Source of the DNA: Verrucomicrobiales bacterium
Lineage (GTDB): Bacteria; Verrucomicrobiota; Verrucomicrobiia; Limisphaerales; CAIMTB01
Length of the DNA: 64,000 nucleotides
Direction: 5' to 3'
NCBI GenBank assembly: GCA_016795425.1
Contig: JAEUHG010000005.1
Location: forward strand, 1 to 64,000
Position numbers and translations under genes: made by a program. The notes under the pieces are model-generated. The model saw nothing but the letters and a program-made list of their open reading frames with translations. It was not told the origin of the DNA and did not search any database. This document shows, piece after piece, positions 1 to 64,000 of this stretch (position 1 is the first letter of the stretch; the number at the start of each line of letters is the position of its first letter).

Positions 1-3000
1 GTCTCTGCTGGCTGTAGGCCACTTGGTCAACGATCGCGAGGTCGGCGGTGACGATGGCAAGGTCGCCCTGGTCCGCGTCCAAGCGGAAGGCGAGATGATC
101 CGAGCGATCGTCGTTGTCGCTGTCGGCGATGAGACGTTGGAAGGCGCGTGCGCCGAGGAAACTGAGCGGTGGAAAGACATCCCGGCGCGGCCAACCCAGG
201 GGCTTGTCGGTGAGACTGAGGCTATCCAGGGCCACCGGGAGGTCGGTGGGATTGTGGATTTCGACGAAATCCTCCGTGTCACCCACGGCGAGCCATTCGG
301 TGAGTCGCAGACGCGTGGGGTCGCCCAACGGAAGGATCTGATTGGGAGCGCCCAACGTGGGTGTGCCAAGGGTCCAGTCGCCCCGAGCGTTGCGAGCGAG
401 GCTCAGATCGGCGACCTGCAGGCCGAAGCGGACGCTGTCGAGTCGCTGTCCGCCGCGATCAACCGACTCGTACAACTCCACGAGATCGCCGGCAGCGTCG
501 AGGCCGAAGCCCAAGTGATAGCCGGCGGTTCCGTTGGGCTCATCGGCGAGGACGACCAGGAAACCGCCGGCTGGAAGGGTGGTTCCAGCGGGGAAGACAA
601 AGCGGTTCGGGCGCGCGGGGTCATCGGTGAGCCGCATGCCGGACAGATCGATGGGACTGGCCCCAGCGTTATGAAGCTCGATGGCGTCTGGGGTGGTGCC
701 GTGATGGGAGAATGCGCCGTTGTTTCGGGCGAGCACCTCGTGAATGACCAGGCGCCGAAGCGCTGGATTGACGATCCAGGCCAGCGACCGGGTGGGGGCG
801 TTGGTGGATTGCCACACTCCGGCGGAATTGCGACCGATGGCGGCCAGGCGATGGGTGCCGGCAGCCAGATTGGTGAGGATCAGTGGGCTGTCGATGGACA
901 GGATGTCCGGTCCGAAGGAACCGTCGTCGAGTTGGTATTGGTAATGCGTGATCCCCGGGCCGCCGAAGGTAAGGACGGCGGAGTTCCGATGGGTGATGGG
1001 AGGTGGCTCGCCGGAAATGGAGACCCCCGGCGGAACGTGGGGGCCCATGTCGAGTCCATTGGGTCCGGAACGGAGCGCCGGCGAACCCGGGCGTAGCCGG
1101 AAATCGTTCTCCGTACTGACAAACAGCGGATCGCCGCTGCGATTTCCGTCTCCGGCGACGAGCGGGTCGTCGATGAGGCTGTGGGTGACGGACAGGTGGC
1201 GGTTGAGACTCAGGGCGGCGGCGGCGGCGGGCGGATCGAAGGCGGTGCGGTTATCCCAAAAAATATCGCCAGCCGAACGAACGTCGCCAGCGGGGAGCAC
1301 GACGGGGTTGGTGCTGCCGACGACAATCGCCGATTCCAGACTGCCAAGGTAAAGATTGTGATGGGAAGTGAGGCGGGCGCCGTTCTTAAGGAGAACGCCG
1401 TTGTCGCAGTCGATGAACCAGTTTCGGGCGACGACGATATCGGCGGAGGTGTCGGTGGCGATGCCGGAGGCGAGGCTGTCTCGCGGCGCATCGCGACGAA
1501 ACCGGAGGAAGACATTGCCTTCAATATGGGCATCGGTGCCGTCGAGATCGAGGCCGTCGTCGGAACCGTCGGCGAAGAGATTGTTGTAGGCTTGAAGGAT
1601 AGGCCCCGGACGTCGCCCGCCGGTGAAGTCAATGAGATCGCTATAGCCGGAGGTGCCGTCGAATCGATTGCCATCAAGAACCAATTCTCCGCCCGCGAGA
1701 ATGCCGTAGCCGATGATGGCCTCGCCACCGGCCATGCGCGGGAAATGGCAGTTGCGGATGACGAGCGAGGCGTTGTTGAAAAAGAGGCAGGTGTTGGTGG
1801 TGAGAAAGTCAATGGCTTCGAGGTGGGCACGGGAGAAGTCGATACGGAGGGCGTTGGCTCCCGGGTTGTCGAGAACGACATGGACGAGGCGGTTTTCGTT
1901 GGTGACATTGACGATCCCGATGCCGCCCCAGGCCGGGGCGCCGGGTCGTGAGGAGAGGCGGATTGGGGAATCGGCGGTGCCTTCGGCGACCAGGCGGCCC
2001 AGCACGGAGAGCACGGCGTTGCTGGCGAAGTAGACGGTGGTGCCCGGCTGAAGAGTCAAGGTGCGACCGGGCGGAACGGTCAGGGTGCGGTCGACCCAAT
2101 AGGGACTCTGGGCAACGGTCCAAGTGACATCCCGCGTGAGTTCAGGCTCGGAGATGATCGACTCAACGGGGGTATCGAACCAGATATCCAGCGTGCGCTC
2201 CTCGGTGACGACCTGATGGATATCGAGGGCTTGGACGATGATGCGGTTGAGTCCGGGACGCAGGGGGACAGCGGCATTGGTCCAGCGGGCTTGCCACGCT
2301 ATCCATGGGGTTTCGGTCCCGTTGATTCGGACTGACCGAGTGGTGACGGCATTCGCCTGGCCGGAGAGTACCACGGTCGGTTCGGTGGCGCGTGGGTAAC
2401 CCAGGGCGGTGGGCAAGGTGTGGACGATGGAGAGGGTGCGAGGGATCTGGGCGGCGACGGCTTCGGCGCGAAGACGAGCGTACCGTGTCATCTCGTCGAT
2501 GACCCCGGCATCCGCCACATCTTTGAGCCAATAGCGGGCCACAGCCTCGACCTGGGCAGGAGAGCAAGGTCCCTGCATGAGGCGGTCGAGTTCTCGGTAG
2601 TAGAGGGGCGCGAATTCGGGGTGCTTGAGCAGACGGTCCACCGACCGGACCGCGGTGGCCTGGAAGATGCCGGTTTGGATGGGCATCGAGACGGTGAAAC
2701 TCAGAAGGCTGTCGAGGTCGTGGGCGACGAGCAGGAAACGCGGGTCGTGGACGCCGCGATAGAGGTCGTAGTCGTCGCCGACGCCGGAGCCCAAGCTGGT
2801 TTCGGAGTTACCGAGAAGGCTGTTCCAGGCGAAGTAGCGGACCCACGCCTCGGGGTCGAGCACTTCACGGACGGCACGGGCATAGTCGGCATCGGCGGTG
2901 TTATTGAGCACATCGGTGAGACGAATGAGATCGCTCCAGTCGTTGGCTTCGCGGTTGGATTCCTTGGAATAGCCGAAGGAGACGTACGTGGCGCTGTTGG

Positions 3001-6000
3001 TGCCCAGGTAACTGAGGTCGGTGACCGGCCGTCGGCAGAAGTAGACGTTGCCCTCGGGGTCGTTGGGAAAGAGATCGCGGGCCCAATCGTCATCGATGAC
3101 CTGCAATTGGACAAAGGCGCCTTGCGCCGTTCGGTTGGTGGCATTGAGAAAGAGGTCGATGGGCCGCGCCCGGGCTGCGGGGACGCCCGATTGAAGGGCA
3201 AGCACGCTCCCGACGAGTTGGGACGGAGCCCATACGAAGGTGTTGATGTTGAGATCATCCACTCCGTGCCAGGGATCGTCGGTGGGGAAGTGAAGGCGCA
3301 GGTTTGGGACGATGGCGAAGCGAGTGGATGCGCCTCGAATGCGGATGGAGGCGCGCTGCCGAACCTCGATGTCGGTGCCGCCATCCATGATCACGGCGGC
3401 GATGAACGCGGCGTTGCTGCGGCGGTCGGCAGATTCATGGGCCCGCCGTTCCGTCTCCGTCATGATGAGTCGGAAACGGGGGCGGGTTCGCGGTCCGCTG
3501 GGTGCATCGACCAGGTACAGCGCGTTATCAACCTGGGTGGGAGCGAGCGATTCGTCGAGGGCCGGTGCAGGCCAGGTGCGCTCGTTGCCGGCACCATCGC
3601 GGGCAGCGATGTAATATTCGACGACCGCGCCGACGGCCTGGGGCGGAAGATCGGCGGCCCAGATCCCGTCACCTGCCAGACCGTCGCCGTGCAGGCCGTC
3701 ATCGGTCATGGGGACCGTCTCAAAGGGAGGAGGTGGGATTTGTTGGTGGAGTCGGAAGTGGAGATGGGCTTCGAGGCCGAGGTTTTGCTCATCGGAAAGC
3801 GTGGCCAGGACGCGCACCGGGGAACCGGGGAGGGGAGCCGGCGGCAACTGGCTGACGCCACTGACCAAGGGCGCGATGTTGGTGCGGGCGATCGAGTTGG
3901 GCGCGCCCGGGGTTCCACCCGCCACTTGGCTGGCGTCCCAATTCTGCCCGGAATCATTCGAGAGACGCGGTTGAATGAGTTCCAGAGATTTTCCCAGACC
4001 ATCGTGTTCCGCGAACCACTCCCAGCCTTGGGCATCAACACTCACCGGTCCGCGGCGTCGGCGGGCCCAGTCACCTTCAGTGGCGTAGTGGACGAAATCC
4101 GCGAGGCGCCCAGCCGCGTCGACCAGTTCCAGCGTCTCCCCGGAATTGCTGAGCGTCCCTTGCCATGGGCCGACCACCGGGGACACGTTGGGATAGACGG
4201 TGGCGAAGGCGGACGGGTCAGCGGCGACGACGACGGTGCCGCCGGGTTCGAGCACCAGATTGGAGAATGCGTAGCGAATGCCGCGGGTGAACTGCCAATG
4301 GTCGAGCGAGACCGGGGTGGTGCCCGGGTTGAGCAGTTCGACGAATTCATGCGCCGGATTGGCAGATGCCGGGCGGTACATGATTTCCGAGAGCACGACC
4401 GCGGGTTGGTCGGGCGCGCGGGTTGGGTCCGAGCCTGAGAGGTATTCCTCGAGATTGGACGCGAAGTCGGTGTCGGCGTCCTCCGTCGCATCGGAGGGAC
4501 GGTTTGGATCCAGGCCGTATTGCAGCTCCCAGGCATCCGGCATGCCGTCGCCATCGGAATCCGGAGGCAGGATCGAAAGACGCGCCACGGTACTGGTCAC
4601 GGAGCCGAGGCTGTTGGAAGCCACGACGAAATAGCCGCCGACATCGTCGACCGAGGCCGCGGGAAGGGTGAGGGCGGAGGTGTTGGCGGCCAGGAGGCGG
4701 GTTGGGCCGGACACGGAGGATTGGTACCAGCGGAGAACCAGTGGCGAGCCGGCGATACGGGTGTCGAAGGTGGCGGGCGCGCCGGCGGGGATGGCCTGAT
4801 CGGTAGGCGACTCCAGGATCCACGGCTCGGTCACGGTTTGAGGGCCGATCAACTCCAGGGAGAACGGGTGAGCCGCCGCGGGGGGAATGACGGGAGGGAT
4901 TCGTGCGGCGAAGACATTGGTGCCGGGCTTGAGCCAAGCCGAATCCAGGTTGAGGTGAACACCGGCCTCCGTTCCGGCATCGATCACGGCGAGTTCATGA
5001 TCATTCAGAAACACCTGGACGCCTGGGGACCCTTGCAGCCGGAGGCGGAAGACATCGGCAACGGCGGCTGGGGGCAGGTCGATCGTATGGCGAAGGTAGG
5101 TGGAGGTGTCGGGGTGGGTGGAGGATTCCGCGGGCGGGACGGGCCCGGGCACCGCCAGCCACGGCGCGTCGTTGAACGACACACCCGACCAGGCCGGGGC
5201 GACCGGTTGGGCGGTTCGAAAGGTCTTCCAGAGGGCGTTGGTGGGAAGGAGCGTGGTTTCGGAAGTGCGCGAGGCGAGGACCCGAGTGGACCGGCGCGTT
5301 GTGGCGACCTCGGCGCCATCGTCGGTGATGGCGACGGCGCGCCATTCCGTTGGGCCAAGGTGGCGGATTTCGGGGCTCCACGAGAAGGTGGCTTGGGTTC
5401 CCTGGGCGGTGCCCACGACCTCTTCATTCACGTAGAGGGCGAGGGACTGGACGGTGGTGGTGGACGAGACGGAGTCGACCCCGACGTTGATGGTCACCGG
5501 ACGGCCCTCGACGATGGTTTCGGTGAGCGTCGAAGGGGCCAGTCGCAGCGTCGTTTGATTGGACGCCGTTAGGCCGTTCGGACGTCCGGGGGTGGCGGGT
5601 TCGGCAACCCACTGGGTAGGGGCATCACCGAGGCCGGCCGGGGTGCGCCGTTGGAATGAGTGACCGGTTGCTTGCAACGGCGGCCACGGAGCGGAGGTTC
5701 GGAAGCGCACGCGGTCCTCGGAGTGGTACACAAGCTCCCCGGTGGCGAGTTGTTCCGGACGCTGGAGGCGGAGGTTTTCGCCATCGGAATCCAGCGTTCC
5801 GGACCAGGGCCCAAGGAGGCGCACCTGGGCGGGTACTTCGCGCTGAGCGCGGAAGACACTCGGATCGGACGCACAAATGACGATGCGTTCACCGGGCGCC
5901 AGGACGAAGCCGGGAGGGAACTCGAAGGCTACGCCATCCAGGCGCCAGGGGCGGAGAGGGTGGGCGGGGTCAAATAGCGCCACCGGACCATCCGTGAGAT

Positions 6001-9000
6001 TGGCGATCTCGATGAACTCGAGGTCGTCGGGATGGGTGGCGACGCCGATCTCCTGGATGGCGACCCGGGGGAGCAGCGGCGGGCCGTTCTCGTGGTCCGG
6101 GCTGGCCGATGCCAAGGGAACGATGTGCTCCCACTCGGAGTCGTCGAGAGTCCGTCCGTAGGAGTGGCGTTCAGGAACCGGTTCGTAGTTGAACTCCGAG
6201 GTTCCGCCGAGCAGGAGATCATTGGAATCCGCGGCGAAGAGCAGGAGTCGGCCGCCGCTGGGTGAGAGGCGGAGTTGTTGGACGGCGGGCAGTGCGGCGA
6301 TTTCAGTCGCATCCACGAGAACGAAACCTTGGGGTGGCAGGATGGTGCCTTCGGGAAAGGCGTATTTTCGGGGGTTGGCGGGGTCATCCGTGAGCCACCA
6401 ATAGCCGATGTCGATGGCGCGCGGTGACGGGTTATGGAGTTCGATCCACCAGGGTTGACCGGGGGGCGGCCGTGGGAAGACCTCATTGATGACCACGGGC
6501 AACGCCACCGGTGGTTCATCGGCGCGGCCTGGAGAACCGTGCGGAAAGGAGCTGTTGCGCCACGCGCGAGGGTCGGAGGGGGGCACCTCCGTCATTCCTG
6601 ATGGCACGAGGCTGAAGCCTTGTCCGGCTGCCAGCGTGGGCCACGGCGCGGTGTTGTTATAGGTGAGGCGCACCAGGACGTTGGTGCGCTGATGCGTCAA
6701 ACCGATGGTTTCGCCGGCGTTGTCCAGGCGTCCGGAATAGACTCCGGCGATGGCGACATCCGGATAGCGGGATCGAAAGGCTTCGGAATCGGCAACCAAC
6801 ACGGCATAACCGCCCGGGACGAGGGTCGAGCCGGCGGGAAAGGCGAACTGGATGCCTTCGGTGAAGGCGACGTTTTCGAGGGAGACGGCGTGGGCGGCGC
6901 GGTTCCGCAGTTCGATGAATTCGAAGGCGCGTCCATCGATGGTCCCGGATCCCAAGGGTTCGTAGTGGATCTCGGTCACCTCCAAGGTTTCGGGCGGCGG
7001 TTGGCGAAAGTCAGCCGTTGTGAGCGGGCTCCATTCGAGGCCGCGGAGGGCGCGCGCCTGGATGCGGACAGGCCCCGGGAGTTGGACGAGGTTCGAATCG
7101 GAGTAGGCGGTCCCGGAGGCGAGGCCTCCCGGTGCGCGCGGGTCCGAGCCATCGAGCGTGTAATAGATCATGTCGCCCGGAGCGCTGGCGAGCATGCGGA
7201 GTTCGGCGGGCGTGGAGGTCAGGGCTGGATTGAAATTGGTGGGCAAAAGGATGTGAGGGGCGGTGACGGTGGGCCAGAGACCGCGGTCCGCGAGAAAACG
7301 GAGCAAGGCGGCCGGGCGATGGCCGGCCCAGAAGGTGAGGTAACCGGTCTTGAGAGGTTCGGAGCGGACGAGTTGAACACTGGGTTCGGCCTGTTGCTGA
7401 AGAACGCCGGCTTCTCGCAGGACGTTGGTTTCCGTGAGGGCTCCGCTGCCGAAGAAGTGGCGTTGCACGCGATCGGCGAACAGCAGTCGAAACTCGGGGT
7501 TCGCATAGAACGCCGAAAAGACTTCGGCCACGACGGTCAGCGGCGCGTTGGTGGCGAGAAGGTCGGCGGAGAGCGTGTCGTGGGTAACCGTTTTCGGGGA
7601 CATGTACCCGAAAGTGGCTTCAGCGTCCCACACCAGGAATCGCCATTGGCCGCCCTCGGATCGTTCCCGGGCGAGCACCCAGTTGTTTTCGGGCCAGTCG
7701 GAGGTGGCGCTGTAAAGATTGAGCAGGGCGTAGTCCGCCAGGTTGACAACATCGAAGCGACGCTGGGCTTCGCGGTAACGGGCGTCGTCGGCGAGCGAAC
7801 CGGCCGACAGGAACGCCCGGTCTTCCTTCCAGCGAACCTCATCGCCTTCGGCGATTTCGATGGGTAGGACGATGTCCCAGTCGGCGGAGCCACCGGTGCG
7901 CGACTGAAGGAAGCCGGTGCGCAGGCGTTCGACGAGGTTGTAGTAGCTCTTGAATTGGCCGTTGATGAAGAGGTTGACCAGGATGCCGCGGCTGGTGGGT
8001 TGCCCCATCTGGCCGTAGAGCCGTCGGACGAGTTCGTCGCGAATGAACGGATTGGCCCAATCGTTCTTTCCCGCGCGGATGCGCAGGTCGTCGAAGCGAT
8101 CGCCACCCGGTCCCGCGAACAGCGGATAATCCAGTTCCGCCAGGCCGTACTCGCCACGGAAGAAGAGGCCGAAGGAGGGTTTGATGCGGAAGCTCAGGCC
8201 GTCGTGGTTCCAGACGATGTCGCCGGCGGGGGGCATGATCATGCGGGGCGTGGACCACAGGCTGGAGGATACCCGGAGACCACAGCTCCAGGGCCCTGCC
8301 GGGGCGGTCCCCGGCCTGAGGAGTTCGACCGTGGCCGGTCGTTCCGCGGCGGGTCCGCTCACCAGATACATGTTGTAATCGTCGGGCGAGTCAGCGCTCC
8401 AGATTTCTTCCTGGAAGGCTCCGACATAGTTCCCGCCGGCCACGGTCACCAGGCCTTGGGGGGCGAAGAACGTTCGCGAGGGAGGCCCGCTGAGAACCAG
8501 CGCTGGCATGTTGGTGAGGGCACTCGGCAGGCGCAGCAGGTAAGTCGCAGTGGCGACGTCGGATGGCACCCACCCGTTGCGAAATGCGCGGGTACGGACC
8601 GTCGTATTGGAGGAAACAAGGAAGGGAAGAGTGTAGTCGTAGCCGTTGGAGGGTGAAGGCTCCGAACCGTCGAGCGTGTAACGAACGCGCGCAAACGGAG
8701 TGGGGCAATGGAGTTCGACGTTCACATCCGCGTCGTAGAAACCGGCTTGGGGCGAGAGGGTGACGGGCTCGGTGCGGCCCAGAAGAAGGGGGCCTTGGTT
8801 GGCGCGACCTGGAGTCGGTTCCGGGAAATAGCCCCACGCGCCGGTTGCCTCATCGATGCCGTAGGAATGAAACGGATCCAAAGGGGGATACGAAGGAAGA
8901 AAACCAAAGGCGAGGGTGCCGTCCGGCCGACGCAGCGTCAGTGCTTCGCCGCTGCGGTTGAGTCGGAAATTGGTGTGGTGAAAACCGGACGAGGGAGAAC

Positions 9001-9946
9001 GACGGTCGAGGCCGCTGCAAAAGACCACCAGGTAGGCGCCCGGAGCCAGGCGCTGCGTGGGGAACGACCATTTCGCCGGGTCTGCTGGGTCGTCCGAAAG
9101 CGTCCAACCGCGAAGGTCGACCTCCTGATCCCCACGATTGTGGAGTTCGATCCAGTCGTGGAACTCACCGGCCTCCCCGGAGGATTCGGCGTGGGCTTGA
9201 ATGAGATCGGGATCGCGAAAGGCGCCGGAAGGTTCGGAGGCGCCGGCGAACCAGCGCCAGTCGGTGGTGCCGCCCACGAGTTCGAGGGAATCTCCATCGC
9301 CGAGGACGAGGCGAATGTCGGCGAGCAGGGTGGGGTCGTGGGGCAAGGCGCCGGCAGCGGGCCAGGTATTGTGAACCTGCACTGTCAGCAGGTTCGGTCC
9401 GGGCCGGAGGAATTTCGACGCCGGCCCAAGATCGATCGACACGGGCTCTGCAGAGGTGCTGGCGTTAAACGACGGGTGTCGGGCGGGAATGAACATTCCG
9501 GCAGGGCCAAGGTTGGCCCGAGCAATTTCCTGTCCGTTCAACGTGGCCAGCAAACCATCGTCGTAACGAAGGAGGAAGCGGAGCGGGACATCATCGAGCG
9601 GCTGACCGGGAGACACCGCGAAGACGCAGCGCAGGTAAAGAGACGGGGTTCGCCCGGCCATGGAAGCGCCGACATCCGTGACAATATTGGGGTAGCCGAA
9701 CCCGAAAGGCCCCTGGCCCTTGGACCACCCGCTGTCGTCAAAGCCAGGCTCGGTCCAGGCAGGTCCGACGCCAAGCCGTGGCCGGTCGGCATCCCACTTT
9801 AGCAGACGATCCGGCGGCGCGGGGGCGATCTCCGTGACGACGATCTGGCTGCCGGCGTGCGCCCGGCCACTCAGGCCCGGCGCCAGCACGACAACCAGCA
9901 GACAAAGGAGAGATTTCCAATACCGAAAACCAGCAGGCAACAACAC
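1..9946 (-). CDS. Giant secreted protein with two CotH kinase-like domains, seven lamin-tail domains and a beta-helix (3' end off the window)
   Basis: About 3315 codons are open from a GTG start to the left edge, so the C-terminus is missing; frame agreement was checked at codons near 9850, 4543 and 22. A signal peptide (residues 1-31, ending AHA) indicates export. Domains read in order: a galactose-binding-like region (35-200), lamin-tail (225-333), chitobiase C-terminal-like (396-472, YTLDGSEPS), CotH domain 1 (480-845, with DWPENNW and WDAEATFG), chitobiase-like (895-963, YYTLDGSDP), three lamin-tail domains (988-1096, 1152-1236, 1294-1389), a second galactose-binding-like region (1560-1690), an Ig-like stretch, an acidic calcium-type motif (near 1800, DSDGDGMPDAWE), lamin-tail 5 (1850-1950), CotH domain 2 (2150-2500), a right-handed parallel beta-helix (2620-2860) and lamin-tail 6 and 7 (3066-3150 and from 3208). 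CotH domains are protein-kinase-like. Substrate and role are unknown; a surface or extracellular scaffold is an inference. Confidence 0.93.
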   Translation of the reverse strand, partial: MLLPAGFRYWKSLLCLLVVVLAPGLSGRAHAGSQIVVTEIAPAPPDRLLKWDADRPRLGVGPAWTEPGFDDSGWSKGQGPFGFGYPNIVTDVGASMAGRTPSLYLRCVFAVSPGQPLDDVPLRFLLRYDDGLLATLNGQEIARANLGPAGMFIPARHPSFNASTSAEPVSIDLGPASKFLRPGPNLLTVQVHNTWPAAGALPHDPTLLADIRLVLGDGDSLELVGGTTDWRWFAGASEPSGAFRDPDLIQAHAESSGEAGEFHDWIELHNRGDQEVDLRGWTLSDDPADPAKWSFPTQRLAPGAYLVVFCSGLDRRSPSSGFHHTNFRLNRSGEALTLRRPDGTLAFGFLPSYPPLDPFHSYGIDEATGAWGYFPEPTPGRANQGPLLLGRTEPVTLSPQAGFYDADVNVELHCPTPFARVRYTLDGSEPSPSNGYDYTLPFLVSSNTTVRTRAFRNGWVPSDVATATYLLRLPSALTNMPALVLSGPPSRTFFAPQGLVTVAGGNYVGAFQEEIWSADSPDDYNMYLVSGPAAERPATVELLRPGTAPAGPWSCGLRVSSSLWSTPRMIMPPAGDIVWNHDGLSFRIKPSFGLFFRGEYGLAELDYPLFAGPGGDRFDDLRIRAGKNDWANPFIRDELVRRLYGQMGQPTSRGILVNLFINGQFKSYYNLVERLRTGFLQSRTGGSADWDIVLPIEIAEGDEVRWKEDRAFLSAGSLADDARYREAQRRFDVVNLADYALLNLYSATSDWPENNWVLARERSEGGQWRFLVWDAEATFGYMSPKTVTHDTLSADLLATNAPLTVVAEVFSAFYANPEFRLLFADRVQRHFFGSGALTETNVLREAGVLQQQAEPSVQLVRSEPLKTGYLTFWAGHRPAALLRFLADRGLWPTVTAPHILLPTNFNPALTSTPAELRMLASAPGDMIYYTLDGSDPRAPGGLASGTAYSDSNLVQLPGPVRIQARALRGLEWSPLTTADFRQPPPETLEVTEIHYEPLGSGTIDGRAFEFIELRNRAAHAVSLENVAFTEGIQFAFPAGSTLVPGGYAVLVADSEAFRSRYPDVAIAGVYSGRLDNAGETIGLTHQRTNVLVRLTYNNTAPWPTLAAGQGFSLVPSGMTEVPPSDPRAWRNSSFPHGSPGRADEPPVALPVVINEVFPRPPPGQPWWIELHNPSPRAIDIGYWWLTDDPANPRKYAFPEGTILPPQGFVLVDATEIAALPAVQQLRLSPSGGRLLLFAADSNDLLLGGTSEFNYEPVPERHSYGRTLDDSEWEHIVPLASASPDHENGPPLLPRVAIQEIGVATHPDDLEFIEIANLTDGPVALFDPAHPLRPWRLDGVAFEFPPGFVLAPGERIVICASDPSVFRAQREVPAQVRLLGPWSGTLDSDGENLRLQRPEQLATGELVYHSEDRVRFRTSAPWPPLQATGHSFQRRTPAGLGDAPTQWVAEPATPGRPNGLTASNQTTLRLAPSTLTETIVEGRPVTINVGVDSVSSTTTVQSLALYVNEEVVGTAQGTQATFSWSPEIRHLGPTEWRAVAITDDGAEVATTRRSTRVLASRTSETTLLPTNALWKTFRTAQPVAPAWSGVSFNDAPWLAVPGPVPPAESSTHPDTSTYLRHTIDLPPAAVADVFRLRLQGSPGVQVFLNDHELAVIDAGTEAGVHLNLDSAWLKPGTNVFAARIPPVIPPAAAHPFSLELIGPQTVTEPWILESPTDQAIPAGAPATFDTRIAGSPLVLRWYQSSVSGPTRLLAANTSALTLPAASVDDVGGYFVVASNSLGSVTSTVARLSILPPDSDGDGMPDAWELQYGLDPNRPSDATEDADTDFASNLEEYLSGSDPTRAPDQPAVVLSEIMYRPASANPAHEFVELLNPGTTPVSLDHWQFTRGIRYAFSNLVLEPGGTVVVAADPSAFATVYPNVSPVVGPWQGTLSNSGETLELVDAAGRLADFVHYATEGDWARRRRGPVSVDAQGWEWFAEHDGLGKSLELIQPRLSNDSGQNWDASQVAGGTPGAPNSIARTNIAPLVSGVSQLPPAPLPGSPVRVLATLSDEQNLGLEAHLHFRLHQQIPPPPFETVPMTDDGLHGDGLAGDGIWAADLPPQAVGAVVEYYIAARDGAGNERTWPAPALDESLAPTQVDNALYLVDAPSGPRTRPRFRLIMTETERRAHESADRRSNAAFIAAVIMDGGTDIEVRQRASIRIRGASTRFAIVPNLRLHFPTDDPWHGVDDLNINTFVWAPSQLVGSVLALQSGVPAARARPIDLFLNATNRTAQGAFVQLQVIDDDWARDLFPNDPEGNVYFCRRPVTDLSYLGTNSATYVSFGYSKESNREANDWSDLIRLTDVLNNTADADYARAVREVLDPEAWVRYFAWNSLLGNSETSLGSGVGDDYDLYRGVHDPRFLLVAHDLDSLLSFTVSMPIQTGIFQATAVRSVDRLLKHPEFAPLYYRELDRLMQGPCSPAQVEAVARYWLKDVADAGVIDEMTRYARLRAEAVAAQIPRTLSIVHTLPTALGYPRATEPTVVLSGQANAVTTRSVRINGTETPWIAWQARWTNAAVPLRPGLNRIIVQALDIHQVVTEERTLDIWFDTPVESIISEPELTRDVTWTVAQSPYWVDRTLTVPPGRTLTLQPGTTVYFASNAVLSVLGRLVAEGTADSPIRLSSRPGAPAWGGIGIVNVTNENRLVHVVLDNPGANALRIDFSRAHLEAIDFLTTNTCLFFNNASLVIRNCHFPRMAGGEAIIGYGILAGGELVLDGNRFDGTSGYSDLIDFTGGRRPGPILQAYNNLFADGSDDGLDLDGTDAHIEGNVFLRFRRDAPRDSLASGIATDTSADIVVARNWFIDCDNGVLLKNGARLTSHHNLYLGSLESAIVVGSTNPVVLPAGDVRSAGDIFWDNRTAFDPPAAAAALSLNRHLSVTHSLIDDPLVAGDGNRSGDPLFVSTENDFRLRPGSPALRSGPNGLDMGPHVPPGVSISGEPPPITHRNSAVLTFGGPGITHYQYQLDDGSFGPDILSIDSPLILTNLAAGTHRLAAIGRNSAGVWQSTNAPTRSLAWIVNPALRRLVIHEVLARNNGAFSHHGTTPDAIELHNAGASPIDLSGMRLTDDPARPNRFVFPAGTTLPAGGFLVVLADEPNGTAGYHLGFGLDAAGDLVELYESVDRGGQRLDSVRFGLQVADLSLARNARGDWTLGTPTLGAPNQILPLGDPTRLRLTEWLAVGDTEDFVEIHNPTDLPVALDSLSLTDKPLGWPRRDVFPPLSFLGARAFQRLIADSDNDDRSDHLAFRLDADQGDLAIVTADLAIVDQVAYSQQR

Positions 9947-9996
9947 GCGCGGTTAATGTCGGCGATTTCGTCGATGGCGCAATACCTGGTTTTCGA

Positions 9997-11325
9997 TCAG
10001 CCGAGCGTCCAGCCGCGACGATAGTCGTGCTGGATGAAAGTCTCGGCCCGGGAACAGTTCCTCGCCACGCCACGCTTGGCGTCCCAATCGATGGGGCACC
10101 CGGCGCGATGCGCGACGTTGCCCAGGTGTCCGATCTCGGTGAGTTGGGTACCATAGGAGAACGGACAGAGATTCGCCGGCCCACCACGGATGGCCCGGAG
10201 CCATTCCTCGTGTTGTCCCGGGGACGGTTCGATCCAGGGGGTTGGCGGTTGGAACCCTGCAAAATCGGTCTCGGGCAGGAGCCGGTATTTGTCGTAATCG
10301 GCGAGCAGCATGCCCTTGGAACCGACGAAAAGAGTGCCGGCACCCCATTTGGGAAGACGTCCGGTGTCGAAGGGAAGGGGGCGGCGACCGCCGTGGTACC
10401 AGGTCATGCGTACGGGGGGGAGGACCCTGGGGCCCGATTTTCCCCAGGAGTCGACGTGGCGCCCCGGGAAATCGTAGTGGGCGACCAGCCAGGGGGCGGC
10501 GCATTCAGGATCCGGGGATGGGCATTCAGCCTCGACACGGTGGGGAAGCCCGAGTTGGAGCGCCCAGACGCCGAGATCGATGTGATGACAGCAGAAGTCG
10601 GCGAGTGTCCCGCCACCGAAATGCCACCAACGCCTCCAATTGAAGGGCGCGTATTGATCGCTGTAATCGCGGAACTTCACTGGCCCCAGCCACAGGTCCC
10701 AGTTGAGCTGTGGCGGGACGGGATCCGGCTGCGGACGAGGGCGGCGGTCGTAGCTGCCATCGACCCAATGATGCACCTCGGTGACGACCCCGATGGCGTC
10801 GCTTTGGATGAGTTCGACCACTCGGCGATAGTTGGTGCCGGAGTGAATCTGGTTACCGGTCTGGGTGATCTTGCCGCTGCGTCGGGCGACCGCGGCCAGG
10901 CGACGCGCTTCCGAAATGGTATGGGTCAGCGGCTTTTCGCAGTAGACGTGGCGACCGGACTGCAAGGCGGCGATGGCGATGACGGCGTGGGTATGGTCAG
11001 GAGTGCTGACCACGACGGCGTCGAGATCGGACCGGTCGAGCAGCTTCCGAAAATCGGCGTATTGCGCGGCCTGGGGAAGACCCTTGGCAGCACCGGCGAG
11101 GCGGTCGGCATCGACGTCGCACAGGGCGACAATGGCTTCGCCGCGCACGCCGCGGAGGTTTTCGCCGCCGCGACCGGCGACCCCGATGACTCCGAGCTGG
11201 ATCTTGTCATTCGCGGAGATGCGGCGCGCCGGACGGGTGGCGGCGAGGACACGACCGGAAACGCCCGCCAGGGCGGCGGAAGTGAAGAAGAAGGCGCGAC
11301 GGCTGAGACGAGTCGGGGACTTCAC
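9997..11325 (-). CDS. Gfo/Idh/MocA-family oxidoreductase with Tat signal
   Basis: Predicted NAD(P)-dependent sugar or sugar-derivative oxidoreductase. A twin-arginine signal (LSRRAFFFTSAALAG) near the N-terminus suggests export already folded with cofactor. A Rossmann motif follows (GVIGVAGRGGENL), then the family EKP motif (CEKPLTH) and the C-terminal alpha/beta domain with NWDLWLGP, a signature of the long verrucomicrobial/planctomycetal subgroup. The GTG start at 11325 gives 442 residues, matching the paralogue at 17623-18954 (443 residues) and placing the RR motif where expected; another GTG lies at 11382. It ends 50 bp upstream of the giant gene and runs the same way. The substrate cannot be read from sequence. 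Confidence 0.9.
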   Translation of the reverse strand: MKSPTRLSRRAFFFTSAALAGVSGRVLAATRPARRISANDKIQLGVIGVAGRGGENLRGVRGEAIVALCDVDADRLAGAAKGLPQAAQYADFRKLLDRSDLDAVVVSTPDHTHAVIAIAALQSGRHVYCEKPLTHTISEARRLAAVARRSGKITQTGNQIHSGTNYRRVVELIQSDAIGVVTEVHHWVDGSYDRRPRPQPDPVPPQLNWDLWLGPVKFRDYSDQYAPFNWRRWWHFGGGTLADFCCHHIDLGVWALQLGLPHRVEAECPSPDPECAAPWLVAHYDFPGRHVDSWGKSGPRVLPPVRMTWYHGGRRPLPFDTGRLPKWGAGTLFVGSKGMLLADYDKYRLLPETDFAGFQPPTPWIEPSPGQHEEWLRAIRGGPANLCPFSYGTQLTEIGHLGNVAHRAGCPIDWDAKRGVARNCSRAETFIQHDYRRGWTLG

Positions 11326-11474
11326 GCGGCGATCGAACCACGACGGGATCAGGTGATCCAGGGGGAATCGCGGCGGTGCCACCGCGAGGGGGGGCCATGG
11401 CGGGATCGACGCGACGGTGCGATGCGGATCACAACCTGGAGACCGGCGAATCGTGGAGGCGCGACGCTGGGCGG

Positions 11475-11504
11475 TTGCGATGGCGGGGGGTGTACCCCTA
11501 GGTT
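11475..11504 (+). promoter_or_regulatory. Possible promoter for the LptF/LptG-like gene
   Basis: TTGCGA (11475-11480) and TAGGTT (11499-11504) are separated by 18 bp, and the -10 ends 9 bp before the ATG at 11514. The spacer carries a GGGGT/ACCCC inverted repeat that could bind a regulator. Matches to the sigma-70 consensus are weak; the position relative to the start, shared with other predicted promoters here, is the main support. Confidence 0.3.
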
Positions 11505-11513
11505 TGGCGCGAC

Positions 11514-12635
11514 ATGCGTCTGCTGGACCGTTACCAGCTCCGCGAGCTTCTGATGGCCTTTGCCTACTGTCTCGCGGGGATCCTGGTTTTCTGGATGTCG
11601 TTCGAGCTATTGGGCGAGATCGACGAAATGAAGCGGCGCGACCTCGGTTTCGGAGATTCGGCGCGCTACCTGGGGCATCGGCTGCCCCTGTATTTGTTGC
11701 TGCAGGTGCCGGTGGCGCTGCTGTTGTCGTTGCTCTATGCGCTGAGCCAACATGCGCGCCATCACGAGTTGGTGGCGATGCGGGCGGCGGGGATTGGCTT
11801 ATGGCGTCTGTCGATGCCGTACCTGGGTGTGGGAGTGGTGTTGAGCCTGGGCATGTTTCTGCTCAACGAGAAGGTGGTTCCCGATGCGGCGGCGCGGGCC
11901 GAGGCGGTGCTTAGCAAGGGGCGAAATGCCTCCGCAGGCGCCGAATCGGATTGGCGGATGAACCTGAACTTTTCCGACACCCGTTCGGGACGCGACTGGC
12001 ATGTGAGCGCTTTCAACGTGGTCACGGCGGAACTCAAGGACGTGCATGTGCGGTGGACGGGGGCTGACGGGGGACGAGAGGACTTGTTGGCGGCGCAGGG
12101 TCGATGGGAAGACAACGGGTGGGTGTTCGAGCGGGTCACGCGCCTTTCGTTTCCGCCGGGGCCGGGCACTGTGGCGTCGACGATTCAGACCAACCGCCTG
12201 GTGGTGGAGGATTTTCCGGAGACCCCGGCTCATTTGCGCAGCGAAGTGAAGATCAGCCGGTTGCTGGGGAGCCTGAAGAAATCGAGACAAGTGCAGTTGT
12301 CGCTGGAGGAGATCCTGATCTACCGGGAATTGCACCGGGAGTTGGCGCCGCAATTCGATCGCCTGTTGCGCACCTGGTTTCACGATCGGCTCGCCACGCC
12401 CTGGACCTGCGTGGTGGTCGTGCTGATCGGCATACCGGCAGCGGCGGCCGGAGGGCGGAGGAACCTGTTCGTCGGCGTGGCGGGCGCGATTTTCCTCACC
12501 TTCGCGTTCTTCGTGATCAAGGAATTCAGCCTGGCGGTGGGCACGGGTGGTTACCTGCCTGCGTGGGTCGCCGCGTGGCTGCCGAACGCCGTTTTTGGGG
12601 GCCTCGGAGCGCTGCTCATCCATCGACAGCGATAG
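11514..12635 (+). CDS. LptF/LptG (YjgP/YjgQ) family permease
   Basis: Inner-membrane component of the lipopolysaccharide export ABC transporter, which passes LPS from LptB2FG to the periplasmic bridge. The 373 residues match the family: N-terminal MRLLDRYQLRELL, three membrane segments in about the first 125 residues (one is YLLLQVPVALLLSLLYAL), a periplasmic beta-jellyroll-like region (roughly 130-270), then three C-terminal membrane segments (WTCVVVVLIGIPAAAAGG and following). The HHELVAMRAAGI stretch is a typical coupling-helix motif. Whether it is LptF or LptG cannot be settled, and no second copy lies next to it. It supports a Gram-negative-type envelope. Confidence 0.9.
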   Translation: MRLLDRYQLRELLMAFAYCLAGILVFWMSFELLGEIDEMKRRDLGFGDSARYLGHRLPLYLLLQVPVALLLSLLYALSQHARHHELVAMRAAGIGLWRLSMPYLGVGVVLSLGMFLLNEKVVPDAAARAEAVLSKGRNASAGAESDWRMNLNFSDTRSGRDWHVSAFNVVTAELKDVHVRWTGADGGREDLLAAQGRWEDNGWVFERVTRLSFPPGPGTVASTIQTNRLVVEDFPETPAHLRSEVKISRLLGSLKKSRQVQLSLEEILIYRELHRELAPQFDRLLRTWFHDRLATPWTCVVVVLIGIPAAAAGGRRNLFVGVAGAIFLTFAFFVIKEFSLAVGTGGYLPAWVAAWLPNAVFGGLGALLIHRQR

Positions 12636-12700
12636 GGTGGAGTCAGCCTTCCCTGCTCGCGGGATGGACCCGGTGGCGGGTTTCATGATGGGATGACCCG

Positions 12701-14443
12701 GTGACGGTAGCTTCGGACCAAGCCTTGCTCGATCGCATTCAACGCCTGGAGGCGGTGAACGCGGCGGCACTGGCTGTGCACGCGTCGCTCGAACCGAAGG
12801 AATCGCTGCATCGGCTGGTGTCGGAGGCGGTGCGCCTGACGGGTGCCTCCAGCGGGTCGCTGGTGCTGAGGAACCCCAATTCCAGTCTGCTGGAGATCGA
12901 AGCCGCGATCGGTCTGCCCCCAGCGGCGGCGGTGCTCCGATTGCCACTGGGAAAAGGCATCACCGGCTGGGTGGCGTTGCAGGGCCGCCCGGCTCGGGTG
13001 GGAGATGTGCGGCTGGACTCGCGTTACCTGATGGTGCGTCCCGAGGTGCGGTCCGAACTGGCGGTGCCCATGCTGGTCGACGGCGAGGTGCGCGGTGTGT
13101 TGAATGTCGATTCCGAGCAGGCGGACGCCTTTTCGGAGATGGACGAGCGGGTGCTCGACGAGTTGGCGCGGCACGCGGTGGTGGTGGTGCGGAACACGTG
13201 GTTGTTCGAACAGGCACGTCGGCGGACCTCCCTGGCGACGGCTCTTGCCGGGATCGCCCGTGCCATGAACCAGGCGTTCGCTCTGGAGGAAGTGCTGCAG
13301 CTCATTACGCGCGAGGCGGCGGACCTGATGGGTGCAAAGCTGTGTTCCGTGCTGATGGTGGGAGACGATCCGGAAGCCCTCGAGGTGCGGGCCAGCTACG
13401 GTGCGGGACCGGATTACCTGGGGCGCGGCCGCTTGAGTGTCGATGAAAGCCTGGTGGGGGTGGTGTTGCGACGCCGTCGTCCGTTGCAGGTGGAGGACGT
13501 GCGTTCCTCGCGATTGTACCAGAGCACGGAGGTGGCGCGACGGGAAGGTTTGGTGTCGTTGTTGAGCGTGCCGCTGGTGCTGGGATCAGAGGCCCGGGGA
13601 GTGTTGAACGTCTATTCCGGCGAACCTCATACCTTTTCGAACGAAGAGATTCAGACCCTGCTGGCGTTGGCGGAACTCTCGGCGATTGCGTTGGAGCGCG
13701 CGCGCCTCGCCGAGCGAATGGGGGTGGCGGAGGATCAACTGCGCCAGAGCGACAAGCTGTCGGCGCTGGGATTGCTGGCAGCCGAAGTGGCCCACGAGAT
13801 CCGCAATCCGCTGACGGTGATGAAGATGCTGTATCATTCCCTGGACCTGCAATTTCCGACGGGCGATCCGCGGTCGGAGGACGCCAGGGTGATCGGGCAA
13901 AAGATGGATCTGCTGAACCGCATCGTGGAGCAGGTGCTGGATTTCGCCCGCCACGCCGAGCCGCGCCTGGAGGTCGTTTCGGTGCGGGAGTTGCTGGAGG
14001 ACCTGCGCGTGTTGACGCGCCACAAGATGAGGGTGCATGGCGTCGAGTTGCGGATTCAGGTTCCGGAGGAAACGCCGGGGTTGCGGGCCGATCCCGTGCA
14101 GCTCGAGCAGGCGTTTCTGAACCTGATGTTGAATGCGGCGGAGGCCATGCCGACGGGTGGGCAGCTGATTATCCGGGCGGAGGAGCGGCCGGGTGAGGGG
14201 AGCGTACCGGAACTGGTCTTGAGTTTCACGGATACCGGCACCGGACTACTGGTGCCGCCCAACGCCGGCCGGACAGGGTTTCTATTGGGATCCAAGAAGC
14301 CGCGTGGCACCGGGTTGGGTTTGGCGATCGTCACTCGGGTGGTGGAGGCGCATCGCGGCCGGATCAGTTTTGATTCGAAACCTGGGGTGGGAACCACCGT
14401 CACCCTGCGGTTTCCAGTTCATTGTGTGTCTGCAACGGAATGA
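12701..14443 (+). CDS. Cytoplasmic sensor histidine kinase with two GAF domains
   Basis: 580 residues from a GTG start, with no transmembrane segment or signal peptide. GAF 1 covers about 28-170 and GAF 2 about 185-335, each ending in a PM/PL..(R)GVLNV pattern. The dimerisation/phosphoacceptor helix holds His365 (EVAHEIRNPLT), and the ATPase domain shows the N box (LNLMLNAAEAM), G1 (DTGTG) and G2 (GTGLGLAIV). It should autophosphorylate in response to a small ligand or redox signal bound by the GAF domains. No response regulator is adjacent, so it is an orphan kinase here. Its TGA stop overlaps the ATG of the ABC-F gene (ATGA), indicating translational coupling. Confidence 0.92.
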   Translation: MTVASDQALLDRIQRLEAVNAAALAVHASLEPKESLHRLVSEAVRLTGASSGSLVLRNPNSSLLEIEAAIGLPPAAAVLRLPLGKGITGWVALQGRPARVGDVRLDSRYLMVRPEVRSELAVPMLVDGEVRGVLNVDSEQADAFSEMDERVLDELARHAVVVVRNTWLFEQARRRTSLATALAGIARAMNQAFALEEVLQLITREAADLMGAKLCSVLMVGDDPEALEVRASYGAGPDYLGRGRLSVDESLVGVVLRRRRPLQVEDVRSSRLYQSTEVARREGLVSLLSVPLVLGSEARGVLNVYSGEPHTFSNEEIQTLLALAELSAIALERARLAERMGVAEDQLRQSDKLSALGLLAAEVAHEIRNPLTVMKMLYHSLDLQFPTGDPRSEDARVIGQKMDLLNRIVEQVLDFARHAEPRLEVVSVRELLEDLRVLTRHKMRVHGVELRIQVPEETPGLRADPVQLEQAFLNLMLNAAEAMPTGGQLIIRAEERPGEGSVPELVLSFTDTGTGLLVPPNAGRTGFLLGSKKPRGTGLGLAIVTRVVEAHRGRISFDSKPGVGTTVTLRFPVHCVSATE

Positions 14444-16347
14444 TCTCCACGTCCACAACTCTCCTCTCGACCACCGACATTCAGCTGACCTTCGGGTATC
14501 AGCGCCTCTTGGAAGGGGTGACGCTCTCGGTGCTTCCAGGCGAAAAGGTGGGCCTGGTCGGTCGCAACGGCTGCGGAAAAACCAGTCTGCTGCGGATTCT
14601 GACGGGGCAGTTGGAGGCGGATTCCGGCGAGATCTCCGTGCGCCGCGGCGCGCGGATTGGCTATCTGCCACAGGAATTCGAGTTGGATGGCAGCCGAACC
14701 GTTCGGGCGAACATCGAAGCCGGCGTGCAGGATTTGATGGAGTGGATCCGTCGCTACGAGGCGGGGGAGGGGTCCGAAGCAGAACTGGCCGAATTGCACC
14801 ATCGAATCCAGGACGCGGACGGCTGGCATCTGCAGGCGCGCATCGAGGCGATCGCATCGGCGTTGGGAACGGCGCCGCTCGACTCACCCGTGGCCGCTCT
14901 ATCGGGGGGCGAGAAGCGTCGGGTCGCCTTGTGCCGTGCCTTGGTCGCGCAGCCGGATCTCCTGCTCTTGGATGAACCGACGAACCACCTGGATTCGGAG
15001 TCGATCCGGTGGTTGGAGGGATTCCTGCGCGAATTCCGGGGTGCCCTGATCTTCGTCACCCACGACCGGTACTTTCTCGACGTGATCGCCACCCGGGTCG
15101 TGGAACTGTCGGAGGGACGCTGCTTCTCCCATCCCGGGAATTACACCGCGTACCTGGAGTCGAAGGCCATTCGGCAACAGATCGCCGAACAGTCCGAGCG
15201 CCGTCGCCAGAGGTTTCTGCGGGAGGAATTGGAGTGGGTTCGAGCGGGGGTGCGAGCCCAACGCAGCAAGGCGCGGCATCGGCTCGACAAGTTTTACCAG
15301 ATCGCCGGACTGGAGGCACCGCCCGAGGAGCGGGAGATGGACCTGCTCATTCCACCACCGCCGGAGTTGGGAAACACGGTGGTCGAACTGGCGGAGGTCG
15401 GGGCCTCGGTACCGACGGACGACGGGCCGCGGTGGCTGTTTCGTTCGATGAACCTCACTTTGCTGCCGGGACAATGCACGGGTGTGGTGGGAAGGAATGG
15501 AGCCGGTAAGACGACCTTGCTGCGGCTTTGCCTGGGGGAACGGACACCGGACGAAGGACAGGTGGCCATCGGAAAGAAGGTGGTGTTCAACTATATCGAC
15601 CAGGCGCGCATGCAATTGCGCGGCGGGCAGACCGTGATGGCGGAGGTAGCTGGCAAGAGCGAGTTCATCACCTTTGGAGATCGCCCGCTGGGGGCACGGG
15701 CCTATCTGCGGCGATTTCTCTTTGCCGATGATCGCGTCAACGAGCAGGTCGACCGGTTGTCGGGTGGCGAACGGGCCCGGTTGATGCTGGCGAAAGTGTT
15801 GTGTCGCGGCGGCAACGTGATCGTCCTCGATGAGCCCACGAATGATCTCGACCTGCCGAGCCTGCGGATGCTGGAGGAGGCCCTTGCGGATTTCGACGGC
15901 AGCGTGTTGGTGGTGAGTCACGACCGATATTTCCTCGATCGAATCTGCGACCAGATCGTGGCGTTCGAGGACGACGGCGTCGTCGTGCAGACCGGGAACT
16001 ACTCCTATTACCTCGAGAAGCGGGTGGAGCGGGATAATCGCCGAAAGCAATGGCTGGCGGCGCGTGAGTCGGACCGGCCGCGCACCGAGGCGACCACCGC
16101 GGCAAAGTCGACGCGACCGCGCAAACTCACCTTCAAGGAGCAGCGCGAGCTGGCGGGGATGGAGGCGGTCATCCTTGAAGCGGAATCGAAGGTGACGGAA
16201 TTGGAGACGCAACTGAACGATCCGTCGTTCTATGTCACGCGGGCCAAAGAGGCGCCAGCGATGGTCGCGCAGCTCGAGGAGATGAAGCACGAAGTGGCGC
16301 GGCTGTATGCGCGCTGGCAGGAGCTGGATGCGCTGCCCAAGGGGTGA
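14440..16347 (+). CDS. uup: ABC-F ATPase, Uup type
   Basis: Soluble ATPase with two nucleotide-binding domains and no membrane segments. NBD1 has Walker A GRNGCGKTS (near residue 40), signature LSGGEKRR (near 153) and Walker B LLLLDEPTNHLD (near 177); NBD2 has GRNGAGKTT (near 351), LSGGERARL and VIVLDEPTNDLD (near 462). The C-terminal 80 residues form the charged coiled coil typical of Uup (LTFKEQRELAGMEA). ABC-F proteins act on ribosomes; Uup has also been linked to DNA branched-intermediate tolerance. I chose the ATG at 14440, overlapping the preceding stop, rather than an in-frame codon at 14422. The next gene starts immediately after its stop. Confidence 0.92.
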   Translation: MISTSTTLLSTTDIQLTFGYQRLLEGVTLSVLPGEKVGLVGRNGCGKTSLLRILTGQLEADSGEISVRRGARIGYLPQEFELDGSRTVRANIEAGVQDLMEWIRRYEAGEGSEAELAELHHRIQDADGWHLQARIEAIASALGTAPLDSPVAALSGGEKRRVALCRALVAQPDLLLLDEPTNHLDSESIRWLEGFLREFRGALIFVTHDRYFLDVIATRVVELSEGRCFSHPGNYTAYLESKAIRQQIAEQSERRRQRFLREELEWVRAGVRAQRSKARHRLDKFYQIAGLEAPPEEREMDLLIPPPPELGNTVVELAEVGASVPTDDGPRWLFRSMNLTLLPGQCTGVVGRNGAGKTTLLRLCLGERTPDEGQVAIGKKVVFNYIDQARMQLRGGQTVMAEVAGKSEFITFGDRPLGARAYLRRFLFADDRVNEQVDRLSGGERARLMLAKVLCRGGNVIVLDEPTNDLDLPSLRMLEEALADFDGSVLVVSHDRYFLDRICDQIVAFEDDGVVVQTGNYSYYLEKRVERDNRRKQWLAARESDRPRTEATTAAKSTRPRKLTFKEQRELAGMEAVILEAESKVTELETQLNDPSFYVTRAKEAPAMVAQLEEMKHEVARLYARWQELDALPKG

Positions 16348-17610
16348 ATGGGATCCGCACGCTTCAACATCATCGTGGTGGGCGGTGGCGCCGCCGGGTT
16401 CTTCGCCGCCATCGCCTGTGCCGAAGCCCGACCTGGCTGCCGCGTCATCATTCTCGAACGGGGTCCGGAATGCCTGGCCAAGGTGCGGATCTCGGGCGGC
16501 GGACGCTGCAACGTCACGCACTCCTGCTTTGAACCACGCGAATTGGTCACGCGCTACCCGCGTGGAAACCGGGAGCTCATCGGGCCGTTCCAACGCTTCC
16601 AACCGCGGCACACCATCGAATGGTTCGAGAAACGCGGCGTGACGTTGAAGACCGAAGAAGATGGCCGGATGTTCCCGACCACCGACCAATCCGCCACCAT
16701 CATCGAGTGCCTGACCCGCAGCGCCCGCGAGGCGGGTGTGGTGGTGCGCACTTCGACTTCGGTGACGCAAGTGGCCCGACGGGTTCCATCGGGATTCTCA
16801 GTCGTGCTGACCAACGGCGAGCAGATCGACGGCGACCAGTTGCTGCTGGCGACGGGCGGAAGCCGAACCCGGGGCCAGGGCGAGGCAGCGGTGGCACTGG
16901 GCCACACCCTGGAGGAACCGGTGCCGTCCTTGTTCACCTTCCACGTTCCAGTTCCCTGGCTCACCGAACTGGCGGGCGTGTCGGTGGACCCCGTCGAAGT
17001 GAGCGTGCCGGGGACCAAACTGCGTGAGCGCGGTCCGATGTTGATCACCCACAAAGGGGTGAGCGGTCCGGCGATTCTTCGGCTCTCCGCTTGGGGGGCG
17101 CGGGAGTTGCATGCCCTGGACTATCGGTTTCCGTTGGAGATCCGGTGGTTCCCCGCGCTGACGCCGGCCGGATTGGAAGCGGCCTTTGAGGAACGCCGCT
17201 CGTCGCAGGGTGCCCGACGCGTCACCAACTCGCCGATGGCACCTTTGACCGCCCGGCTATGGGAACGTTTGGTGGGTGCCGCCGGTCTGCGGCGCGAAAC
17301 CACCTGGGCGATGCTTTCCCGCGATGATCGGTCGCGACTGGTCCGCCAACTCTCCGCCACCACGGTGAAGGTCGAGGGCAAGACCATGAACCAGGACGAG
17401 TTCGTGACATGCGGCGGCGTGCGTCTCAAGGAGGTCGATTTTCGCACCATGCAGAGCCGGGTTTGCCCGGGGCTCTATTTTGCCGGTGAAGTTCTGGATA
17501 TCGACGGCATCACCGGTGGCTTCAATTTCCAGGCGGCATGGACGACTGGATGGATCGCCGGCCAATCGATGGCGGCGGCATGCGCGGCGGCGGTTCCTGA
17601 AACGATTTGA
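16348..17610 (+). CDS. BaiN/HI0933-like NAD(P)/FAD-dependent oxidoreductase
   Basis: 420-residue flavoprotein. An N-terminal dinucleotide-binding fold (VVGGGAAGFFAAIA) is followed by the family-specific motif RISGGGRCNVTHS (near 49-61), a middle insertion domain, and the C-terminal FAD motif (GEVLDIDGITGGFNFQAAW). These features place it in the HI0933/BaiN family, whose physiological substrate is generally unknown; named members act in bile-acid dehydroxylation, which need not apply here. Its ATG directly follows the uup stop, so the two are probably co-transcribed. It converges on the oxidoreductase gene at 17623 with only 12 bp between them. Confidence 0.9.
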   Translation: MGSARFNIIVVGGGAAGFFAAIACAEARPGCRVIILERGPECLAKVRISGGGRCNVTHSCFEPRELVTRYPRGNRELIGPFQRFQPRHTIEWFEKRGVTLKTEEDGRMFPTTDQSATIIECLTRSAREAGVVVRTSTSVTQVARRVPSGFSVVLTNGEQIDGDQLLLATGGSRTRGQGEAAVALGHTLEEPVPSLFTFHVPVPWLTELAGVSVDPVEVSVPGTKLRERGPMLITHKGVSGPAILRLSAWGARELHALDYRFPLEIRWFPALTPAGLEAAFEERRSSQGARRVTNSPMAPLTARLWERLVGAAGLRRETTWAMLSRDDRSRLVRQLSATTVKVEGKTMNQDEFVTCGGVRLKEVDFRTMQSRVCPGLYFAGEVLDIDGITGGFNFQAAWTTGWIAGQSMAAACAAAVPETI

Positions 17611-17622
17611 CGACGGCGTCGA

Positions 17623-18954
17623 TCAGGCCTGCAGACTCCAACCGGGTCGGTAGGTGCGGCGAATGATGGCTTTCGCCTCGGGCACGCCGCGCACTTCCAG
17701 CCGGGCGGGATCCCAATCCAAGGTGCGCCCGGTACGATAGGCCACGTTGCCAAGGTGGTTGGCCTCAGTCAGGGCACCGGCGTATTCGAAGTTGCAGGTG
17801 GTGGGTGCCCCGGTCTTGCACGCATGGATCCATTCTTTGTGATGTCCAAGGCTTTCCGGGATCGAGAGGGAAGGCTTGGGGGCATCCTTGAATTGGTTTT
17901 CAGGCAGGAGGACGTATTTGCCGTAGTCGGCGAGCAGCATCCCGCGATCCCCGATGAACAGCGCTCCGCTGTCCCATTGGGGGATGCCTTTCTCGGTCCA
18001 GATCTTCGGCTTCATCTCTCCCTGGTACCACGTCAGGCGGACTCCGGGACGTGAACCGCGTGGGCCGTATTCGTAGGTGGCGGACATGCTGGCCGGAGCG
18101 AGTTCGGGATGGGGAGGTGGTCCGTCGGCGCTGATGGTCCTGGGAGCATCGAGTTCGAGAGCCCAAAACGGCAGGTCGTTCCAGTGACTGCCGAGATCGC
18201 TCATGGTGCCGCTGCCGAAATCCCACCATCGATACCATTTCGGTCCGGGGAAATAGACCTCATGGAACGGTCGTTCCGGAGCGGGACCGAGCCAAAGATC
18301 CCAATTGAGTTCCTTTGGAATGGGAGAACTGCCCGCGGGGCGGTCGGCAACCTGAACAATGTCCTGGTTGCGCCTGGCCGCTTCGGGACTCTGCAGGCCC
18401 CAGGCCCGGGAGACCCAGACGTGGACCTCACGGATGGAGCCGAGGGCGCCGCTGCGGACCCATTCGACGACGCGCCGGTAGTTGCTGGTGGCGTGGATCT
18501 GAGTGCCCATCTGGGTCGCCACTTTGGCTTCGCGCGCGGCCTCGCGAATGACGCGGGCTTCCCAAATCGAGTGAGTGAGCGGTTTCTCGCAATACACGTG
18601 CTTGCGCATCTTGAGGGCCGGCAGCGTGGCAAAAGCGTGGGTGTGTTCGGCGGTGCTCACCACGACCGCGTCGAACGACTTCTCCTGGTCGAAAAGTTGG
18701 CGGAAGTCGGAGTACTTGCGGGCCCCAGGATGTTTGGCGGCGGCCGACTCGAGATTGCGCGCATTGACATCGCAGAGTGCGACGATGTTTTCGGAGGAGA
18801 CTTCCGCGAGATTGCCACCGCCGCGACCGCCACAGCCGATGACGGCAATATTCAGTCGATCGCCCGGATTTGCGGCCCGCAGGATGGCGGGCGCGGTCGA
18901 GGCGGCGAGGACGGTGGCCATAAAGGCACGTCGGGAAACGCGGGACGGGTGCAT
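17623..18954 (-). CDS. Gfo/Idh/MocA-family oxidoreductase with Tat signal (second copy)
   Basis: 443 residues, paralogous along its whole length to the gene at 9997-11325. The Tat signal is [14 protein letters not shown]; the Rossmann motif [12 protein letters not shown], the EKP motif (CEKPLTHS), the [15 protein letters not shown] segment and the [10 protein letters not shown] motif match its sister. Predicted exported NAD(P)-dependent dehydrogenase acting on a sugar or polyol. It lies 52 bp downstream of the delta-60 gene on the same strand, so the two may be co-transcribed. Confidence 0.9.
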
Positions 18955-19006
18955 GGCCGGTGGGGTAACAGGCCGGGCCCGCGAAAGCGAGTCAGGAGGG
19001 GTCGCC

Positions 19007-21904
19007 CTACTCGCTTCTCAGCCGCAGGAATTGATTGGGGGAACCAGGATCGCGGAATCCTTCGACGGTGAGCGTGCCGTCGGTCGTCAGGTTGGTTCGC
19101 ACGGTCTGCCAGTGGAAGAGGTCACTGGAACTTTCCAAATAGGCTGGCGCGCCGGGTTTGGTCGTGAACGTCAGTTGTCCGCCCGTGGAGGAGGCGTTAG
19201 ACGCCGCCACCAACCGCGGCACCTGCCAACCGAGGAGGCGCACCACGCACGCCTTCGCCACGGCGTCGAACACATACGGAAACTCGTTCGAGTGCCACCC
19301 TCCCACCCATACCCATCCGTCAGGGGAGGCGGAGAGCGAGGTGAAATGGGGCGTCGCGGTTTCCTCTACCTTGAAGGAATCGTCGATGGCCCCGGTGGGA
19401 AGCAACATCGCCAGGCGGGCACGGACGACGCCGTGGAAGTCTGGAAACGTTCCGCCGACGAGAATTCGCTGATCCGGAAGAACCACCGCCGCACCGACGC
19501 CTTGCCCGCCGCGGCCCTGGATGAAGTCCAGGTCGACGCTTCCGTCCGCGAGCAGTCGAACGATCCCCGACGTTGTCTTGTTGCCGAAGGTGACCGTGGC
19601 CACGCGGATCAAAGCCTTGCCGTCGCGTTGGAGCGCCAGGACTGCGACGTCCGGGTCAGGTTTGGCGTTGAGTCCGGCCGGCGGCGTATAGGCGTCGTCC
19701 AAGGAACCGTTCGGATTCAGTCGGGCGAGACCCGGTCGGGCGATTTGGTGAATGTTTGTGAAGGTCCCGGCCACGAGGAGGCGTCCTTCGGTGTCGACCA
19801 CTGCGGATGTGGGGATTCCGGAGCCGAAATCGGGGGACTGAAATTCGGGATCGGTCTGGCCGGTGGTATCGAGGAGGGCGAGGCGTCCCACGAGTTGGTC
19901 ATTCATGAGTTCCGCACCCAGGAGCAGGAACTTGCCACCGGGCAGGTTCACCAAGCGTTGGATTTGGCTCCAACGGGCGAGCCCGATGGGCGGGCGGAAA
20001 CCGGGATCGGGGGTGCTGTCCGCGCGAAGGATGAGCAGCGGATGCGTGGAGGACTCGCCCTGGTGATACACGAAGGCGAGCACGTTTCCGTTGTCCAGGG
20101 GCGCGGCAAAGAGCAGGCGCTCAGTCGCTGAGTTCCCGGTCCATCGACGGAGCAATTGTCCGTCGGATGTGGCCCACAGCGCCACGAGGTTGGAGGCCGT
20201 GCCTTCGCGACCCACGACAAAGGCGTTGCCGTTGGGCAGAACATCGACGGAAGACGCGAATTGCGGCCATTCACCGCGCAGTCGAAACGCCGGATCCGGG
20301 CTGCCGACCCGATCATCATCGCGAAGAACCACCTGGTGGGCGGCGTGACCGATGGGGATGGATGGATTGGGATCGGACAGGATCGCGCGCAGGCTCTTGT
20401 CGGGTTCCGCACGTCCATCCGCCACCAAGGGGATCGCGAATCGTTTGTTCCATTCGCCCGCCTCGAATCGAAGCGAATCGGGGAGCGGCAAGAAATCCGA
20501 TCCTGGGACGGCGGGGTTGGGCAGGTCGTTGGTGGTCAGTTGGAGCCGGAAACTCAGGGGAGATTGGAGTGGTCCCCATCGCCGCACCTCGATCCAGGCC
20601 ATTCCCGAATCTTCGACTCCGTCAGATTCCTCGCTGCTGAGTTGGATGGCCGGGAGTTCGGGACCGAAGACGCAGGCGAGGCCGGTGGCCATGCCCACAT
20701 CTGGTTGACCCCAGACGTCCACCATCACTGAATGCACGCCCACGAGGAGGCGGCCGTCGGCGAGCGGGACCATCCTTTGCATGGTGCCCAGCCAAGCGAG
20801 AATGGGTTGGCTGCTGCCGACGGTGCCGGGAAGAAGCGGTTTGATGCCGGTGACCATGGGGTCGACCGAACCGTTGGCGTTCAATCGCAAAAGGGCTCTG
20901 GCTGGTATGGCGTTGGTCTGTTCGAACGCGCCTAGGACCCAGTACCGACCCTGTTCGGCAGAATGCAGGTCATAGATTTGGGCCCCACAACCGTCGGGCA
21001 GGCATGAACCCCAACGGGGAAGGGACGGCGGTACGAAATCGGGGTCGACCGTGCCGTCGGCGAGAAGGCGGACAAGCTGGCTTCGAGGGAGTCCATTGAC
21101 GGTATCGAAATGACCGGAGACCAGAATGTGACCGTTTTCCTCAGGCAGAATGACGCTGTCGCGGTCGACAGGGGCAAAGCCAGAGGGTCCGTCGAATTGC
21201 GAGCTCGCGAAGGAGGCATCCGGAAGGCCATCGGGTAGAAAACGCTGCAAACCACCCGTACCGAGAGCCAGGATGCGGTCGTCGGATTGAACGGCCAGTT
21301 TGACACCGCAACCGGCCAGGGTGATGGGATGAAAGGAGTCGTCGCGACTGCCATCGGCATTTAAGCGGAGCACGCGGGTGCAGTTCGTTTCCAGGAGCAC
21401 GACCACCTTGCCGCTGGATTGTGCCACGGCGTGTCGCGCGGTGTCGGGCAGTTGGGCGGTGAACGCCGCGGTCGTTCCATTACCGCGAATGCGGGCGATG
21501 CCAGCGGAGGCGACCGTTGGGAATTCGCCACCCACCAGGACTCCGCCGTCCGGCGTCGGCGAAAGGAAGGTGAGTTGGCCGTAGATTCTCCAGGGAGTGT
21601 AACTCGAGTCGAGGGTGCCGTCGGCAGCGAGGCGGACCACCGTGTCCCTGGGACGGCCCGGCATGCCGCGGGGTGCGATCGCTTCGGAAGCCGTATCTTC
21701 AATCATCCAGATTTTGCCGTCGGTCGCGCGGACGAGGGCCTTGGGGCCGTTGAGGGCGGCGCCGGGGTGGTAGTTGGTGTCGTTGATGAGTTCGAAGGCT
21801 GCAAAAGACGGGAGTCGCAAAAGGATGAATACGATCAGACCGAGCCATGCCGCACTTAAGGTTTGGGAAATGGACCAGGACCGCCGACGGGGTTTGGGGG
21901 TCAT
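19007..21904 (-). CDS. Secreted delta-60-repeat (beta-propeller-like) protein with Calx-beta-like insert
   Basis: 965 residues. A basic N-terminus and hydrophobic segment ([18 protein letters not shown]) form a signal peptide. At least eight delta-60-type repeats carry the pattern (V/L)xRLxxDGSxDxxF, for example [14 protein letters not shown] and [14 protein letters not shown]. They fall in two blocks separated by a Calx-beta-like domain in the middle, recognised by [12 protein letters not shown] and a -VLRDDD ending. The last 60 residues ([16 protein letters not shown]) form a beta-rich tail domain common on exported verrucomicrobial proteins. The role is unknown; delta-60 proteins are predicted surface or extracellular propellers. 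The minus-strand oxidoreductase follows it. Confidence 0.9.
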
Positions 21905-22040
21905 AGAAAGGCGCCGGAAAGTCGTTCAGGGGCTGGGAATTGGCAAGGTGAGGGACCGGGAGAAGCGGGAATACGGGGCCAGCGGGACCTAAAGGACCTT
22001 GGTTTCGGATGGAGTCGTCGTGGTTGGACGGGCAAAACCG

Positions 22041-22068
22041 TTGACCTACTGCTCCGTATCATTAATTT
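22041..22068 (+). promoter_or_regulatory. Possible sigma-70-type promoter for the DUF5069 gene
   Basis: TTGACC (22041-22046) and TAATTT (22063-22068) are spaced 16 bp in an unusually A+T-rich patch, leaving a leader of about 40 nt before the ATG at 22114. The -35 is a good match and the -10 a poor one. Confidence 0.35.
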
Positions 22069-22113
22069 GCGCGGGTCCCAAGAATTCGAAGGGTCAACTA
22101 TTCATTGCATCGC

Positions 22114-22560
22114 ATGAGCAACAAACACGTTCCATTGATCAGTTCCGGCGTCGCCGGTCCGCTTGGCCTCCTCCATCTTCCGCGCCTGTGGCAGAAGGGG
22201 TTGTTGGGTGGCCTGGGCAAGTTGGCGGACGGCTACACCGACATCGGGCCGGGCTACGACCACATGGTGCTCGGCGCCATTGGCGTGGATCCCGCGAAGG
22301 CCAAAGCCTTTTTGCGCGAGAAGAAGCCGACCTACGCGCAGTTCGAGGCGTGGATCAAGGCGTACCCCGGAGTGAAGTTGGACAAGGCGACGATCTACAA
22401 GAACAACGTCGCCATCCAGGGCTACATCCACGACGACGCCACCCGCAAGGGCATCCTGGCGGCCGCCGGATTGTCCGATGACGGATCTTCGAATCCCGGA
22501 GCCGTCGATCTGAACAATCTCGACGACTGGACCGAGTTCCATAAGGCCGTGGTGAGCTAA
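22114..22560 (+). CDS. DUF5069 domain-containing protein
   Basis: A small soluble protein of 148 residues, matching from memory the DUF5069 family found mostly in Verrucomicrobiota. Seen features: an N-terminal GVAGPLGLLHLPRLWQK motif, GPGYDHMVLGAIGVD in the middle and an aspartate-rich end. There is no signal peptide or membrane segment. I chose the ATG at 22114 over an in-frame TTG 9 bp upstream. The gene stands alone between a possible promoter and a strong terminator, so it is probably monocistronic. Function unknown. Confidence 0.85.
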   Translation: MSNKHVPLISSGVAGPLGLLHLPRLWQKGLLGGLGKLADGYTDIGPGYDHMVLGAIGVDPAKAKAFLREKKPTYAQFEAWIKAYPGVKLDKATIYKNNVAIQGYIHDDATRKGILAAAGLSDDGSSNPGAVDLNNLDDWTEFHKAVVS

Positions 22561-22585
22561 GCTCAGGCCTCGACGGAGTTTTCGG

Positions 22586-22619
22586 AATCGGCGCCGTCCT
22601 TTCGGGGGCGGCGCCGATT
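22586..22619 (+). terminator. Intrinsic terminator-like hairpin after the DUF5069 gene
   Basis: A 14-bp stem (22586-22599 paired with 22606-22619, AATCGGCGCCGTCC against GGGCGGCGCCGATT, one G-U pair) closes a 6-nt loop, 25 bp after the stop. The 3' side continues with GTTGTTGGG rather than a clean U run. Confidence 0.75.
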
Positions 22620-22654
22620 GTTGTTGGGAGAGGGAAGGAGGAGGGCAAAGGGGT

Positions 22655-22772
22655 GGTCTCACGCCGAGGCGCGGAGAAGGAGGGAAGGGTGGAAGGAAGA
22701 CAGAAATGCGGTGATGCTGTGTTCGGCAGTCCCCGCCTTCCTTTGCGGCTTGGCGCCTCGGCGCAAGGAACC
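22655..22772. repeat. Dispersed imperfect inverted repeat of the HAEARRR type
   Basis: CGCCGAGGCGC (22662-22672) is exactly inverted as GCGCCTCGGCG (22753-22763), with G+A-rich and C+T-rich arms between them that also pair partly (GGAGAAGGAGGGAAGG against CCTTCCTTTGCGG). Translated on plus, the left arm gives SHAEARRRREG, the well-known spurious peptide produced by a dispersed repeat found in many bacterial genomes. It lies between the DUF5069 terminator and the promoter of the next operon. It appears to be non-coding; whether it is transcribed is unknown. Confidence 0.7.
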
Positions 22773-22803
22773 TCATGCCTGGCGTTTCCTTCCTCCCTCC
22801 CAA

Positions 22804-22832
22804 TTGGACTTGGCGGCCGTCGTTGGTAACGT
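22804..22832 (+). promoter_or_regulatory. Possible promoter of the HAD-Nudix/folB operon
   Basis: TTGGAC (22804-22809), a 17-bp spacer and TAACGT (22827-22832) end 7 bp before the GTG at 22840. Hexamer matches are moderate, but spacing is ideal and the location agrees with the HAD domain beginning at that GTG, which would make the transcript nearly leaderless. Confidence 0.4.
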
Positions 22833-22839
22833 CGCTCCC

Positions 22840-23925
22840 GTGATCCGCAACGTGATCTTCGACTGGTCCGGAACTTTGGTGGATGACTTGCCGGCAGTCC
22901 TGGATGCCACCAATCACGTACTGGCGCAGGCCGGGATGCCTCCGATGTCGCGCGAGCAGTTTCGCGCCGAGTTCAAGCTCCCGTTCACAGGCTTCTATGA
23001 GCAGCATTTGCCGAACATCCCGATGGAGCAGTTGGAGGCGTGGTTCCACGCTCGATTCCGGGAAGTCCAAGGCTCGGTGGTGGAGTTGCCGCATGCCCGG
23101 CGGTTCCTGGAGTTCTGCCGGGCGCGCGGAGTTCGCACCCTGCTGTTGAGCACCATGCATCCCGATCACTTCGCCGTTCAGAATCGAGCGAACGGGTTCG
23201 GCAACTACCTGGATCATCCCTACCTGGGTGTCTGGGATAAGCGAAAGAAGATCCACGAAATCCTGCGCGATCATGATTTGAAACCGGATGAAACGGTCTT
23301 CATCGGCGACATGGAGCATGACATCGAAACGGCGAAGCACGGTGGCATTCGCAGCGTCGGCGTTCTCACCGGCTACAATGCCAGCCATCAACTCCACCGT
23401 GCCGGCCCGGACCGCATCGTCGAGCACTTGGGTGAGCTCCAGGACATTCTCGAAGCCGCCGGTATGGAGTTGGTGAGTGCCGTGCCGTCGGGTTCGGAGT
23501 CCCGTCGACCGGTGGTGACCGTCGGTGCGGCGATTCTGGACGACGCCGAGCGCGTTTTGATGGTGCGGACTCACAAATGGTCGAATCGGTGGGGGATTCC
23601 CGGTGGAAAGGTGAAGTTCGGGGAATCCAGCGAGAGCGCGCTGGTTCGGGAGCTCAAGGAGGAGACCAACCTCGACGTTCGGGACATCGAGTTTGTCCTG
23701 GTGCAGGACTGCATTCACTCCAAGGAATTCTATCGTGACGATCATTTCGTGCTTCTGAACTACCGCTGCCGGGTTCCGGCAGGCGTGAAAGCCGAAGTGC
23801 GCCTGAACGAGGAAGCTCAGGATTACCGCTGGGTGACCCTGGAGACCGCTTTGGAGATGGACCTCAATCAACCGACCCGCGTCCTGCTGGAGGCCCTGCG
23901 GGCAAACAAAACCGCCGATGTCTGA
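22840..23925 (+). CDS. HAD-family phosphatase fused to a Nudix hydrolase
   Basis: 361 residues with two domains. HAD part (1-215): motif I FDWSGTLVDD with nucleophile Asp8 but Ser10 in place of the usual second Asp; a helical cap; motif II LLLSTMHPD; lysine motif DKRKK; motif IV FIGDMEHDIETA. Nudix part (from about 220): complete Nudix box GGKVKFGESSESALVRELKE plus ETNL, near 254-277. The GTG start is set by the HAD N-terminus; extending upstream would only translate the dispersed repeat. Its last 8 bp overlap folB. Context suggests it converts dihydroneopterin triphosphate to dihydroneopterin (Nudix removes pyrophosphate, HAD removes the last phosphate), feeding FolB. This is inference; a house-cleaning nucleotide role is the alternative. 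Confidence 0.88.
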   Translation: MIRNVIFDWSGTLVDDLPAVLDATNHVLAQAGMPPMSREQFRAEFKLPFTGFYEQHLPNIPMEQLEAWFHARFREVQGSVVELPHARRFLEFCRARGVRTLLLSTMHPDHFAVQNRANGFGNYLDHPYLGVWDKRKKIHEILRDHDLKPDETVFIGDMEHDIETAKHGGIRSVGVLTGYNASHQLHRAGPDRIVEHLGELQDILEAAGMELVSAVPSGSESRRPVVTVGAAILDDAERVLMVRTHKWSNRWGIPGGKVKFGESSESALVRELKEETNLDVRDIEFVLVQDCIHSKEFYRDDHFVLLNYRCRVPAGVKAEVRLNEEAQDYRWVTLETALEMDLNQPTRVLLEALRANKTADV

Positions 23926-24283
23926 CCGCATTGAAATCGCCGATCTCGAAGTATCGTGGCGGGTGGGCGTTCCGGACCACGAGCGTTCGCGACCGCAGCG
24001 GCTCCTGTTGACGATCTCTATGGAAACCGACGTCACAGTCGCGGCGAAAACCGACGATCTTGCGCGGACCATCGATTATTACGCCGTGACACGGCGGATC
24101 CAGGGTCTGGGCGAGGGCCGGGAGTGGCGGTTGATCGAGAGTCTGGCCGTCGAGATCGCCGAACTGGTGCTGAGGGATTACGGTCCGAAACGCGTGACGG
24201 TGGAGGTAAAAAAGTTCATTCTGCCCTCAACCCAATGGGTCTCGGTGCGCGTCGAACGCGCGCTTCCGTTGGCGAAGGGATAA
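23918..24283 (+). CDS. folB: Dihydroneopterin aldolase FolB
   Basis: 121 residues, the usual length. Converts 7,8-dihydroneopterin to 6-hydroxymethyl-7,8-dihydropterin plus glycolaldehyde in folate synthesis. The conserved elements are present: VGVPDHERSRPQRLLL (substrate-binding glutamate), TIDYYAV, LIESLAVEIAELVL and the catalytic-lysine region VEVKKF. The ATG overlaps the end of the HAD-Nudix gene by 8 bp. Four bp separate its stop from the next gene, so it belongs to the same operon. Confidence 0.93.
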   Translation: MSDRIEIADLEVSWRVGVPDHERSRPQRLLLTISMETDVTVAAKTDDLARTIDYYAVTRRIQGLGEGREWRLIESLAVEIAELVLRDYGPKRVTVEVKKFILPSTQWVSVRVERALPLAKG

Positions 24284-24287
24284 GGCT

Positions 24288-25253
24288 ATGGACACGCATT
24301 CGCGAGTGGGTCGTCGTCGATTCCTCTCCGCCCTGGGCATGGCGGGCGCCACCGTCGCGGTCGGACTACCGAAACGATCGCCGGCGGCCCCTCTTCCCGA
24401 GGGCACCTGGAAAACTGCGGTGGGCTTGAATGGATTCCAATCCGGCTCCCACAAGTACAAGCGTCAGTACCCGATTTGGGAGGTGCTTGATTTCACCGCC
24501 CGGGAAGGCTTCGACGGCGTCGAGTTGGTGAGCGACTGGCCGCAGGGAGGATATCCTTTGCCGGCGGAATCGGATCGCATCCGGGCGTTGCGGAGATTGT
24601 ATGATGGGTATGGTCTGAAGATTTTTTCCATTCAACTGGGCGCCGAGGGTGCCTTTTCACCGGCGGCATCGGATCGGGACCGATGGTTGTCCGAGGTGCG
24701 TGACCGATTGCGGTTGGCCCAGGCGCTGGGAGCGTCCTGTACGGGTTTGTGGCCGGGCGGCGGACTGCGAGGTCAAACGTTGGACGAGGCGCTCAAGCGA
24801 TTGGCGACCTCGTTTCGCGAGGCGGCCGGCATCGCTCAAGACCTGGGGATTCTTCTGGCATTCGAGATTGAACCGCCATTCGTGTTCCGGACCGAGGAGC
24901 ACGTGCATCGAATCCTCGCGGAGACCAAGCACCCCAATCTGAAAGTCATCTACGATCCCAGCCATTTTGACCTGATGAGCGGCTCGGCGGGACGGCCTCA
25001 TGAGATGTTGAAGCGCGTGGGGGTTTCCAACGTGGGCTACCTTCACCTCACGGATACGGACGGGACACTGCGTGACGGCGGAACCTCGAAACACCTGCCG
25101 TGCGGCGAAGGTCACGCCAACCTGATGGAATCATTCCGATTGTTGCGGGAGGACGGGTTCAAGGGCTGGATCATGATCGACAGTTGGGAGATCCCGGATC
25201 CGTACGACGCCTGTCGGAAGGGGCTGAAGATGATAAAGGAGGCCATGCGATGA
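24288..25253 (+). CDS. Sugar phosphate isomerase/epimerase-like TIM barrel with Tat signal
   Basis: 321 residues. The N-terminus carries a Tat signal (VGRRRFLSALGMAG), then a xylose-isomerase-like (AP-endonuclease 2) barrel. Likely metal ligands appear in LLAFEIEPPF (Glu), IYDPSHFDLM (Asp, His), YLHLTD and a final Asp in the WIMIDSWE segment. A purine-rich AAGGGATAAGG precedes the ATG. Predicted to isomerise or epimerise a sugar or inositol derivative, probably outside the cytoplasm. Its TGA overlaps the ATG of the nitrilase gene. It shares a transcript with folB but has no obvious folate role. Confidence 0.88.
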   Translation: MDTHSRVGRRRFLSALGMAGATVAVGLPKRSPAAPLPEGTWKTAVGLNGFQSGSHKYKRQYPIWEVLDFTAREGFDGVELVSDWPQGGYPLPAESDRIRALRRLYDGYGLKIFSIQLGAEGAFSPAASDRDRWLSEVRDRLRLAQALGASCTGLWPGGGLRGQTLDEALKRLATSFREAAGIAQDLGILLAFEIEPPFVFRTEEHVHRILAETKHPNLKVIYDPSHFDLMSGSAGRPHEMLKRVGVSNVGYLHLTDTDGTLRDGGTSKHLPCGEGHANLMESFRLLREDGFKGWIMIDSWEIPDPYDACRKGLKMIKEAMR

Positions 25254-26017
25254 GCGGTCCGATGGTGGTGGGAATTCAGATGGACCTGGCCTGGGAAGAA
25301 CCCTCGGCGAATCGGTCGCGGGCGGAACACCGGATTCGGGAAGCCGCGCCGCCACAGGGTTCGCTCGTGGTCCTTCCGGAGATGTTTACCACCGGATTCA
25401 CGCTGAAAGCCGTGCCCGAACCGGAGGACGGCCCGACGGAGTTGTGGATGCAGGGCGTGGCGCGGCGACATGGAGTATGGCTGTTGGGTGGGTTGATTCG
25501 GCAACGGCCTTCCGAGGATGCCGGCAATGAGTTGATCGTCTGTGATCCGGAGGGCCGGACCAGGGCCAATTACCGCAAGCAACGACCCTTCGTTCCCGGT
25601 GACGAGCATCGCGCCTATGCCGGGGGTTCGGCGCCTACCGTGTTCGCCTGGGGGGACGTCAAGGTGGCCCCGTTCATCTGTTATGATCTGAGATTTCCCG
25701 AGCTCTTTCGCGAGGCAGCCCGGCAACGTCCGGAACTCTACGTGGTGATTGCCAGTTGGCCGGATAAGCGGATCCACCATTGGGTTCGTTTGTTGCAGGC
25801 GAGAGCCATCGAGAACCAAGCCTACATCATCGGGGTCAATCGCGTCGGGGATGATCCTCAGTTTCATTACAACGGGCGCTCGTTGGTGGCGGATGCGTCG
25901 GGCGAATTGCTGGCCGACGCGGGCCACGACGAAGGCGCGATCCGTGCGAATCTGGACCTGGCATCCTTGCGGAATTACCGGGAAAAGCTCCCGTTTCTGG
26001 CCGATCTGCGAGGGTGA
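25250..26017 (+). CDS. Carbon-nitrogen hydrolase (nitrilase superfamily, omega-amidase-like)
   Basis: 255 residues with a complete catalytic triad: Glu44 (LPEMFTTGF), Lys110 (YRKQRPF) and Cys144 (FICYDLRFPELFR). The motif set resembles YafV/NIT2 omega-amidases, which hydrolyse alpha-ketoglutaramate or alpha-ketosuccinamate. No signal peptide, so cytoplasmic. The ATG at 25250 overlaps the preceding stop (ATGA), fixing the start. Next in the operon is the RbsD/FucU gene. The exact substrate is uncertain. Confidence 0.9.
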   Translation: MSGPMVVGIQMDLAWEEPSANRSRAEHRIREAAPPQGSLVVLPEMFTTGFTLKAVPEPEDGPTELWMQGVARRHGVWLLGGLIRQRPSEDAGNELIVCDPEGRTRANYRKQRPFVPGDEHRAYAGGSAPTVFAWGDVKVAPFICYDLRFPELFREAARQRPELYVVIASWPDKRIHHWVRLLQARAIENQAYIIGVNRVGDDPQFHYNGRSLVADASGELLADAGHDEGAIRANLDLASLRNYREKLPFLADLRG

Positions 26018-26025
26018 ATCTTCCC

Positions 26026-26472
26026 ATGCTCAAACATCAACTCATCCATCCGGAGATCAGTCTCATCCTCGCCCGTGCCGGACACCACGCGAAGGTTCTC
26101 ATCGCGGACGGCAATTACCCGTCCTCTACGAAGAAAGGTCCAAACGCCGCGGTCATCAGCCTGAATCTGTGTCCGGGCTTGGTGACGGTGAGCCAGACGC
26201 TGCGGGCAATCCTCAGTGCGGTCCCCGTCGACGAGGTCAACACGATGGGGATTCCGCCCGACGATCCTTACGCCCTGCAAGGAGACCCTCCCGTTTGGGC
26301 GGAGTACCGAAGCATCCTGGGGGAGGCTGGTATGCGGCTGGAGCTGAAGCCGATTTCGAAATGGTCCTTCTATGAGGCGGTGGCATCGCCGGACCACGTG
26401 CTGACCATTCAGACCGGGGACCAGGCGCTGTGGGCGAATGTCTTGCTGACCCTGGGTTGCCGGACGCATTGA
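26026..26472 (+). CDS. RbsD/FucU-family sugar mutarotase
   Basis: 148 residues. Members interconvert anomers of ribose or fucose. Seen: the family N-terminus MLKHQLIHPEISLILARAGH, the ADGNYP motif (residues 26-31) and a C-terminal hydrophobic segment. I chose the ATG at 26026; an alternative GTG at 26014 would overlap the nitrilase stop. Last gene of the five-gene operon that starts at 22840. With a GH29 fucosidase also in the window (33379-34854), a fucose-type substrate is plausible but unproven. Confidence 0.88.
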   Translation: MLKHQLIHPEISLILARAGHHAKVLIADGNYPSSTKKGPNAAVISLNLCPGLVTVSQTLRAILSAVPVDEVNTMGIPPDDPYALQGDPPVWAEYRSILGEAGMRLELKPISKWSFYEAVASPDHVLTIQTGDQALWANVLLTLGCRTH

Positions 26473-26520
26473 GTGTGTTCGATGGGCCGGCCGAAGTGCC
26501 GCCGCCGAATCGAACCAATC

Positions 26521-27294
26521 TCAAGGCGCGAACTCCTTGTAGAACGTCGCGCCGGAGATGAGGAAGCCGATGGTGGTAATGATCTGGCGGACGCGCCGTT
26601 GGGGAATTCGTTGGGAGAAGTGAGAACCCAGGTAGTATCCGGCTAGAGCACCGGCAGTCATCACCCCGGCCTTGGGCCAATGGATCAGCCCGGCGCCCAC
26701 AAACCAGAGTGTGGCCACGAGGTTGATCAGGGAGCCCAGGACGGTCTTCACCGTGTTCATCTCATGGATGTTGGAGAATCCGAGGAATCCCAGCGACGCC
26801 AGCATCAGGATGCCGATGCCGGCCCCAAAATAGCCGCCGTAAACGGCCACAAAGAACTGAAAGACCAGGGCCGACCACACCCGCCTGGACGGCACTGACC
26901 CGGCGGGGTTCGAGGATTGGTGGAGTCGGGCCACCGCTCCTTGAGCGAGGAAGAGCACTGTGGCGAACAGAAGCAGGAAGGGGACGAGACGCGAGAAGAC
27001 CCGATCGCTGGTCAGCGTAAGAAGCACGCTGCCGAGCAATCCGCCGACCAGGCTGACCGGTATGAATCGTCGGAGCCATGGTTTGACCGGATCAAGGTGG
27101 CGACGGAAACCGAGGATGCTGCCGGCGGTCCCGATCATCAGCGCCAGGGTGCTGGTCGCATTGGCCACCACTGGTGGAGTGCCGACCGCCAGGAGGGAAG
27201 GAAACGTCACGAGGGTTCCTCCGCCCGCCACGGCGTTGATGGCGCCAGCCGTCGCCGCGGCGGCGGCGAGTCCGAGGGCTTCCCAGGGAGACAT
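26521..27294 (-). CDS. TauE/SafE-family sulfite/anion exporter-like permease
   Basis: 257 residues with seven to eight predicted membrane segments. The duplicated family motif is visible: AAATAGAINAVAGGGTLVTF near the N-terminus and YGGYFGAGIGILML in the second half. TauE/SafE proteins move small organic or sulfur anions. The ATG at 27294 precedes MSPWEALGLAAAAATAG; extending upstream adds only non-hydrophobic, out-of-family sequence. It lies 31 bp downstream of purL on the same strand and may be co-transcribed. It converges with the RbsD/FucU gene across 48 bp. Confidence 0.9.
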   Translation of the reverse strand: MSPWEALGLAAAAATAGAINAVAGGGTLVTFPSLLAVGTPPVVANATSTLALMIGTAGSILGFRRHLDPVKPWLRRFIPVSLVGGLLGSVLLTLTSDRVFSRLVPFLLLFATVLFLAQGAVARLHQSSNPAGSVPSRRVWSALVFQFFVAVYGGYFGAGIGILMLASLGFLGFSNIHEMNTVKTVLGSLINLVATLWFVGAGLIHWPKAGVMTAGALAGYYLGSHFSQRIPQRRVRQIITTIGFLISGATFYKEFAP

Positions 27295-27325
27295 GGCGTG
27301 GGCGGCGCGGTCTTGCCAGCGCGCC

Positions 27326-29653
27326 TCAAGACGCCGCCATGGCCCGGGCGATGCTATTCCACCAACCGTCGTGCAGGTCGGCCACGGGAATGGTGAATTC
27401 GCCCGCCGCGGTGCGGCAGGTGAAGCGGTCGCCGCCGACGGTGCCAATACGGGCCGCCTGAACCCCCAACAGCCGGGCGCGCTCAAGGATGCGGGTGGCA
27501 TCCTTGGGGGCGCAGGAGATCACCACGCGGGATTGGGTCTCGCCGAACAAGAGGGCGTCGATGCGTTTGGATTCCGGAAAGGCTGCGGCAAGATCGATCG
27601 TGGCGCCGATGAGACGCGGCGTTTGGCGACCGATGAGCTGGCTGACACAACTTTCGGCCAAGGCCACCGCGAGGCCGCCGTCGCTGCAGTCGTGGGCACT
27701 CTTGATGCCCCCCGCCTGGATGAGTCCGAGGAGGGTGGTGTGCAACGTCTTTGCCTGGTCCAGATCGCAGCGGGGAGGCGAGCCGGTCTTGCGTCCGTGA
27801 ATCGCCTGAAGATACGCGCTGCCACCGAGACCCAGCAGCGGATCTGCCGCATCCACGGGCTCTCCCAAGAGCAGGATGGTGTCCCCTTCATCCTTGAACC
27901 ACTGGGTGGTCACATACTCGGGTTTCTCCACCAACCCCACGAGAGCCACAGTCGGGGTGGGATCGATGGCCCCCAGCGCGCCGCGCTGGTTATAGAGGCT
28001 CACGTTACCGCCGGTAACCGGCGCGTTGAAGGCGCGGCACGCCTCGGCCAGACCGCGGACACTCTCCTTCAACTGCCAGAAAATCTCGGGGTTATGCGGA
28101 TTTCCGTAGTTGAGATTGTCGGTGGCTCCCAGCGGGACGGCGCCGGTGCAAGCCAGGTTTCGCGCCGCTTCGGTGACGGCGATTTTTCCGCCCTCATAGG
28201 GATCGAGAAAAACGTACGCCCCGTTGCAGTCGACGGTGAAGGCGACGAGTTTCTCGGGGCGATCGGGATCCGGCGGAGAACCCGCGGCGGCGGGGGGCAA
28301 GGAATCCGATTTGATCCGAATGACCGCGGCATCGGAGCCCGGGCACACGACGGAACCGGCGCGCACCATGTGGTCGTATTGCCGGTAGACCCAGTTTTTC
28401 GAGGCAATCGACGGCCACGCCAGCAGAGTCTTCAGGGTGGTGGCGGGATCGGCGAGGTCGTCGAGGCCGTCCAGTTGAAAGCTCCGGACTTCGGCGAGGT
28501 AGGCCGGTTCCTGCGCGTTCCGGTAATAGACCGGGGCGTCATTGGCCAATTTGGCGGCTGGAATGTCGGCCACCACCACACCGTGGTGGCGGACGACCAT
28601 GCGGCCGGAGTCGGTCACGACACCGATTTCCGACCATGGCAGGTCCCATTTGTCGAAGACGCGTTTGACCTCTTCTTCGCGTCCTTTGTGGACGACGACG
28701 AGCATGCGCTCCTGCGATTCGCTGAGCATGATCTCGTAGGAGGACATGTTGGGCGCGCGCTGCGGAACCCGATCGAGTTCGATCTCGATGCCGGTGCCGG
28801 CGCGTGCCGCGGTTTCGCAGGTGGAACACGTGAGACCCGCCGCGCCCATGTCCTGCATACCGGCGACGGCGCCGGTGGCCAGCAGTTCAAGACAGGCCTC
28901 GCACACCAGTTTCTCCATGAACGGATCCCCGACCTGAACCGCACCGCGCTGTTGTTCGGCGCTTTCCTCAGTCAGGTCCTGGGAGGCGAAAGCGGCGCCG
29001 GCAAGGCCGTCGCGGCCGGTCGCCGGGCCGACGTAGAAGACGGGATTGCCGATGCCGTGGGCGGCGCCGCGCGTGATTTGGCTGTGGCGCAGGACGCCGA
29101 GGCAGAAGGCGTTGACCAGCGGGTTGCCTTCGTAGCTTTTGTCGAAGTAGACCTCACCCGCGATGGTGGGGATGCCGAAGCAATTGCCGTAGTGCGCTAT
29201 GCCGCCGACCACTCCGGCGAACAGGCGCCGGACCTCGGGCTGATCGAGTTGTCCGAAGCGAAGGGAGTTCAGGGCCGCGACGGGACGGGCCCCCATGGTG
29301 AAGATATCGCGCACGATGCCACCGACCCCGGTGGCGGCGCCCTGGAAGGGTTCGACGGCGCTCGGGTGATTGTGCGACTCGATCTTGAAGGCGATGGCCA
29401 AACCGTCGCCGACGTCGACGATGCCGGCATTCTCCTCGCCGGCACCCACCAGGATCTTGGAGGATTTGGTGGGGAAGGTTTTGAGCAGGGGCCGGGTATT
29501 CTTGTAGGAGCAATGCTCGCTCCACATCACCGAGAAGATGCCCAACTCGGTGTAGGACGGCGCGCGCCCGAGGATCTCGAGGATCCTGGCATATTCGTCG
29601 GGCGTCAGATTGTGCTTCGCGACTAATTCGGGAGTGACGGCTGGTTCGGTCAT
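27326..29653 (-). CDS. purL: Phosphoribosylformylglycinamidine synthase subunit PurL
   Basis: 775 residues: the small-type PurL that works with separate PurQ and PurS. Catalyses ATP-dependent amidation of FGAR to FGAM in purine synthesis. Recognised by [17 protein letters not shown] near the N-terminus, [34 protein letters not shown], and the later [13 protein letters not shown] and FGETQSRVV. The ATG at 29653 gives the standard family start ([16 protein letters not shown]). purQ and purS are not adjacent. It diverges from the PhoPQ-related gene across 155 bp. Confidence 0.96.
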
Positions 29654-29664
29654 CGCTTCGGGGT

Positions 29665-29682
29665 CCCCGCGTGGGCGCGGGG
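29665..29682. promoter_or_regulatory. Inverted repeat just upstream of purL
   Basis: CCCCGCG-TGGG-CGCGGGG: a perfect 7-bp stem with a 4-nt loop, 11 bp before the purL start. It would fold in the purL leader. It could be an attenuating hairpin or an operator half of the divergent region, but chance is possible at this G+C. Confidence 0.3.
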
Positions 29683-29808
29683 CGGGGGAAGCATGGGGAG
29701 GTCCGGGCCGGGACACAATCCCCGGCAAGCGCGTCACGAACCCGAGGCGATCGACGCTTTGGCTCTTTTCGACGGTGGTTGGATGGCCCATCGTCTCGGC
29801 CGTCGCCT

Positions 29809-31251
29809 ATGATTTGGCCTTCATCTTCACGTCCCTGGGTTGGTTTGTCGTGGTCGTTCTTCCTCGTCGTCTTGTCGCTCATTGCGCCGCTAGGGCACGG
29901 TGCTGACACCCAGCGTGCGCCGACCCGCGGTGCGCCCTTGACCGCGCTGGACCGGTACGTGCACACGCCGGACCGGGCCTACACCTGGAAGGTGGCGGGA
30001 TCCGTGAAGGGCGAGGGTGGCACGGCGTATTACATCGACATGACCTCGCAGAACTGGTTGACGACCAACGAGGTGAATCGAACGGCGTGGAAGCATTGGG
30101 TGATTGTGGCCCGGCCCGACAACCTTCAAAGCACCACCGCGTTGTTGTTCATTGGCGGCGGGGCCAATCGCGACGATCGCCCGCCGAAGGTCAGCGGCGA
30201 CCTGGCGCGCATCGCGCGGGAAACGAAGTCCGTGGTGGTGGAACTCAAGATGGTGCCCAACCAACCGTTGATCTTCGGCAATGACGGGGCCGAGCGCGTG
30301 GAGGACGATCTCATTGCCTACACCTGGGACAAATTCCTTCGCACCGGGGATGAGAAATGGCCCGCCCGGCTTCCCATGACCAAGGCGGCGGTTCGGGCCA
30401 TGGACACCGTCACGGCCTTTTGCGCCAGTGAGGCGGGTGGAAATGCCAAGGTCGATACGTTTATTGTGGCCGGCGGCTCCAAGCGAGGCTGGACCACTTG
30501 GACCACTGCGGCCGTGGACAAACGAGTCGTGGCCATTTGCCCGATCGTGATCGACGTGTTGAATCTGGAGGAATCGATGTTCCACCACTATCAGGCCTAT
30601 GGATTCTGGGCCCCGGCCGTCGGAAACTACGTCCAGCACGGGATCATGGACTGGATGAAGACACCGGCGATGCATGCGCTGTGCAAGATCGAGGATCCGT
30701 ATTCCTACCGGGAGCGTTTGACCCTGCCGAAACTCATCATGAACGCCTGCGGCGATCAGTTCTTCCTGCCCGACTCCTCCCAATTCTACTTCGACGATCT
30801 CCCGTCCCCGAGGTATCTCCGCTACATTCCCAACGCCGACCACTCCCTCAAGGGAAGCGACGCGTACGAGACATTGCTGGCCTGGCATGACATCAATATC
30901 CATCGGCGTCGGGTCCCGGAATGGACCTGGAAACATGGGCGTACCGGCGAGGTGAAGATTCGTGCCAAAGACCAGCCGACCTCGGTCAAGCTGTGGAAGG
31001 CGACCAATCCCAAAGCCCGGGATTTCCGGTTGGAGACCCTCGGGCCGGTCTGGCAATCGACGGATTTGTCGGCGGACGCGAAGGGAGGGTATGAGGCTCG
31101 CGTGGAAACACCCGCGGAAGGTTGGACCGCGTACATGGTCGAGCTGTCGTTCGATGTCGGCGCCAAGGCGCCGTTGAAGCTGACCACGGATGTTCGCGTG
31201 ATTCCGGACAAACTGCCCTATCCCGAGCCGGTGCCGAGCAAGAAGCCGTAG
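29809..31251 (+). CDS. PhoPQ-activated pathogenicity-related family protein
   Basis: 480 residues. Signal peptide with hydrophobic core SFFLVVLSLIAPLGHGA. The rest is an alpha/beta-hydrolase-like fold: LLFIGGGANRD, the nucleophile-elbow-like VAGGSKRGWTTW, a late LIMNACGDQFFLPD acid region and YIPNADHSLKG (His). This matches the PhoPQ_related family. Predicted periplasmic or secreted hydrolase of unknown substrate. Start at the ATG before MIWPSSSRPW; longer in-frame starts add repetitive basic sequence unlike the family. Convergent with era (24 bp gap). Confidence 0.9.
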   Translation: MIWPSSSRPWVGLSWSFFLVVLSLIAPLGHGADTQRAPTRGAPLTALDRYVHTPDRAYTWKVAGSVKGEGGTAYYIDMTSQNWLTTNEVNRTAWKHWVIVARPDNLQSTTALLFIGGGANRDDRPPKVSGDLARIARETKSVVVELKMVPNQPLIFGNDGAERVEDDLIAYTWDKFLRTGDEKWPARLPMTKAAVRAMDTVTAFCASEAGGNAKVDTFIVAGGSKRGWTTWTTAAVDKRVVAICPIVIDVLNLEESMFHHYQAYGFWAPAVGNYVQHGIMDWMKTPAMHALCKIEDPYSYRERLTLPKLIMNACGDQFFLPDSSQFYFDDLPSPRYLRYIPNADHSLKGSDAYETLLAWHDINIHRRRVPEWTWKHGRTGEVKIRAKDQPTSVKLWKATNPKARDFRLETLGPVWQSTDLSADAKGGYEARVETPAEGWTAYMVELSFDVGAKAPLKLTTDVRVIPDKLPYPEPVPSKKP

Positions 31252-31275
31252 GCAGGGTGCCGATCGGTCATCGGG

Positions 31276-32175
31276 TCACTCGGGCAGTTTGTCATCCACT
31301 GCGACCCGCAATTTCAGGAAGACCTTGCGTCCAAGCAGGGTCTCCAGGTCTTTCCGGGCTGACGCGCCAATATTGCGAACCATACGTCCCTTGGCGCCGA
31401 TGAGCATGGATTTATAGCGGACGTGGGCGACCTGGATTTCGGCGTGAACTTCGAACAGATCGTCGCCCGCCCGGGAGGGTCGCTCCTCGATGGCATCGAC
31501 CTTTACGGCGGTGCGGTACGGAACTTCGTCGCCAGTCAGGATGTAGATCTTTTCTCGGATAATCTCGGCGATCTGGAATTCCCGGCGGGCATTGGTGAAT
31601 TCGGATTCCGGATACAACGGAGGAGCCACCGGGAGACGATTTAGAATGGCGGTGACCAAGTCCTCGAGATGCCGGCGGCTCACCGCCGACACTTCCAGCA
31701 CCACGGCATAGTGGGCGGCGTGCTCCCTCCAGGCCGCCAGATGCGCGCGCGAACGAAGGTCCGACTTGGCAAGACAGAGGATTTTGGGCTGGGCCACTGT
31801 CGACAGCGAGGTCAGAACCATTTCGTCCTCGGCTCCGAGCGGGCGGGACGGATCGGCGACATGCACCACGACATCAATGCCATCCAGGGCGGCGCGCGTG
31901 CGGGCATGGAGCTTCTCGACCAAGGCGCTCCGATGGGTTTGGAAGAAGCCGGGAGTATCGACGAACACGATCTGGCCGGCTGGCCGATGAAGAACGCCGT
32001 GGATCGGGTGTCGGGTCGTCTGGGGCTTGGAACTGACGATCGAGACCTTTCGCTCGACGAGCGCGTTGAGCAGGGTGGACTTGCCGGCGTTGGTCCGACC
32101 GATGAGAACGGCGAGACCCGCTCGAAAGTTCGGCGGCGGGGTGGGTGAGGGGGTGGAAGCGGAGGTGGACTCCAT
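31276..32175 (-). CDS. era: GTPase Era
   Basis: 299 residues. Binds 16S rRNA and aids 30S assembly. G1 is GRTNAGKS (26-33; usual Era has GRPNVGKS), switch region KPQTTRHPIHG, G3 DTPGFF, and a C-terminal KH domain (near 215-290) with the GAKGRMVRNIG loop. The G4 motif reads AKSD (136-139) instead of NKxD, losing the Asn that contacts guanine. The N-terminus has a short Pro/Ser/Thr-rich extension. The neighbour on the left converges; on the right a 222-bp gap separates it from the divergent LytTR gene. Confidence 0.93.
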   Translation of the reverse strand: MESTSASTPSPTPPPNFRAGLAVLIGRTNAGKSTLLNALVERKVSIVSSKPQTTRHPIHGVLHRPAGQIVFVDTPGFFQTHRSALVEKLHARTRAALDGIDVVVHVADPSRPLGAEDEMVLTSLSTVAQPKILCLAKSDLRSRAHLAAWREHAAHYAVVLEVSAVSRRHLEDLVTAILNRLPVAPPLYPESEFTNARREFQIAEIIREKIYILTGDEVPYRTAVKVDAIEERPSRAGDDLFEVHAEIQVAHVRYKSMLIGAKGRMVRNIGASARKDLETLLGRKVFLKLRVAVDDKLPE

Positions 32176-32397
32176 GCGTTCGAAAGGGGGGCCAGCGTAG
32201 GCGGGCGATGACGCGAGGGGAAGCGACGATTCGGCTATTCCACGATTCGACGAACGCCGTGCGTGCAGTCGCCCCGGGACACGGAGAGATTCGCTTATGG
32301 AAACCCAACGTGCCGCTGATTCGCAGAAGGTTCTTGTTCCGGGCCGGTCCAGTAGTGCACCTTACTTGTCAGCAGTCCCACAACCCGTGGTCGAATC

Positions 32398-33165
32398 ATG
32401 CGCGTCATTATTGTTGACGATGAACCCTTAGCTCGCGACCGGCTCCGCGCGATGCTGGGCAAGGAATCGGATGTCAAGATTGTCGCCGAATGCGCCGATG
32501 GGCGCGAGGCCGTCACCGCGATCCGTCGCGAGAATCCGGATGTCGTGTTTCTCGACATCCAGATGCCCGAGATGGATGGCTTTGGGGTGTTGTCCCAATT
32601 GAAGGGCCATGCCCTGCCCAGAGTCATCTTCGTGACGGCCTTCGATGAGTTCGCCGTCAAGGCATTCGAGGTGCACGCCCTGGATTACCTTCTTAAACCG
32701 TTTGACCGCGATCGTCTCCAGTCGGCGCTCAACCGGGTCCGCGAGCAGATGAAGACGGCATCACCGGCGGAGTTGACGGAGAAACTCACCGCGTTGCTGG
32801 ACTCCTTTCAGGGCGGAGCGGCAGACGGTCGCAGCGGCGACCGGATTGCGGTGAAACTGGACGGCCGGGTGATCTTCGTGAGGCCGGGCGACATCGACTG
32901 GATCGAGGCGCAGGACAACTACGTCAAGCTCCACGTGGGGCGCGAAGCCCATTTGGTTCGCGACACTTTGTCCAACTTCGAAACGCGGCTGGATACGCGG
33001 CGCTTTATCCGCATTGCACGATCCACCATCGTCAACATCGATCGCGTTCGTGAAATGCAGCCGATGTTCCACGGTGAATACGTGGTGATTCTGCACGACG
33101 GCAGCAAGCTCACCATGAGCCGCGGTTACCGGGAGACCCTGCAGCAGTACCTCGGCGGGAAGTGA
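32398..33165 (+). CDS. LytTR-family response regulator
   Basis: 255 residues. Receiver domain 1-120 with acidic pocket VDDEP, phosphoacceptor Asp53 (VVFLDIQMP), Thr in FVTAFDEF and Lys in LLKPF. A linker leads to a C-terminal LytTR DNA-binding domain (about 150-250), including IDWIEAQDNYVKLHV and the end motif MSRGYRE. It should bind direct-repeat promoter sites after phosphorylation by a LytS-type kinase. No such kinase is adjacent; it is an orphan in this window. Confidence 0.94.
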   Translation: MRVIIVDDEPLARDRLRAMLGKESDVKIVAECADGREAVTAIRRENPDVVFLDIQMPEMDGFGVLSQLKGHALPRVIFVTAFDEFAVKAFEVHALDYLLKPFDRDRLQSALNRVREQMKTASPAELTEKLTALLDSFQGGAADGRSGDRIAVKLDGRVIFVRPGDIDWIEAQDNYVKLHVGREAHLVRDTLSNFETRLDTRRFIRIARSTIVNIDRVREMQPMFHGEYVVILHDGSKLTMSRGYRETLQQYLGGK

Positions 33166-33189
33166 GGCTGGCGGAACTCTGCGGCGTCC

Positions 33190-33209
33190 GCAGGCTCCTC
33201 TCAGCCTGC
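33190..33209 (+). terminator. Possible terminator hairpin after the LytTR gene
   Basis: GCAGGCT-CCTCTC-AGCCTGC: a perfect 7-bp stem and 6-nt loop, 25 bp after the LytTR stop, followed by TCCCTT. The remaining part of the gap to 33378 shows nothing I can name. It may work in both directions between these convergent genes. Confidence 0.4.
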
Positions 33210-33378
33210 TCCCTTGAACCATGCACCGGGCTCGGACCGCGCCCTTCGGGCGGCGTTCCCTGACGAGTGCACCGGGAGGAAACATCCGGTAACGAGTCGC
33301 TGGGGGCGTCGGCTGTCGCCACTTATCGATCCTTCGGGAACCCCGCGGATAGCCAGCCCAACGGATGACCGCTCCCGG

Positions 33379-34854
33379 CTATGGCCTCGGTGCCGTTGCC
33401 TCGCGGAAAAGTCCGAGCTTGGAAAGAGTCGGAGCCCAGCGCGCGCCCGTTATCCGAATTCGGACACGGTCGGTGGTGACCTCGGGGAACCGGAGGAGCC
33501 GCATGTAACCGACGGTGGTCGCGGTGGCGACCTCCTTCCACGATCCATCGATCCAGACATCCAGAGCGCAGCCTTCAATGCGTTGTCCCACGGGGAGGTG
33601 CTCCATCAGCTGCGCGCGATTGAAGGTGCGCCGTCCAGCGAGTTCGAAGGTCAGTTCCGCGGTTTCCTGACCGTCGGGTGTGGTCCAGAAGGTGGCGGGA
33701 TTGGCGTCGGTGATGGCGGAGGCCGGGGCCTCGGGACGTTGGTGGCTGGCCTGGACTTTCGCCGCGTCGGCGAGATTCACTTGGAAGGTGGACTGAAGCA
33801 CCTTGCCGAGTTGCCGGAGATGGGCGGCATCGTTCTCGTGGATCAATCCGCGCCGGTCCGGAGGGACATTGAGCAGGAGCGTGCAATTCCCGCCGACATT
33901 GCGATAGTACATGTCGAGCAGGGTTTCGACGGACTTCACCTTGGCATCCTCGGCCGCGTGATAGAACCAGCCGGGACGAATGGAGACATCGGTTTCGGCG
34001 GGCCACCAGAGGAGATGGGGTGCGGACGCGATCTTGGCGCGGCTGCCGAGATCCTCGGCGGTGCTGTCGCCACCGTGGAATTGTTCGAGAGGAACCGGGG
34101 AGGGAAACACGCTCCATTCGGCGGCGCGGGTATGGGCGCCTTCATTGCCGACCCAGCGGACATCGGGGCCCATGCCGAAAATGACGGCATTGGGTTGGAG
34201 CTCGCGGATGAGGCGATACCACCCGAAGTAATCGTATTTCATTCCCTCTTTTCGAGGATTGGCGCCGTCGAACCAGACCTCGGTGATGTCGCCGTACTGG
34301 GTCAGGAGTTCGCGCAGTTGGTTTTTGAAGTAGGTGTTGTACCCCTCGGTATCGCCGTAGGAGGGGGCATTGAGGTCGGCAGGTGAGAGGTAGACGCCGA
34401 ATTTGAGTCCGGCTTCACGGCAGGCGTCGGCCACCTCCCGCACGACATCGCCTGCGCCGCCGCGCCAGGGACTGTTCTTGACGGAGTGCTCGGTATAGCG
34501 CGAAGGCCAAAGGCAGAAGCCGTCATGATGCTTCGCGGTGAGGATCACCATCCGCATGCCGGCGTCCTTGAAGACCGAGACCCATTGGCGGGCATCCAGC
34601 GCGGTAGGATGAAAGATCTTGGGATCCTCGGTTCCCGTACCCCATTCGCGGTCGGTGAAAGTATTCACCCCGAAATGGACGAAGGCGTAGAACTCGAGTT
34701 GCTGCCAGGCGATTTGGCGTGGATGGGGGGCGACCTTGGCGGCGCGTTCCACCCAGGCCTGGGCGGGACCGGAGGTCGCGGCAAAGAGGCCGCACAGCGC
34801 GAGCAGGTTGCGGAGAGCGAGACGTTTCATCCGGACCAAAGCCTGCCGCGTCAT
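33379..34854 (-). CDS. Alpha-L-fucosidase (GH29) with C-terminal carbohydrate-binding-like domain
   Basis: 491 residues. Signal peptide (RNLLALCGLFAATSGPAQA). GH29 catalytic barrel (about 40-370): FVHFGVNTFTDREWG, LTAKHHDGFCLWPS, and the nucleophile region EVWFDGANP. The last 110 residues form a discoidin/F5-8-like beta domain (FWTTPDGQETAELTFEL). Predicted exported exo-enzyme releasing fucose from glycans. The ATG at 34854 overlaps the stop of the upstream oxidoreductase (ATGA); ATG 34830 would give a shorter signal peptide. Convergent with the LytTR gene. Confidence 0.92.
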   Translation of the reverse strand: MTRQALVRMKRLALRNLLALCGLFAATSGPAQAWVERAAKVAPHPRQIAWQQLEFYAFVHFGVNTFTDREWGTGTEDPKIFHPTALDARQWVSVFKDAGMRMVILTAKHHDGFCLWPSRYTEHSVKNSPWRGGAGDVVREVADACREAGLKFGVYLSPADLNAPSYGDTEGYNTYFKNQLRELLTQYGDITEVWFDGANPRKEGMKYDYFGWYRLIRELQPNAVIFGMGPDVRWVGNEGAHTRAAEWSVFPSPVPLEQFHGGDSTAEDLGSRAKIASAPHLLWWPAETDVSIRPGWFYHAAEDAKVKSVETLLDMYYRNVGGNCTLLLNVPPDRRGLIHENDAAHLRQLGKVLQSTFQVNLADAAKVQASHQRPEAPASAITDANPATFWTTPDGQETAELTFELAGRRTFNRAQLMEHLPVGQRIEGCALDVWIDGSWKEVATATTVGYMRLLRFPEVTTDRVRIRITGARWAPTLSKLGLFREATAPRP

Positions 34855-36287
34855 GGGGTGGCTGGACGAGCTTCATTCCGTGAAGTGGCTTCGGCCAGTT
34901 CCTCGGCGGGATAAGTCCAGATTTCCGCGAGGGAAGGATGGTAATGGGGGGTGGCCGCCAGTTGGCGGGCCGTCCATTGGGCCGCCATGGCTACGACAAT
35001 TTCATGGATCAGTTCGCCGCCCGACGGTCCCGCGACAGCGCCACCCAAGAGCAGGCCCGTGTCCGGATCAGCCAGCAGTTTGACCCTGCCGATCTTGGCT
35101 TCCATGAGAATGGACTTTCCGTGGTCGGCGAAGGGATAGCTGGCGGTGGCAAACCGGATGTTCCCCAGGCGACAGTCCTTCTCCGTTTTCCCGACCATGG
35201 CCGCCTGGGGATCCGTGAACACCACGCTCATGGCCAGACGATTGTCCAGGCGGCGGGGGCGATCGGGGTACAGCAGGTTGTGCGCAGCGATCTCGGCTTG
35301 CTGGATGGCGATATGGACGACTTCGTTTTCGCTGGTGCAATCGCCGGCGGCCATGATGTGCGGGGCGCTGGTGCGCATCTCCTCATTCGTCAGGATGCGC
35401 CCTGAGCCGTCCACCTGCACACCGGCCGCCGCGAGATGAAGCGACGAGGTGTTGGGGACGCGGCCGAGCGCCAGGAGCAAATGGGTTGCTTCCACGCGAC
35501 GGATTTCCCCATGGGATTCGAAACGGACCCACCGGGTGGCGCCATTGCGGCCGGCCTCCAGCAGTCGAGCGCCGGTGTGAAGGTCGACACCATCCTTGCG
35601 CAGGGCTTCGCCGATCGCCGAAGCGATATCCTCATCGAACGCGCGAAGGACCTGTGCTCCGCGTTGGATCTGAATGACGCGGGTACCCATTCGAGCAAAG
35701 AACTGACTGAATTCGCAGGCAATCGAGCCGCCGCCGAGAATGATCAGGCTTTCCGGTGGAGCCGTCAGGGCGAGGGCATCGTCGCTGGTGAGGTATCCGG
35801 CATCGGCCAGACCCGGGATGCTGGGAGTGGCGACCCTGGATCCGGTGGCGACGACGAAGCGTGCCGCGGTCAGGCGACGATGGTCATCGAGCATCACCGC
35901 GTTGGGGCCGTCAAACCGGGCCATGGCACGCAGGAAGGTGAAGCGCCCGTCGGCGAGTTGTTGGCGGCGGTACGCGGCGAATTCTTCGACCATGGCATCT
36001 TTGCGCGCCATGACGGCGGCAAAATCGACACCGGGCGGCGGAACGGAAATACCCCAGGTGGCGGCATGCCGGGTCAAGTGAGCGACTTCGGCGGCATAGA
36101 GGAGTGCCTTGGTGGGCATGCAACCGCGCAGGATGCACAGCCCGCCGACCTCGGCTCCGCCCTCGATCACGGCCACCCGCTGGCCGCCGGCGGCGAGGGT
36201 ACGGGCGGCCGCATACCCGGCGCTGCCGCCGCCGAGAACAATGGCATCAAAGTCGGGACGGGTGGGGGTTGGTTTGGAGTTTGGCAC
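34851..36287 (-). CDS. Class I pyridine-nucleotide disulfide oxidoreductase (lipoamide dehydrogenase/mercuric-reductase-like)
   Basis: 478 residues from a GTG start. FAD-binding VLGGGSAGYAAARTL, redox-active disulfide motif GGLCILRGCMPTK (C-x4-C), NAD-binding ILGGGSIACEFSQFF, second FAD motif MAAGDCT and the dimerisation domain with HYHPSLAE. All catalytic elements of a disulfide reductase are present. Dihydrolipoamide dehydrogenase, mercuric reductase-like or another thiol reductase cannot be distinguished; no 2-oxoacid dehydrogenase genes or mer genes lie nearby. Its stop overlaps the fucosidase start by 4 bp, an odd operon partner. Confidence 0.9.
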   Translation of the reverse strand: MPNSKPTPTRPDFDAIVLGGGSAGYAAARTLAAGGQRVAVIEGGAEVGGLCILRGCMPTKALLYAAEVAHLTRHAATWGISVPPPGVDFAAVMARKDAMVEEFAAYRRQQLADGRFTFLRAMARFDGPNAVMLDDHRRLTAARFVVATGSRVATPSIPGLADAGYLTSDDALALTAPPESLIILGGGSIACEFSQFFARMGTRVIQIQRGAQVLRAFDEDIASAIGEALRKDGVDLHTGARLLEAGRNGATRWVRFESHGEIRRVEATHLLLALGRVPNTSSLHLAAAGVQVDGSGRILTNEEMRTSAPHIMAAGDCTSENEVVHIAIQQAEIAAHNLLYPDRPRRLDNRLAMSVVFTDPQAAMVGKTEKDCRLGNIRFATASYPFADHGKSILMEAKIGRVKLLADPDTGLLLGGAVAGPSGGELIHEIVVAMAAQWTARQLAATPHYHPSLAEIWTYPAEELAEATSRNEARPATP

Positions 36288-36384
36288 GGCCCCAGGGTGC
36301 CCAAGCGGAAGACCGCTGTCGCGTCTGTGTCAGGGTCCCCAATTTTGGACGTGCCTTCGACCGTAATCCGGCTAGAATTGCGGC

Positions 36385-37887
36385 ATGATCATCTGGTTGG
36401 TTGGTGTGATCCTGGTTGTCCTGGCCGCTGGAATTGGATTCCTGCTGGGCGGCGTCCGGGCCTCGATTTGTTTGGTGGGAACCTTCATCAGCGCATTCAT
36501 GGCGAAGATGGTGGGAGGCTGGGTGGCTGGCCTGGTGCCGATGATAGGCTTCAAGAACCCGATCTGGCTGTTCTACCTGCCTCCGGTTTTCGGATTCATC
36601 CTGGCGTCGCTGGTTTTCTTCATCATTGCCTTGGTGGTGCACCACGTCGTCGAGCGCCGGTTCCGGAACAGCACCGACGAATACACCTTCGCCCGTTGGT
36701 TCCGACTGAATCGGCGAACCGGCGCGGCGGTAGGAGCGGCGCAGGGGACCGTGTGGCTGGTGCTGGTGGCGATCGTGGCGTATTTGCCCGGTTATTTGGC
36801 GACGCAATTGGCGGACGAGCAGGAGAATTCAGTGGCGCTGCGCGCCGCCAACAGTTTCACCCACGGGATGGAGGACACCGGGTTGATGCGCCTGGTGGAA
36901 CGCTTCGAACCGGCAACCCCGGATCATTATGTCGCCTCGGATATTTTGGGTTTGGTCTATAACAACCCGGCTCTTCACAGCCGATTGGCGAGTTACCCGC
37001 CGTTCCTGGGTCTGGCCGAGAAGCCGGAGATTTCCGAATTGGCTCGGGATCCGGAGATCAACACCTTGATCCAGTCTCGCGCGGGGGTCGTGGAGATTCT
37101 GGACCACGCCAAGATCCGGGCGGTGGCCGATAACCCGGAGTTGGTGAATGAGCTGTTGGCCTTGGATTTTGCCGACCTGGAGGCCTACCTCCGGACTGGA
37201 ATATCCGGCAAATACAAGGATGAGCGACTTTTGGGACGGTGGCGCCTGAATGTGCGCCGGAGCATCGCCGAGATGAAGCTGGTCAGTTCCGAGAAGCTTC
37301 CAACGGTCGAATTCAACCTGCTGCGCAAGGCGTTGAACGTTTATTTGGACAACATGACCATCGGGTTCACCACGGACAACAAGGCCCTGGTGAAGGTGAA
37401 GGCCAAGGACGAGCAGAAATTGCTGCAGACCGTGGGTCGTGCCTCCGCCACACCGGCGGCTGCCGCCACGCCGGCCGCCGACGGTTCCACACCCGGCGCT
37501 CCGGCTGCTGGTGGCGGCTTGACGGCACGCGGCTTGGTCGCGCGGGCGTTGCCCCCACCGCAGCCTGCCGCCACCGATGGCGGGATGTCGGCCGACCTTC
37601 GTCAGCGTTACGGACTCAACCGCGGCGGCACCGGAGGACGAGCACAACCGGCGGCTCAGGCGTTGGCCGCCACGCCCGTGGTTCCGGTGAAGGTGGTCGC
37701 GAAACCGCCGTCCACTACGCTCAGCCCGTTAATGTCCACCGGCGAAGGCACTTGGGCGAAATCGGGCGACAAGTATCAGGTGAAGATCACCAAGGAGGAC
37801 AAAGAGGTCCTTCTGGAGGTGGAAATCAAAGACAACCAAATGGTGGCGACGGCGGACGGCCGCACGCTGGTCTTTGATCGGATCTAG
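36385..37887 (+). CDS. CvpA-like membrane protein with long C-terminal extension
   Basis: 500 residues. N-terminal 140 residues resemble CvpA: four hydrophobic segments (IIWLVGVILVVLAAGIGF and others) ending in RRTGAAVGAAQGTVWLVLV. CvpA proteins are usually about 160-180 residues. The extension holds a helical region (150-345), an Ala/Pro/Gly-rich linker (350-450) and a terminal 45-residue beta-rich domain (GTWAKSGDKYQVKIT). A TAGAAT hexamer ends 6 bp before the ATG, a possible -10 without a good -35. Role unknown; CvpA has been linked to colicin V production and envelope stress. Confidence 0.85.
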   Translation: MIIWLVGVILVVLAAGIGFLLGGVRASICLVGTFISAFMAKMVGGWVAGLVPMIGFKNPIWLFYLPPVFGFILASLVFFIIALVVHHVVERRFRNSTDEYTFARWFRLNRRTGAAVGAAQGTVWLVLVAIVAYLPGYLATQLADEQENSVALRAANSFTHGMEDTGLMRLVERFEPATPDHYVASDILGLVYNNPALHSRLASYPPFLGLAEKPEISELARDPEINTLIQSRAGVVEILDHAKIRAVADNPELVNELLALDFADLEAYLRTGISGKYKDERLLGRWRLNVRRSIAEMKLVSSEKLPTVEFNLLRKALNVYLDNMTIGFTTDNKALVKVKAKDEQKLLQTVGRASATPAAAATPAADGSTPGAPAAGGGLTARGLVARALPPPQPAATDGGMSADLRQRYGLNRGGTGGRAQPAAQALAATPVVPVKVVAKPPSTTLSPLMSTGEGTWAKSGDKYQVKITKEDKEVLLEVEIKDNQMVATADGRTLVFDRI

Positions 37888-38108
37888 GCGGTTCCTTGTT
37901 TTCTGGGCCTGCTGACGAGGCGCGGGATTCATCGAAGGTCTCGCGGACGTGGAACGAGCCGCGCCGGGTTGGGTGGTCACACCGAATCGGCGCGGCGGTT
38001 TGTTTCCTGAGGAATAGGACGGTGGTCCCGACGTCGCGGAACGGAACACGACGAGAGCGATCTGCGGTCGCTGGACTACCGGAGCGACCCACAGGATCGG
38101 GAACGTGG

Positions 38109-38125
38109 AGGCGGAGCGCCTTTTT
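38109..38125 (+). terminator. Weak intrinsic terminator between convergent genes
   Basis: AGGCG-GAG-CGCCT followed by TTTT: a 5-bp stem with a 3-nt loop and T run on plus, next to the end of the anti-sigma gene. It lies 220 bp after the CvpA-like stop. The 239-bp gap it sits in shows no gene I can support. Confidence 0.4.
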
Positions 38126-38126
38126 C

Positions 38127-38627
38127 CTAACGATCGAGACTGACGGGTTGGACCTCCACCCCGTTGACGCTGGTTCGGAATGGGTCGACCACCCGGTACG
38201 CACTCGGGCTTGGAGCGGAGTAGGAGTCGTCGGAACGGGCGTAATCGGCGGGTGAAACCCGGTAAATAATTCCTCCGGGTAGATGATTTGGAGGGGCCAG
38301 GAGCATGCCTGGGGTGGTGGTGGCCAGTTCCTCCATGCCGATGCCGGTATGGCTTTCGTGTTCGATCGCCATTTGGAAGACACTGACGCCAAAGACCATC
38401 GCTCCGAGACCGAGGGCGGCATAGGAGCCGGCCACCATGGGTTCACGGAGGATCCTTATCCAGAGCCTCTCCCAGAAGCCGCGGTCCGACATTTCGGTGC
38501 CGGCGCGGATGCTGACCAAGATGCGATTGGGCAGACTGTCGAAGAACCCGGGAGGCGGCGTCTCGTGCCGTTTCACCGCGAGCAGGCGAAGCAGGCGCTG
38601 AACTTCGTCATCAGGATTCGGTACCAT
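38127..38627 (-). CDS. Putative anti-sigma factor, single-pass membrane protein
   Basis: 166 residues with no named domain I can assign. N-terminal 60 residues are charged and helical (NPDDEVQRLLRLLAVKRHE), followed by one membrane segment (AALGLGAMVFGVSVFQMAI, near 73-91) and a Ser/Pro-rich periplasmic tail. Position (2 bp after the sigma stop on the same strand), size and one-pass topology support an anti-sigma role. I prefer the ATG at 38627; a GTG at 38633 would overlap the sigma stop. A zinc-binding anti-sigma motif (HxxxCxxC) is not seen. Confidence 0.75.
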   Translation of the reverse strand: MVPNPDDEVQRLLRLLAVKRHETPPPGFFDSLPNRILVSIRAGTEMSDRGFWERLWIRILREPMVAGSYAALGLGAMVFGVSVFQMAIEHESHTGIGMEELATTTPGMLLAPPNHLPGGIIYRVSPADYARSDDSYSAPSPSAYRVVDPFRTSVNGVEVQPVSLDR

Positions 38628-38629
38628 GG

Positions 38630-39265
38630 TCACTTCAGGTAATCGGAAAGGTAGGCTTGGAGCTGTTGACGGGCGTAGAACAGCCGAGACCGAACGGTGC
38701 CTGGGTTGCAGTCCATGATCGCGGCGATCTCTTCGTGGGGCAGGCCCTGTATATCATGCAGAACCACCACCATCCTGTGAACTTCGGACAGCTTCTGCAT
38801 CGCCCCGTTCAACTTTTCCTGAAGTTCGCCCAAATCCACCTGGCGCCGGGGAGTTTGTTCCGAGACGAGGGCGAGGACGTCGGGATCGTGCTCGGCGTTA
38901 AAGTCGAGGTCGTTAAGGCTGAGATTAGGCGTTCGGTTGCGCCGTTGTTTGAGGAAATTGAGGGTGCGATTGACGGCGATCCGGTAGATCCACGTGAAGA
39001 ACGCGCAGTCGCCCTTGAATCCGCGCAACGCGTTGTAGGCCTTGATGAAAGCGTCCTGGGTCAGATCGGCGGCGTCTTCATGATTGCTGGTCATGTGGTA
39101 GACGGTCGAATAGACCCGTTCCTGATGCCGGCGCACCAACTGGTCGTAAGCCTCCAGATCTCCGGCTTGGGCACGGCGGACCAGCACCAAATCCTCCGGT
39201 TCCACCGGATCAGCGACCGGCAGAGCCTTGGAGGGGTCAGTGGGAGGTTCCGTGGCCGTGCGCAT
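38630..39265 (-). CDS. ECF-type (RpoE-like) RNA polymerase sigma factor
   Basis: 211 residues. Region 2 (roughly 25-95) shows YDQLVRRHQERVYSTVYHM, DAADLTQDAFIKAYNAL and FFTWIYRIAVNRTLNFL; region 4 (145-205) shows LSEVHRMVVVLHDIQGL, PHEEIAAIMDCNPGTVRSRL. Directs RNA polymerase to an alternative set of promoters. The adjoining membrane protein is the likely anti-sigma factor, so activity is probably released by an envelope signal. The 5' end has a non-conserved, Pro-rich stretch of about 20 residues. Confidence 0.94.
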   Translation of the reverse strand: MRTATEPPTDPSKALPVADPVEPEDLVLVRRAQAGDLEAYDQLVRRHQERVYSTVYHMTSNHEDAADLTQDAFIKAYNALRGFKGDCAFFTWIYRIAVNRTLNFLKQRRNRTPNLSLNDLDFNAEHDPDVLALVSEQTPRRQVDLGELQEKLNGAMQKLSEVHRMVVVLHDIQGLPHEEIAAIMDCNPGTVRSRLFYARQQLQAYLSDYLK

Positions 39266-39284
39266 ACGACCGGGGGCTTGGTTG

Positions 39285-40337
39285 TCAGGGTTCCGCCAGG
39301 CGCTGAACTTGCGCCCCGAGGTAGTGGGTCAATGCCAGCAGGGGTGCGGTATCCGGCCGGCCTTCCAAGGGGCGGAGGGATTCGCGAGCGGTGGTCAGGA
39401 AGGACTCCACCACACCTCGGGAGAGGGCGGCGGCCTCGTACCGCTCCAGCAAGGCCCGAAACCCATCGCTTTGTCCCGACGCGTGGCGGTGATGGAGGCT
39501 TTCGAGCGTGGCGCGGTCGGCGGGTGTGGCCCGCTGGTGGGTCAGCAGGATAGGCAGAGTGACTTTGCCGGTGGCGAGATCGGTTCCCAGGGTTTTCCCG
39601 GCGGATTCCTCGGAGCCGAACACATCCAGGCAATCGTCGAAGACCTGATAGGCAGTGCCGAAAGCGATGCCGAATCGGCGCAGGGCGTCACAGGTGGCGG
39701 CCGGGGCGCCGGAGAGGAGTGCGCCCAGTTCGCAGGCAAGGGCGAACAATTCGGCCGTTTTGAGCTGGATCACCCGGAAATAGTCGTCGGTCGACTGGTC
39801 CAACCGACCCTGACGCAGCGTCTGCAGGATTTCGCCCGAACAAACCGCCTTGGTGCCGTTGGCGACGACGCGGCAGACGTCCGTGGTGGGAAACCCGGCA
39901 GCCAGGGTAAGGGCATGGGCAAAGAGGCAATCGCCGAGCAGCACGGCGGTCTGATTGCCGAAGCGGGCCGCCACAGTCGGCTGTCGCCGGCGGACGCCGG
40001 CGGCGTCGATGACATCGTCGTGCACCAGGGTGGCGAGGTGGACCAATTCCACGATAGCCGCACCCGTGACATGGTTCGGCGCCAAGCTGCCGGTGGCGCG
40101 AGCGGCGAGCGCGACGAGGACCGGGCGAAGTTGTTTGCCGCTGGCCGACAACGCATAGCGCGCCCCGGCGGCCACTTCGGCCTCAAAGGCTTCGACCTGT
40201 TTTTCCAGGAACTCCCGAACGTCGCCAAGGAACGGAGCTAACGGCTCGGAGATCTCCTTCCAAGCCGCTCCATGCGAATGGCCCGACGCGGACCGCCGCT
40301 CGGGTTTGGGGACCGGCTTGGTTTCAGCAGCCAGCAT
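39285..40337 (-). CDS. Polyprenyl diphosphate synthase (octaprenyl/IspB-like)
   Basis: 350 residues. Builds long-chain isoprenoid diphosphates for quinones by head-to-tail condensation of IPP. First aspartate motif HDDVIDAAGVRR, second DDCLD (FDDCLDVFG), GKQLRPVLV near the N-terminus, GDCLFAHAL, and KTAELFA. About 25 extra N-terminal residues precede the fold. It lies 19 bp upstream of the sigma-factor gene on the same strand and has its own strong predicted promoter. Chain length cannot be read securely. Confidence 0.93.
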   Translation of the reverse strand: MLAAETKPVPKPERRSASGHSHGAAWKEISEPLAPFLGDVREFLEKQVEAFEAEVAAGARYALSASGKQLRPVLVALAARATGSLAPNHVTGAAIVELVHLATLVHDDVIDAAGVRRRQPTVAARFGNQTAVLLGDCLFAHALTLAAGFPTTDVCRVVANGTKAVCSGEILQTLRQGRLDQSTDDYFRVIQLKTAELFALACELGALLSGAPAATCDALRRFGIAFGTAYQVFDDCLDVFGSEESAGKTLGTDLATGKVTLPILLTHQRATPADRATLESLHHRHASGQSDGFRALLERYEAAALSRGVVESFLTTARESLRPLEGRPDTAPLLALTHYLGAQVQRLAEP

Positions 40338-40345
40338 GTCTAGGC

Positions 40346-40374
40346 ACTTTAGGTTTCCAGGGAATTCAAGTCAA
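40346..40374 (-). promoter_or_regulatory. Promoter of the polyprenyl synthase gene
   Basis: On minus: TTGACT (40369-40374), a 17-bp spacer, TAAAGT (40346-40351), then only 8 bp to the ATG at 40337. Five of six -35 and four of six -10 bases match the sigma-70 consensus with ideal spacing. A start point about 7 bp after the -10 would put transcription at or next to the ATG, implying a leaderless mRNA. Confidence 0.6.
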
Positions 40375-40446
40375 ACGGCGGGAACCGAACGCGATGGAAT
40401 CGAGGTTTTGGTTTGCGCGGCGCTCCCGGCCCGGGAACGTTGCGTC

Positions 40447-41655
40447 GTGCAGAGGCGCAAGTATCCAGTGGTTCGTGTCGGGTTCATGTCTTGGTTCCTG
40501 GCAGCAACGCAGGCGGTGACGGTGTCAGCGATCGGGGCGGACCCGGTTCCGGCTCCCGGGGCAACCACCACCATTGCCTCGGTCCAACCCGTGAGCGCCG
40601 CTGCTTCAACACCGGCATCCGCCAAAAGTAGTGACGTCGGCTGGCAGCAGCTCGATACACCGGAGTATCCCGCGTATTTGGAGCGCCTTCGGGCCGCGGG
40701 ATGCCCGGAGGATAGGATTCGGTGGATCGTGCGCGCCGACGCGGATGATTGGCTGCTGCAGCAGCGGGTGGCCCAGGCTGTCGCCAACGATTTTGCCTGG
40801 TGGAAGGCCGAAGCGCCCAATGCGGCCGGGGATAACTTCACGGATCGATACGAGCAGTTGCGGAAGCGACGGGGTGAGTTGATCACGAAATACATCGGCG
40901 GATCGCCCGAGGAGTCGGCAGACAACGGGAAAGAAGTGCCGATTGTGGTGAATCTATCCGGTCCCGTCCTGGGCGCCCTGCCGCGCGAGAAATACAACGC
41001 GGTCCAGGAGATTTGTGCGCGGTCGCTCGACCGGCACCAGGGCTATTTCAACAACCGCCAGAATGAGGGCGTCTTCCTGAATCAGGGGGATCTGGCACGC
41101 CTGCGTGAACAGACGCGCTCGGACTTGTCGCAAATCTTGACGCCGCTGGAATTGGAGGAGTTTCTGCTGCGCTACTCGCACAATGCCAATCGATTGCGAA
41201 CGGAGTTGGCGGGCTTGGATCCCACCCCGGATGAATTTCGACAGGTCTTTCGTTCCGTCGACGCCCTGGAGCACCGGTTGCAGCTCGAATATGGCGCCGT
41301 GGATTCGCTCAGTTCCCGACAGCGTGAAGAGTTCGAGCGGCAACGGGAGGAGGTGATCAAGAAGGTGCTGCCTCCGGAACGATACCAACGGTATCTCGTC
41401 GGGCGTTATCCCTTGTTCCGACAAGCGCAGCTGGCAGTGCGACGGGCCGGTTTGCCGGAGAACCTGGCCTTGGGCTTTTACGAGGTCCTCAACCAGCATG
41501 AGAGCAAGCGCCGTGAGGTGCTCAACAACACCGCCCTCAGCTCGGAACAGCGTCAACTCGCTCTGCAGTCTCTGGAAAAGGACAAGGAAGAGTCCCTCAA
41601 GCGTGCGCTGGGCGAGGAAGGGTATCGTCAGTACCGCGAATCATTGGTCAATTGA
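40447..41655 (+). CDS. Secreted, charged helical protein of unknown function
   Basis: 402 residues from the GTG, whose MQRRKYPVVR n-region plus VGFMSWFLAATQAVTVSA core gives a good signal peptide; the ATG at 40486 is an alternative. After a Ser/Thr/Ala-rich linker there is a YPAYLERLRAAGCPEDRIRWIVR motif region (about 70-95), which resembles the YxxYLxxLRxxGCPExxIRxI pattern I recall from verrucomicrobial and acidobacterial exported proteins. The C-terminal 250 residues are highly charged, helical and rich in Glu, Arg and Gln. No catalytic motif is seen. Its 3' end overlaps the convergent gene by 28 bp. Confidence 0.82.
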   Translation: MQRRKYPVVRVGFMSWFLAATQAVTVSAIGADPVPAPGATTTIASVQPVSAAASTPASAKSSDVGWQQLDTPEYPAYLERLRAAGCPEDRIRWIVRADADDWLLQQRVAQAVANDFAWWKAEAPNAAGDNFTDRYEQLRKRRGELITKYIGGSPEESADNGKEVPIVVNLSGPVLGALPREKYNAVQEICARSLDRHQGYFNNRQNEGVFLNQGDLARLREQTRSDLSQILTPLELEEFLLRYSHNANRLRTELAGLDPTPDEFRQVFRSVDALEHRLQLEYGAVDSLSSRQREEFERQREEVIKKVLPPERYQRYLVGRYPLFRQAQLAVRRAGLPENLALGFYEVLNQHESKRREVLNNTALSSEQRQLALQSLEKDKEESLKRALGEEGYRQYRESLVN

Positions 41656-42200
41656 GGACCCGGGCGAAGGCCACCAAAGGGGGATCGGATGGCTTTGGGA
41701 GGTGCCAGCGAAGCGGGTTTGTTGGAGGCCGTGAGTCGGAACTCGCCCTCTGAGGTCCAGGCGTGGGGGACCCGATTCAGGTAAAGCGCCTTGGGCAGCA
41801 TTTGAACCTCGTGACCAAAGCACTGGAGGACCACTGTCCCCGGTTGGTACATGAGATCGTGGAATGCCAGGATCCCAAATGGGACGGGCTTGTCAGGATC
41901 GTCGAATCTCACCACGACAGGAAGCGTCTCCGCCGCGGTCGGTGATGTTTCACCGTCGAAACGGACCGTGATGTTGCTGATCCCGAGGCTTTCCTGGTGG
42001 ATGCGCAGGGCCGGTGTGCCATCCGACTCTCGTGCATAGGTGACTTGCCAGGGGCCTCGACGCACTCGCAGGTGCCGGTCGCATCCGTACATGACCACGT
42101 AGCCGACCAAGGCAATGAGGGCGGGCATGGCAAAGATCCGCCAGGTGGAGGAAGGGGCCGTCGGCGTCTGGGTGGGAGGAGGGGGAGGCAAGGGAGACAT
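41628..42200 (-). CDS. Hypothetical membrane-anchored protein
   Basis: 190 residues, unrecognised. A proline run (PPPPP) at the N-terminus, one membrane segment (MPALIALVGYVVMYG, near 25-40), then a beta-rich soluble part with VTVR- and RVPHAW-like strands. It starts 9 bp after the previous gene and is the last of four tightly packed minus-strand genes (selA, selB and two membrane proteins). Its last 28 bp overlap the plus-strand gene ending at 41655. Confidence 0.7.
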   Translation of the reverse strand: MSPLPPPPPTQTPTAPSSTWRIFAMPALIALVGYVVMYGCDRHLRVRRGPWQVTYARESDGTPALRIHQESLGISNITVRFDGETSPTAAETLPVVVRFDDPDKPVPFGILAFHDLMYQPGTVVLQCFGHEVQMLPKALYLNRVPHAWTSEGEFRLTASNKPASLAPPKAIRSPFGGLRPGPQLTNDSRY

Positions 42201-42209
42201 CGGGGTCGC

Positions 42210-43079
42210 TTAAGAAGACCGAAACGGATTGGAGCGTTCCACCGGTCGGTCGGTTTCTTCCGGCATCGGCGGGATGAATGGATTCGGACCGCTCACGATC
42301 TTGGGCAGGCGCCAGACTCCGCCAAGGCAATAAATCCATCCGACCAGAATGTGTAGAGGCGAGGCGAGAAGCAGGCCGACCAATGCCAGTTGGTGTGTGG
42401 CGTAGAGCCCGAAGGCGCCCGTCATCAACAAGGCTCCCGGCAGCAACGCCGCTGCTGCCAACTTCCAACAATCACCCAGGCCGACGTCCCGATTCAGGAA
42501 ACCCGAGACGAGGCGCAGCACGGGGGAATAGACCGTGGCCAGGAGTACCCAGGTCATCAGGACACCGATGGTCGTGGCCAAACCGAAGGTCAGAAGTATG
42601 GGGGCTTTCCAGGCGGACCAGAGGCCCGACATTTCGACGCGGTCCACAGAGGCTCGAAGCGTGGCCGGGTAACGGCCGTCCAACCTCCCAAACAGGGAAT
42701 GCATCGACCAGCCTTCGGGTTCGATCCACAGATTCACGTCAGCGGCTGAGATCGGTTCGTCAGCAGGGTCGCCAACCACGGCGATGCCGAGGAAGGAGGA
42801 GTTGCGCACGAGCCAGCTTTTCGGGGTCGATGGGTAAAAACGACCGTCGCGGATCTCGCCCGCGGTTCCAACGTCCGCAATTGCCTGTTCGATGTCTCGA
42901 GCCCAGGTGAGAAGAAGGACCAAGGTTAATGCGGCGCCGATGGCTGTCGCTGTGAAGGCTTGCCAAGAAAGCAGCCACCTCACCGGGCCGCACGCCAACG
43001 CGGCGACGCCGCCAAAGGTGGTCGGTATCGGAGACGCGCGAATCCGAGTCCGATCCTCATCCCGGTCCTGTTCTTCCAT
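42210..43079 (-). CDS. Hypothetical multi-pass membrane protein
   Basis: 289 residues, unrecognised. About five hydrophobic segments: FTATAIGAALTLVLLLTWA, then a soluble loop (65-150) and a cluster of four (ILLTFGLATTIGVLMTWVLL, LAAAALLPGALLMTGAFGLY, LALVGLLLASPLHILVGWIY). Overall topology resembles Yip1/DUF1189-like proteins, but I cannot confirm that. It begins 3 bp after the selB stop and is surely co-transcribed with it. Confidence 0.72.
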   Translation of the reverse strand: MEEQDRDEDRTRIRASPIPTTFGGVAALACGPVRWLLSWQAFTATAIGAALTLVLLLTWARDIEQAIADVGTAGEIRDGRFYPSTPKSWLVRNSSFLGIAVVGDPADEPISAADVNLWIEPEGWSMHSLFGRLDGRYPATLRASVDRVEMSGLWSAWKAPILLTFGLATTIGVLMTWVLLATVYSPVLRLVSGFLNRDVGLGDCWKLAAAALLPGALLMTGAFGLYATHQLALVGLLLASPLHILVGWIYCLGGVWRLPKIVSGPNPFIPPMPEETDRPVERSNPFRSS

Positions 43080-43082
43080 CCG

Positions 43083-45107
43083 TCAGGGAGTCTTTCGCGG
43101 GTTGACCCCGTGCGCAAACGGCTTTTCGCGACTGGGAATCGTGGCCGGACCGGCGAGGGCTGATGTTCGCAGTCGTCGGGTGTCGCCTTCGCGAAGGGTG
43201 AGGCCATCGCGATCGAAACGTTCGAGAAGCGGAATGACCACCCGTCGGGTGGTGCCCAGGAAGTGTCGAATCTCGCTGGTGGTCGCCGATTCTCGGCGCC
43301 TCAGGAACTCGCGGACCTTTCTTCGCGCCTGCAGGAAGGCGGCGAGAGGCAGAACGATATCCGAGCCCAGATCGAGAACTTCACCCGCATCGATAAGAAA
43401 CCTGAGCGCCGCGGATTCGGCGCCGGTCGCCAAAAAAGCGGACCTTGGAGGCGGATCCAACATGCCTTGGGCCAGGGCCGCCCGGATGCGCTGACCGGCG
43501 GAGCTCAAGTCCGGTGGCAGGACGGGATGGTGCGTTGCCCGGCGAATGTGAGTGCCTTCCACCACGTATCCCATCTGTTCGAGATCGTGAATGAGGGCGT
43601 CCTCGCCAGCTGCTGTCTTCAATTCCTGAGCCACAGCCATGCGAAGCGGGGCCAGTGCGAGGCCGAGTTGCTCAGGGTGCTGCAGGTGATGTTGATCGAT
43701 GGTCTGCGCGGCCGCCTCGACCCAATTCCGCCACGCTGACGTTGCCGCCAGCAACGCGCCCCGTTGCACGGCGCTTTGGTTCGCAATGAGTGCACCGACC
43801 GCTTTGAGTGCCGAAGAACGCGATACTTTCGCGCGAGTGAGATAGGAGTCGATGCGTCCGACGGGATGCCGGTGCAACTGCAACCGAAGCAAGTCGGTGG
43901 TGGTGGGGGATGCGGCACAGGCGTCGAGAAGCTGCAGCCGTGCCGGATCTCGGGGGTTTTGGCGGGAGGCCTCCGGATCAAGAACCTGCCCTCCGGCGAA
44001 GGTGGTTTGTTCGGAGGTGTCCCGGAGGATGAATCGATCCTGGGCCATGGCGAAGACCGGTTGCTCCAGTCGAAGCTGGGCGATGGCGGTATCGCCTGGG
44101 CCGAGTCGATCACCGCGGAGAAGAAGCAGCCGCGCGCGCACCTGCGCTGAGCCGAGCAGCAGATTCACTGTCGAACCGTCGACCAACGGGCGAGAGGGGG
44201 GACGGTCGTCGCGGAGAGGTCGAGGCGATCGACACAGAAACACATCGAGGGTGTCGGACGCGGCGCCCAGTCCCGGGAGAGTCAAGACATCCCCGCGACC
44301 GACGGTCCCTGGGCCGGTGCTATCCCGACGCGGCTCGAGTTCCGTCAGATTCAAACCGGCGCGGGTCCCGCACGGAATACGCTCGACCTCGTGTCCGTGG
44401 ATGTGACAGGTGCGGACGCGGCAGGTTCGGTGGCCCGGTTCCACGATCAATGCATCGCCGCGGTTGACGGAACCTCCTGTCAGGGTTCCCGTGACCACCG
44501 TTCCAATGCCGCGCAGTGCGAAGGCACGGTCAACGAAGAGTCGAGGACGCCCGAAGTCGGGTGGCGGCGGTGTGTTTGCGAGAACCTGGGCGAGGACGTT
44601 CGAAAGTTCCGGAAGACCTTCACCGTTCAACGCCGAAACGCGGACGATTGGAGCGTTGGCGAGGGGTGTGCCGGCGAGGCGCGATCGAATCTGCGCCTCC
44701 AGCGGCGGAAGGCAGGAGGTCAGGTCGGCTTTGGAAAGGACGATCACCCCGCTCTGGATGCCCAGGTAGGTGAGAATCTGGAGGTGCTCTTCCGTTTGTG
44801 GCATCCAGCCGTCGTCAGCTGCCACCAACAGCAGCGCCAGGTCGATGGCACCGACTCCGGCCACCATGTTCTTCACGAAATCCTCGTGTCCCGGCACATC
44901 GATGATGCCGCAGGAGTAATGGGTGGCACCATGGGGATTGCCAGGAGGCGCCGGGAATGAATGGTGAGCGAATCCGAGGTCAATGGTGATTCCGCGCGCC
45001 TTCTCCTCCGGGAGCCGGTCCGGATCGGTTCCGGTTAGCGCCCGAACCAACGCACTCTTTCCGTGGTCCACGTGCCCCGCGGTGGCGACAATGAACGGTT
45101 GAATCAT
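43083..45107 (-). CDS. selB: Selenocysteine-specific elongation factor SelB
   Basis: 674 residues. Delivers selenocysteyl-tRNA to UGA codons followed by a SECIS element. GTPase motifs: G1 [12 protein letters not shown]2 [11 protein letters not shown]3 DVPGHEDF, G4 SKAD. Domains II and III follow, then about 270 residues of winged-helix repeats that bind SECIS mRNA. The ATG at 45107 overlaps the selA stop (ATGA); the longer frame upstream adds unrelated residues. Two membrane-protein genes follow within 10 bp. Confidence 0.95.
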
Positions 45108-46537
45108 GGGGCGTCGCCGGACATCGCCGTCGGGCCGCCGGCACTTAACTCTTGGGCGACCGCCTGGAGGGCGCAAACCAGCGTCTCGTCCTGCGAGGGA
45201 AACACCGTGCGGAGGTCGATCCAGCAGCAGCCGTCGCTGACCCGGCCGATAACCGGAGGGCGGTGCTTCCGGAGCAGATCCAGGAATCCCTCGGCATTTC
45301 CTCGCGGCGGCGGTATGCGAAGCGCGATCGATGGCATGCTGGAACGCGGACAAACGCCGCCGCCGATCTGCGAATCCGACGCGCGGACCTCCATGACGAG
45401 GCCGGAAGGTCGGAGACGCTCCTGCAGGGTCACCGCGCGGGCCCTCAAATCCGCGACCGGGGTCAGCATGAGGTTGACCATGGGAACTGTCTTCGGAGGT
45501 CCGGCGTCGCGACGGGCGGCGGCGTGCAGGTAGGCATCGATCGTCGCTTGCAACGCGGCGAACACCAGTTTGTCACAGCGCAGGGCACGGAACAGAGGAT
45601 CGGCCTTGAGTCGATCGATCCACGATCGGCTGCCAGCAATGATCCCGGCCTGCGGTCCGCCGAGGAGTTTGTCGCCGCTGAAGCAAACCAGGTCGGCACC
45701 TGCCGCAAGTGTCTGACCGGGCATGGGCTCGGAATGAAGTCCGGCGACCGCGGTCAGGTCCATGAGGGCGCCGCTTCCGAGATCGACGACAAACGGCACG
45801 CCGCCGACCTTGGCGGCAGCGGCAACCTCGGCATCGGCCGGGCGGTCCACGAAACCCTCCATGTAGAAATTGCTGGGGTGGACACGGAGAACGAGTGCCG
45901 TTTGGGTGCCGATGGCCCGGCGGTAATCCTGGATGGAGGTCTGATTGGTGGTGCCGATTTCGCGCAGCTGGGCGCCGCTGGTCTGAAGGATGTCAGGAAT
46001 ACGGAACCCACCGCCGATTTGGATGAGTTCCCCGCGCGAAATGACCACTTCGTGGCGTCCTGAGCCGGCGGTGAGATGATGGAGGATGAGAACGAGGGCG
46101 GCGGCGCCGTTGTTGACGACGGTGGCGGCTTCGGCCTGGCACAAGAGTGCCAGGCCGTGTTCAACGTAGGCGCCGCGGTGCCCTCGCCGACCATGGATGA
46201 GGGAGATCTCGAGGTTGGAATACCCGAGCGCCACCGAGCGAACCGACTCCACGAGGTCGTCGCCGAGCGGGGCTCGCCCAAGATTGGTGTGAGCCAGGAT
46301 GCCGGTTCCATTAATGACCGGCTGCAGGCGGGTTTCGGCCAGTTCCTGGAGTTCCCGTCGCAGGTCGTGAATGAAGACCTCGAACGCCGGAATGGGGGTG
46401 TCGGTGGCACCCCTCGCGGAGGCGAGTCGATCGCGCACGAGGCGAACCGCCATGGGGCGTGGAACGTCGAAGGGCTCGAGGGCCTTGAGGATCCGTTCCA
46501 CCGATGGAAGAGCGCGTTGGCGCGCGGGGGTTGCCAT
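45104..46537 (-). CDS. selA: L-seryl-tRNA(Sec) selenium transferase SelA
   Basis: 477 residues, close to the usual 460-480. PLP enzyme that converts Ser-tRNA(Sec) to Sec-tRNA(Sec) with selenophosphate. Seen: the helical N-terminal domain, INGTGILAHTNLGRAPL, VVNNGAAALVLILHHL, REIGTTNQT, and the PLP lysine in FSGDKLLGGPQAG. Start at the ATG before ATPARQRALPSV. It diverges from the MASE1 kinase gene across 198 bp. selD and the tRNA(Sec) gene are not in the window. Confidence 0.95.
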   Translation of the reverse strand: MATPARQRALPSVERILKALEPFDVPRPMAVRLVRDRLASARGATDTPIPAFEVFIHDLRRELQELAETRLQPVINGTGILAHTNLGRAPLGDDLVESVRSVALGYSNLEISLIHGRRGHRGAYVEHGLALLCQAEAATVVNNGAAALVLILHHLTAGSGRHEVVISRGELIQIGGGFRIPDILQTSGAQLREIGTTNQTSIQDYRRAIGTQTALVLRVHPSNFYMEGFVDRPADAEVAAAAKVGGVPFVVDLGSGALMDLTAVAGLHSEPMPGQTLAAGADLVCFSGDKLLGGPQAGIIAGSRSWIDRLKADPLFRALRCDKLVFAALQATIDAYLHAAARRDAGPPKTVPMVNLMLTPVADLRARAVTLQERLRPSGLVMEVRASDSQIGGGVCPRSSMPSIALRIPPPRGNAEGFLDLLRKHRPPVIGRVSDGCCWIDLRTVFPSQDETLVCALQAVAQELSAGGPTAMSGDAP

Positions 46538-46735
46538 AGATGACGTCGGCCGCTGGCAAGGACTCCACGCTAGGAAGGGATGCCGAAGCAAGCCCTGTCG
46601 GGGAAGGACGAGCGGGGAAGAGGGACGCTGCGTCACCCGTTCAGGATCGCCAGGTCATCGGTGGCGGATGATGAGTGGGTCTGGCGCGTCGATTTAGAAG
46701 CTGACTTTGGGCACTTCAATGGGAAGGTGCGTCGA

Positions 46736-49561
46736 ATGGCCGACGCCAAGGGTGAGTCGACAGGAATCGGACGACTTTCCGGCCACCTTGTCCTCTTCGT
46801 CGTTGGCTACTTTCTGAGTGCGGCATTGGCGAATTGGATGTCGCGTGGAGCTGGAAGCACGTTGGTCTTCTGGCTTCCCAGCGGGGTGAGTTTGGCGGCG
46901 CTCTTGTGGCGGGAGCCGAGGCAATGGCCGTGGTTCATGGCGGCGGCTTTGCTTTCCAACGGCATTCTGGATCTGGCTTACGGCAAGCCGGTCCTGGTGT
47001 CGGCCTGGGTTTCGCTGGGCAATGTTGCGGAGGCGGTGGTTGGGGCGTGGATGGTGCGGCGCTGGGTGGGGCAATGTCCGGATCTTAGCAAACCGAGGGA
47101 CTTGGTGGGGTTGGCCGGGTACGGCGGTCTATTGGCGCCGATCCTCAGTGCCACGGTGGGGACCTGGGCCATGCGCGCGGTGCGGCCTGAAATGGACTGG
47201 ATGCCGGTGTGGGTCTCCTGGTGGCTGGGGGCCGCCATGGGGGTCGTCGTGGCTGCACCCGCGATTCTGTGTTTCAGGGTTCCGTCAACGGTGCACGCGG
47301 ATTGGCGCCGGGTACCGGTGCTGTTGGAGGCGGTATCGGTGCTGGTCTTGACGGCCTTGCTGGCCAGCGAAACCAGTCGGATCGAGGCGGCTGGCGCACC
47401 GGGCATGAGGTTTCTGCTGTTCCCGGTGATTGGTTGGGCTGCGTTTCGATTCGGAACGCGAGGGGCCGCGTTGGCCACAGTCGTCGCCGCCGTATCGGCG
47501 GCCTGGTCGTTGCGAGAGGCTTTGGGACGAATCGCCGTGCCTTCCCAAGGTTGGCCGAGCCTATGGCTGGCGGTGCATGGCGGGCTGATCATCGCCGGAT
47601 TTACCGGGCTTCTGTTGGCGGCGTTGTTCGCCGAAGGCCGACGGCGCGAATCCGAGTTGCGCGCCAATCGACATCGCCTCGAAGCCATCATCGATGCCTG
47701 CCCGATGGCATTGATCGCGGTCGATCGAGAGTACCGCGTGCGATTATGGAATCCCGCGGCAACGGCGCTCCTGGGGTGGAGTGCCGTCGAGGTGCTCGGC
47801 ATGCCGGCGCCTTTCGTGGCGCGCGAGGATGTCGAGGAGATGAAGAACCGCGTGGATCGCCTCATGGCCGGTGTGACCTATGAAGGTGTCGACCGGCGGT
47901 ATGTACGGAAGGACGGGACGCGGGTGGACACGCGGTTGTGGACGGTGCCGTTGCGGTCGGCGGACGGAAGCATCCACTCGACGCTGGCGTTGGTACTGGA
48001 CGTGACCCAGTTGCACCGTACCCAGGAAGCGTTGCGGGAGAGTGCGCACCGATTCGATTCGCTGATAGAATCGACCCATGCCGGCTACTTCTTCCTCGAT
48101 CTCGAGGGCCGGTACCGGCAGGTGAACGCCGCGTGGCTCAGGATGCACGGATTAGCGACGGCCGAGGAGATCCTTGGACGTCATTTCAGCGCCACCCAGA
48201 CCTCGGAGAGTTTGGAGTACGCCAAGGAAGTCGTGCAACGCATGCTGTCGGGCGAGGGTGGTATTTCCGGCGAGTCCGAGCGGCGGCGCCCAGACGGGAC
48301 GGTGGGTCACCACATGTTTTCGGCAAACGCAGTGGTGAAAGGCGGCGCGATCGTGGGCGTGGAAGGGGTGCTGATCGATACCACCGAGCGGCGTCGGCTC
48401 GAGGAACGATTGCGACAAGCGCAGAAGCTGGAGGCCATCGGCCAGCTCGCCGGCGGGGTGGCGCACGATTTCAACAACATCCTGGCGGCCACGCTGATCC
48501 ACCTGGGTCTGCTGAAGGCCGACGCCACCCTGGCACCCGAAGCCCGTGAAACCGTGGATGAATTGAAGGCGGAGGTCTTGCGCGGGGCGGAAGTTGTCCG
48601 GCAATTGCTCGCGTTCGGCCGGCGTTCGATGTTGGTCCGGAGGCCGATCGAACTGAATCAGGTGATCTCCGGCATGCGCCGCATGCTGGAGAGGCTTCTG
48701 GGGGAGCAAGTGCGCTGCGAATTCGCGTTGGCGCCGTCGTTGCCGGCCATCGAGGCTGACAGCGGCATGATGGAGCAGGTGGTCATGAACCTGGCGGTGA
48801 ATGCACGGGATGCGATGCCGTCGGGAGGCCTCCTTCGCCTGAGCACGTCCCGGGTGGTTTCGCGGGCGCGCGGCGATGCCGGGGAACTCGCCGAACCCAG
48901 ATTGTGCGTCTGCCTGGAGGTCAGCGACACGGGCTGTGGAATGGAGGAGTCCACCATTCGCCACATCTTCGAACCGTTCTTCACCACCAAGGAGGTGGGC
49001 AAGGGAACCGGCCTCGGGTTATCGACGGTCTACGGTATCGTTCGCCAGCATCAGGGGTGGTTGGAAGTCAACAGTCAGCCGGGGTCGGGCAGCACCTTTC
49101 GGGTCTACCTTCCGGCCGTCGACGCGTCTCCGGCCGTGCCGGCGCCGACACCGTCCACGCCCCCGGTGGAGGGTGGATCGGAAACTCTCCTGGTGGTGGA
49201 GGACGATGCGCACCTTCGGCGGTTGCTCGCGGTGTCCTTGTGCCGGGCCGGTTATCGGGTCATCGAGGCGCCGACCGGGAAGGAGGCGCTGGAGGCGTGG
49301 AAGGCGCGGAAGGCCCCGATCGACCTCGTCTTCAGCGATGTCGTGATGCCCGATGGCATCAGTGGTTCGGAATTGGTCCGAATCCTGCGCGAGGAGGATC
49401 CTGATCTTCCGGTGATTCTTACCAGCGGCTACAGCGCGGAATTGGTGCAGGAAGGAGCGCCGATTCAGCAGGGGGTGATGTTTGTGCAGAAGCCGCTCGA
49501 TCTGTCGCAATTGCACGCGACGGTTCGCCAGGCCCTGGAATCGCGGCTAAGGTCAGTCTAA
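46736..49561 (+). CDS. Hybrid sensor histidine kinase: MASE1, two PAS, HisKA, ATPase and receiver
   Basis: 941 residues. Residues 10-300 are an eight-segment MASE1-like membrane sensor (FWLPSGVSLAALLWRE is typical). PAS 1 (310-430; FxxxARED.. pattern) and PAS 2 (435-560) follow. The phosphoacceptor is His577 (GGVAHDFNNIL), the ATPase domain shows NLAVNARDAMP, DTGCGM and GTGLGLSTVYG, and a C-terminal receiver carries the Asp in FSDVVMPDG. The ATG at 46736 starts just before the first membrane segment. Signal unknown; no partner regulator is adjacent. Confidence 0.92.
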   Translation: MADAKGESTGIGRLSGHLVLFVVGYFLSAALANWMSRGAGSTLVFWLPSGVSLAALLWREPRQWPWFMAAALLSNGILDLAYGKPVLVSAWVSLGNVAEAVVGAWMVRRWVGQCPDLSKPRDLVGLAGYGGLLAPILSATVGTWAMRAVRPEMDWMPVWVSWWLGAAMGVVVAAPAILCFRVPSTVHADWRRVPVLLEAVSVLVLTALLASETSRIEAAGAPGMRFLLFPVIGWAAFRFGTRGAALATVVAAVSAAWSLREALGRIAVPSQGWPSLWLAVHGGLIIAGFTGLLLAALFAEGRRRESELRANRHRLEAIIDACPMALIAVDREYRVRLWNPAATALLGWSAVEVLGMPAPFVAREDVEEMKNRVDRLMAGVTYEGVDRRYVRKDGTRVDTRLWTVPLRSADGSIHSTLALVLDVTQLHRTQEALRESAHRFDSLIESTHAGYFFLDLEGRYRQVNAAWLRMHGLATAEEILGRHFSATQTSESLEYAKEVVQRMLSGEGGISGESERRRPDGTVGHHMFSANAVVKGGAIVGVEGVLIDTTERRRLEERLRQAQKLEAIGQLAGGVAHDFNNILAATLIHLGLLKADATLAPEARETVDELKAEVLRGAEVVRQLLAFGRRSMLVRRPIELNQVISGMRRMLERLLGEQVRCEFALAPSLPAIEADSGMMEQVVMNLAVNARDAMPSGGLLRLSTSRVVSRARGDAGELAEPRLCVCLEVSDTGCGMEESTIRHIFEPFFTTKEVGKGTGLGLSTVYGIVRQHQGWLEVNSQPGSGSTFRVYLPAVDASPAVPAPTPSTPPVEGGSETLLVVEDDAHLRRLLAVSLCRAGYRVIEAPTGKEALEAWKARKAPIDLVFSDVVMPDGISGSELVRILREEDPDLPVILTSGYSAELVQEGAPIQQGVMFVQKPLDLSQLHATVRQALESRLRSV

Positions 49562-49571
49562 ACGTGTGTCC

Positions 49572-50663
49572 ATGGCCGATCCCCGACTTTCCGGATCCCC
49601 GCCCCGGCCCGCCGGCATTCGAGGCACTTCGCTGAATCCGGCGGGGCGATTCGAGGTGTTGAATGTCGAGCCCGATCCGGACGGGGATCTGGACCCGGCG
49701 GAGCAAACTGCGCAACGCACGCAGTTTCTCAGGGACGCCTCGGTGGGCGTGATCAGCCGGAACAACAGCCCCGATATCCCGTTCCGGGTCAGCCTGAATC
49801 CATATCGGGGTTGCGAACATGGATGTGCCTATTGTTACGCCCGTCCCACCCACGAGTATCTGGGTTACTCGGCAGGATTGGATTTTGAGTCGCGCATTAT
49901 GGTCAAGGAACGGGCAGCGGAGTTGTTGAGAGATGAATTGTCGGCGCCCGATTGGGAACCGCAATGGCTCGCGTTGTCGGGAGTCACCGACCCGTATCAG
50001 CCGGTGGAGCGGAAGCTGGGAATCACGCGCCGATGCCTCGAGGTGCTGGCTGAGTTGCGTCATCCGGTCGGCATCGTGACGAAGAACGCCACCGTGACGC
50101 GGGATATTGATTTGTTGGGGGAACTGGCAAGGCACCGGGCGGTGCATGTGTCCATCTCGCTCACCACCCTGGACCCGGCCTTGCGACGCATCATGGAGCC
50201 CCGCACCTCGCCACCGGCCGCCCGACTTGCGGCGATCGGGAAGTTGGCCGCCGCGGGGATTCCGACCGGAGTGCTGACAGCGCCGGTGATCCCGGGAATC
50301 AATGATCATGAGCTGCCCCAGCTCCTGAAGGCCGCGCGCGAGGCTGGGGCGAGCTACGCCTCCTATACCCTTTTGCGGCTGCCCCTTGGAGTGAAGGAGA
50401 TCTTTGTCGATTGGCTGGTGCGGAATTTTCCGGATCGCAAGGACAAGGTGATCCATCAACTGGAAGCCATGCGCGGGGGAAACCTCAACGATCCGAGATT
50501 CGGCACCCGTTTCAGGGGTGAAGGTGGCGCCGCGCAGCGCGTGTCGGATCTCTTCCGAACGGTGCGTCGCCGATTGGGATTGGCCGAAAGCGGTCCGGAG
50601 TTGGCGGTGGACGCCTTTCGGCGACCGGGCGGAACGCAGATGCGACTCTTCCCGGAGGCGTGA
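49572..50663 (+). CDS. PA0069-family radical SAM protein
   Basis: 363 residues. Radical SAM cluster CEHGCAYCYARPTHE (C-x3-C-x2-C) near residue 80, in the context SLNPYRGCEHGC that defines the PA0069/SplB-like subgroup. The reaction is unknown. The start is the ATG at 49572; a GTG 6 bp upstream is possible. It lies 10 bp after the kinase stop, so the pair is probably co-transcribed, and converges with the zinc-ribbon gene (8 bp gap). Confidence 0.9.
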   Translation: MADPRLSGSPPRPAGIRGTSLNPAGRFEVLNVEPDPDGDLDPAEQTAQRTQFLRDASVGVISRNNSPDIPFRVSLNPYRGCEHGCAYCYARPTHEYLGYSAGLDFESRIMVKERAAELLRDELSAPDWEPQWLALSGVTDPYQPVERKLGITRRCLEVLAELRHPVGIVTKNATVTRDIDLLGELARHRAVHVSISLTTLDPALRRIMEPRTSPPAARLAAIGKLAAAGIPTGVLTAPVIPGINDHELPQLLKAAREAGASYASYTLLRLPLGVKEIFVDWLVRNFPDRKDKVIHQLEAMRGGNLNDPRFGTRFRGEGGAAQRVSDLFRTVRRRLGLAESGPELAVDAFRRPGGTQMRLFPEA

Positions 50664-50671
50664 CCGCGCGC

Positions 50672-51400
50672 TTAGTCGTGCGGCTTCACGTCCATGTCGC
50701 TGGTGTAATAAAGGATTCGGCCGCAGTTGGGGCACTGGGTGATTTCGCGTGCGGCCTGGGCATTGATGACATCCTGTCGGGCGAGGCGCATGTGGCAACC
50801 GCCGCAGACGCCGCGTTCCACGCCGACCACCACCTTGTCGCCCTTGCTCTTGAGAATCCGATCGTAGCGAGTCAGGAGGGACGGATCCACGCCTCCGGCG
50901 AAGGTCGTGCGATCATTCTCGGCATCGCCCAGTTGTTTGCGGAGGCGGGCTTCAGTTTCGTCACACTGCCGGATCTGCTGATCGGAGTCCGCCTTGGCGA
51001 CACGCAGGGCTTCGGTGGCGGCAGCGACCCGTTTCTCAGCGGTCTCGATCTGTTCCATGATCGCGATCTGCTGGTCGTCGAGGTCGCGAATGGCGTTCCG
51101 GCACGTTTGGATCTCGTGGGAAAGAGCCTTGTACTCCTCGTTCTTTCGAGTTTGCCACTGCTGGGCGGTGTACTTCTCGATCTGCGCCTTTTTGGACTCA
51201 ACCTCGAGTTCGAGCCGTTTGCGCTCACTTTCGAGCCGATGAGCCTGTTGGCGGGCGGCTTCGAATTCCTGTTCTGCGCCGGAGCGCCGGGTCTGGACGA
51301 GACGCCGCTGGGGTTCAATGTTGGCGACCTCGGCGCGCAAGCGGATGAGACGTCGGTCGCGATCCTGGAGGATGAGGAGCTTCTCTATGGCTTCGAGCAT
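50672..51400 (-). CDS. Coiled-coil protein with C-terminal zinc ribbon
   Basis: 242 residues. Residues 10-175 form a long antiparallel-type coiled coil; the C-terminus holds two CxxC pairs (CGGCHMRL and CPNCGRILYY), a zinc ribbon. This layout matches the CT398/zf-RING_7 family, reported to interact with sigma-54 and secretion components in Chlamydia. Cytoplasmic. Function here is unknown. It diverges from the HtrA gene across 117 bp. Confidence 0.9.
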   Translation of the reverse strand: MLEAIEKLLILQDRDRRLIRLRAEVANIEPQRRLVQTRRSGAEQEFEAARQQAHRLESERKRLELEVESKKAQIEKYTAQQWQTRKNEEYKALSHEIQTCRNAIRDLDDQQIAIMEQIETAEKRVAAATEALRVAKADSDQQIRQCDETEARLRKQLGDAENDRTTFAGGVDPSLLTRYDRILKSKGDKVVVGVERGVCGGCHMRLARQDVINAQAAREITQCPNCGRILYYTSDMDVKPHD

Positions 51401-51500
51401 GGCAGCTGGGACGGGCGGGCCACGCTATCGGCCGATGCGGAGCCAAGTCAATCGTGCGGGTTTGCGGGACGCAACGTCGGCGGTGGGCTTTGCCATGGGA

Positions 51501-51506
51501 AGGAGG
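51501..51506 (+). promoter_or_regulatory. Strong Shine-Dalgarno site fixing the HtrA start
   Basis: AGGAGG (51501-51506, within GGGAAGGAGGCGG) lies 11 bp before the ATG at 51518 (and 17 bp before a second in-frame ATG at 51524). Strong sites like this are rare in the window, where most starts lack one. Confidence 0.6.
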
Positions 51507-51517
51507 CGGTGCTAAAC

Positions 51518-53029
51518 ATGGCCATGCCGTTCACGGCCCGCACTTCCTGGCTGCCAGTCCTGCTGCTCCTCACCGCATGGTCTTCGAGTTTCCGGTCGCT
51601 GGCCGCGGCCGACGACGATGTGGATATCGCTCGCCGCCTGAGCAACGCGTTCGCGCGCGTGGCCGAGACGGTTTCCCCCGCCGTCGTCGTGGTCAAGGTC
51701 TGGCCAAAGGAGTCGGCCTCGACTTTCGATCATGGTGGCCTGTTTCGGTTCTTGCCGGAAGACACCCGCCGCGAGTTGGAGGAGCGCCTGGAGCGCGATT
51801 CGAGGGAGCGGCGGGGAGAGCCCGACCCGGAGCAGGGGTCCGGTGTCATCATCCGGGAAGACGGGTACGTGCTGACCAACGGACATGTGGTGGAGAATGC
51901 CGATCGCATCGAGGTCCGCCTCAAGGACGGTCGCCGGTTCCCCGCCGAGGTCTCAGGTATCGACAAGAGTTCCGACCTGGCGGTGATCAAGCTCAAGGCG
52001 TCGGGCCTGCCGGCGGCGCGCCTGGGCGATTCAGGGAAGGTCCGCGTCGGTGAATTTGCCATCGCCATCGGGGCGCCCTTCGACCTCGAGTATAGCGTCA
52101 CGTTTGGTCATGTGAGCGGTAAAGGCCGCCGGGTGATGCTCGATGTGGTGATGATGGACCAGGATTTCATTCAAACGGATGCGAGCATCAACCCCGGGAA
52201 CAGCGGCGGACCCCTGGTGAACATCGAGGGCGAGGTCATTGGCATCAACACCATGATCAAGGGGCTGAACACCGGCATTGGCTTCGCTGTTCCAATCAAC
52301 CTGGCGAAGGAGGTCTCCGGGCACCTGATCCAATCGGGCCGGTTCACCCGCGCCTGGCTTGGCGTCAGCATCGAGTCTGTCGGAGAACGGCCGGAGGCCG
52401 CACCCAGCGGGTTGCCGGTCAAGGAAGGGGTGGTGGTGCGGGAGATTGTCCGCGATGGACCGAGTTGGGGCTCGGAACTCGAGACCCAAGACGTGATCGT
52501 TGCCATCGACGGGGAGCCCGTTCGTGACGTGGGCGAACTGAAGCGCCAGGTCAGCCGCAAGACCGTGGGCAAGCCCATCCAGGTCGAAGTTTATCGGGGA
52601 GGAAAGAAGCATTCCTTGACGCTGACCCCAGGCGAGCTGCCGACCGATGTCATGGCCTCGCTTCGGCCTCGCCGTGGCATGCCCGCGATCCCGCGAGAGG
52701 ATGTCCCCGAACCGGAAGCGGTGCCGGAATTGGAACCTTCGGATCGTTTGGGAGTGAAGGTGAAGGAATTGGATGCCGCCAACGCTGCCAGGGTGGGATT
52801 GGACGCTGGCGAAGGGGTCCTGGTGATCGCGGTCGCGGATGACAGCCCGGCGTCGGCCCGTCGGATCGAGCCAGGCGACGTGATCACCAAGATCAATCAG
52901 CGGGTCATTCGAAAGCCCAAGGATATTGAACAGGCCTTGAAAGGCGCGGATTTGGCCAAAGGAGTGCGCGTCACCATCGTTGGGGAGGGGGGCCGCCGAT
53001 TCGAGGTGCTGCGGGCCCGCGGGGAGTGA
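51518..53029 (+). CDS. HtrA/Deg-family periplasmic serine protease
   Basis: 503 residues. Signal peptide (WLPVLLLLTAWSSSFRSLAAA). Trypsin-like domain with triad His123 (LTNGHVV), Asp153 (SSDLAVIK) and Ser229 (NPGNSGGPLV). Two PDZ domains: about 300-390 (AWLGVSIESVGE) and 415-500 (RLGVKVKELDA). Degrades misfolded envelope proteins. A long start further upstream would read through the divergent intergenic region. The 236 bp after it holds no gene. Confidence 0.95.
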   Translation: MAMPFTARTSWLPVLLLLTAWSSSFRSLAAADDDVDIARRLSNAFARVAETVSPAVVVVKVWPKESASTFDHGGLFRFLPEDTRRELEERLERDSRERRGEPDPEQGSGVIIREDGYVLTNGHVVENADRIEVRLKDGRRFPAEVSGIDKSSDLAVIKLKASGLPAARLGDSGKVRVGEFAIAIGAPFDLEYSVTFGHVSGKGRRVMLDVVMMDQDFIQTDASINPGNSGGPLVNIEGEVIGINTMIKGLNTGIGFAVPINLAKEVSGHLIQSGRFTRAWLGVSIESVGERPEAAPSGLPVKEGVVVREIVRDGPSWGSELETQDVIVAIDGEPVRDVGELKRQVSRKTVGKPIQVEVYRGGKKHSLTLTPGELPTDVMASLRPRRGMPAIPREDVPEPEAVPELEPSDRLGVKVKELDAANAARVGLDAGEGVLVIAVADDSPASARRIEPGDVITKINQRVIRKPKDIEQALKGADLAKGVRVTIVGEGGRRFEVLRARGE

Positions 53030-53220
53030 CGATCGATGGGACGGCTCGCGACGCCGGAAACGTTGGGGTGGGCTCCTGAACTCCCCTTGGCTGGCGGCAG
53101 CGGAAGTCATTCGCCCGAGTTCGTCACGAGGCGGCATGAACCTCGGTAGCGAGCTATCCAGGTTCCGTCGGGCACAGCCGCAGGACCGCGCACCGGCGAC
53201 CGTTCGGCCAGCCGGCGGGT

Positions 53221-53251
53221 TTGTCGATTGCTGTTGAGAGGCGGGTACGCT
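53221..53251 (+). promoter_or_regulatory. Weak candidate promoter for pta
   Basis: TTGTCG (53221-53226) and TACGCT (53246-53251) with a 19-bp spacer, 14 bp before the ATG at 53266. The spacer is long and both hexamers are poor; listed because an independent promoter is expected after the HtrA gene. Confidence 0.25.
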
Positions 53252-53265
53252 AGACAGCCCCGGCC

Positions 53266-54318
53266 ATGCGGTTCATCGCGAGCGTCATCGACAAGCTTCA
53301 GCGGCATCCGAAACGGATTGTCTTTCCGGAGGGCACCGAGCCCCGAGTGTTGCTGGCAGCACGACAGTTCCATTCCCTGCGGCTGGGTGTGCCCATTCTG
53401 CTGGGGGACCGCGGACGGGTGAAGGCGTTGGCGGAAAGCCTGAATGTCTCAACCGAAGGCATCCGCATCATTGACCCGGAACGCAGCGACGATCTGCCGG
53501 CGTATATCGCCCGTTACGAACGATTGCGCCGCTTGAAGGGCGTCGACGAAAGCGAGGCGCGTGAAGTCATTCTCAAGCCCAACTTCTTCGGCGCGATGAT
53601 GGTGGCGATGCATGGGGCCGATGGGTTTGTTTCCGGTACTAACGAGATTTCCGGCAGCGTCTTGAGGCCGTTGTTCCAGATCATCAAGGTCGCCCCGGCA
53701 GCGACGACCGCCTCGAGTTGCATGATCATCGAGGTGCCAGACTCCCGGTTTGGCGAAGGTGGCGTCATGTTCCTGGCCGACTGCGGCGTCATTCCCGAAC
53801 CCAATGTCGAACAGTTGGCCGAGATCGCGATTTCGACCGCCAAGCTCGCCCGCCAATTGCTCGGCACTCGTCCTCGGGTGGCGATGCTGTCGTTCTCCAC
53901 CAAGGGCAGTTCCCGTCACCCAGTCGCGGGCAAGGTGGCGGCAGCGACCGCCCTGGCGCAGCAGCGGGCGCGCGAGGAACGCTTGGAGGTCGATCTCGAC
54001 GGTGAACTGCAGGTGGACGCCGCGCTCATCCCGGAGATCGCGGCCCGCAAGTTGCCGGAAAGCCGGGTTGCCGGGCGAGCCAATGTGCTGATCTTTCCCG
54101 ACCTCAGTTCCGGCAATATTGCGAGCAAGATGGTTCAGCATATTGCCCGTGGCAACGCCTACGGACAGATCCTGCTCGGCCTGGATCGACCGGCGGCGGA
54201 CGTTTCCCGTGGATCCAACGCGCACGACATCCTCGGTGTGGCGGCGGTCGTGGGTCTGCAATCGATCGAGTACTCCAACCTTTACCCGGACGCGGGCAAG
54301 ACGCTCCCGGGCGACTAG
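53266..54318 (+). CDS. pta: Phosphate acetyltransferase (catalytic domain only)
   Basis: 350 residues, the size of single-domain Pta (E. coli Pta is about 714). Interconverts acetyl-CoA and acetyl phosphate. Seen: RIVFPEGTEPRVLLAA near the N-terminus, SGTNEISGSVLRPLFQ, SSCMIIEVPDSRFGEGG, LSFSTKGSSRHP and the terminal NAYGQILLGLDRPAADVSRG. No acetate kinase gene is adjacent. Its stop (TAG) overlaps a GTG of the next gene, which encodes the domain otherwise fused to the N-terminus of long Pta. Confidence 0.93.
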   Translation: MRFIASVIDKLQRHPKRIVFPEGTEPRVLLAARQFHSLRLGVPILLGDRGRVKALAESLNVSTEGIRIIDPERSDDLPAYIARYERLRRLKGVDESEAREVILKPNFFGAMMVAMHGADGFVSGTNEISGSVLRPLFQIIKVAPAATTASSCMIIEVPDSRFGEGGVMFLADCGVIPEPNVEQLAEIAISTAKLARQLLGTRPRVAMLSFSTKGSSRHPVAGKVAAATALAQQRAREERLEVDLDGELQVDAALIPEIAARKLPESRVAGRANVLIFPDLSSGNIASKMVQHIARGNAYGQILLGLDRPAADVSRGSNAHDILGVAAVVGLQSIEYSNLYPDAGKTLPGD

Positions 54319-54332
54319 TGGTTTTGATTCCC

Positions 54333-55442
54333 ATGCCTCGCAACAGCACCACCCCCAGGGTGTTCGTCGCCGCGACGCGAATGAACGATGGGAAGACGAC
54401 GACCGCGCTGGGCTTGGTTTCGGCGCTTCGCCAGCACCATCCGCGCATCGGCTACATCAAACCCGTCGGCCAGCGCTTCGTGGAGATCGAAGAACAGAAG
54501 ATCGACGAGGACTCGGTCCTGATGCAGCGCGTGTACCAGATCGAGGCACCGCTGGTGGACATGAGTCCCATCGCGGTCGAACCGGATTTTACGCGCCGCT
54601 ATCTCGAAAGCTCGAACATCGACACCCTGGTTCGCCGCATTGAAAAGGCCTTTGATAGGGTGGCATGGGAAAAGGACTTCGTGGTTTGCGAAGGCACCGG
54701 GCATGCCGGCGTCGGTTCGGTGTTTGACTTGTCGAATGCCACCGTGGCCCGTCTCCTGGGAGCCAAGGTGATCATTGTCACCCAAGGCGGCATTGGACGC
54801 CCCATCGACGAGGTGGCGTTGAACCAGGCGCTGTTCGAGAAGGAAGGCGTGCAGATCATCGGTGTCATCCTCAACAAGGTGCTGCCCGACAAGATCGAGA
54901 GCATCGCCAAGTTTGTCCGCAAGGGGCTCAAGCGCCGCGGTCTCGATCTCCTGGGAACCATTCCGCATCAACCGCTGCTCTCGAGTCCGACGGTGGCCGC
55001 CATCCGTGAAGAGTTGGAGGCCGACTTGTTGAATTCCAACATTGGGTTGAATTGCATCGTCGATCGCGTGGTGGTGGGGGCGATGAGTGTGCATCACGCC
55101 ATGCACCATTTCACCCCGGGTGCCCTGGTGATCGCCCCGGGGGATCGCGAGGACATTCTGCTGGCGGCCGGGGCCGCCCTGAATCGGTCGGATTCCTCGA
55201 AGACGCTGGCGGGCATCATTCTTACCGACAATATCCGTCCCTCGGCGCCGGTGATGCGGGTGGTGAGGGATATGCCGTTTCCAGTGCTGCTGGCGGAAGG
55301 CGACAGTTACCAGGTGGCCGCAAAGGTCCATGATTTGACGATCAAGACCAGGCCGGCCGATACCGAGAAGATTCAGATGATTCGCGACATGGTCAGCCAG
55401 CACGTCGACGTGCCGGCGATTCTCGACCATCTCAAGTCCTAA
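54333..55442 (+). CDS. P-loop/DRTGG protein equivalent to the N-terminal half of long Pta
   Basis: 369 residues. Residues 1-215: a dethiobiotin-synthetase/CobB-like P-loop ATPase (ATRMNDGKTTTALGLVSAL). Residues 215-330: a DRTGG domain (MHHFTPGALVIAPGDRED). Together these are the regulatory N-terminus of E. coli-type Pta. Being next to catalytic pta, it probably regulates or complexes with it. The ATG at 54333 is preferred; the GTG at 54318 that overlaps the pta stop is the alternative. Confidence 0.88.
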   Translation: MPRNSTTPRVFVAATRMNDGKTTTALGLVSALRQHHPRIGYIKPVGQRFVEIEEQKIDEDSVLMQRVYQIEAPLVDMSPIAVEPDFTRRYLESSNIDTLVRRIEKAFDRVAWEKDFVVCEGTGHAGVGSVFDLSNATVARLLGAKVIIVTQGGIGRPIDEVALNQALFEKEGVQIIGVILNKVLPDKIESIAKFVRKGLKRRGLDLLGTIPHQPLLSSPTVAAIREELEADLLNSNIGLNCIVDRVVVGAMSVHHAMHHFTPGALVIAPGDREDILLAAGAALNRSDSSKTLAGIILTDNIRPSAPVMRVVRDMPFPVLLAEGDSYQVAAKVHDLTIKTRPADTEKIQMIRDMVSQHVDVPAILDHLKS

Positions 55443-55503
55443 GCGCCCGTTGCGGCAGCGTGTCCGAGGTTCCCGCATTTGACCCGACGTTTTCTTCCGA
55501 CGC

Positions 55504-56607
55504 ATGAGCTCTCTCGCACTCAATCCATCCTTATCCCAACTTCCGGTCTACCAGCCCGGTCGGCCCATCGAAGAAGTCGCGCGCGAATTGGGCCTGCCCG
55601 CCGCGGACATCATCAAAGTGGCGTCGAATGAGAATCCACTTGGCCCGTCGCCGCGGGCGATTGCGGCGATGCAGCGGATCCTTCCGCACCTGCACCTGTA
55701 TCCGGACGGAAATGCCTTCTATCTCAAGCAACGGCTGGCGGAGCGATTGGGGTTGAGGCCGGGGCATTTGATCCTGGGCAACGGTTCGAACGAAATCATC
55801 GAGTTCGTCGGCCACGCATTGATGCGACCCGGCGCGGACGTGGTGGTGTCGCAATACTGCTTCGCGATCTATCCCATCATCGCAGCGATGATGGGGGCGC
55901 GGGTGATCACCGTTCCAGCGAAGGCTTACGGTCACGACCTGGCCGCCATGCGTCAGGCCATCACACCCTCGACCTCCGTGGTATTCGTGGCGAATCCCAA
56001 TAATCCAACCGGTACGTTGGCGTCCCCCGAGTCGGTTTTGGAGTTGGTGGAGTCGGTGCCGGCGAACGTGCTCCTGGTCATGGACGAAGCCTACTTCGAA
56101 TTCCTCGACGAGCCGTTGGATCTGATCCCGATGATTCGCGAGGGCAAGAGGCCGAACCTTCTGTTGATGCGGACTTTTTCGAAGATCTACGGCCTGGCTG
56201 GTCTTCGCCTCGGTTACGGCATTGGCATGCCCGAATTGGTGTCGTCGCTGGAGAAGGTGCGGCAGCCCTTCAACATCAACTCCCTGGCACAGGCGGCTGC
56301 CCTGGCGGCATTGGACGATAGCGATCACATGTGGAAGACGCGGGAGAACAACCGCGAGGGCCGAGCACTCCTGACGAAGGAACTCTCCGCCCTGGGATTG
56401 GAGGTTGTTCCGTCTGCAGCAAACTTTGTCCTGGTCAAAGTGGGCGACGGACAGCGGGTCTTCACGGAATTGCAGCGACGCGGTGTGATCGCGCGGCCGA
56501 TGGGGGGGTATCAACTGCCTGAATTCATCCGCATCTCCATTGGGACTGCCGCCGAGAACGCCCGTTGCCTCGCTGGGCTCAGCGAGATTCTGAAAAAGGA
56601 CAGTTAG
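55504..56607 (+). CDS. hisC: Histidinol-phosphate aminotransferase
   Basis: 367 residues. PLP enzyme that makes histidinol phosphate in histidine synthesis, sometimes also acting on aromatic amino acids. Seen: ASNENPLGPSP near the N-terminus, YPDGNAFYLKQRLA, GNGSNEIIEF, NPNNPTGT, DEAYFEF and the PLP lysine region FSKIYGLAGLRLGYG. The remaining his genes are not near. It lies 61 bp after the DRTGG gene on the same strand. Confidence 0.94.
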   Translation: MSSLALNPSLSQLPVYQPGRPIEEVARELGLPAADIIKVASNENPLGPSPRAIAAMQRILPHLHLYPDGNAFYLKQRLAERLGLRPGHLILGNGSNEIIEFVGHALMRPGADVVVSQYCFAIYPIIAAMMGARVITVPAKAYGHDLAAMRQAITPSTSVVFVANPNNPTGTLASPESVLELVESVPANVLLVMDEAYFEFLDEPLDLIPMIREGKRPNLLLMRTFSKIYGLAGLRLGYGIGMPELVSSLEKVRQPFNINSLAQAAALAALDDSDHMWKTRENNREGRALLTKELSALGLEVVPSAANFVLVKVGDGQRVFTELQRRGVIARPMGGYQLPEFIRISIGTAAENARCLAGLSEILKKDS

Positions 56608-56650
56608 ACGGACGAGGGTGCGGTCCGGAGCCTGGTCTGGGGACGATGCC

Positions 56651-56677
56651 CGTGCCCGATTCCACGCGACGGGCACG
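56651..56677 (+). terminator. Hairpin after hisC
   Basis: CGTGCCCG (56651-56658) pairs perfectly with CGGGCACG (56670-56677) over an 11-nt loop, 43 bp after hisC and in the convergent gap with the lipoate-ligase gene. No U run follows, so termination is uncertain. The rest of the 257-bp gap holds nothing I can name. Confidence 0.35.
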
Positions 56678-56864
56678 CAGGAGACGCGTGGCGCGGTCTG
56701 AGGTCGGCGAGGGAACGATCGGGGATAGAACGCCGCGCGACGCGCTGAGAGTCAGATCTGGTTAGCCGAAGCGCTCTGGCGTGAGCGCGAGGGTCACGGG
56801 ATTCTGGCGGGCCGGATACGTGGGGGAGGGACCCGAGAACCGGGAGGAAGACTTCGGATCGGTT

Positions 56865-57551
56865 TCAACGCCGCTCGTGATACGACGCTTGCGAATACTT
56901 CTCGGCGACCAAGGACTCCGCGATGACGTCGGTCCCGAGGGCTTGGGATTCGATCCGGGCGCCCGAGAAATACAGCGCCGGCAAGACCTCCAACATCGCC
57001 GCTTGCCACAAACCTCGTCCTACTCCCGGCGGTGGCGGTTGCACCGAACCTTGGATCAGGAGTCCCGACTTGTTCCGGCGCTGCGCGGCCCCCGCGATCT
57101 TGCGTCCGTGCCACAGTACGTCGAATTGCTCGTAGCCCACAAAGCATTGTCCGGGGGCATCTTTGCGGCAGCACGGCGCCAGCTCGGTGGGAATGTCGAG
57201 CCGGGCGAAGGCGGCCACGATCCAGGCGTGCATCGCACGGTAACTTTCGACGGCGCGCAGATGGTACCAGGCGTGACCGGGAGGGATCACCAGGGAGTAG
57301 GTCCAATCAGCGAGGTGCGGGACGATGCCGCCACCCGTGGGTCGACGCAGGAGCGGGCGAACCCGCGTGAGCTGGGCAACCTCGGCGTAACGTTGGGAGT
57401 AGCCGAAAGTCACTGCGGGTTCCGACCATCCATAAAAGCGTAACACTGCGGTTCCACGGGAGGGAGCGTCCAGCAGCAGGGCCTCGTCGAACGCCATGTT
57501 CCAGACCGGCGGGCATAGGCCCGAATCCAAGGTGACCAGAGGCGAGAGCAT
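56865..57551 (-). CDS. Lipoate-protein ligase/octanoyltransferase-like protein
   Basis: 228 residues: catalytic domain only, without the C-terminal domain of LplA. Seen: FYGWSEPAVTFGYSQ, the RRPTGGGIVPH motif, and the lysine motif HGRKIAGAAQRRNK. The family attaches lipoate or octanoate to lipoyl domains; ligase (LplA) and LipM-type transferase cannot be told apart. The ATG at 57551 is 5 bp after the nth stop, so both are co-transcribed. Confidence 0.87.
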   Translation of the reverse strand: MLSPLVTLDSGLCPPVWNMAFDEALLLDAPSRGTAVLRFYGWSEPAVTFGYSQRYAEVAQLTRVRPLLRRPTGGGIVPHLADWTYSLVIPPGHAWYHLRAVESYRAMHAWIVAAFARLDIPTELAPCCRKDAPGQCFVGYEQFDVLWHGRKIAGAAQRRNKSGLLIQGSVQPPPPGVGRGLWQAAMLEVLPALYFSGARIESQALGTDVIAESLVAEKYSQASYHERR

Positions 57552-57556
57552 GGCGG

Positions 57557-58213
57557 TCAGTGGACGTTTGCGTTCGAGGGACAAAGTTGCGCCACTTCGC
57601 AGTGCCCGCAGTCGGGCTTCCTGGCGGAACACCTTCGCCGCCCGTGCCAGATCAGCCAATGACTGAACAGGGTCCATTCCTGCGACGGCACCAACTTCAT
57701 GAGCGCCGACTCGATGTGAACCGGGTCCGTTTCGCGGGTGAAGCCCAGGCGTTGGGATAGTCGCGCCACGTGGGTGTCGACCACGACCCCGACGGGGGTG
57801 TCGAAGGCGTTGCCGAGGACGACGTTGGCGGTCTTGCGCCCGACGCCATCCAGTGCGGTGAGTTCGTCCATGGTGGGCGGCACCTGTCCGGCGTGGCGTT
57901 CGACGAGGGCTTGGCAGGCGGCGCGAATATTGCGCGCCTTGTTGCGGAACAAACCGATGCGGCGGATGTCGGCCTCAAGTTGGGCGGGGTCCGCGTTGGC
58001 AAAATCGGCGGCCGACTTGTACTTGGCGAAAAGCTCGGCGGTGACGAGGTTCACCTGCTTATCGGAGCACTGGGCGGAAAGAATGGTCGCGATCAGCAGT
58101 TCCAGGGGATTGCGAAAGTTGAGTTCACAATGCGCGTCCGGGTAGGTGTCGCGCAGAATTTGACTGATCCTGCGCACGCGCTCGGCGCGGACGATGGCGG
58201 ATTCGCGGGGCAT
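57557..58213 (-). CDS. nth: Endonuclease III
   Basis: 218 residues. Base-excision repair glycosylase/AP lyase for oxidised pyrimidines. Seen: LIATILSAQCSDKQVN, the helix-hairpin-helix ALDGVGRKTANVVLG with the catalytic Lys, the Asp in VVDTHVARLSQRLG, and the [4Fe-4S] loop with C-x6-C-x2-C-x5-C spacing at the C-terminus. The ATG at 58213 gives the family N-terminus; an in-frame start at 58255 is less likely. Upstream is the kamA stop, 92 bp away on the same strand. Confidence 0.95.
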   Translation of the reverse strand: MPRESAIVRAERVRRISQILRDTYPDAHCELNFRNPLELLIATILSAQCSDKQVNLVTAELFAKYKSAADFANADPAQLEADIRRIGLFRNKARNIRAACQALVERHAGQVPPTMDELTALDGVGRKTANVVLGNAFDTPVGVVVDTHVARLSQRLGFTRETDPVHIESALMKLVPSQEWTLFSHWLIWHGRRRCSARKPDCGHCEVAQLCPSNANVH

Positions 58214-58305
58214 TCCTGGGACGGTCCGTCGGGAGGGCGCAGCGTTGAGACGCAAAGTCCACGTTTGCCGGGATGTCGGTCGTCGCGCCCGGACCTCGGC
58301 AAATG

Positions 58306-59559
58306 CTACAGTTCCTCGTGTCGGCCCGGGTCGGTGCCGGAAGATTCGCGGACGAGAATTCGTCCGTCTTCATCCTCGGGGTATTCGAACACCTTGCCCT
58401 CGAAGTTGCGGATCACGACGCGCTCTCGGTTGTGGCTCAGGACGTATTCCGGGTTTATGGGAACCTTGCCGCCGCCGCCTGGGGCATCGATGACAAATTG
58501 AGGTACGGCATAGCCCGTCGTGTGTCCGCGCAGTTGCTGGATGATGTCGATGCCGCGGCGGACGCTAGCCCGCAGGTGGGCGGATCCGGCGATCAAATCG
58601 CACTGGTAGACATAGTAGGGCCGGACGCGGCACATGAGGAGCTTCTGTACATGCGCCTTCATGATTTCCGGGTTGTCATTGACGTCCTTGAGCAGGACGG
58701 ACTGGTTGCCCAGAGGAATGCCGGCATCGGCGAGTCGGCCGAGGGCATCCCGCACTTCCGCGGTGAGCTCGCGCGGGTGATTGGAGTGGATGCTGATGAA
58801 CAGCGGATGGAACTGGCGCAGCATCGTGCACAGTTCAGGCGTGATTCGCTGCGGCAGGAAGACCGGGATCCGGGTGCCTATGCGCAGGAACTCGATGTGA
58901 GGGATCGCGCGCAGTCGACCCAGGAGGTATTCGAGTTTCTCGTCCGAGAAGAGCAGGGGATCGCCCCCGCTCAGCAGGACGTCGCGAATCTCGGAATGCC
59001 GCGCGATGTAGTCGATCTGGCGATCGAAGTCGGGATGAAAGTCGTAGCCGGTGGCGTTGCTGACCAGTCGGGACCGGGTGCAGTAGCGGCAGTAGGCCGC
59101 GCAACGGTCGGTGACCAGGAACAGCACGCGGTCGGGATACCGGTGGACAAGGCCGGGGACCGGTGAATGGGCATCCTCGCCGCAGGGATCCTCCATCTCC
59201 CACGGGGATCGGTTCGTTTCCTCAAGGCGTGGAACGACTTGCCGACGGATTGGGCAGTGTTCGTCGGTCGGATCGATCAGGTTGAAGAAGTAGGGCGTGA
59301 TGGCCATGGCGAGCTTGGATTTCGCCAGGATGGCTCCGGCCCGTTCGGAGGCCGTAATTTCCGGCAGCAGTCGCTCGAGTTGTTCGAGCGTGGTGATGCG
59401 GTTCTTGAGCTGCCAGCGCCAGTCATTCCAGTCGGTATCCAAGACCTCCGACCAAGCGCCGCGTCCCGCCGAATGGAAGGCTTTCAATGCCGTATCGGTC
59501 TGCGGGGTGGGTGCCGAAGGAGGCTCCTCGCCTGTCGCCCGAAGCGAATCAGAAGACAT
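58306..59559 (-). CDS. kamA: Lysine 2,3-aminomutase (KamA family)
   Basis: 417 residues, close to the clostridial enzyme (416). Radical SAM and PLP enzyme that converts L-lysine to L-beta-lysine. Radical SAM cluster CAAYCRYCTRSRLV (C-x3-C-x2-C), LLSGGDPLLFSDEKLEYLL, LRIGTRIPVFLPQRIT and the C-terminal VPINPEYVL region. No lysine-fermentation genes are adjacent, so its product may serve as a compatible solute precursor or as the EF-P modification substrate; EF-P modification usually uses the shorter EpmB. It has a well-matched promoter. Confidence 0.92.
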   Translation of the reverse strand: MSSDSLRATGEEPPSAPTPQTDTALKAFHSAGRGAWSEVLDTDWNDWRWQLKNRITTLEQLERLLPEITASERAGAILAKSKLAMAITPYFFNLIDPTDEHCPIRRQVVPRLEETNRSPWEMEDPCGEDAHSPVPGLVHRYPDRVLFLVTDRCAAYCRYCTRSRLVSNATGYDFHPDFDRQIDYIARHSEIRDVLLSGGDPLLFSDEKLEYLLGRLRAIPHIEFLRIGTRIPVFLPQRITPELCTMLRQFHPLFISIHSNHPRELTAEVRDALGRLADAGIPLGNQSVLLKDVNDNPEIMKAHVQKLLMCRVRPYYVYQCDLIAGSAHLRASVRRGIDIIQQLRGHTTGYAVPQFVIDAPGGGGKVPINPEYVLSHNRERVVIRNFEGKVFEYPEDEDGRILVRESSGTDPGRHEEL

Positions 59560-59568
59560 TTACGCGGC

Positions 59569-59597
59569 ACTATTCTAGCGGGTTTCCGGGGTGTCAA
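59569..59597 (-). promoter_or_regulatory. Promoter of kamA
   Basis: On minus: a perfect TTGACA (59592-59597), 17-bp spacer and AATAGT (59569-59574), 9 bp before the ATG at 59559. A shifted -10 (TAGAAT) is a better hexamer with a 14-bp spacer. A start about 7 bp after the -10 would give a nearly leaderless mRNA. Confidence 0.6.
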
Positions 59598-59629
59598 GAA
59601 ACCGGCTGGGCTTGCCCAGTACCCCCTCA

Positions 59630-59881
59630 ACAACGGAGACCCGCCTGCGGCCGGCTCGGGAGGCCTCGGTTGTCCTCCTCGACGGTGTTCACCAGGGTAG
59701 GTCCAACGATGCCTCCGACGACAAAAACTCGATCGTTGGACATCGCCGCGCTGAATGCCCTTCGAGGGCTGATCATGGGCTCGCGGGTGGCCCAGGAGTT
59801 CGCCCCGGGATCAAATTCCTCCACGGCATCGAAGACAATTCTGCTGGGGCCGTCCACGAATCTATTCAGAGTGAGAAGGTT
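59630..59881 (-). pseudogene. Fragment of a Kelch-repeat protein gene
   Basis: About 65-80 codons in one minus-strand frame carry a nearly complete Kelch motif: VEEFDPGANSWATREPM, then RVFVVGGIVG and NTVEED. The spacing and Asp/Trp/Gly-Gly pattern fit a Kelch repeat, but both ends are lost: upstream it enters the CotH gene in another frame, and downstream it breaks after EEDN. It fills most of the 302 bp between kamA and the CotH gene. A remnant of a deleted gene. Confidence 0.6.
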
Positions 59882-61367
59882 GCTGCCCTCCCCACAACCT
59901 CGCTTCCTTGAGTTGGCTGATGAGCAGGGTCGTTCGGCGTGGAAAATAGTCGTTGAGCAACCGTTGAACCTCAGGGCGCCAGTGATCGTCGCGAGTATAG
60001 AGCTCGTAAGGACCTGTCTTGTACGAGTGCGTGTCCCGGCGGTAATCGCCCCAACGCGCCGATTCGGCCACCACCGCGGACTCAATGGCCGTCGCGAGTT
60101 GACGGTAACGGGCTGCCGCACGTCCCGGCGTCAGGACGCCGTCGCCGGTGAGATGCTTCCGCGCGCGTTCGGCGAAGAGTCGCCGGAATTCCGCGTTCTT
60201 TCGCAGCTTGCTGAACAGCCCGGGCGGACTCTCGTCCGCGTCTTGGGACAGCGAACTGTCGGTCGGATTCTCCAGGGTTCGTTCCCCATCCCAGACGAAG
60301 AAGACGAACGGGCCGGCGGGTTGGCGTCGGCGCGCCGCGTACCAGTTCGAGGAACCGTCCCAATCGCCGTTGGCACCATAAGTGTTGAGCAGCATGTAGT
60401 CGGCAAAGGCGGTCAGATCAACGCGTTCCGCCACTTGGGAGTAGGGCTCCGTCTTTTCCAGGTCCGCATTGGCGAGGCGCATCAGTTCTTTCCAGGCGAT
60501 GTCGTCGCCTTCCAGGACGTTGGAGCCATTGCGCACGTCGTAATGACCGGGCTTGCCACCCATGCGCGAGGCGACGAAAGGAGCGGAGGGGCGTTCGACG
60601 ATGTTATAGAGGCCCCAGTAGAGACCGCGAAGGAACAGGTGGACGAACCGGCCTCGCGCCGCCGGATGGCCCATGGCGGCATGGGTGTCCCGCATCCATT
60701 GGTCGCGCAAAAAGTCCCCACGCCGCCGCTCTGCCGCGTCCCAGTGCAGCCAAGTGTTGTTGCAGCCCGCGCGCAGGATGAGTTCGTCGAATTCCCGGGG
60801 TTCATCCTTCCCGAAGAGCGGAAACTCGAATTTCCCGGCGCCGTATCGCTTGCGGAAGATGAGCCGGAACGAGTGCTTTGGGCTCTCCTCGGGACGGCGG
60901 TTCCACCCTCCCTGAATTCGCACCCCGACGGGACAACGGATGAGGGCTGTGCCGTCTTCGCCCACCCATTCCATGATGCCCGCCCGCTCCCAGGCTGAGC
61001 CGGTCTCCAGGGGATGGGAGTAAATGCCGCGGTCTGGACCAAAAAGGTCCGACACCTCGAGATCCATCCGAAGGCTTGGCAAGGAGCGTAGGCCCGCTGT
61101 GAAGGCCTCACGATAGGCCGGATTGCCGGTGATCTCGGGGTCCACCTCGTAATCCGCAGGAACCGGGCGGCCTTCGCGGACCCCCCAGTTGACCGGAAAG
61201 CCGACTGGAGCGGTGCTCTGGCCAATCACTTGGTCGAGGTTGAAAGGTGGGCGTAGCGCCGATGCCTCTGCTGCGGAAAGGCTGAGGCCTGGGCCGGCCA
61301 TCGACAGCGCGAGCCACACCAGCACGGTCAGGTGTTTGTATGGCGAGGCGGACAACCAAGTCGGCAT
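59862..61367 (-). CDS. CotH kinase family protein, small form
   Basis: 501 residues. Signal peptide (LTVLVWLALSMAGPGLSLSA). The CotH fold: VRIQGGWNRRPEESPKHSFR, FPLFGKDEPREFDELILRAG, LYWGLYNIVERP, the catalytic-type Asn-rich NGDWDGSSNW and FFVWDGERTLEN. Unlike most relatives it lacks lamin-tail and chitobiase-like modules. Start at the ATG before PTWLSASPYKH. Its upstream side lies 64 bp from the RAYT element, so its native promoter may have been replaced. Predicted exported protein-kinase-like enzyme. Confidence 0.88.
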   Translation of the reverse strand: MPTWLSASPYKHLTVLVWLALSMAGPGLSLSAAEASALRPPFNLDQVIGQSTAPVGFPVNWGVREGRPVPADYEVDPEITGNPAYREAFTAGLRSLPSLRMDLEVSDLFGPDRGIYSHPLETGSAWERAGIMEWVGEDGTALIRCPVGVRIQGGWNRRPEESPKHSFRLIFRKRYGAGKFEFPLFGKDEPREFDELILRAGCNNTWLHWDAAERRRGDFLRDQWMRDTHAAMGHPAARGRFVHLFLRGLYWGLYNIVERPSAPFVASRMGGKPGHYDVRNGSNVLEGDDIAWKELMRLANADLEKTEPYSQVAERVDLTAFADYMLLNTYGANGDWDGSSNWYAARRRQPAGPFVFFVWDGERTLENPTDSSLSQDADESPPGLFSKLRKNAEFRRLFAERARKHLTGDGVLTPGRAAARYRQLATAIESAVVAESARWGDYRRDTHSYKTGPYELYTRDDHWRPEVQRLLNDYFPRRTTLLISQLKEARLWGGQQPSHSE

Positions 61368-61430
61368 GACTTTGATCTTGAAACAGGGCGCTCCCAAGGT
61401 CGATCCCCCACGCTGGCACTCCTTCCCGTC

Positions 61431-61458
61431 AATGGGGTCACATCTATATTTTTGATAT
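61431..61458 (+). repeat. Left terminal inverted repeat of the RAYT element
   Basis: Begins AATGGGGTCACATCTA and continues T-rich to GATAT. It pairs with 62525-62552, differing at two bases. The transposase stop codon (61444-61446) lies inside it. Confidence 0.85.
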
Positions 61459-62496
61459 TTCTTTCACCACCCGACGGACGAACGTCGCGCAATCGGAGTC
61501 GTGCAAGATACGTGCTTGGATTCGTTTCACTCCCTGTGCTGCCGCTTGATATCGCAGTGTTGGAATCCGGTGGTAGACTTCCGACAAACCATATCCGGCG
61601 TGCCGCACGGCCAGGTAAAGAACCGCGTCTCGTGTCCAGTCTCCGTGTCGCTCGATTGCTTGCTCCCATCTCATCCCGCACTGCTTTTCCGCCAGGTTCA
61701 CCAGCCGTTCCCACGGGATCCTCGTGGCACGCGCCAACGCGCGGGCTTCGGTTTGCTCGTCAGGATTAGCGCGAGCCTTTGCGAGTAGATCTTGGGCGTA
61801 GTCGAGATCTCCCAACACGAGGCCTCCGATTATTCCCGCCCACGGATCCTCCAGTTTTCCGTGACGGATCGGCGCCTCGGTGTACGCCCGCACGGCTGCC
61901 GTCCATTCTTTTCGGTTACGACCACCGTTTGCCCGTTGTACCCATCCGGTTTCCATCCACTTAGGCGCGGGTTGTAGACCTCCGTAAACTCGCCAAGAGC
62001 TCCATGCGTACGAGTCCAAAGTGTTCAGCCGTCGCGCAATAAGTTCCGTTCCAGGATCAGGAACTTCGGCGACTCTAGCCCTGCGTTGATCCTCCTTGGA
62101 CAGCCCAAGACCGGAAATGCGAACTGGATTGAGATGCAGGTAACGGGCCACCTCGGGCACTTTGGCGGAATCCTGAATGTGGATCGCCTTGAAACGACCC
62201 TGGAATAGGTGGCCACAGGTTTGGTGGGCCCAGTTGAATCGCATCGCATAGGTCAGCTGTAACCATTGGATTGTCCGACTTAGGTTGGATTGAAGTGGCC
62301 TGATCAGCAGATGGTAATGATTGTCCATGAGGACGAACGCGTGCACTTCAATGCGAAAGCGCTTCGGCAGTTCGGCGAGGCGCCCCAGAAAAGCACGGCG
62401 GTCATCGTCGTTGATGAAGATGGCATCCCGCCGATTACCGCGGTTCACCACGTGAAACCAGCCGCCGGGGACCTCAATGCGCAAGGGCCGAGCCAT
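61444..62496 (-). CDS. REP-associated tyrosine transposase (Y1/HUH)
   Basis: 350 residues. Family N-terminus ARPLRIEVPGGWFHVVNRG, metal-binding HUH motif in LMDNHYHLLI, catalytic Tyr region VARYLHLNPVR. The C-terminal half includes a helix-turn-helix-like segment (RDAVLYLAVRHAGYGLSE) resembling a DnaA-type domain seen in longer RAYTs. Cuts and joins single strands at hairpin sites. The ATG at 62496 starts the conserved ARPLRI sequence; a TTG at 62523 is also in frame. Confidence 0.9.
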   Translation of the reverse strand: MARPLRIEVPGGWFHVVNRGNRRDAIFINDDDRRAFLGRLAELPKRFRIEVHAFVLMDNHYHLLIRPLQSNLSRTIQWLQLTYAMRFNWAHQTCGHLFQGRFKAIHIQDSAKVPEVARYLHLNPVRISGLGLSKEDQRRARVAEVPDPGTELIARRLNTLDSYAWSSWRVYGGLQPAPKWMETGWVQRANGGRNRKEWTAAVRAYTEAPIRHGKLEDPWAGIIGGLVLGDLDYAQDLLAKARANPDEQTEARALARATRIPWERLVNLAEKQCGMRWEQAIERHGDWTRDAVLYLAVRHAGYGLSEVYHRIPTLRYQAAAQGVKRIQARILHDSDCATFVRRVVKEISKI

Positions 62497-63134
62497 GCGG
62501 TGAGAGTGAGGAAATGCCACCAATATATCAAAACTTTAGATGTGACCCCATTGTTCCGATTTGGATAGTCGCTGAGTTGTTCGCCGATTCGGGCAACTCC
62601 TTGCGGCACGAGTTGTCCAATCCCATTGAGCACTTCATTCGTGGAATGCTTCCGCACGTCGCGCCTCTGGACGCCGAATGCATCGAAGGCGGATTCAGTG
62701 CGTCCGGCCTTCACGAAGTAGACGTCAAACACCCAGTTGAGCTGCAGGATTTGACGGCGGCCCCGGGTCGGTTCCTTGCGCAAACGAAAGTCTTCGCGTT
62801 GCACTCTGCCGCCACCACGGCAGGGGCAGTACCTGGAAGGATCGTAGGTGACGCCTAGGAATCCAAGATCGCCGGACGGCTCCGGATATCCCTGGTGCGA
62901 TCTTGGTCGGACCACGAGAAAGTCTGCTTCAGCCAATTCGTAATCTTCGAAAGTGGTTTCCGCCAAACTACATGCCTGCCATGCGGTGAACCTCGCCTCC
63001 AACAATGGCCAGAATGGATGGGAGTCCTCAACCAGGAGAGTTTGCGCTCCAAGTTCGACGACAAGGCCGAGGTCGGCCAATGCTGAGCGCTTGGCCTGAT
63101 CAACGAACAGGGTCACTCGGTGCGTAATCCTCAT
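62445..63134 (-). pseudogene. Unrecognised gene truncated by the RAYT insertion
   Basis: The first 194 codons (63134-62553) look native: CPCRGGGRVQREDFRLRKEP, RRQILQLNWVFDVYFVKA and a mixed N-terminal domain (VTLFVDQAKRSALADLGLVV). The frame then enters the RAYT end and stops at 62445, so the last 36 residues come from the element. The cysteine pair and basic segment suggest a small metal-binding domain; the family is not recognised. Whether the hybrid is made is unknown. Its upstream neighbour is 109 bp away. Confidence 0.65.
62525..62552 (-). repeat. Right terminal inverted repeat of the RAYT element
   Basis: Read on minus it begins AATGGGGTCACATCTA, like the left end, then AAGTTTTGATAT. 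It marks the junction with the interrupted gene to the right. Confidence 0.85.
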
Positions 63135-63243
63135 TCAAGTCTGGGCTCTGCATGGACCCTTGGACTTCCTCGGTGGAGCGACCTCTCCGAGGGCGTCTCA
63201 TTCTGGAATCGGCGCGCTCGGCGCGTCCCCCCGCAGTCCCGAA

Positions 63244-64000
63244 CTAAACCTCGTCCAACGGCCGCGTTGCATCACCAAATTTGCCAGGGCGGATGCCCAT
63301 CTTGTCCATGATGGACAGATACAGGCGGCACATCTGGCGATCGGGCTTGTCCTTATAGTCGAGCACTCGGCCGCCTTGGACTTTGCCGCCGCCGCCGCCA
63401 ACCATGACCACGGGGAGTTGGTTGGCGTCGTGGTTGCCGGTTAGCATGCTCGACAGGAAGACGATCATGGAATTGTCGAGAGCGCTGCGGCCGCCTTCAT
63501 CAATGGCGTCCAAGCGCCGGGCGATGTAGGCGAGTTGCTCGACAAAGAACTGGTTCACCTTCAGCCAATCGGCGGTGTCGGAATGGCTGAGCAGGTGGTG
63601 AATCATGTAATCGACGCCGAGATGCGGGAAGCGCAGGGAACTGTGGTCGTTGTTGAGCTTCAGGGTGCAGAGCCGAGTCGTGTCGGTCTGGAACGCCAGC
63701 ACGAGGATGTCGCACATCAGTCGCATGTGCTCGGCGATGTTCTGCGGGATGCCGTCGGCGGGACGCGGACGATCAGGCTGAGTGAGGGTAGGCCGCCATC
63801 CCTGAAGCTCGCCTTTGTTGCCGGCTTGTTCGAGTCGGCGTTCCACGTCGCGCACGGACTCGAGATACTCGTCGAGCTTCTGCTGGTCGTTGGCGCTGAC
63901 GTTGCGGCGGAGGTCGTTGGCTTCGGAAAGGACGGCGTCGAGGACGGATTTGTCACCTTTGCGCACCTCGTCCTTGAAGAGGCGATCAAAGGCGAGGGCG
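63244..64000 (-). CDS. DUF1552 domain-containing protein (5' end off the window)
   Basis: The C-terminal 251 residues of a DUF1552 protein, open across the right edge. Seen: SVLDAVLSEANDLRR, KLDEYLESVRDVERR, LMCDILVLAFQTDTTR, and the terminal LPVVMVGGGGGKVQGGRVL, typical of this family. DUF1552 proteins are Tat-exported and found mostly in Planctomycetes, Verrucomicrobia and relatives, usually encoded just after a cytochrome-c-containing DUF1588/DUF1592 protein, which would lie beyond the window. Function unknown. Confidence 0.92.
   Translation of the reverse strand, partial: ALAFDRLFKDEVRKGDKSVLDAVLSEANDLRRNVSANDQQKLDEYLESVRDVERRLEQAGNKGELQGWRPTLTQPDRPRPADGIPQNIAEHMRLMCDILVLAFQTDTTRLCTLKLNNDHSSLRFPHLGVDYMIHHLLSHSDTADWLKVNQFFVEQLAYIARRLDAIDEGGRSALDNSMIVFLSSMLTGNHDANQLPVVMVGGGGGKVQGGRVLDYKDKPDRQMCRLYLSIMDKMGIRPGKFGDATRPLDEV

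Follow-up and report, generated by a model that had tools for sequence, protein, structure and literature searches.

A HAD-Nudix protein encoded by a gene overlapping folB as a likely bifunctional supplier of the FolB substrate in Verrucomicrobiia

Introduction

In the bacterial route to folate, dihydroneopterin triphosphate is converted to the monophosphate by a Nudix enzyme and then loses its remaining phosphate before FolB, the dihydroneopterin aldolase, acts (PMC1971073; PMC5526541). The Nudix step is represented by Lactococcus lactis FolQ and Escherichia coli NudB, and a third family of dihydroneopterin triphosphate pyrophosphohydrolases is reported to have been described in a 2024 paper. 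The final dephosphorylation has been ascribed to a ‘non-specific phosphatase’ (PMC1971073). Two further systems bear on the locus described here, namely E. coli YihX, a HAD enzyme proven to be a glucose-1-phosphate phosphatase (PMC4251788), and the eukaryotic FolB-FolK-FolP fusions, which join consecutive folate steps in one polypeptide (PMC4224340).

Results

A HAD-Nudix fusion gene overlaps folB

The window analysed here is a stretch of 64,000 nucleotides from a Verrucomicrobiales bacterium (contig JAEUHG010000005.1, positions 1 to 64,000). An earlier note, made from the sequence alone, had claimed that one protein encoded in it joins a HAD domain to a Nudix domain and that its gene overlaps folB by 8 bp; the open reading frame, the Pfam matches and the coordinates bear this out. 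The gene structure and domains, which are shown directly, are as follows.

22840..23925, + strand: HAD-Nudix fusion gene, 361 aa, GTG start, TGA stop at 23923-23925 (open frame; Pfam HAD_2 and NUDIX; ~90 distinct homologues)
22840..23454, + strand: HAD domain, residues 1-205, C1-cap phosphatase fold (Pfam, alignment, AlphaFold2 model, Foldseek)
23455..23511, + strand: inter-domain linker, residues 206-224, with low model confidence at 215-221
23512..23910, + strand: Nudix domain, residues about 225-357 (Pfam, alignment, model, Foldseek)
23918..24283, + strand: folB, dihydroneopterin aldolase, 121 aa, ATG start at 23918 (Pfam and TIGR00525)

Both Pfam matches in the fusion protein, HAD_2 at residues 5-175 (2.3e-18) and NUDIX (PF00293) at residues 225-351 (3.8e-22), lie far over their gathering cut-offs. 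FolB, the sole copy found in the source genome, is recognised by PF02152 with 88 bits (cut-off 31.8), and its 77.4 bits against the TIGR00525 dihydroneopterin aldolase equivalog clear the cut-off of 72.15. No single HAD or Nudix equivalog model comes near its cut-off on the fusion protein: the top NCBIfam match of the HAD domain, phosphoglycolate phosphatase, stays far below at 67 bits against 180, and the Nudix domain reaches 25 bits against the NudB equivalog NF006961, whose cut-off of 103 it does not meet. The Nudix substrate cannot be deduced from sequence. An Rfam scan of the window returned no riboswitch and no other Rfam family.

The fusion and folB share 8 bp (23918-23925). We count the overlap as more than chance because 26 of 78 relatives with a downstream folB overlap it too, and the stop of HAD-Nudix and the closest folB start codon are separated by a median of +3 nt; the overlap is exactly 8 nt in twelve loci (the gap list still includes two duplicate pairs, L005/L044 and L013/L141). 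Translational coupling of the two genes is probable, as an inference from this arrangement.

Upstream of the fusion lies a small gene (22105-22560) without a Pfam match at 0.001. It has relatives near the free-standing HAD in four loci of one family (f5; L122, L123, L125 and L127), and an ORF resembling it lies near folK in L155.

Catalytic residues are conserved in both domains

An AlphaFold2 model built with 55 sequences (mean pLDDT 92.9) shows two confident domains connected by a linker that is loose at residues 215-221. Foldseek places the first domain with C1-cap HAD phosphatases and the second with NudI and NUDT15. A HAD-type inorganic pyrophosphatase is also among the matches of the HAD domain.

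The claim that the Nudix domain is complete held: the window protein satisfies the Nudix box (Gx5Ex7REUxEExGU) and fold criterion, and 92 fusions show no variation at G255, G256, E262, R270, E271, E274 and E275. The final glycine of the box is asparagine in the window protein, glycine being the commonest residue there in the family. Of the 17 sample genomes with this Nudix subfamily, 16 have it fused to HAD and only G190 has a free-standing copy. That copy (L133, at about 26085-26507 of contig C4) is 41% identical to the window Nudix and comes from another class of the phylum.

The HAD domain fulfils the superfamily criteria of fold, motif I nucleophile aspartate, motif II serine or threonine, motif III lysine and acidic motif IV. 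The nucleophile D8 is kept in 109 of 109 aligned members; position 104 of motif II, a serine here, is S or T in all 110; and K134 of motif III and D157 and D161 of motif IV are likewise kept in 110/110, with H160 also invariant among the HADs. The conservation of these catalytic positions, which extends down to about 41% identity, is a direct observation. The aromatic residues F41, F45, F52 and Y53 are invariant too, and would be expected around the pterin site if the proposed reading holds. Motif I reads D8-W-S10-G-T instead of DxD, with serine at position 10, the usual site of the second aspartate, in every member that has the column (109/109), so that the second motif I aspartate expected of HAD phosphatases as general acid/base is missing and the domain fails that criterion. 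The description of the domain as HAD phosphatase-type therefore holds with a qualification on which the earlier note had not remarked.

This DxS motif is the chief doubt over phosphatase activity. The missing aspartate is not disqualifying by itself, because YihX, a proven phosphatase, reads FDLGNV at motif I and also lacks it; by analogy, the change alone would not exclude activity. Glucose 1-phosphate, the YihX substrate, however, has a better leaving group. The motif also gives rise to a rival explanation, in which the HAD domain is weak or dead and supports FolB as a scaffold or regulates it, while the Nudix domain alone works and a non-specific phosphatase takes the last phosphate. The serine in all members favours this reading. 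Against it, D8, S/T104, K134, D157 and D161 are kept to about 41% identity, although a scaffold would not need them, and YihX works without the second aspartate. We consider a dead HAD unlikely.

The HAD-Nudix fusion is linked to folB across Verrucomicrobiia

The survey covered 388 Verrucomicrobiota genomes and GTDB species contigs and gave over 100 loci, with 28 further stretches taken around extra hits; every stop-to-stop frame of the loci was searched with profiles made from the HAD, Nudix and FolB of the window. In the raw tally, HAD-Nudix frames had folB less than 400 nt downstream in 71 loci and at 400-2500 nt in 7, no folB despite at least 700 nt of downstream sequence in 12, and a contig end in 3. 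All three domains lay in one frame twice, and HAD-FolB did so 25 times. HAD occurred alone with folB next to it in 9 loci, alone without folB in 6 and truncated at a contig end in 2. Duplicates were dropped by hand (L005/L044, L012/L139, L013/L141 and L014/L140), and one locus tallied as HAD alone (L109) was reassigned as a fusion interrupted by a sequence gap.

After these corrections, 78 of the 88 distinct HAD-Nudix loci whose downstream sequence is long enough have folB adjacent or fused (Verrucomicrobiia, ~90 distinct loci), and folB was not seen in the available sequence of the other 10. Eight more loci carry a HAD gene alone immediately 5' of folB, and with all HADs pooled folB is linked or fused in 111/127. 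FolB is present in every phylum-sample genome with a strong HAD match (54/54). A survey of co-occurrence with folB had been called for in the earlier note, which took its proposal to be refuted if most such fusions lay apart from folB and their genomes had a NudB of their own; for linkage, the survey shows the opposite.

The linkage recurs in nine of the ten HAD-carrying family codes (f1, f2, f4, f9, f10, f13, f16, f18 and f19). The tenth is f5, whose six loci (L120, L122-L125 and L127) carry a free-standing HAD that is not near folB. In L122 the gene preceding it is SLOG/lysine-decarboxylase-like and a homocysteine S-methyltransferase/methylenetetrahydrofolate reductase gene is close by; by eye, L120 has a similar arrangement.

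As a control, 20 folB loci were searched in Verrucomicrobiota genomes that lack the DWSGT HAD, and none (0/20) had a HAD or Nudix-profile hit within about 3 kb. One Nudix-like ORF, two genes from folB in L179, was missed by the profile and found by eye. In several of the control loci folB is grouped with folP, folK and pab-type genes. Two genomes of genus g4 (G113 and G197) lack both FolB and the HAD; their joint loss is not independent evidence, because the two domains are fused in that genus and one deletion would remove both.

A HAD-Nudix gene with folB also occurs in a contig labelled Betaproteobacteria (L104, CAJCIA010000246.1). Phylogenetically, its HAD lies among the HADs of Verrucomicrobiia, and the contig is probably mislabelled or misbinned.

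FolB keeps the HAD as its partner, while the Nudix is optional

The 25 single-ORF HAD-FolB loci, which contain no Nudix domain, come from Akkermansiaceae-type genomes (including L022, L119, L126, L129-L132 and L134-L138). In L022 and related loci (family f4, genus g4), from genomes which we take to be Akkermansia-like on the basis of gene content and relatives, an ORF of about 330 aa carries HAD_2 at 5-175 and FolB at 217-324, and its HAD is 49% identical to that of the window. HAD_2, NUDIX and FolB all lie in one ORF in L087 and L101. The HAD is thus found fused to Nudix, to FolB or to both, or separate just upstream of folB, with the Nudix domain optional, a pattern that the earlier note had not noticed. 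Linkage and fusions alike are shown by the loci themselves.

On a tree of 126 HAD domains, at least 9 changes of architecture are required, 2 of them for the HAD-FolB group and 2 for the triple form; the link between HAD and FolB has therefore been made or kept repeatedly, and the FolB fusion probably has more than one origin. The tree comes from a short search and has many weak branches, and the direction of change cannot be inferred from it.

In HAD-FolB genomes without a fused Nudix, no linked Nudix was identified, nor was the enzyme for the pyrophosphate step. Searches near fol genes of genomes whose HAD lacks a Nudix turned up a copy downstream of folK in G188 that reads as RppH-type by eye and, in Akkermansia-type genomes, Nudix genes some 4 kb from FolE2 whose identity was not established. 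A Nudix beside FolE2 in G001, a genome without the DWSGT HAD, does not resemble FolQ.

It is the HAD and not the Nudix that stays with FolB. The HAD-FolB fusions are best explained by a phosphatase acting immediately before FolB. Two rivals were weighed against this reading. In the first, the protein has a house-cleaning role or acts on nucleotides, or else its HAD breaks down the pyrophosphate that the Nudix sets free, and the position beside folB is unrelated to dihydroneopterin. The resemblance of the Nudix to NudI/NUDT15 and MutT-type nucleotide enzymes and the inorganic pyrophosphatase among the HAD matches speak for it. The repeated single-ORF HAD-FolB fusions and the linkage in 9/10 family codes speak against it, and pyrophosphate clearance leaves the Nudix-free HAD-FolB fusions unexplained, which makes this rival improbable.

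The best mechanistic rival is that FolB cleaves dihydroneopterin monophosphate and the HAD dephosphorylates the released glycolaldehyde phosphate, with the Nudix still making the monophosphate. The nearest named HAD family is phosphoglycolate phosphatase (albeit far below its cut-off), a HAD-FolB fusion would suit a step just after FolB equally well, and an archaeal enzyme is annotated as a dihydroneopterin monophosphate aldolase. However, FolB passes the ordinary dihydroneopterin aldolase equivalog, and the described bacterial pathway removes the phosphate before the aldolase (PMC1971073). We regard this rival, too, as unlikely, and retain a phosphatase acting before FolB as the preferred reading.

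The source genome encodes the surrounding pathway

Pathway genes were examined in 22 genomes, the window's own included. FolE2, FolK and a FolP-type pterin-binding domain are each present in 22/22, although the only pterin-binding domain of G197 lies in a long frame and is probably MetH. The source genome itself has FolE2, FolB, FolK and FolP, and dihydroneopterin triphosphate is therefore a plausible intermediate in it. FolE was found in none of the 22. Its absence had suggested that no dihydroneopterin triphosphate is made, which was rejected since FolE2 occurs in 22/22; a GTP cyclohydrolase II-type bypass, which the missing FolE had also brought into consideration, was dropped. PTPS, present in all 22 genomes, is another possible consumer of the triphosphate.

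No Nudix in the 22 genomes, including the 8 Nudix domains of the source genome, exceeds the NudB equivalog cut-off. This is a weak test of whether a separate NudB accompanies the fusion: the model is too narrow to show absence, because only one of 14 control genomes passes it, though L. lactis with its proven FolQ is among them.

Discussion

The HAD-Nudix fusion is likely a bifunctional supplier of the FolB substrate, a reading that rests on comparative genomics, with substrates, catalysis and coupling inferred. In the proposed scheme, FolE2 would make 7,8-dihydroneopterin triphosphate in the source genome, the Nudix domain would remove pyrophosphate to give dihydroneopterin monophosphate, and the HAD domain would take off the last phosphate through an aspartyl-phosphate on D8. 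The resulting dihydroneopterin would pass to FolB, whose overlapping gene is probably translationally coupled. The suggestion of the earlier note that the fusion supplies both steps before FolB is thus supported by comparative genomics and considerably strengthened by the survey, its catalysis remaining an inference. A bolder reading, towards which we lean only slightly and in which the activity is again inferred, is that the DWSGT HAD represents the first dedicated dihydroneopterin monophosphate phosphatase, working by a mechanism without the second aspartate and joined to Nudix, FolB or both, which would allow a single chain to carry out three successive steps.

The domain families and reactions are of known kinds. 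In the open-access literature that we searched, which excluded subscription papers and preprints, we found no gene for a dedicated monophosphate phosphatase and no description of a HAD for this step or of such domain orders. The HAD-FolB and HAD-Nudix-FolB fusions provide a specific and easily tested candidate for this dephosphorylation, and the group in which they occur includes Akkermansia-type genomes. If the proposal is true, it would fill a gap in pathway annotation across an entire bacterial class and make a HAD lacking the second aspartate available for mechanistic study.

Compared with FolQ and NudB, the window Nudix shares the superfamily, the complete Nudix box and the proposed reaction and, like L. 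lactis FolQ, is linked to a folate gene, but it lies behind a HAD in one chain, scores far below the NudB cut-off and has a fold nearer to NudI/NUDT15. The HAD has the fold, cap type, nucleophile, lysine and acidic motif IV of the C1-cap phosphatases (phosphoglycolate phosphatase-like; 2hsz, 2ah5, 3mc1 and AlnB 4ex6), from which it differs by its DWSGT motif without a second aspartate, its fusion to Nudix and/or FolB and an identity of about 20%. YihX (HAD4, an alpha-glucose-1-phosphate phosphatase) likewise lacks the second aspartate of motif I, but acts on another substrate, has glycine (DLGNV) instead of serine and is not linked to folate genes. The eukaryotic fusions also place consecutive folate steps on one polypeptide; whereas they join FolB to the steps that follow it, the Verrucomicrobiia fusions join it to those that precede it.
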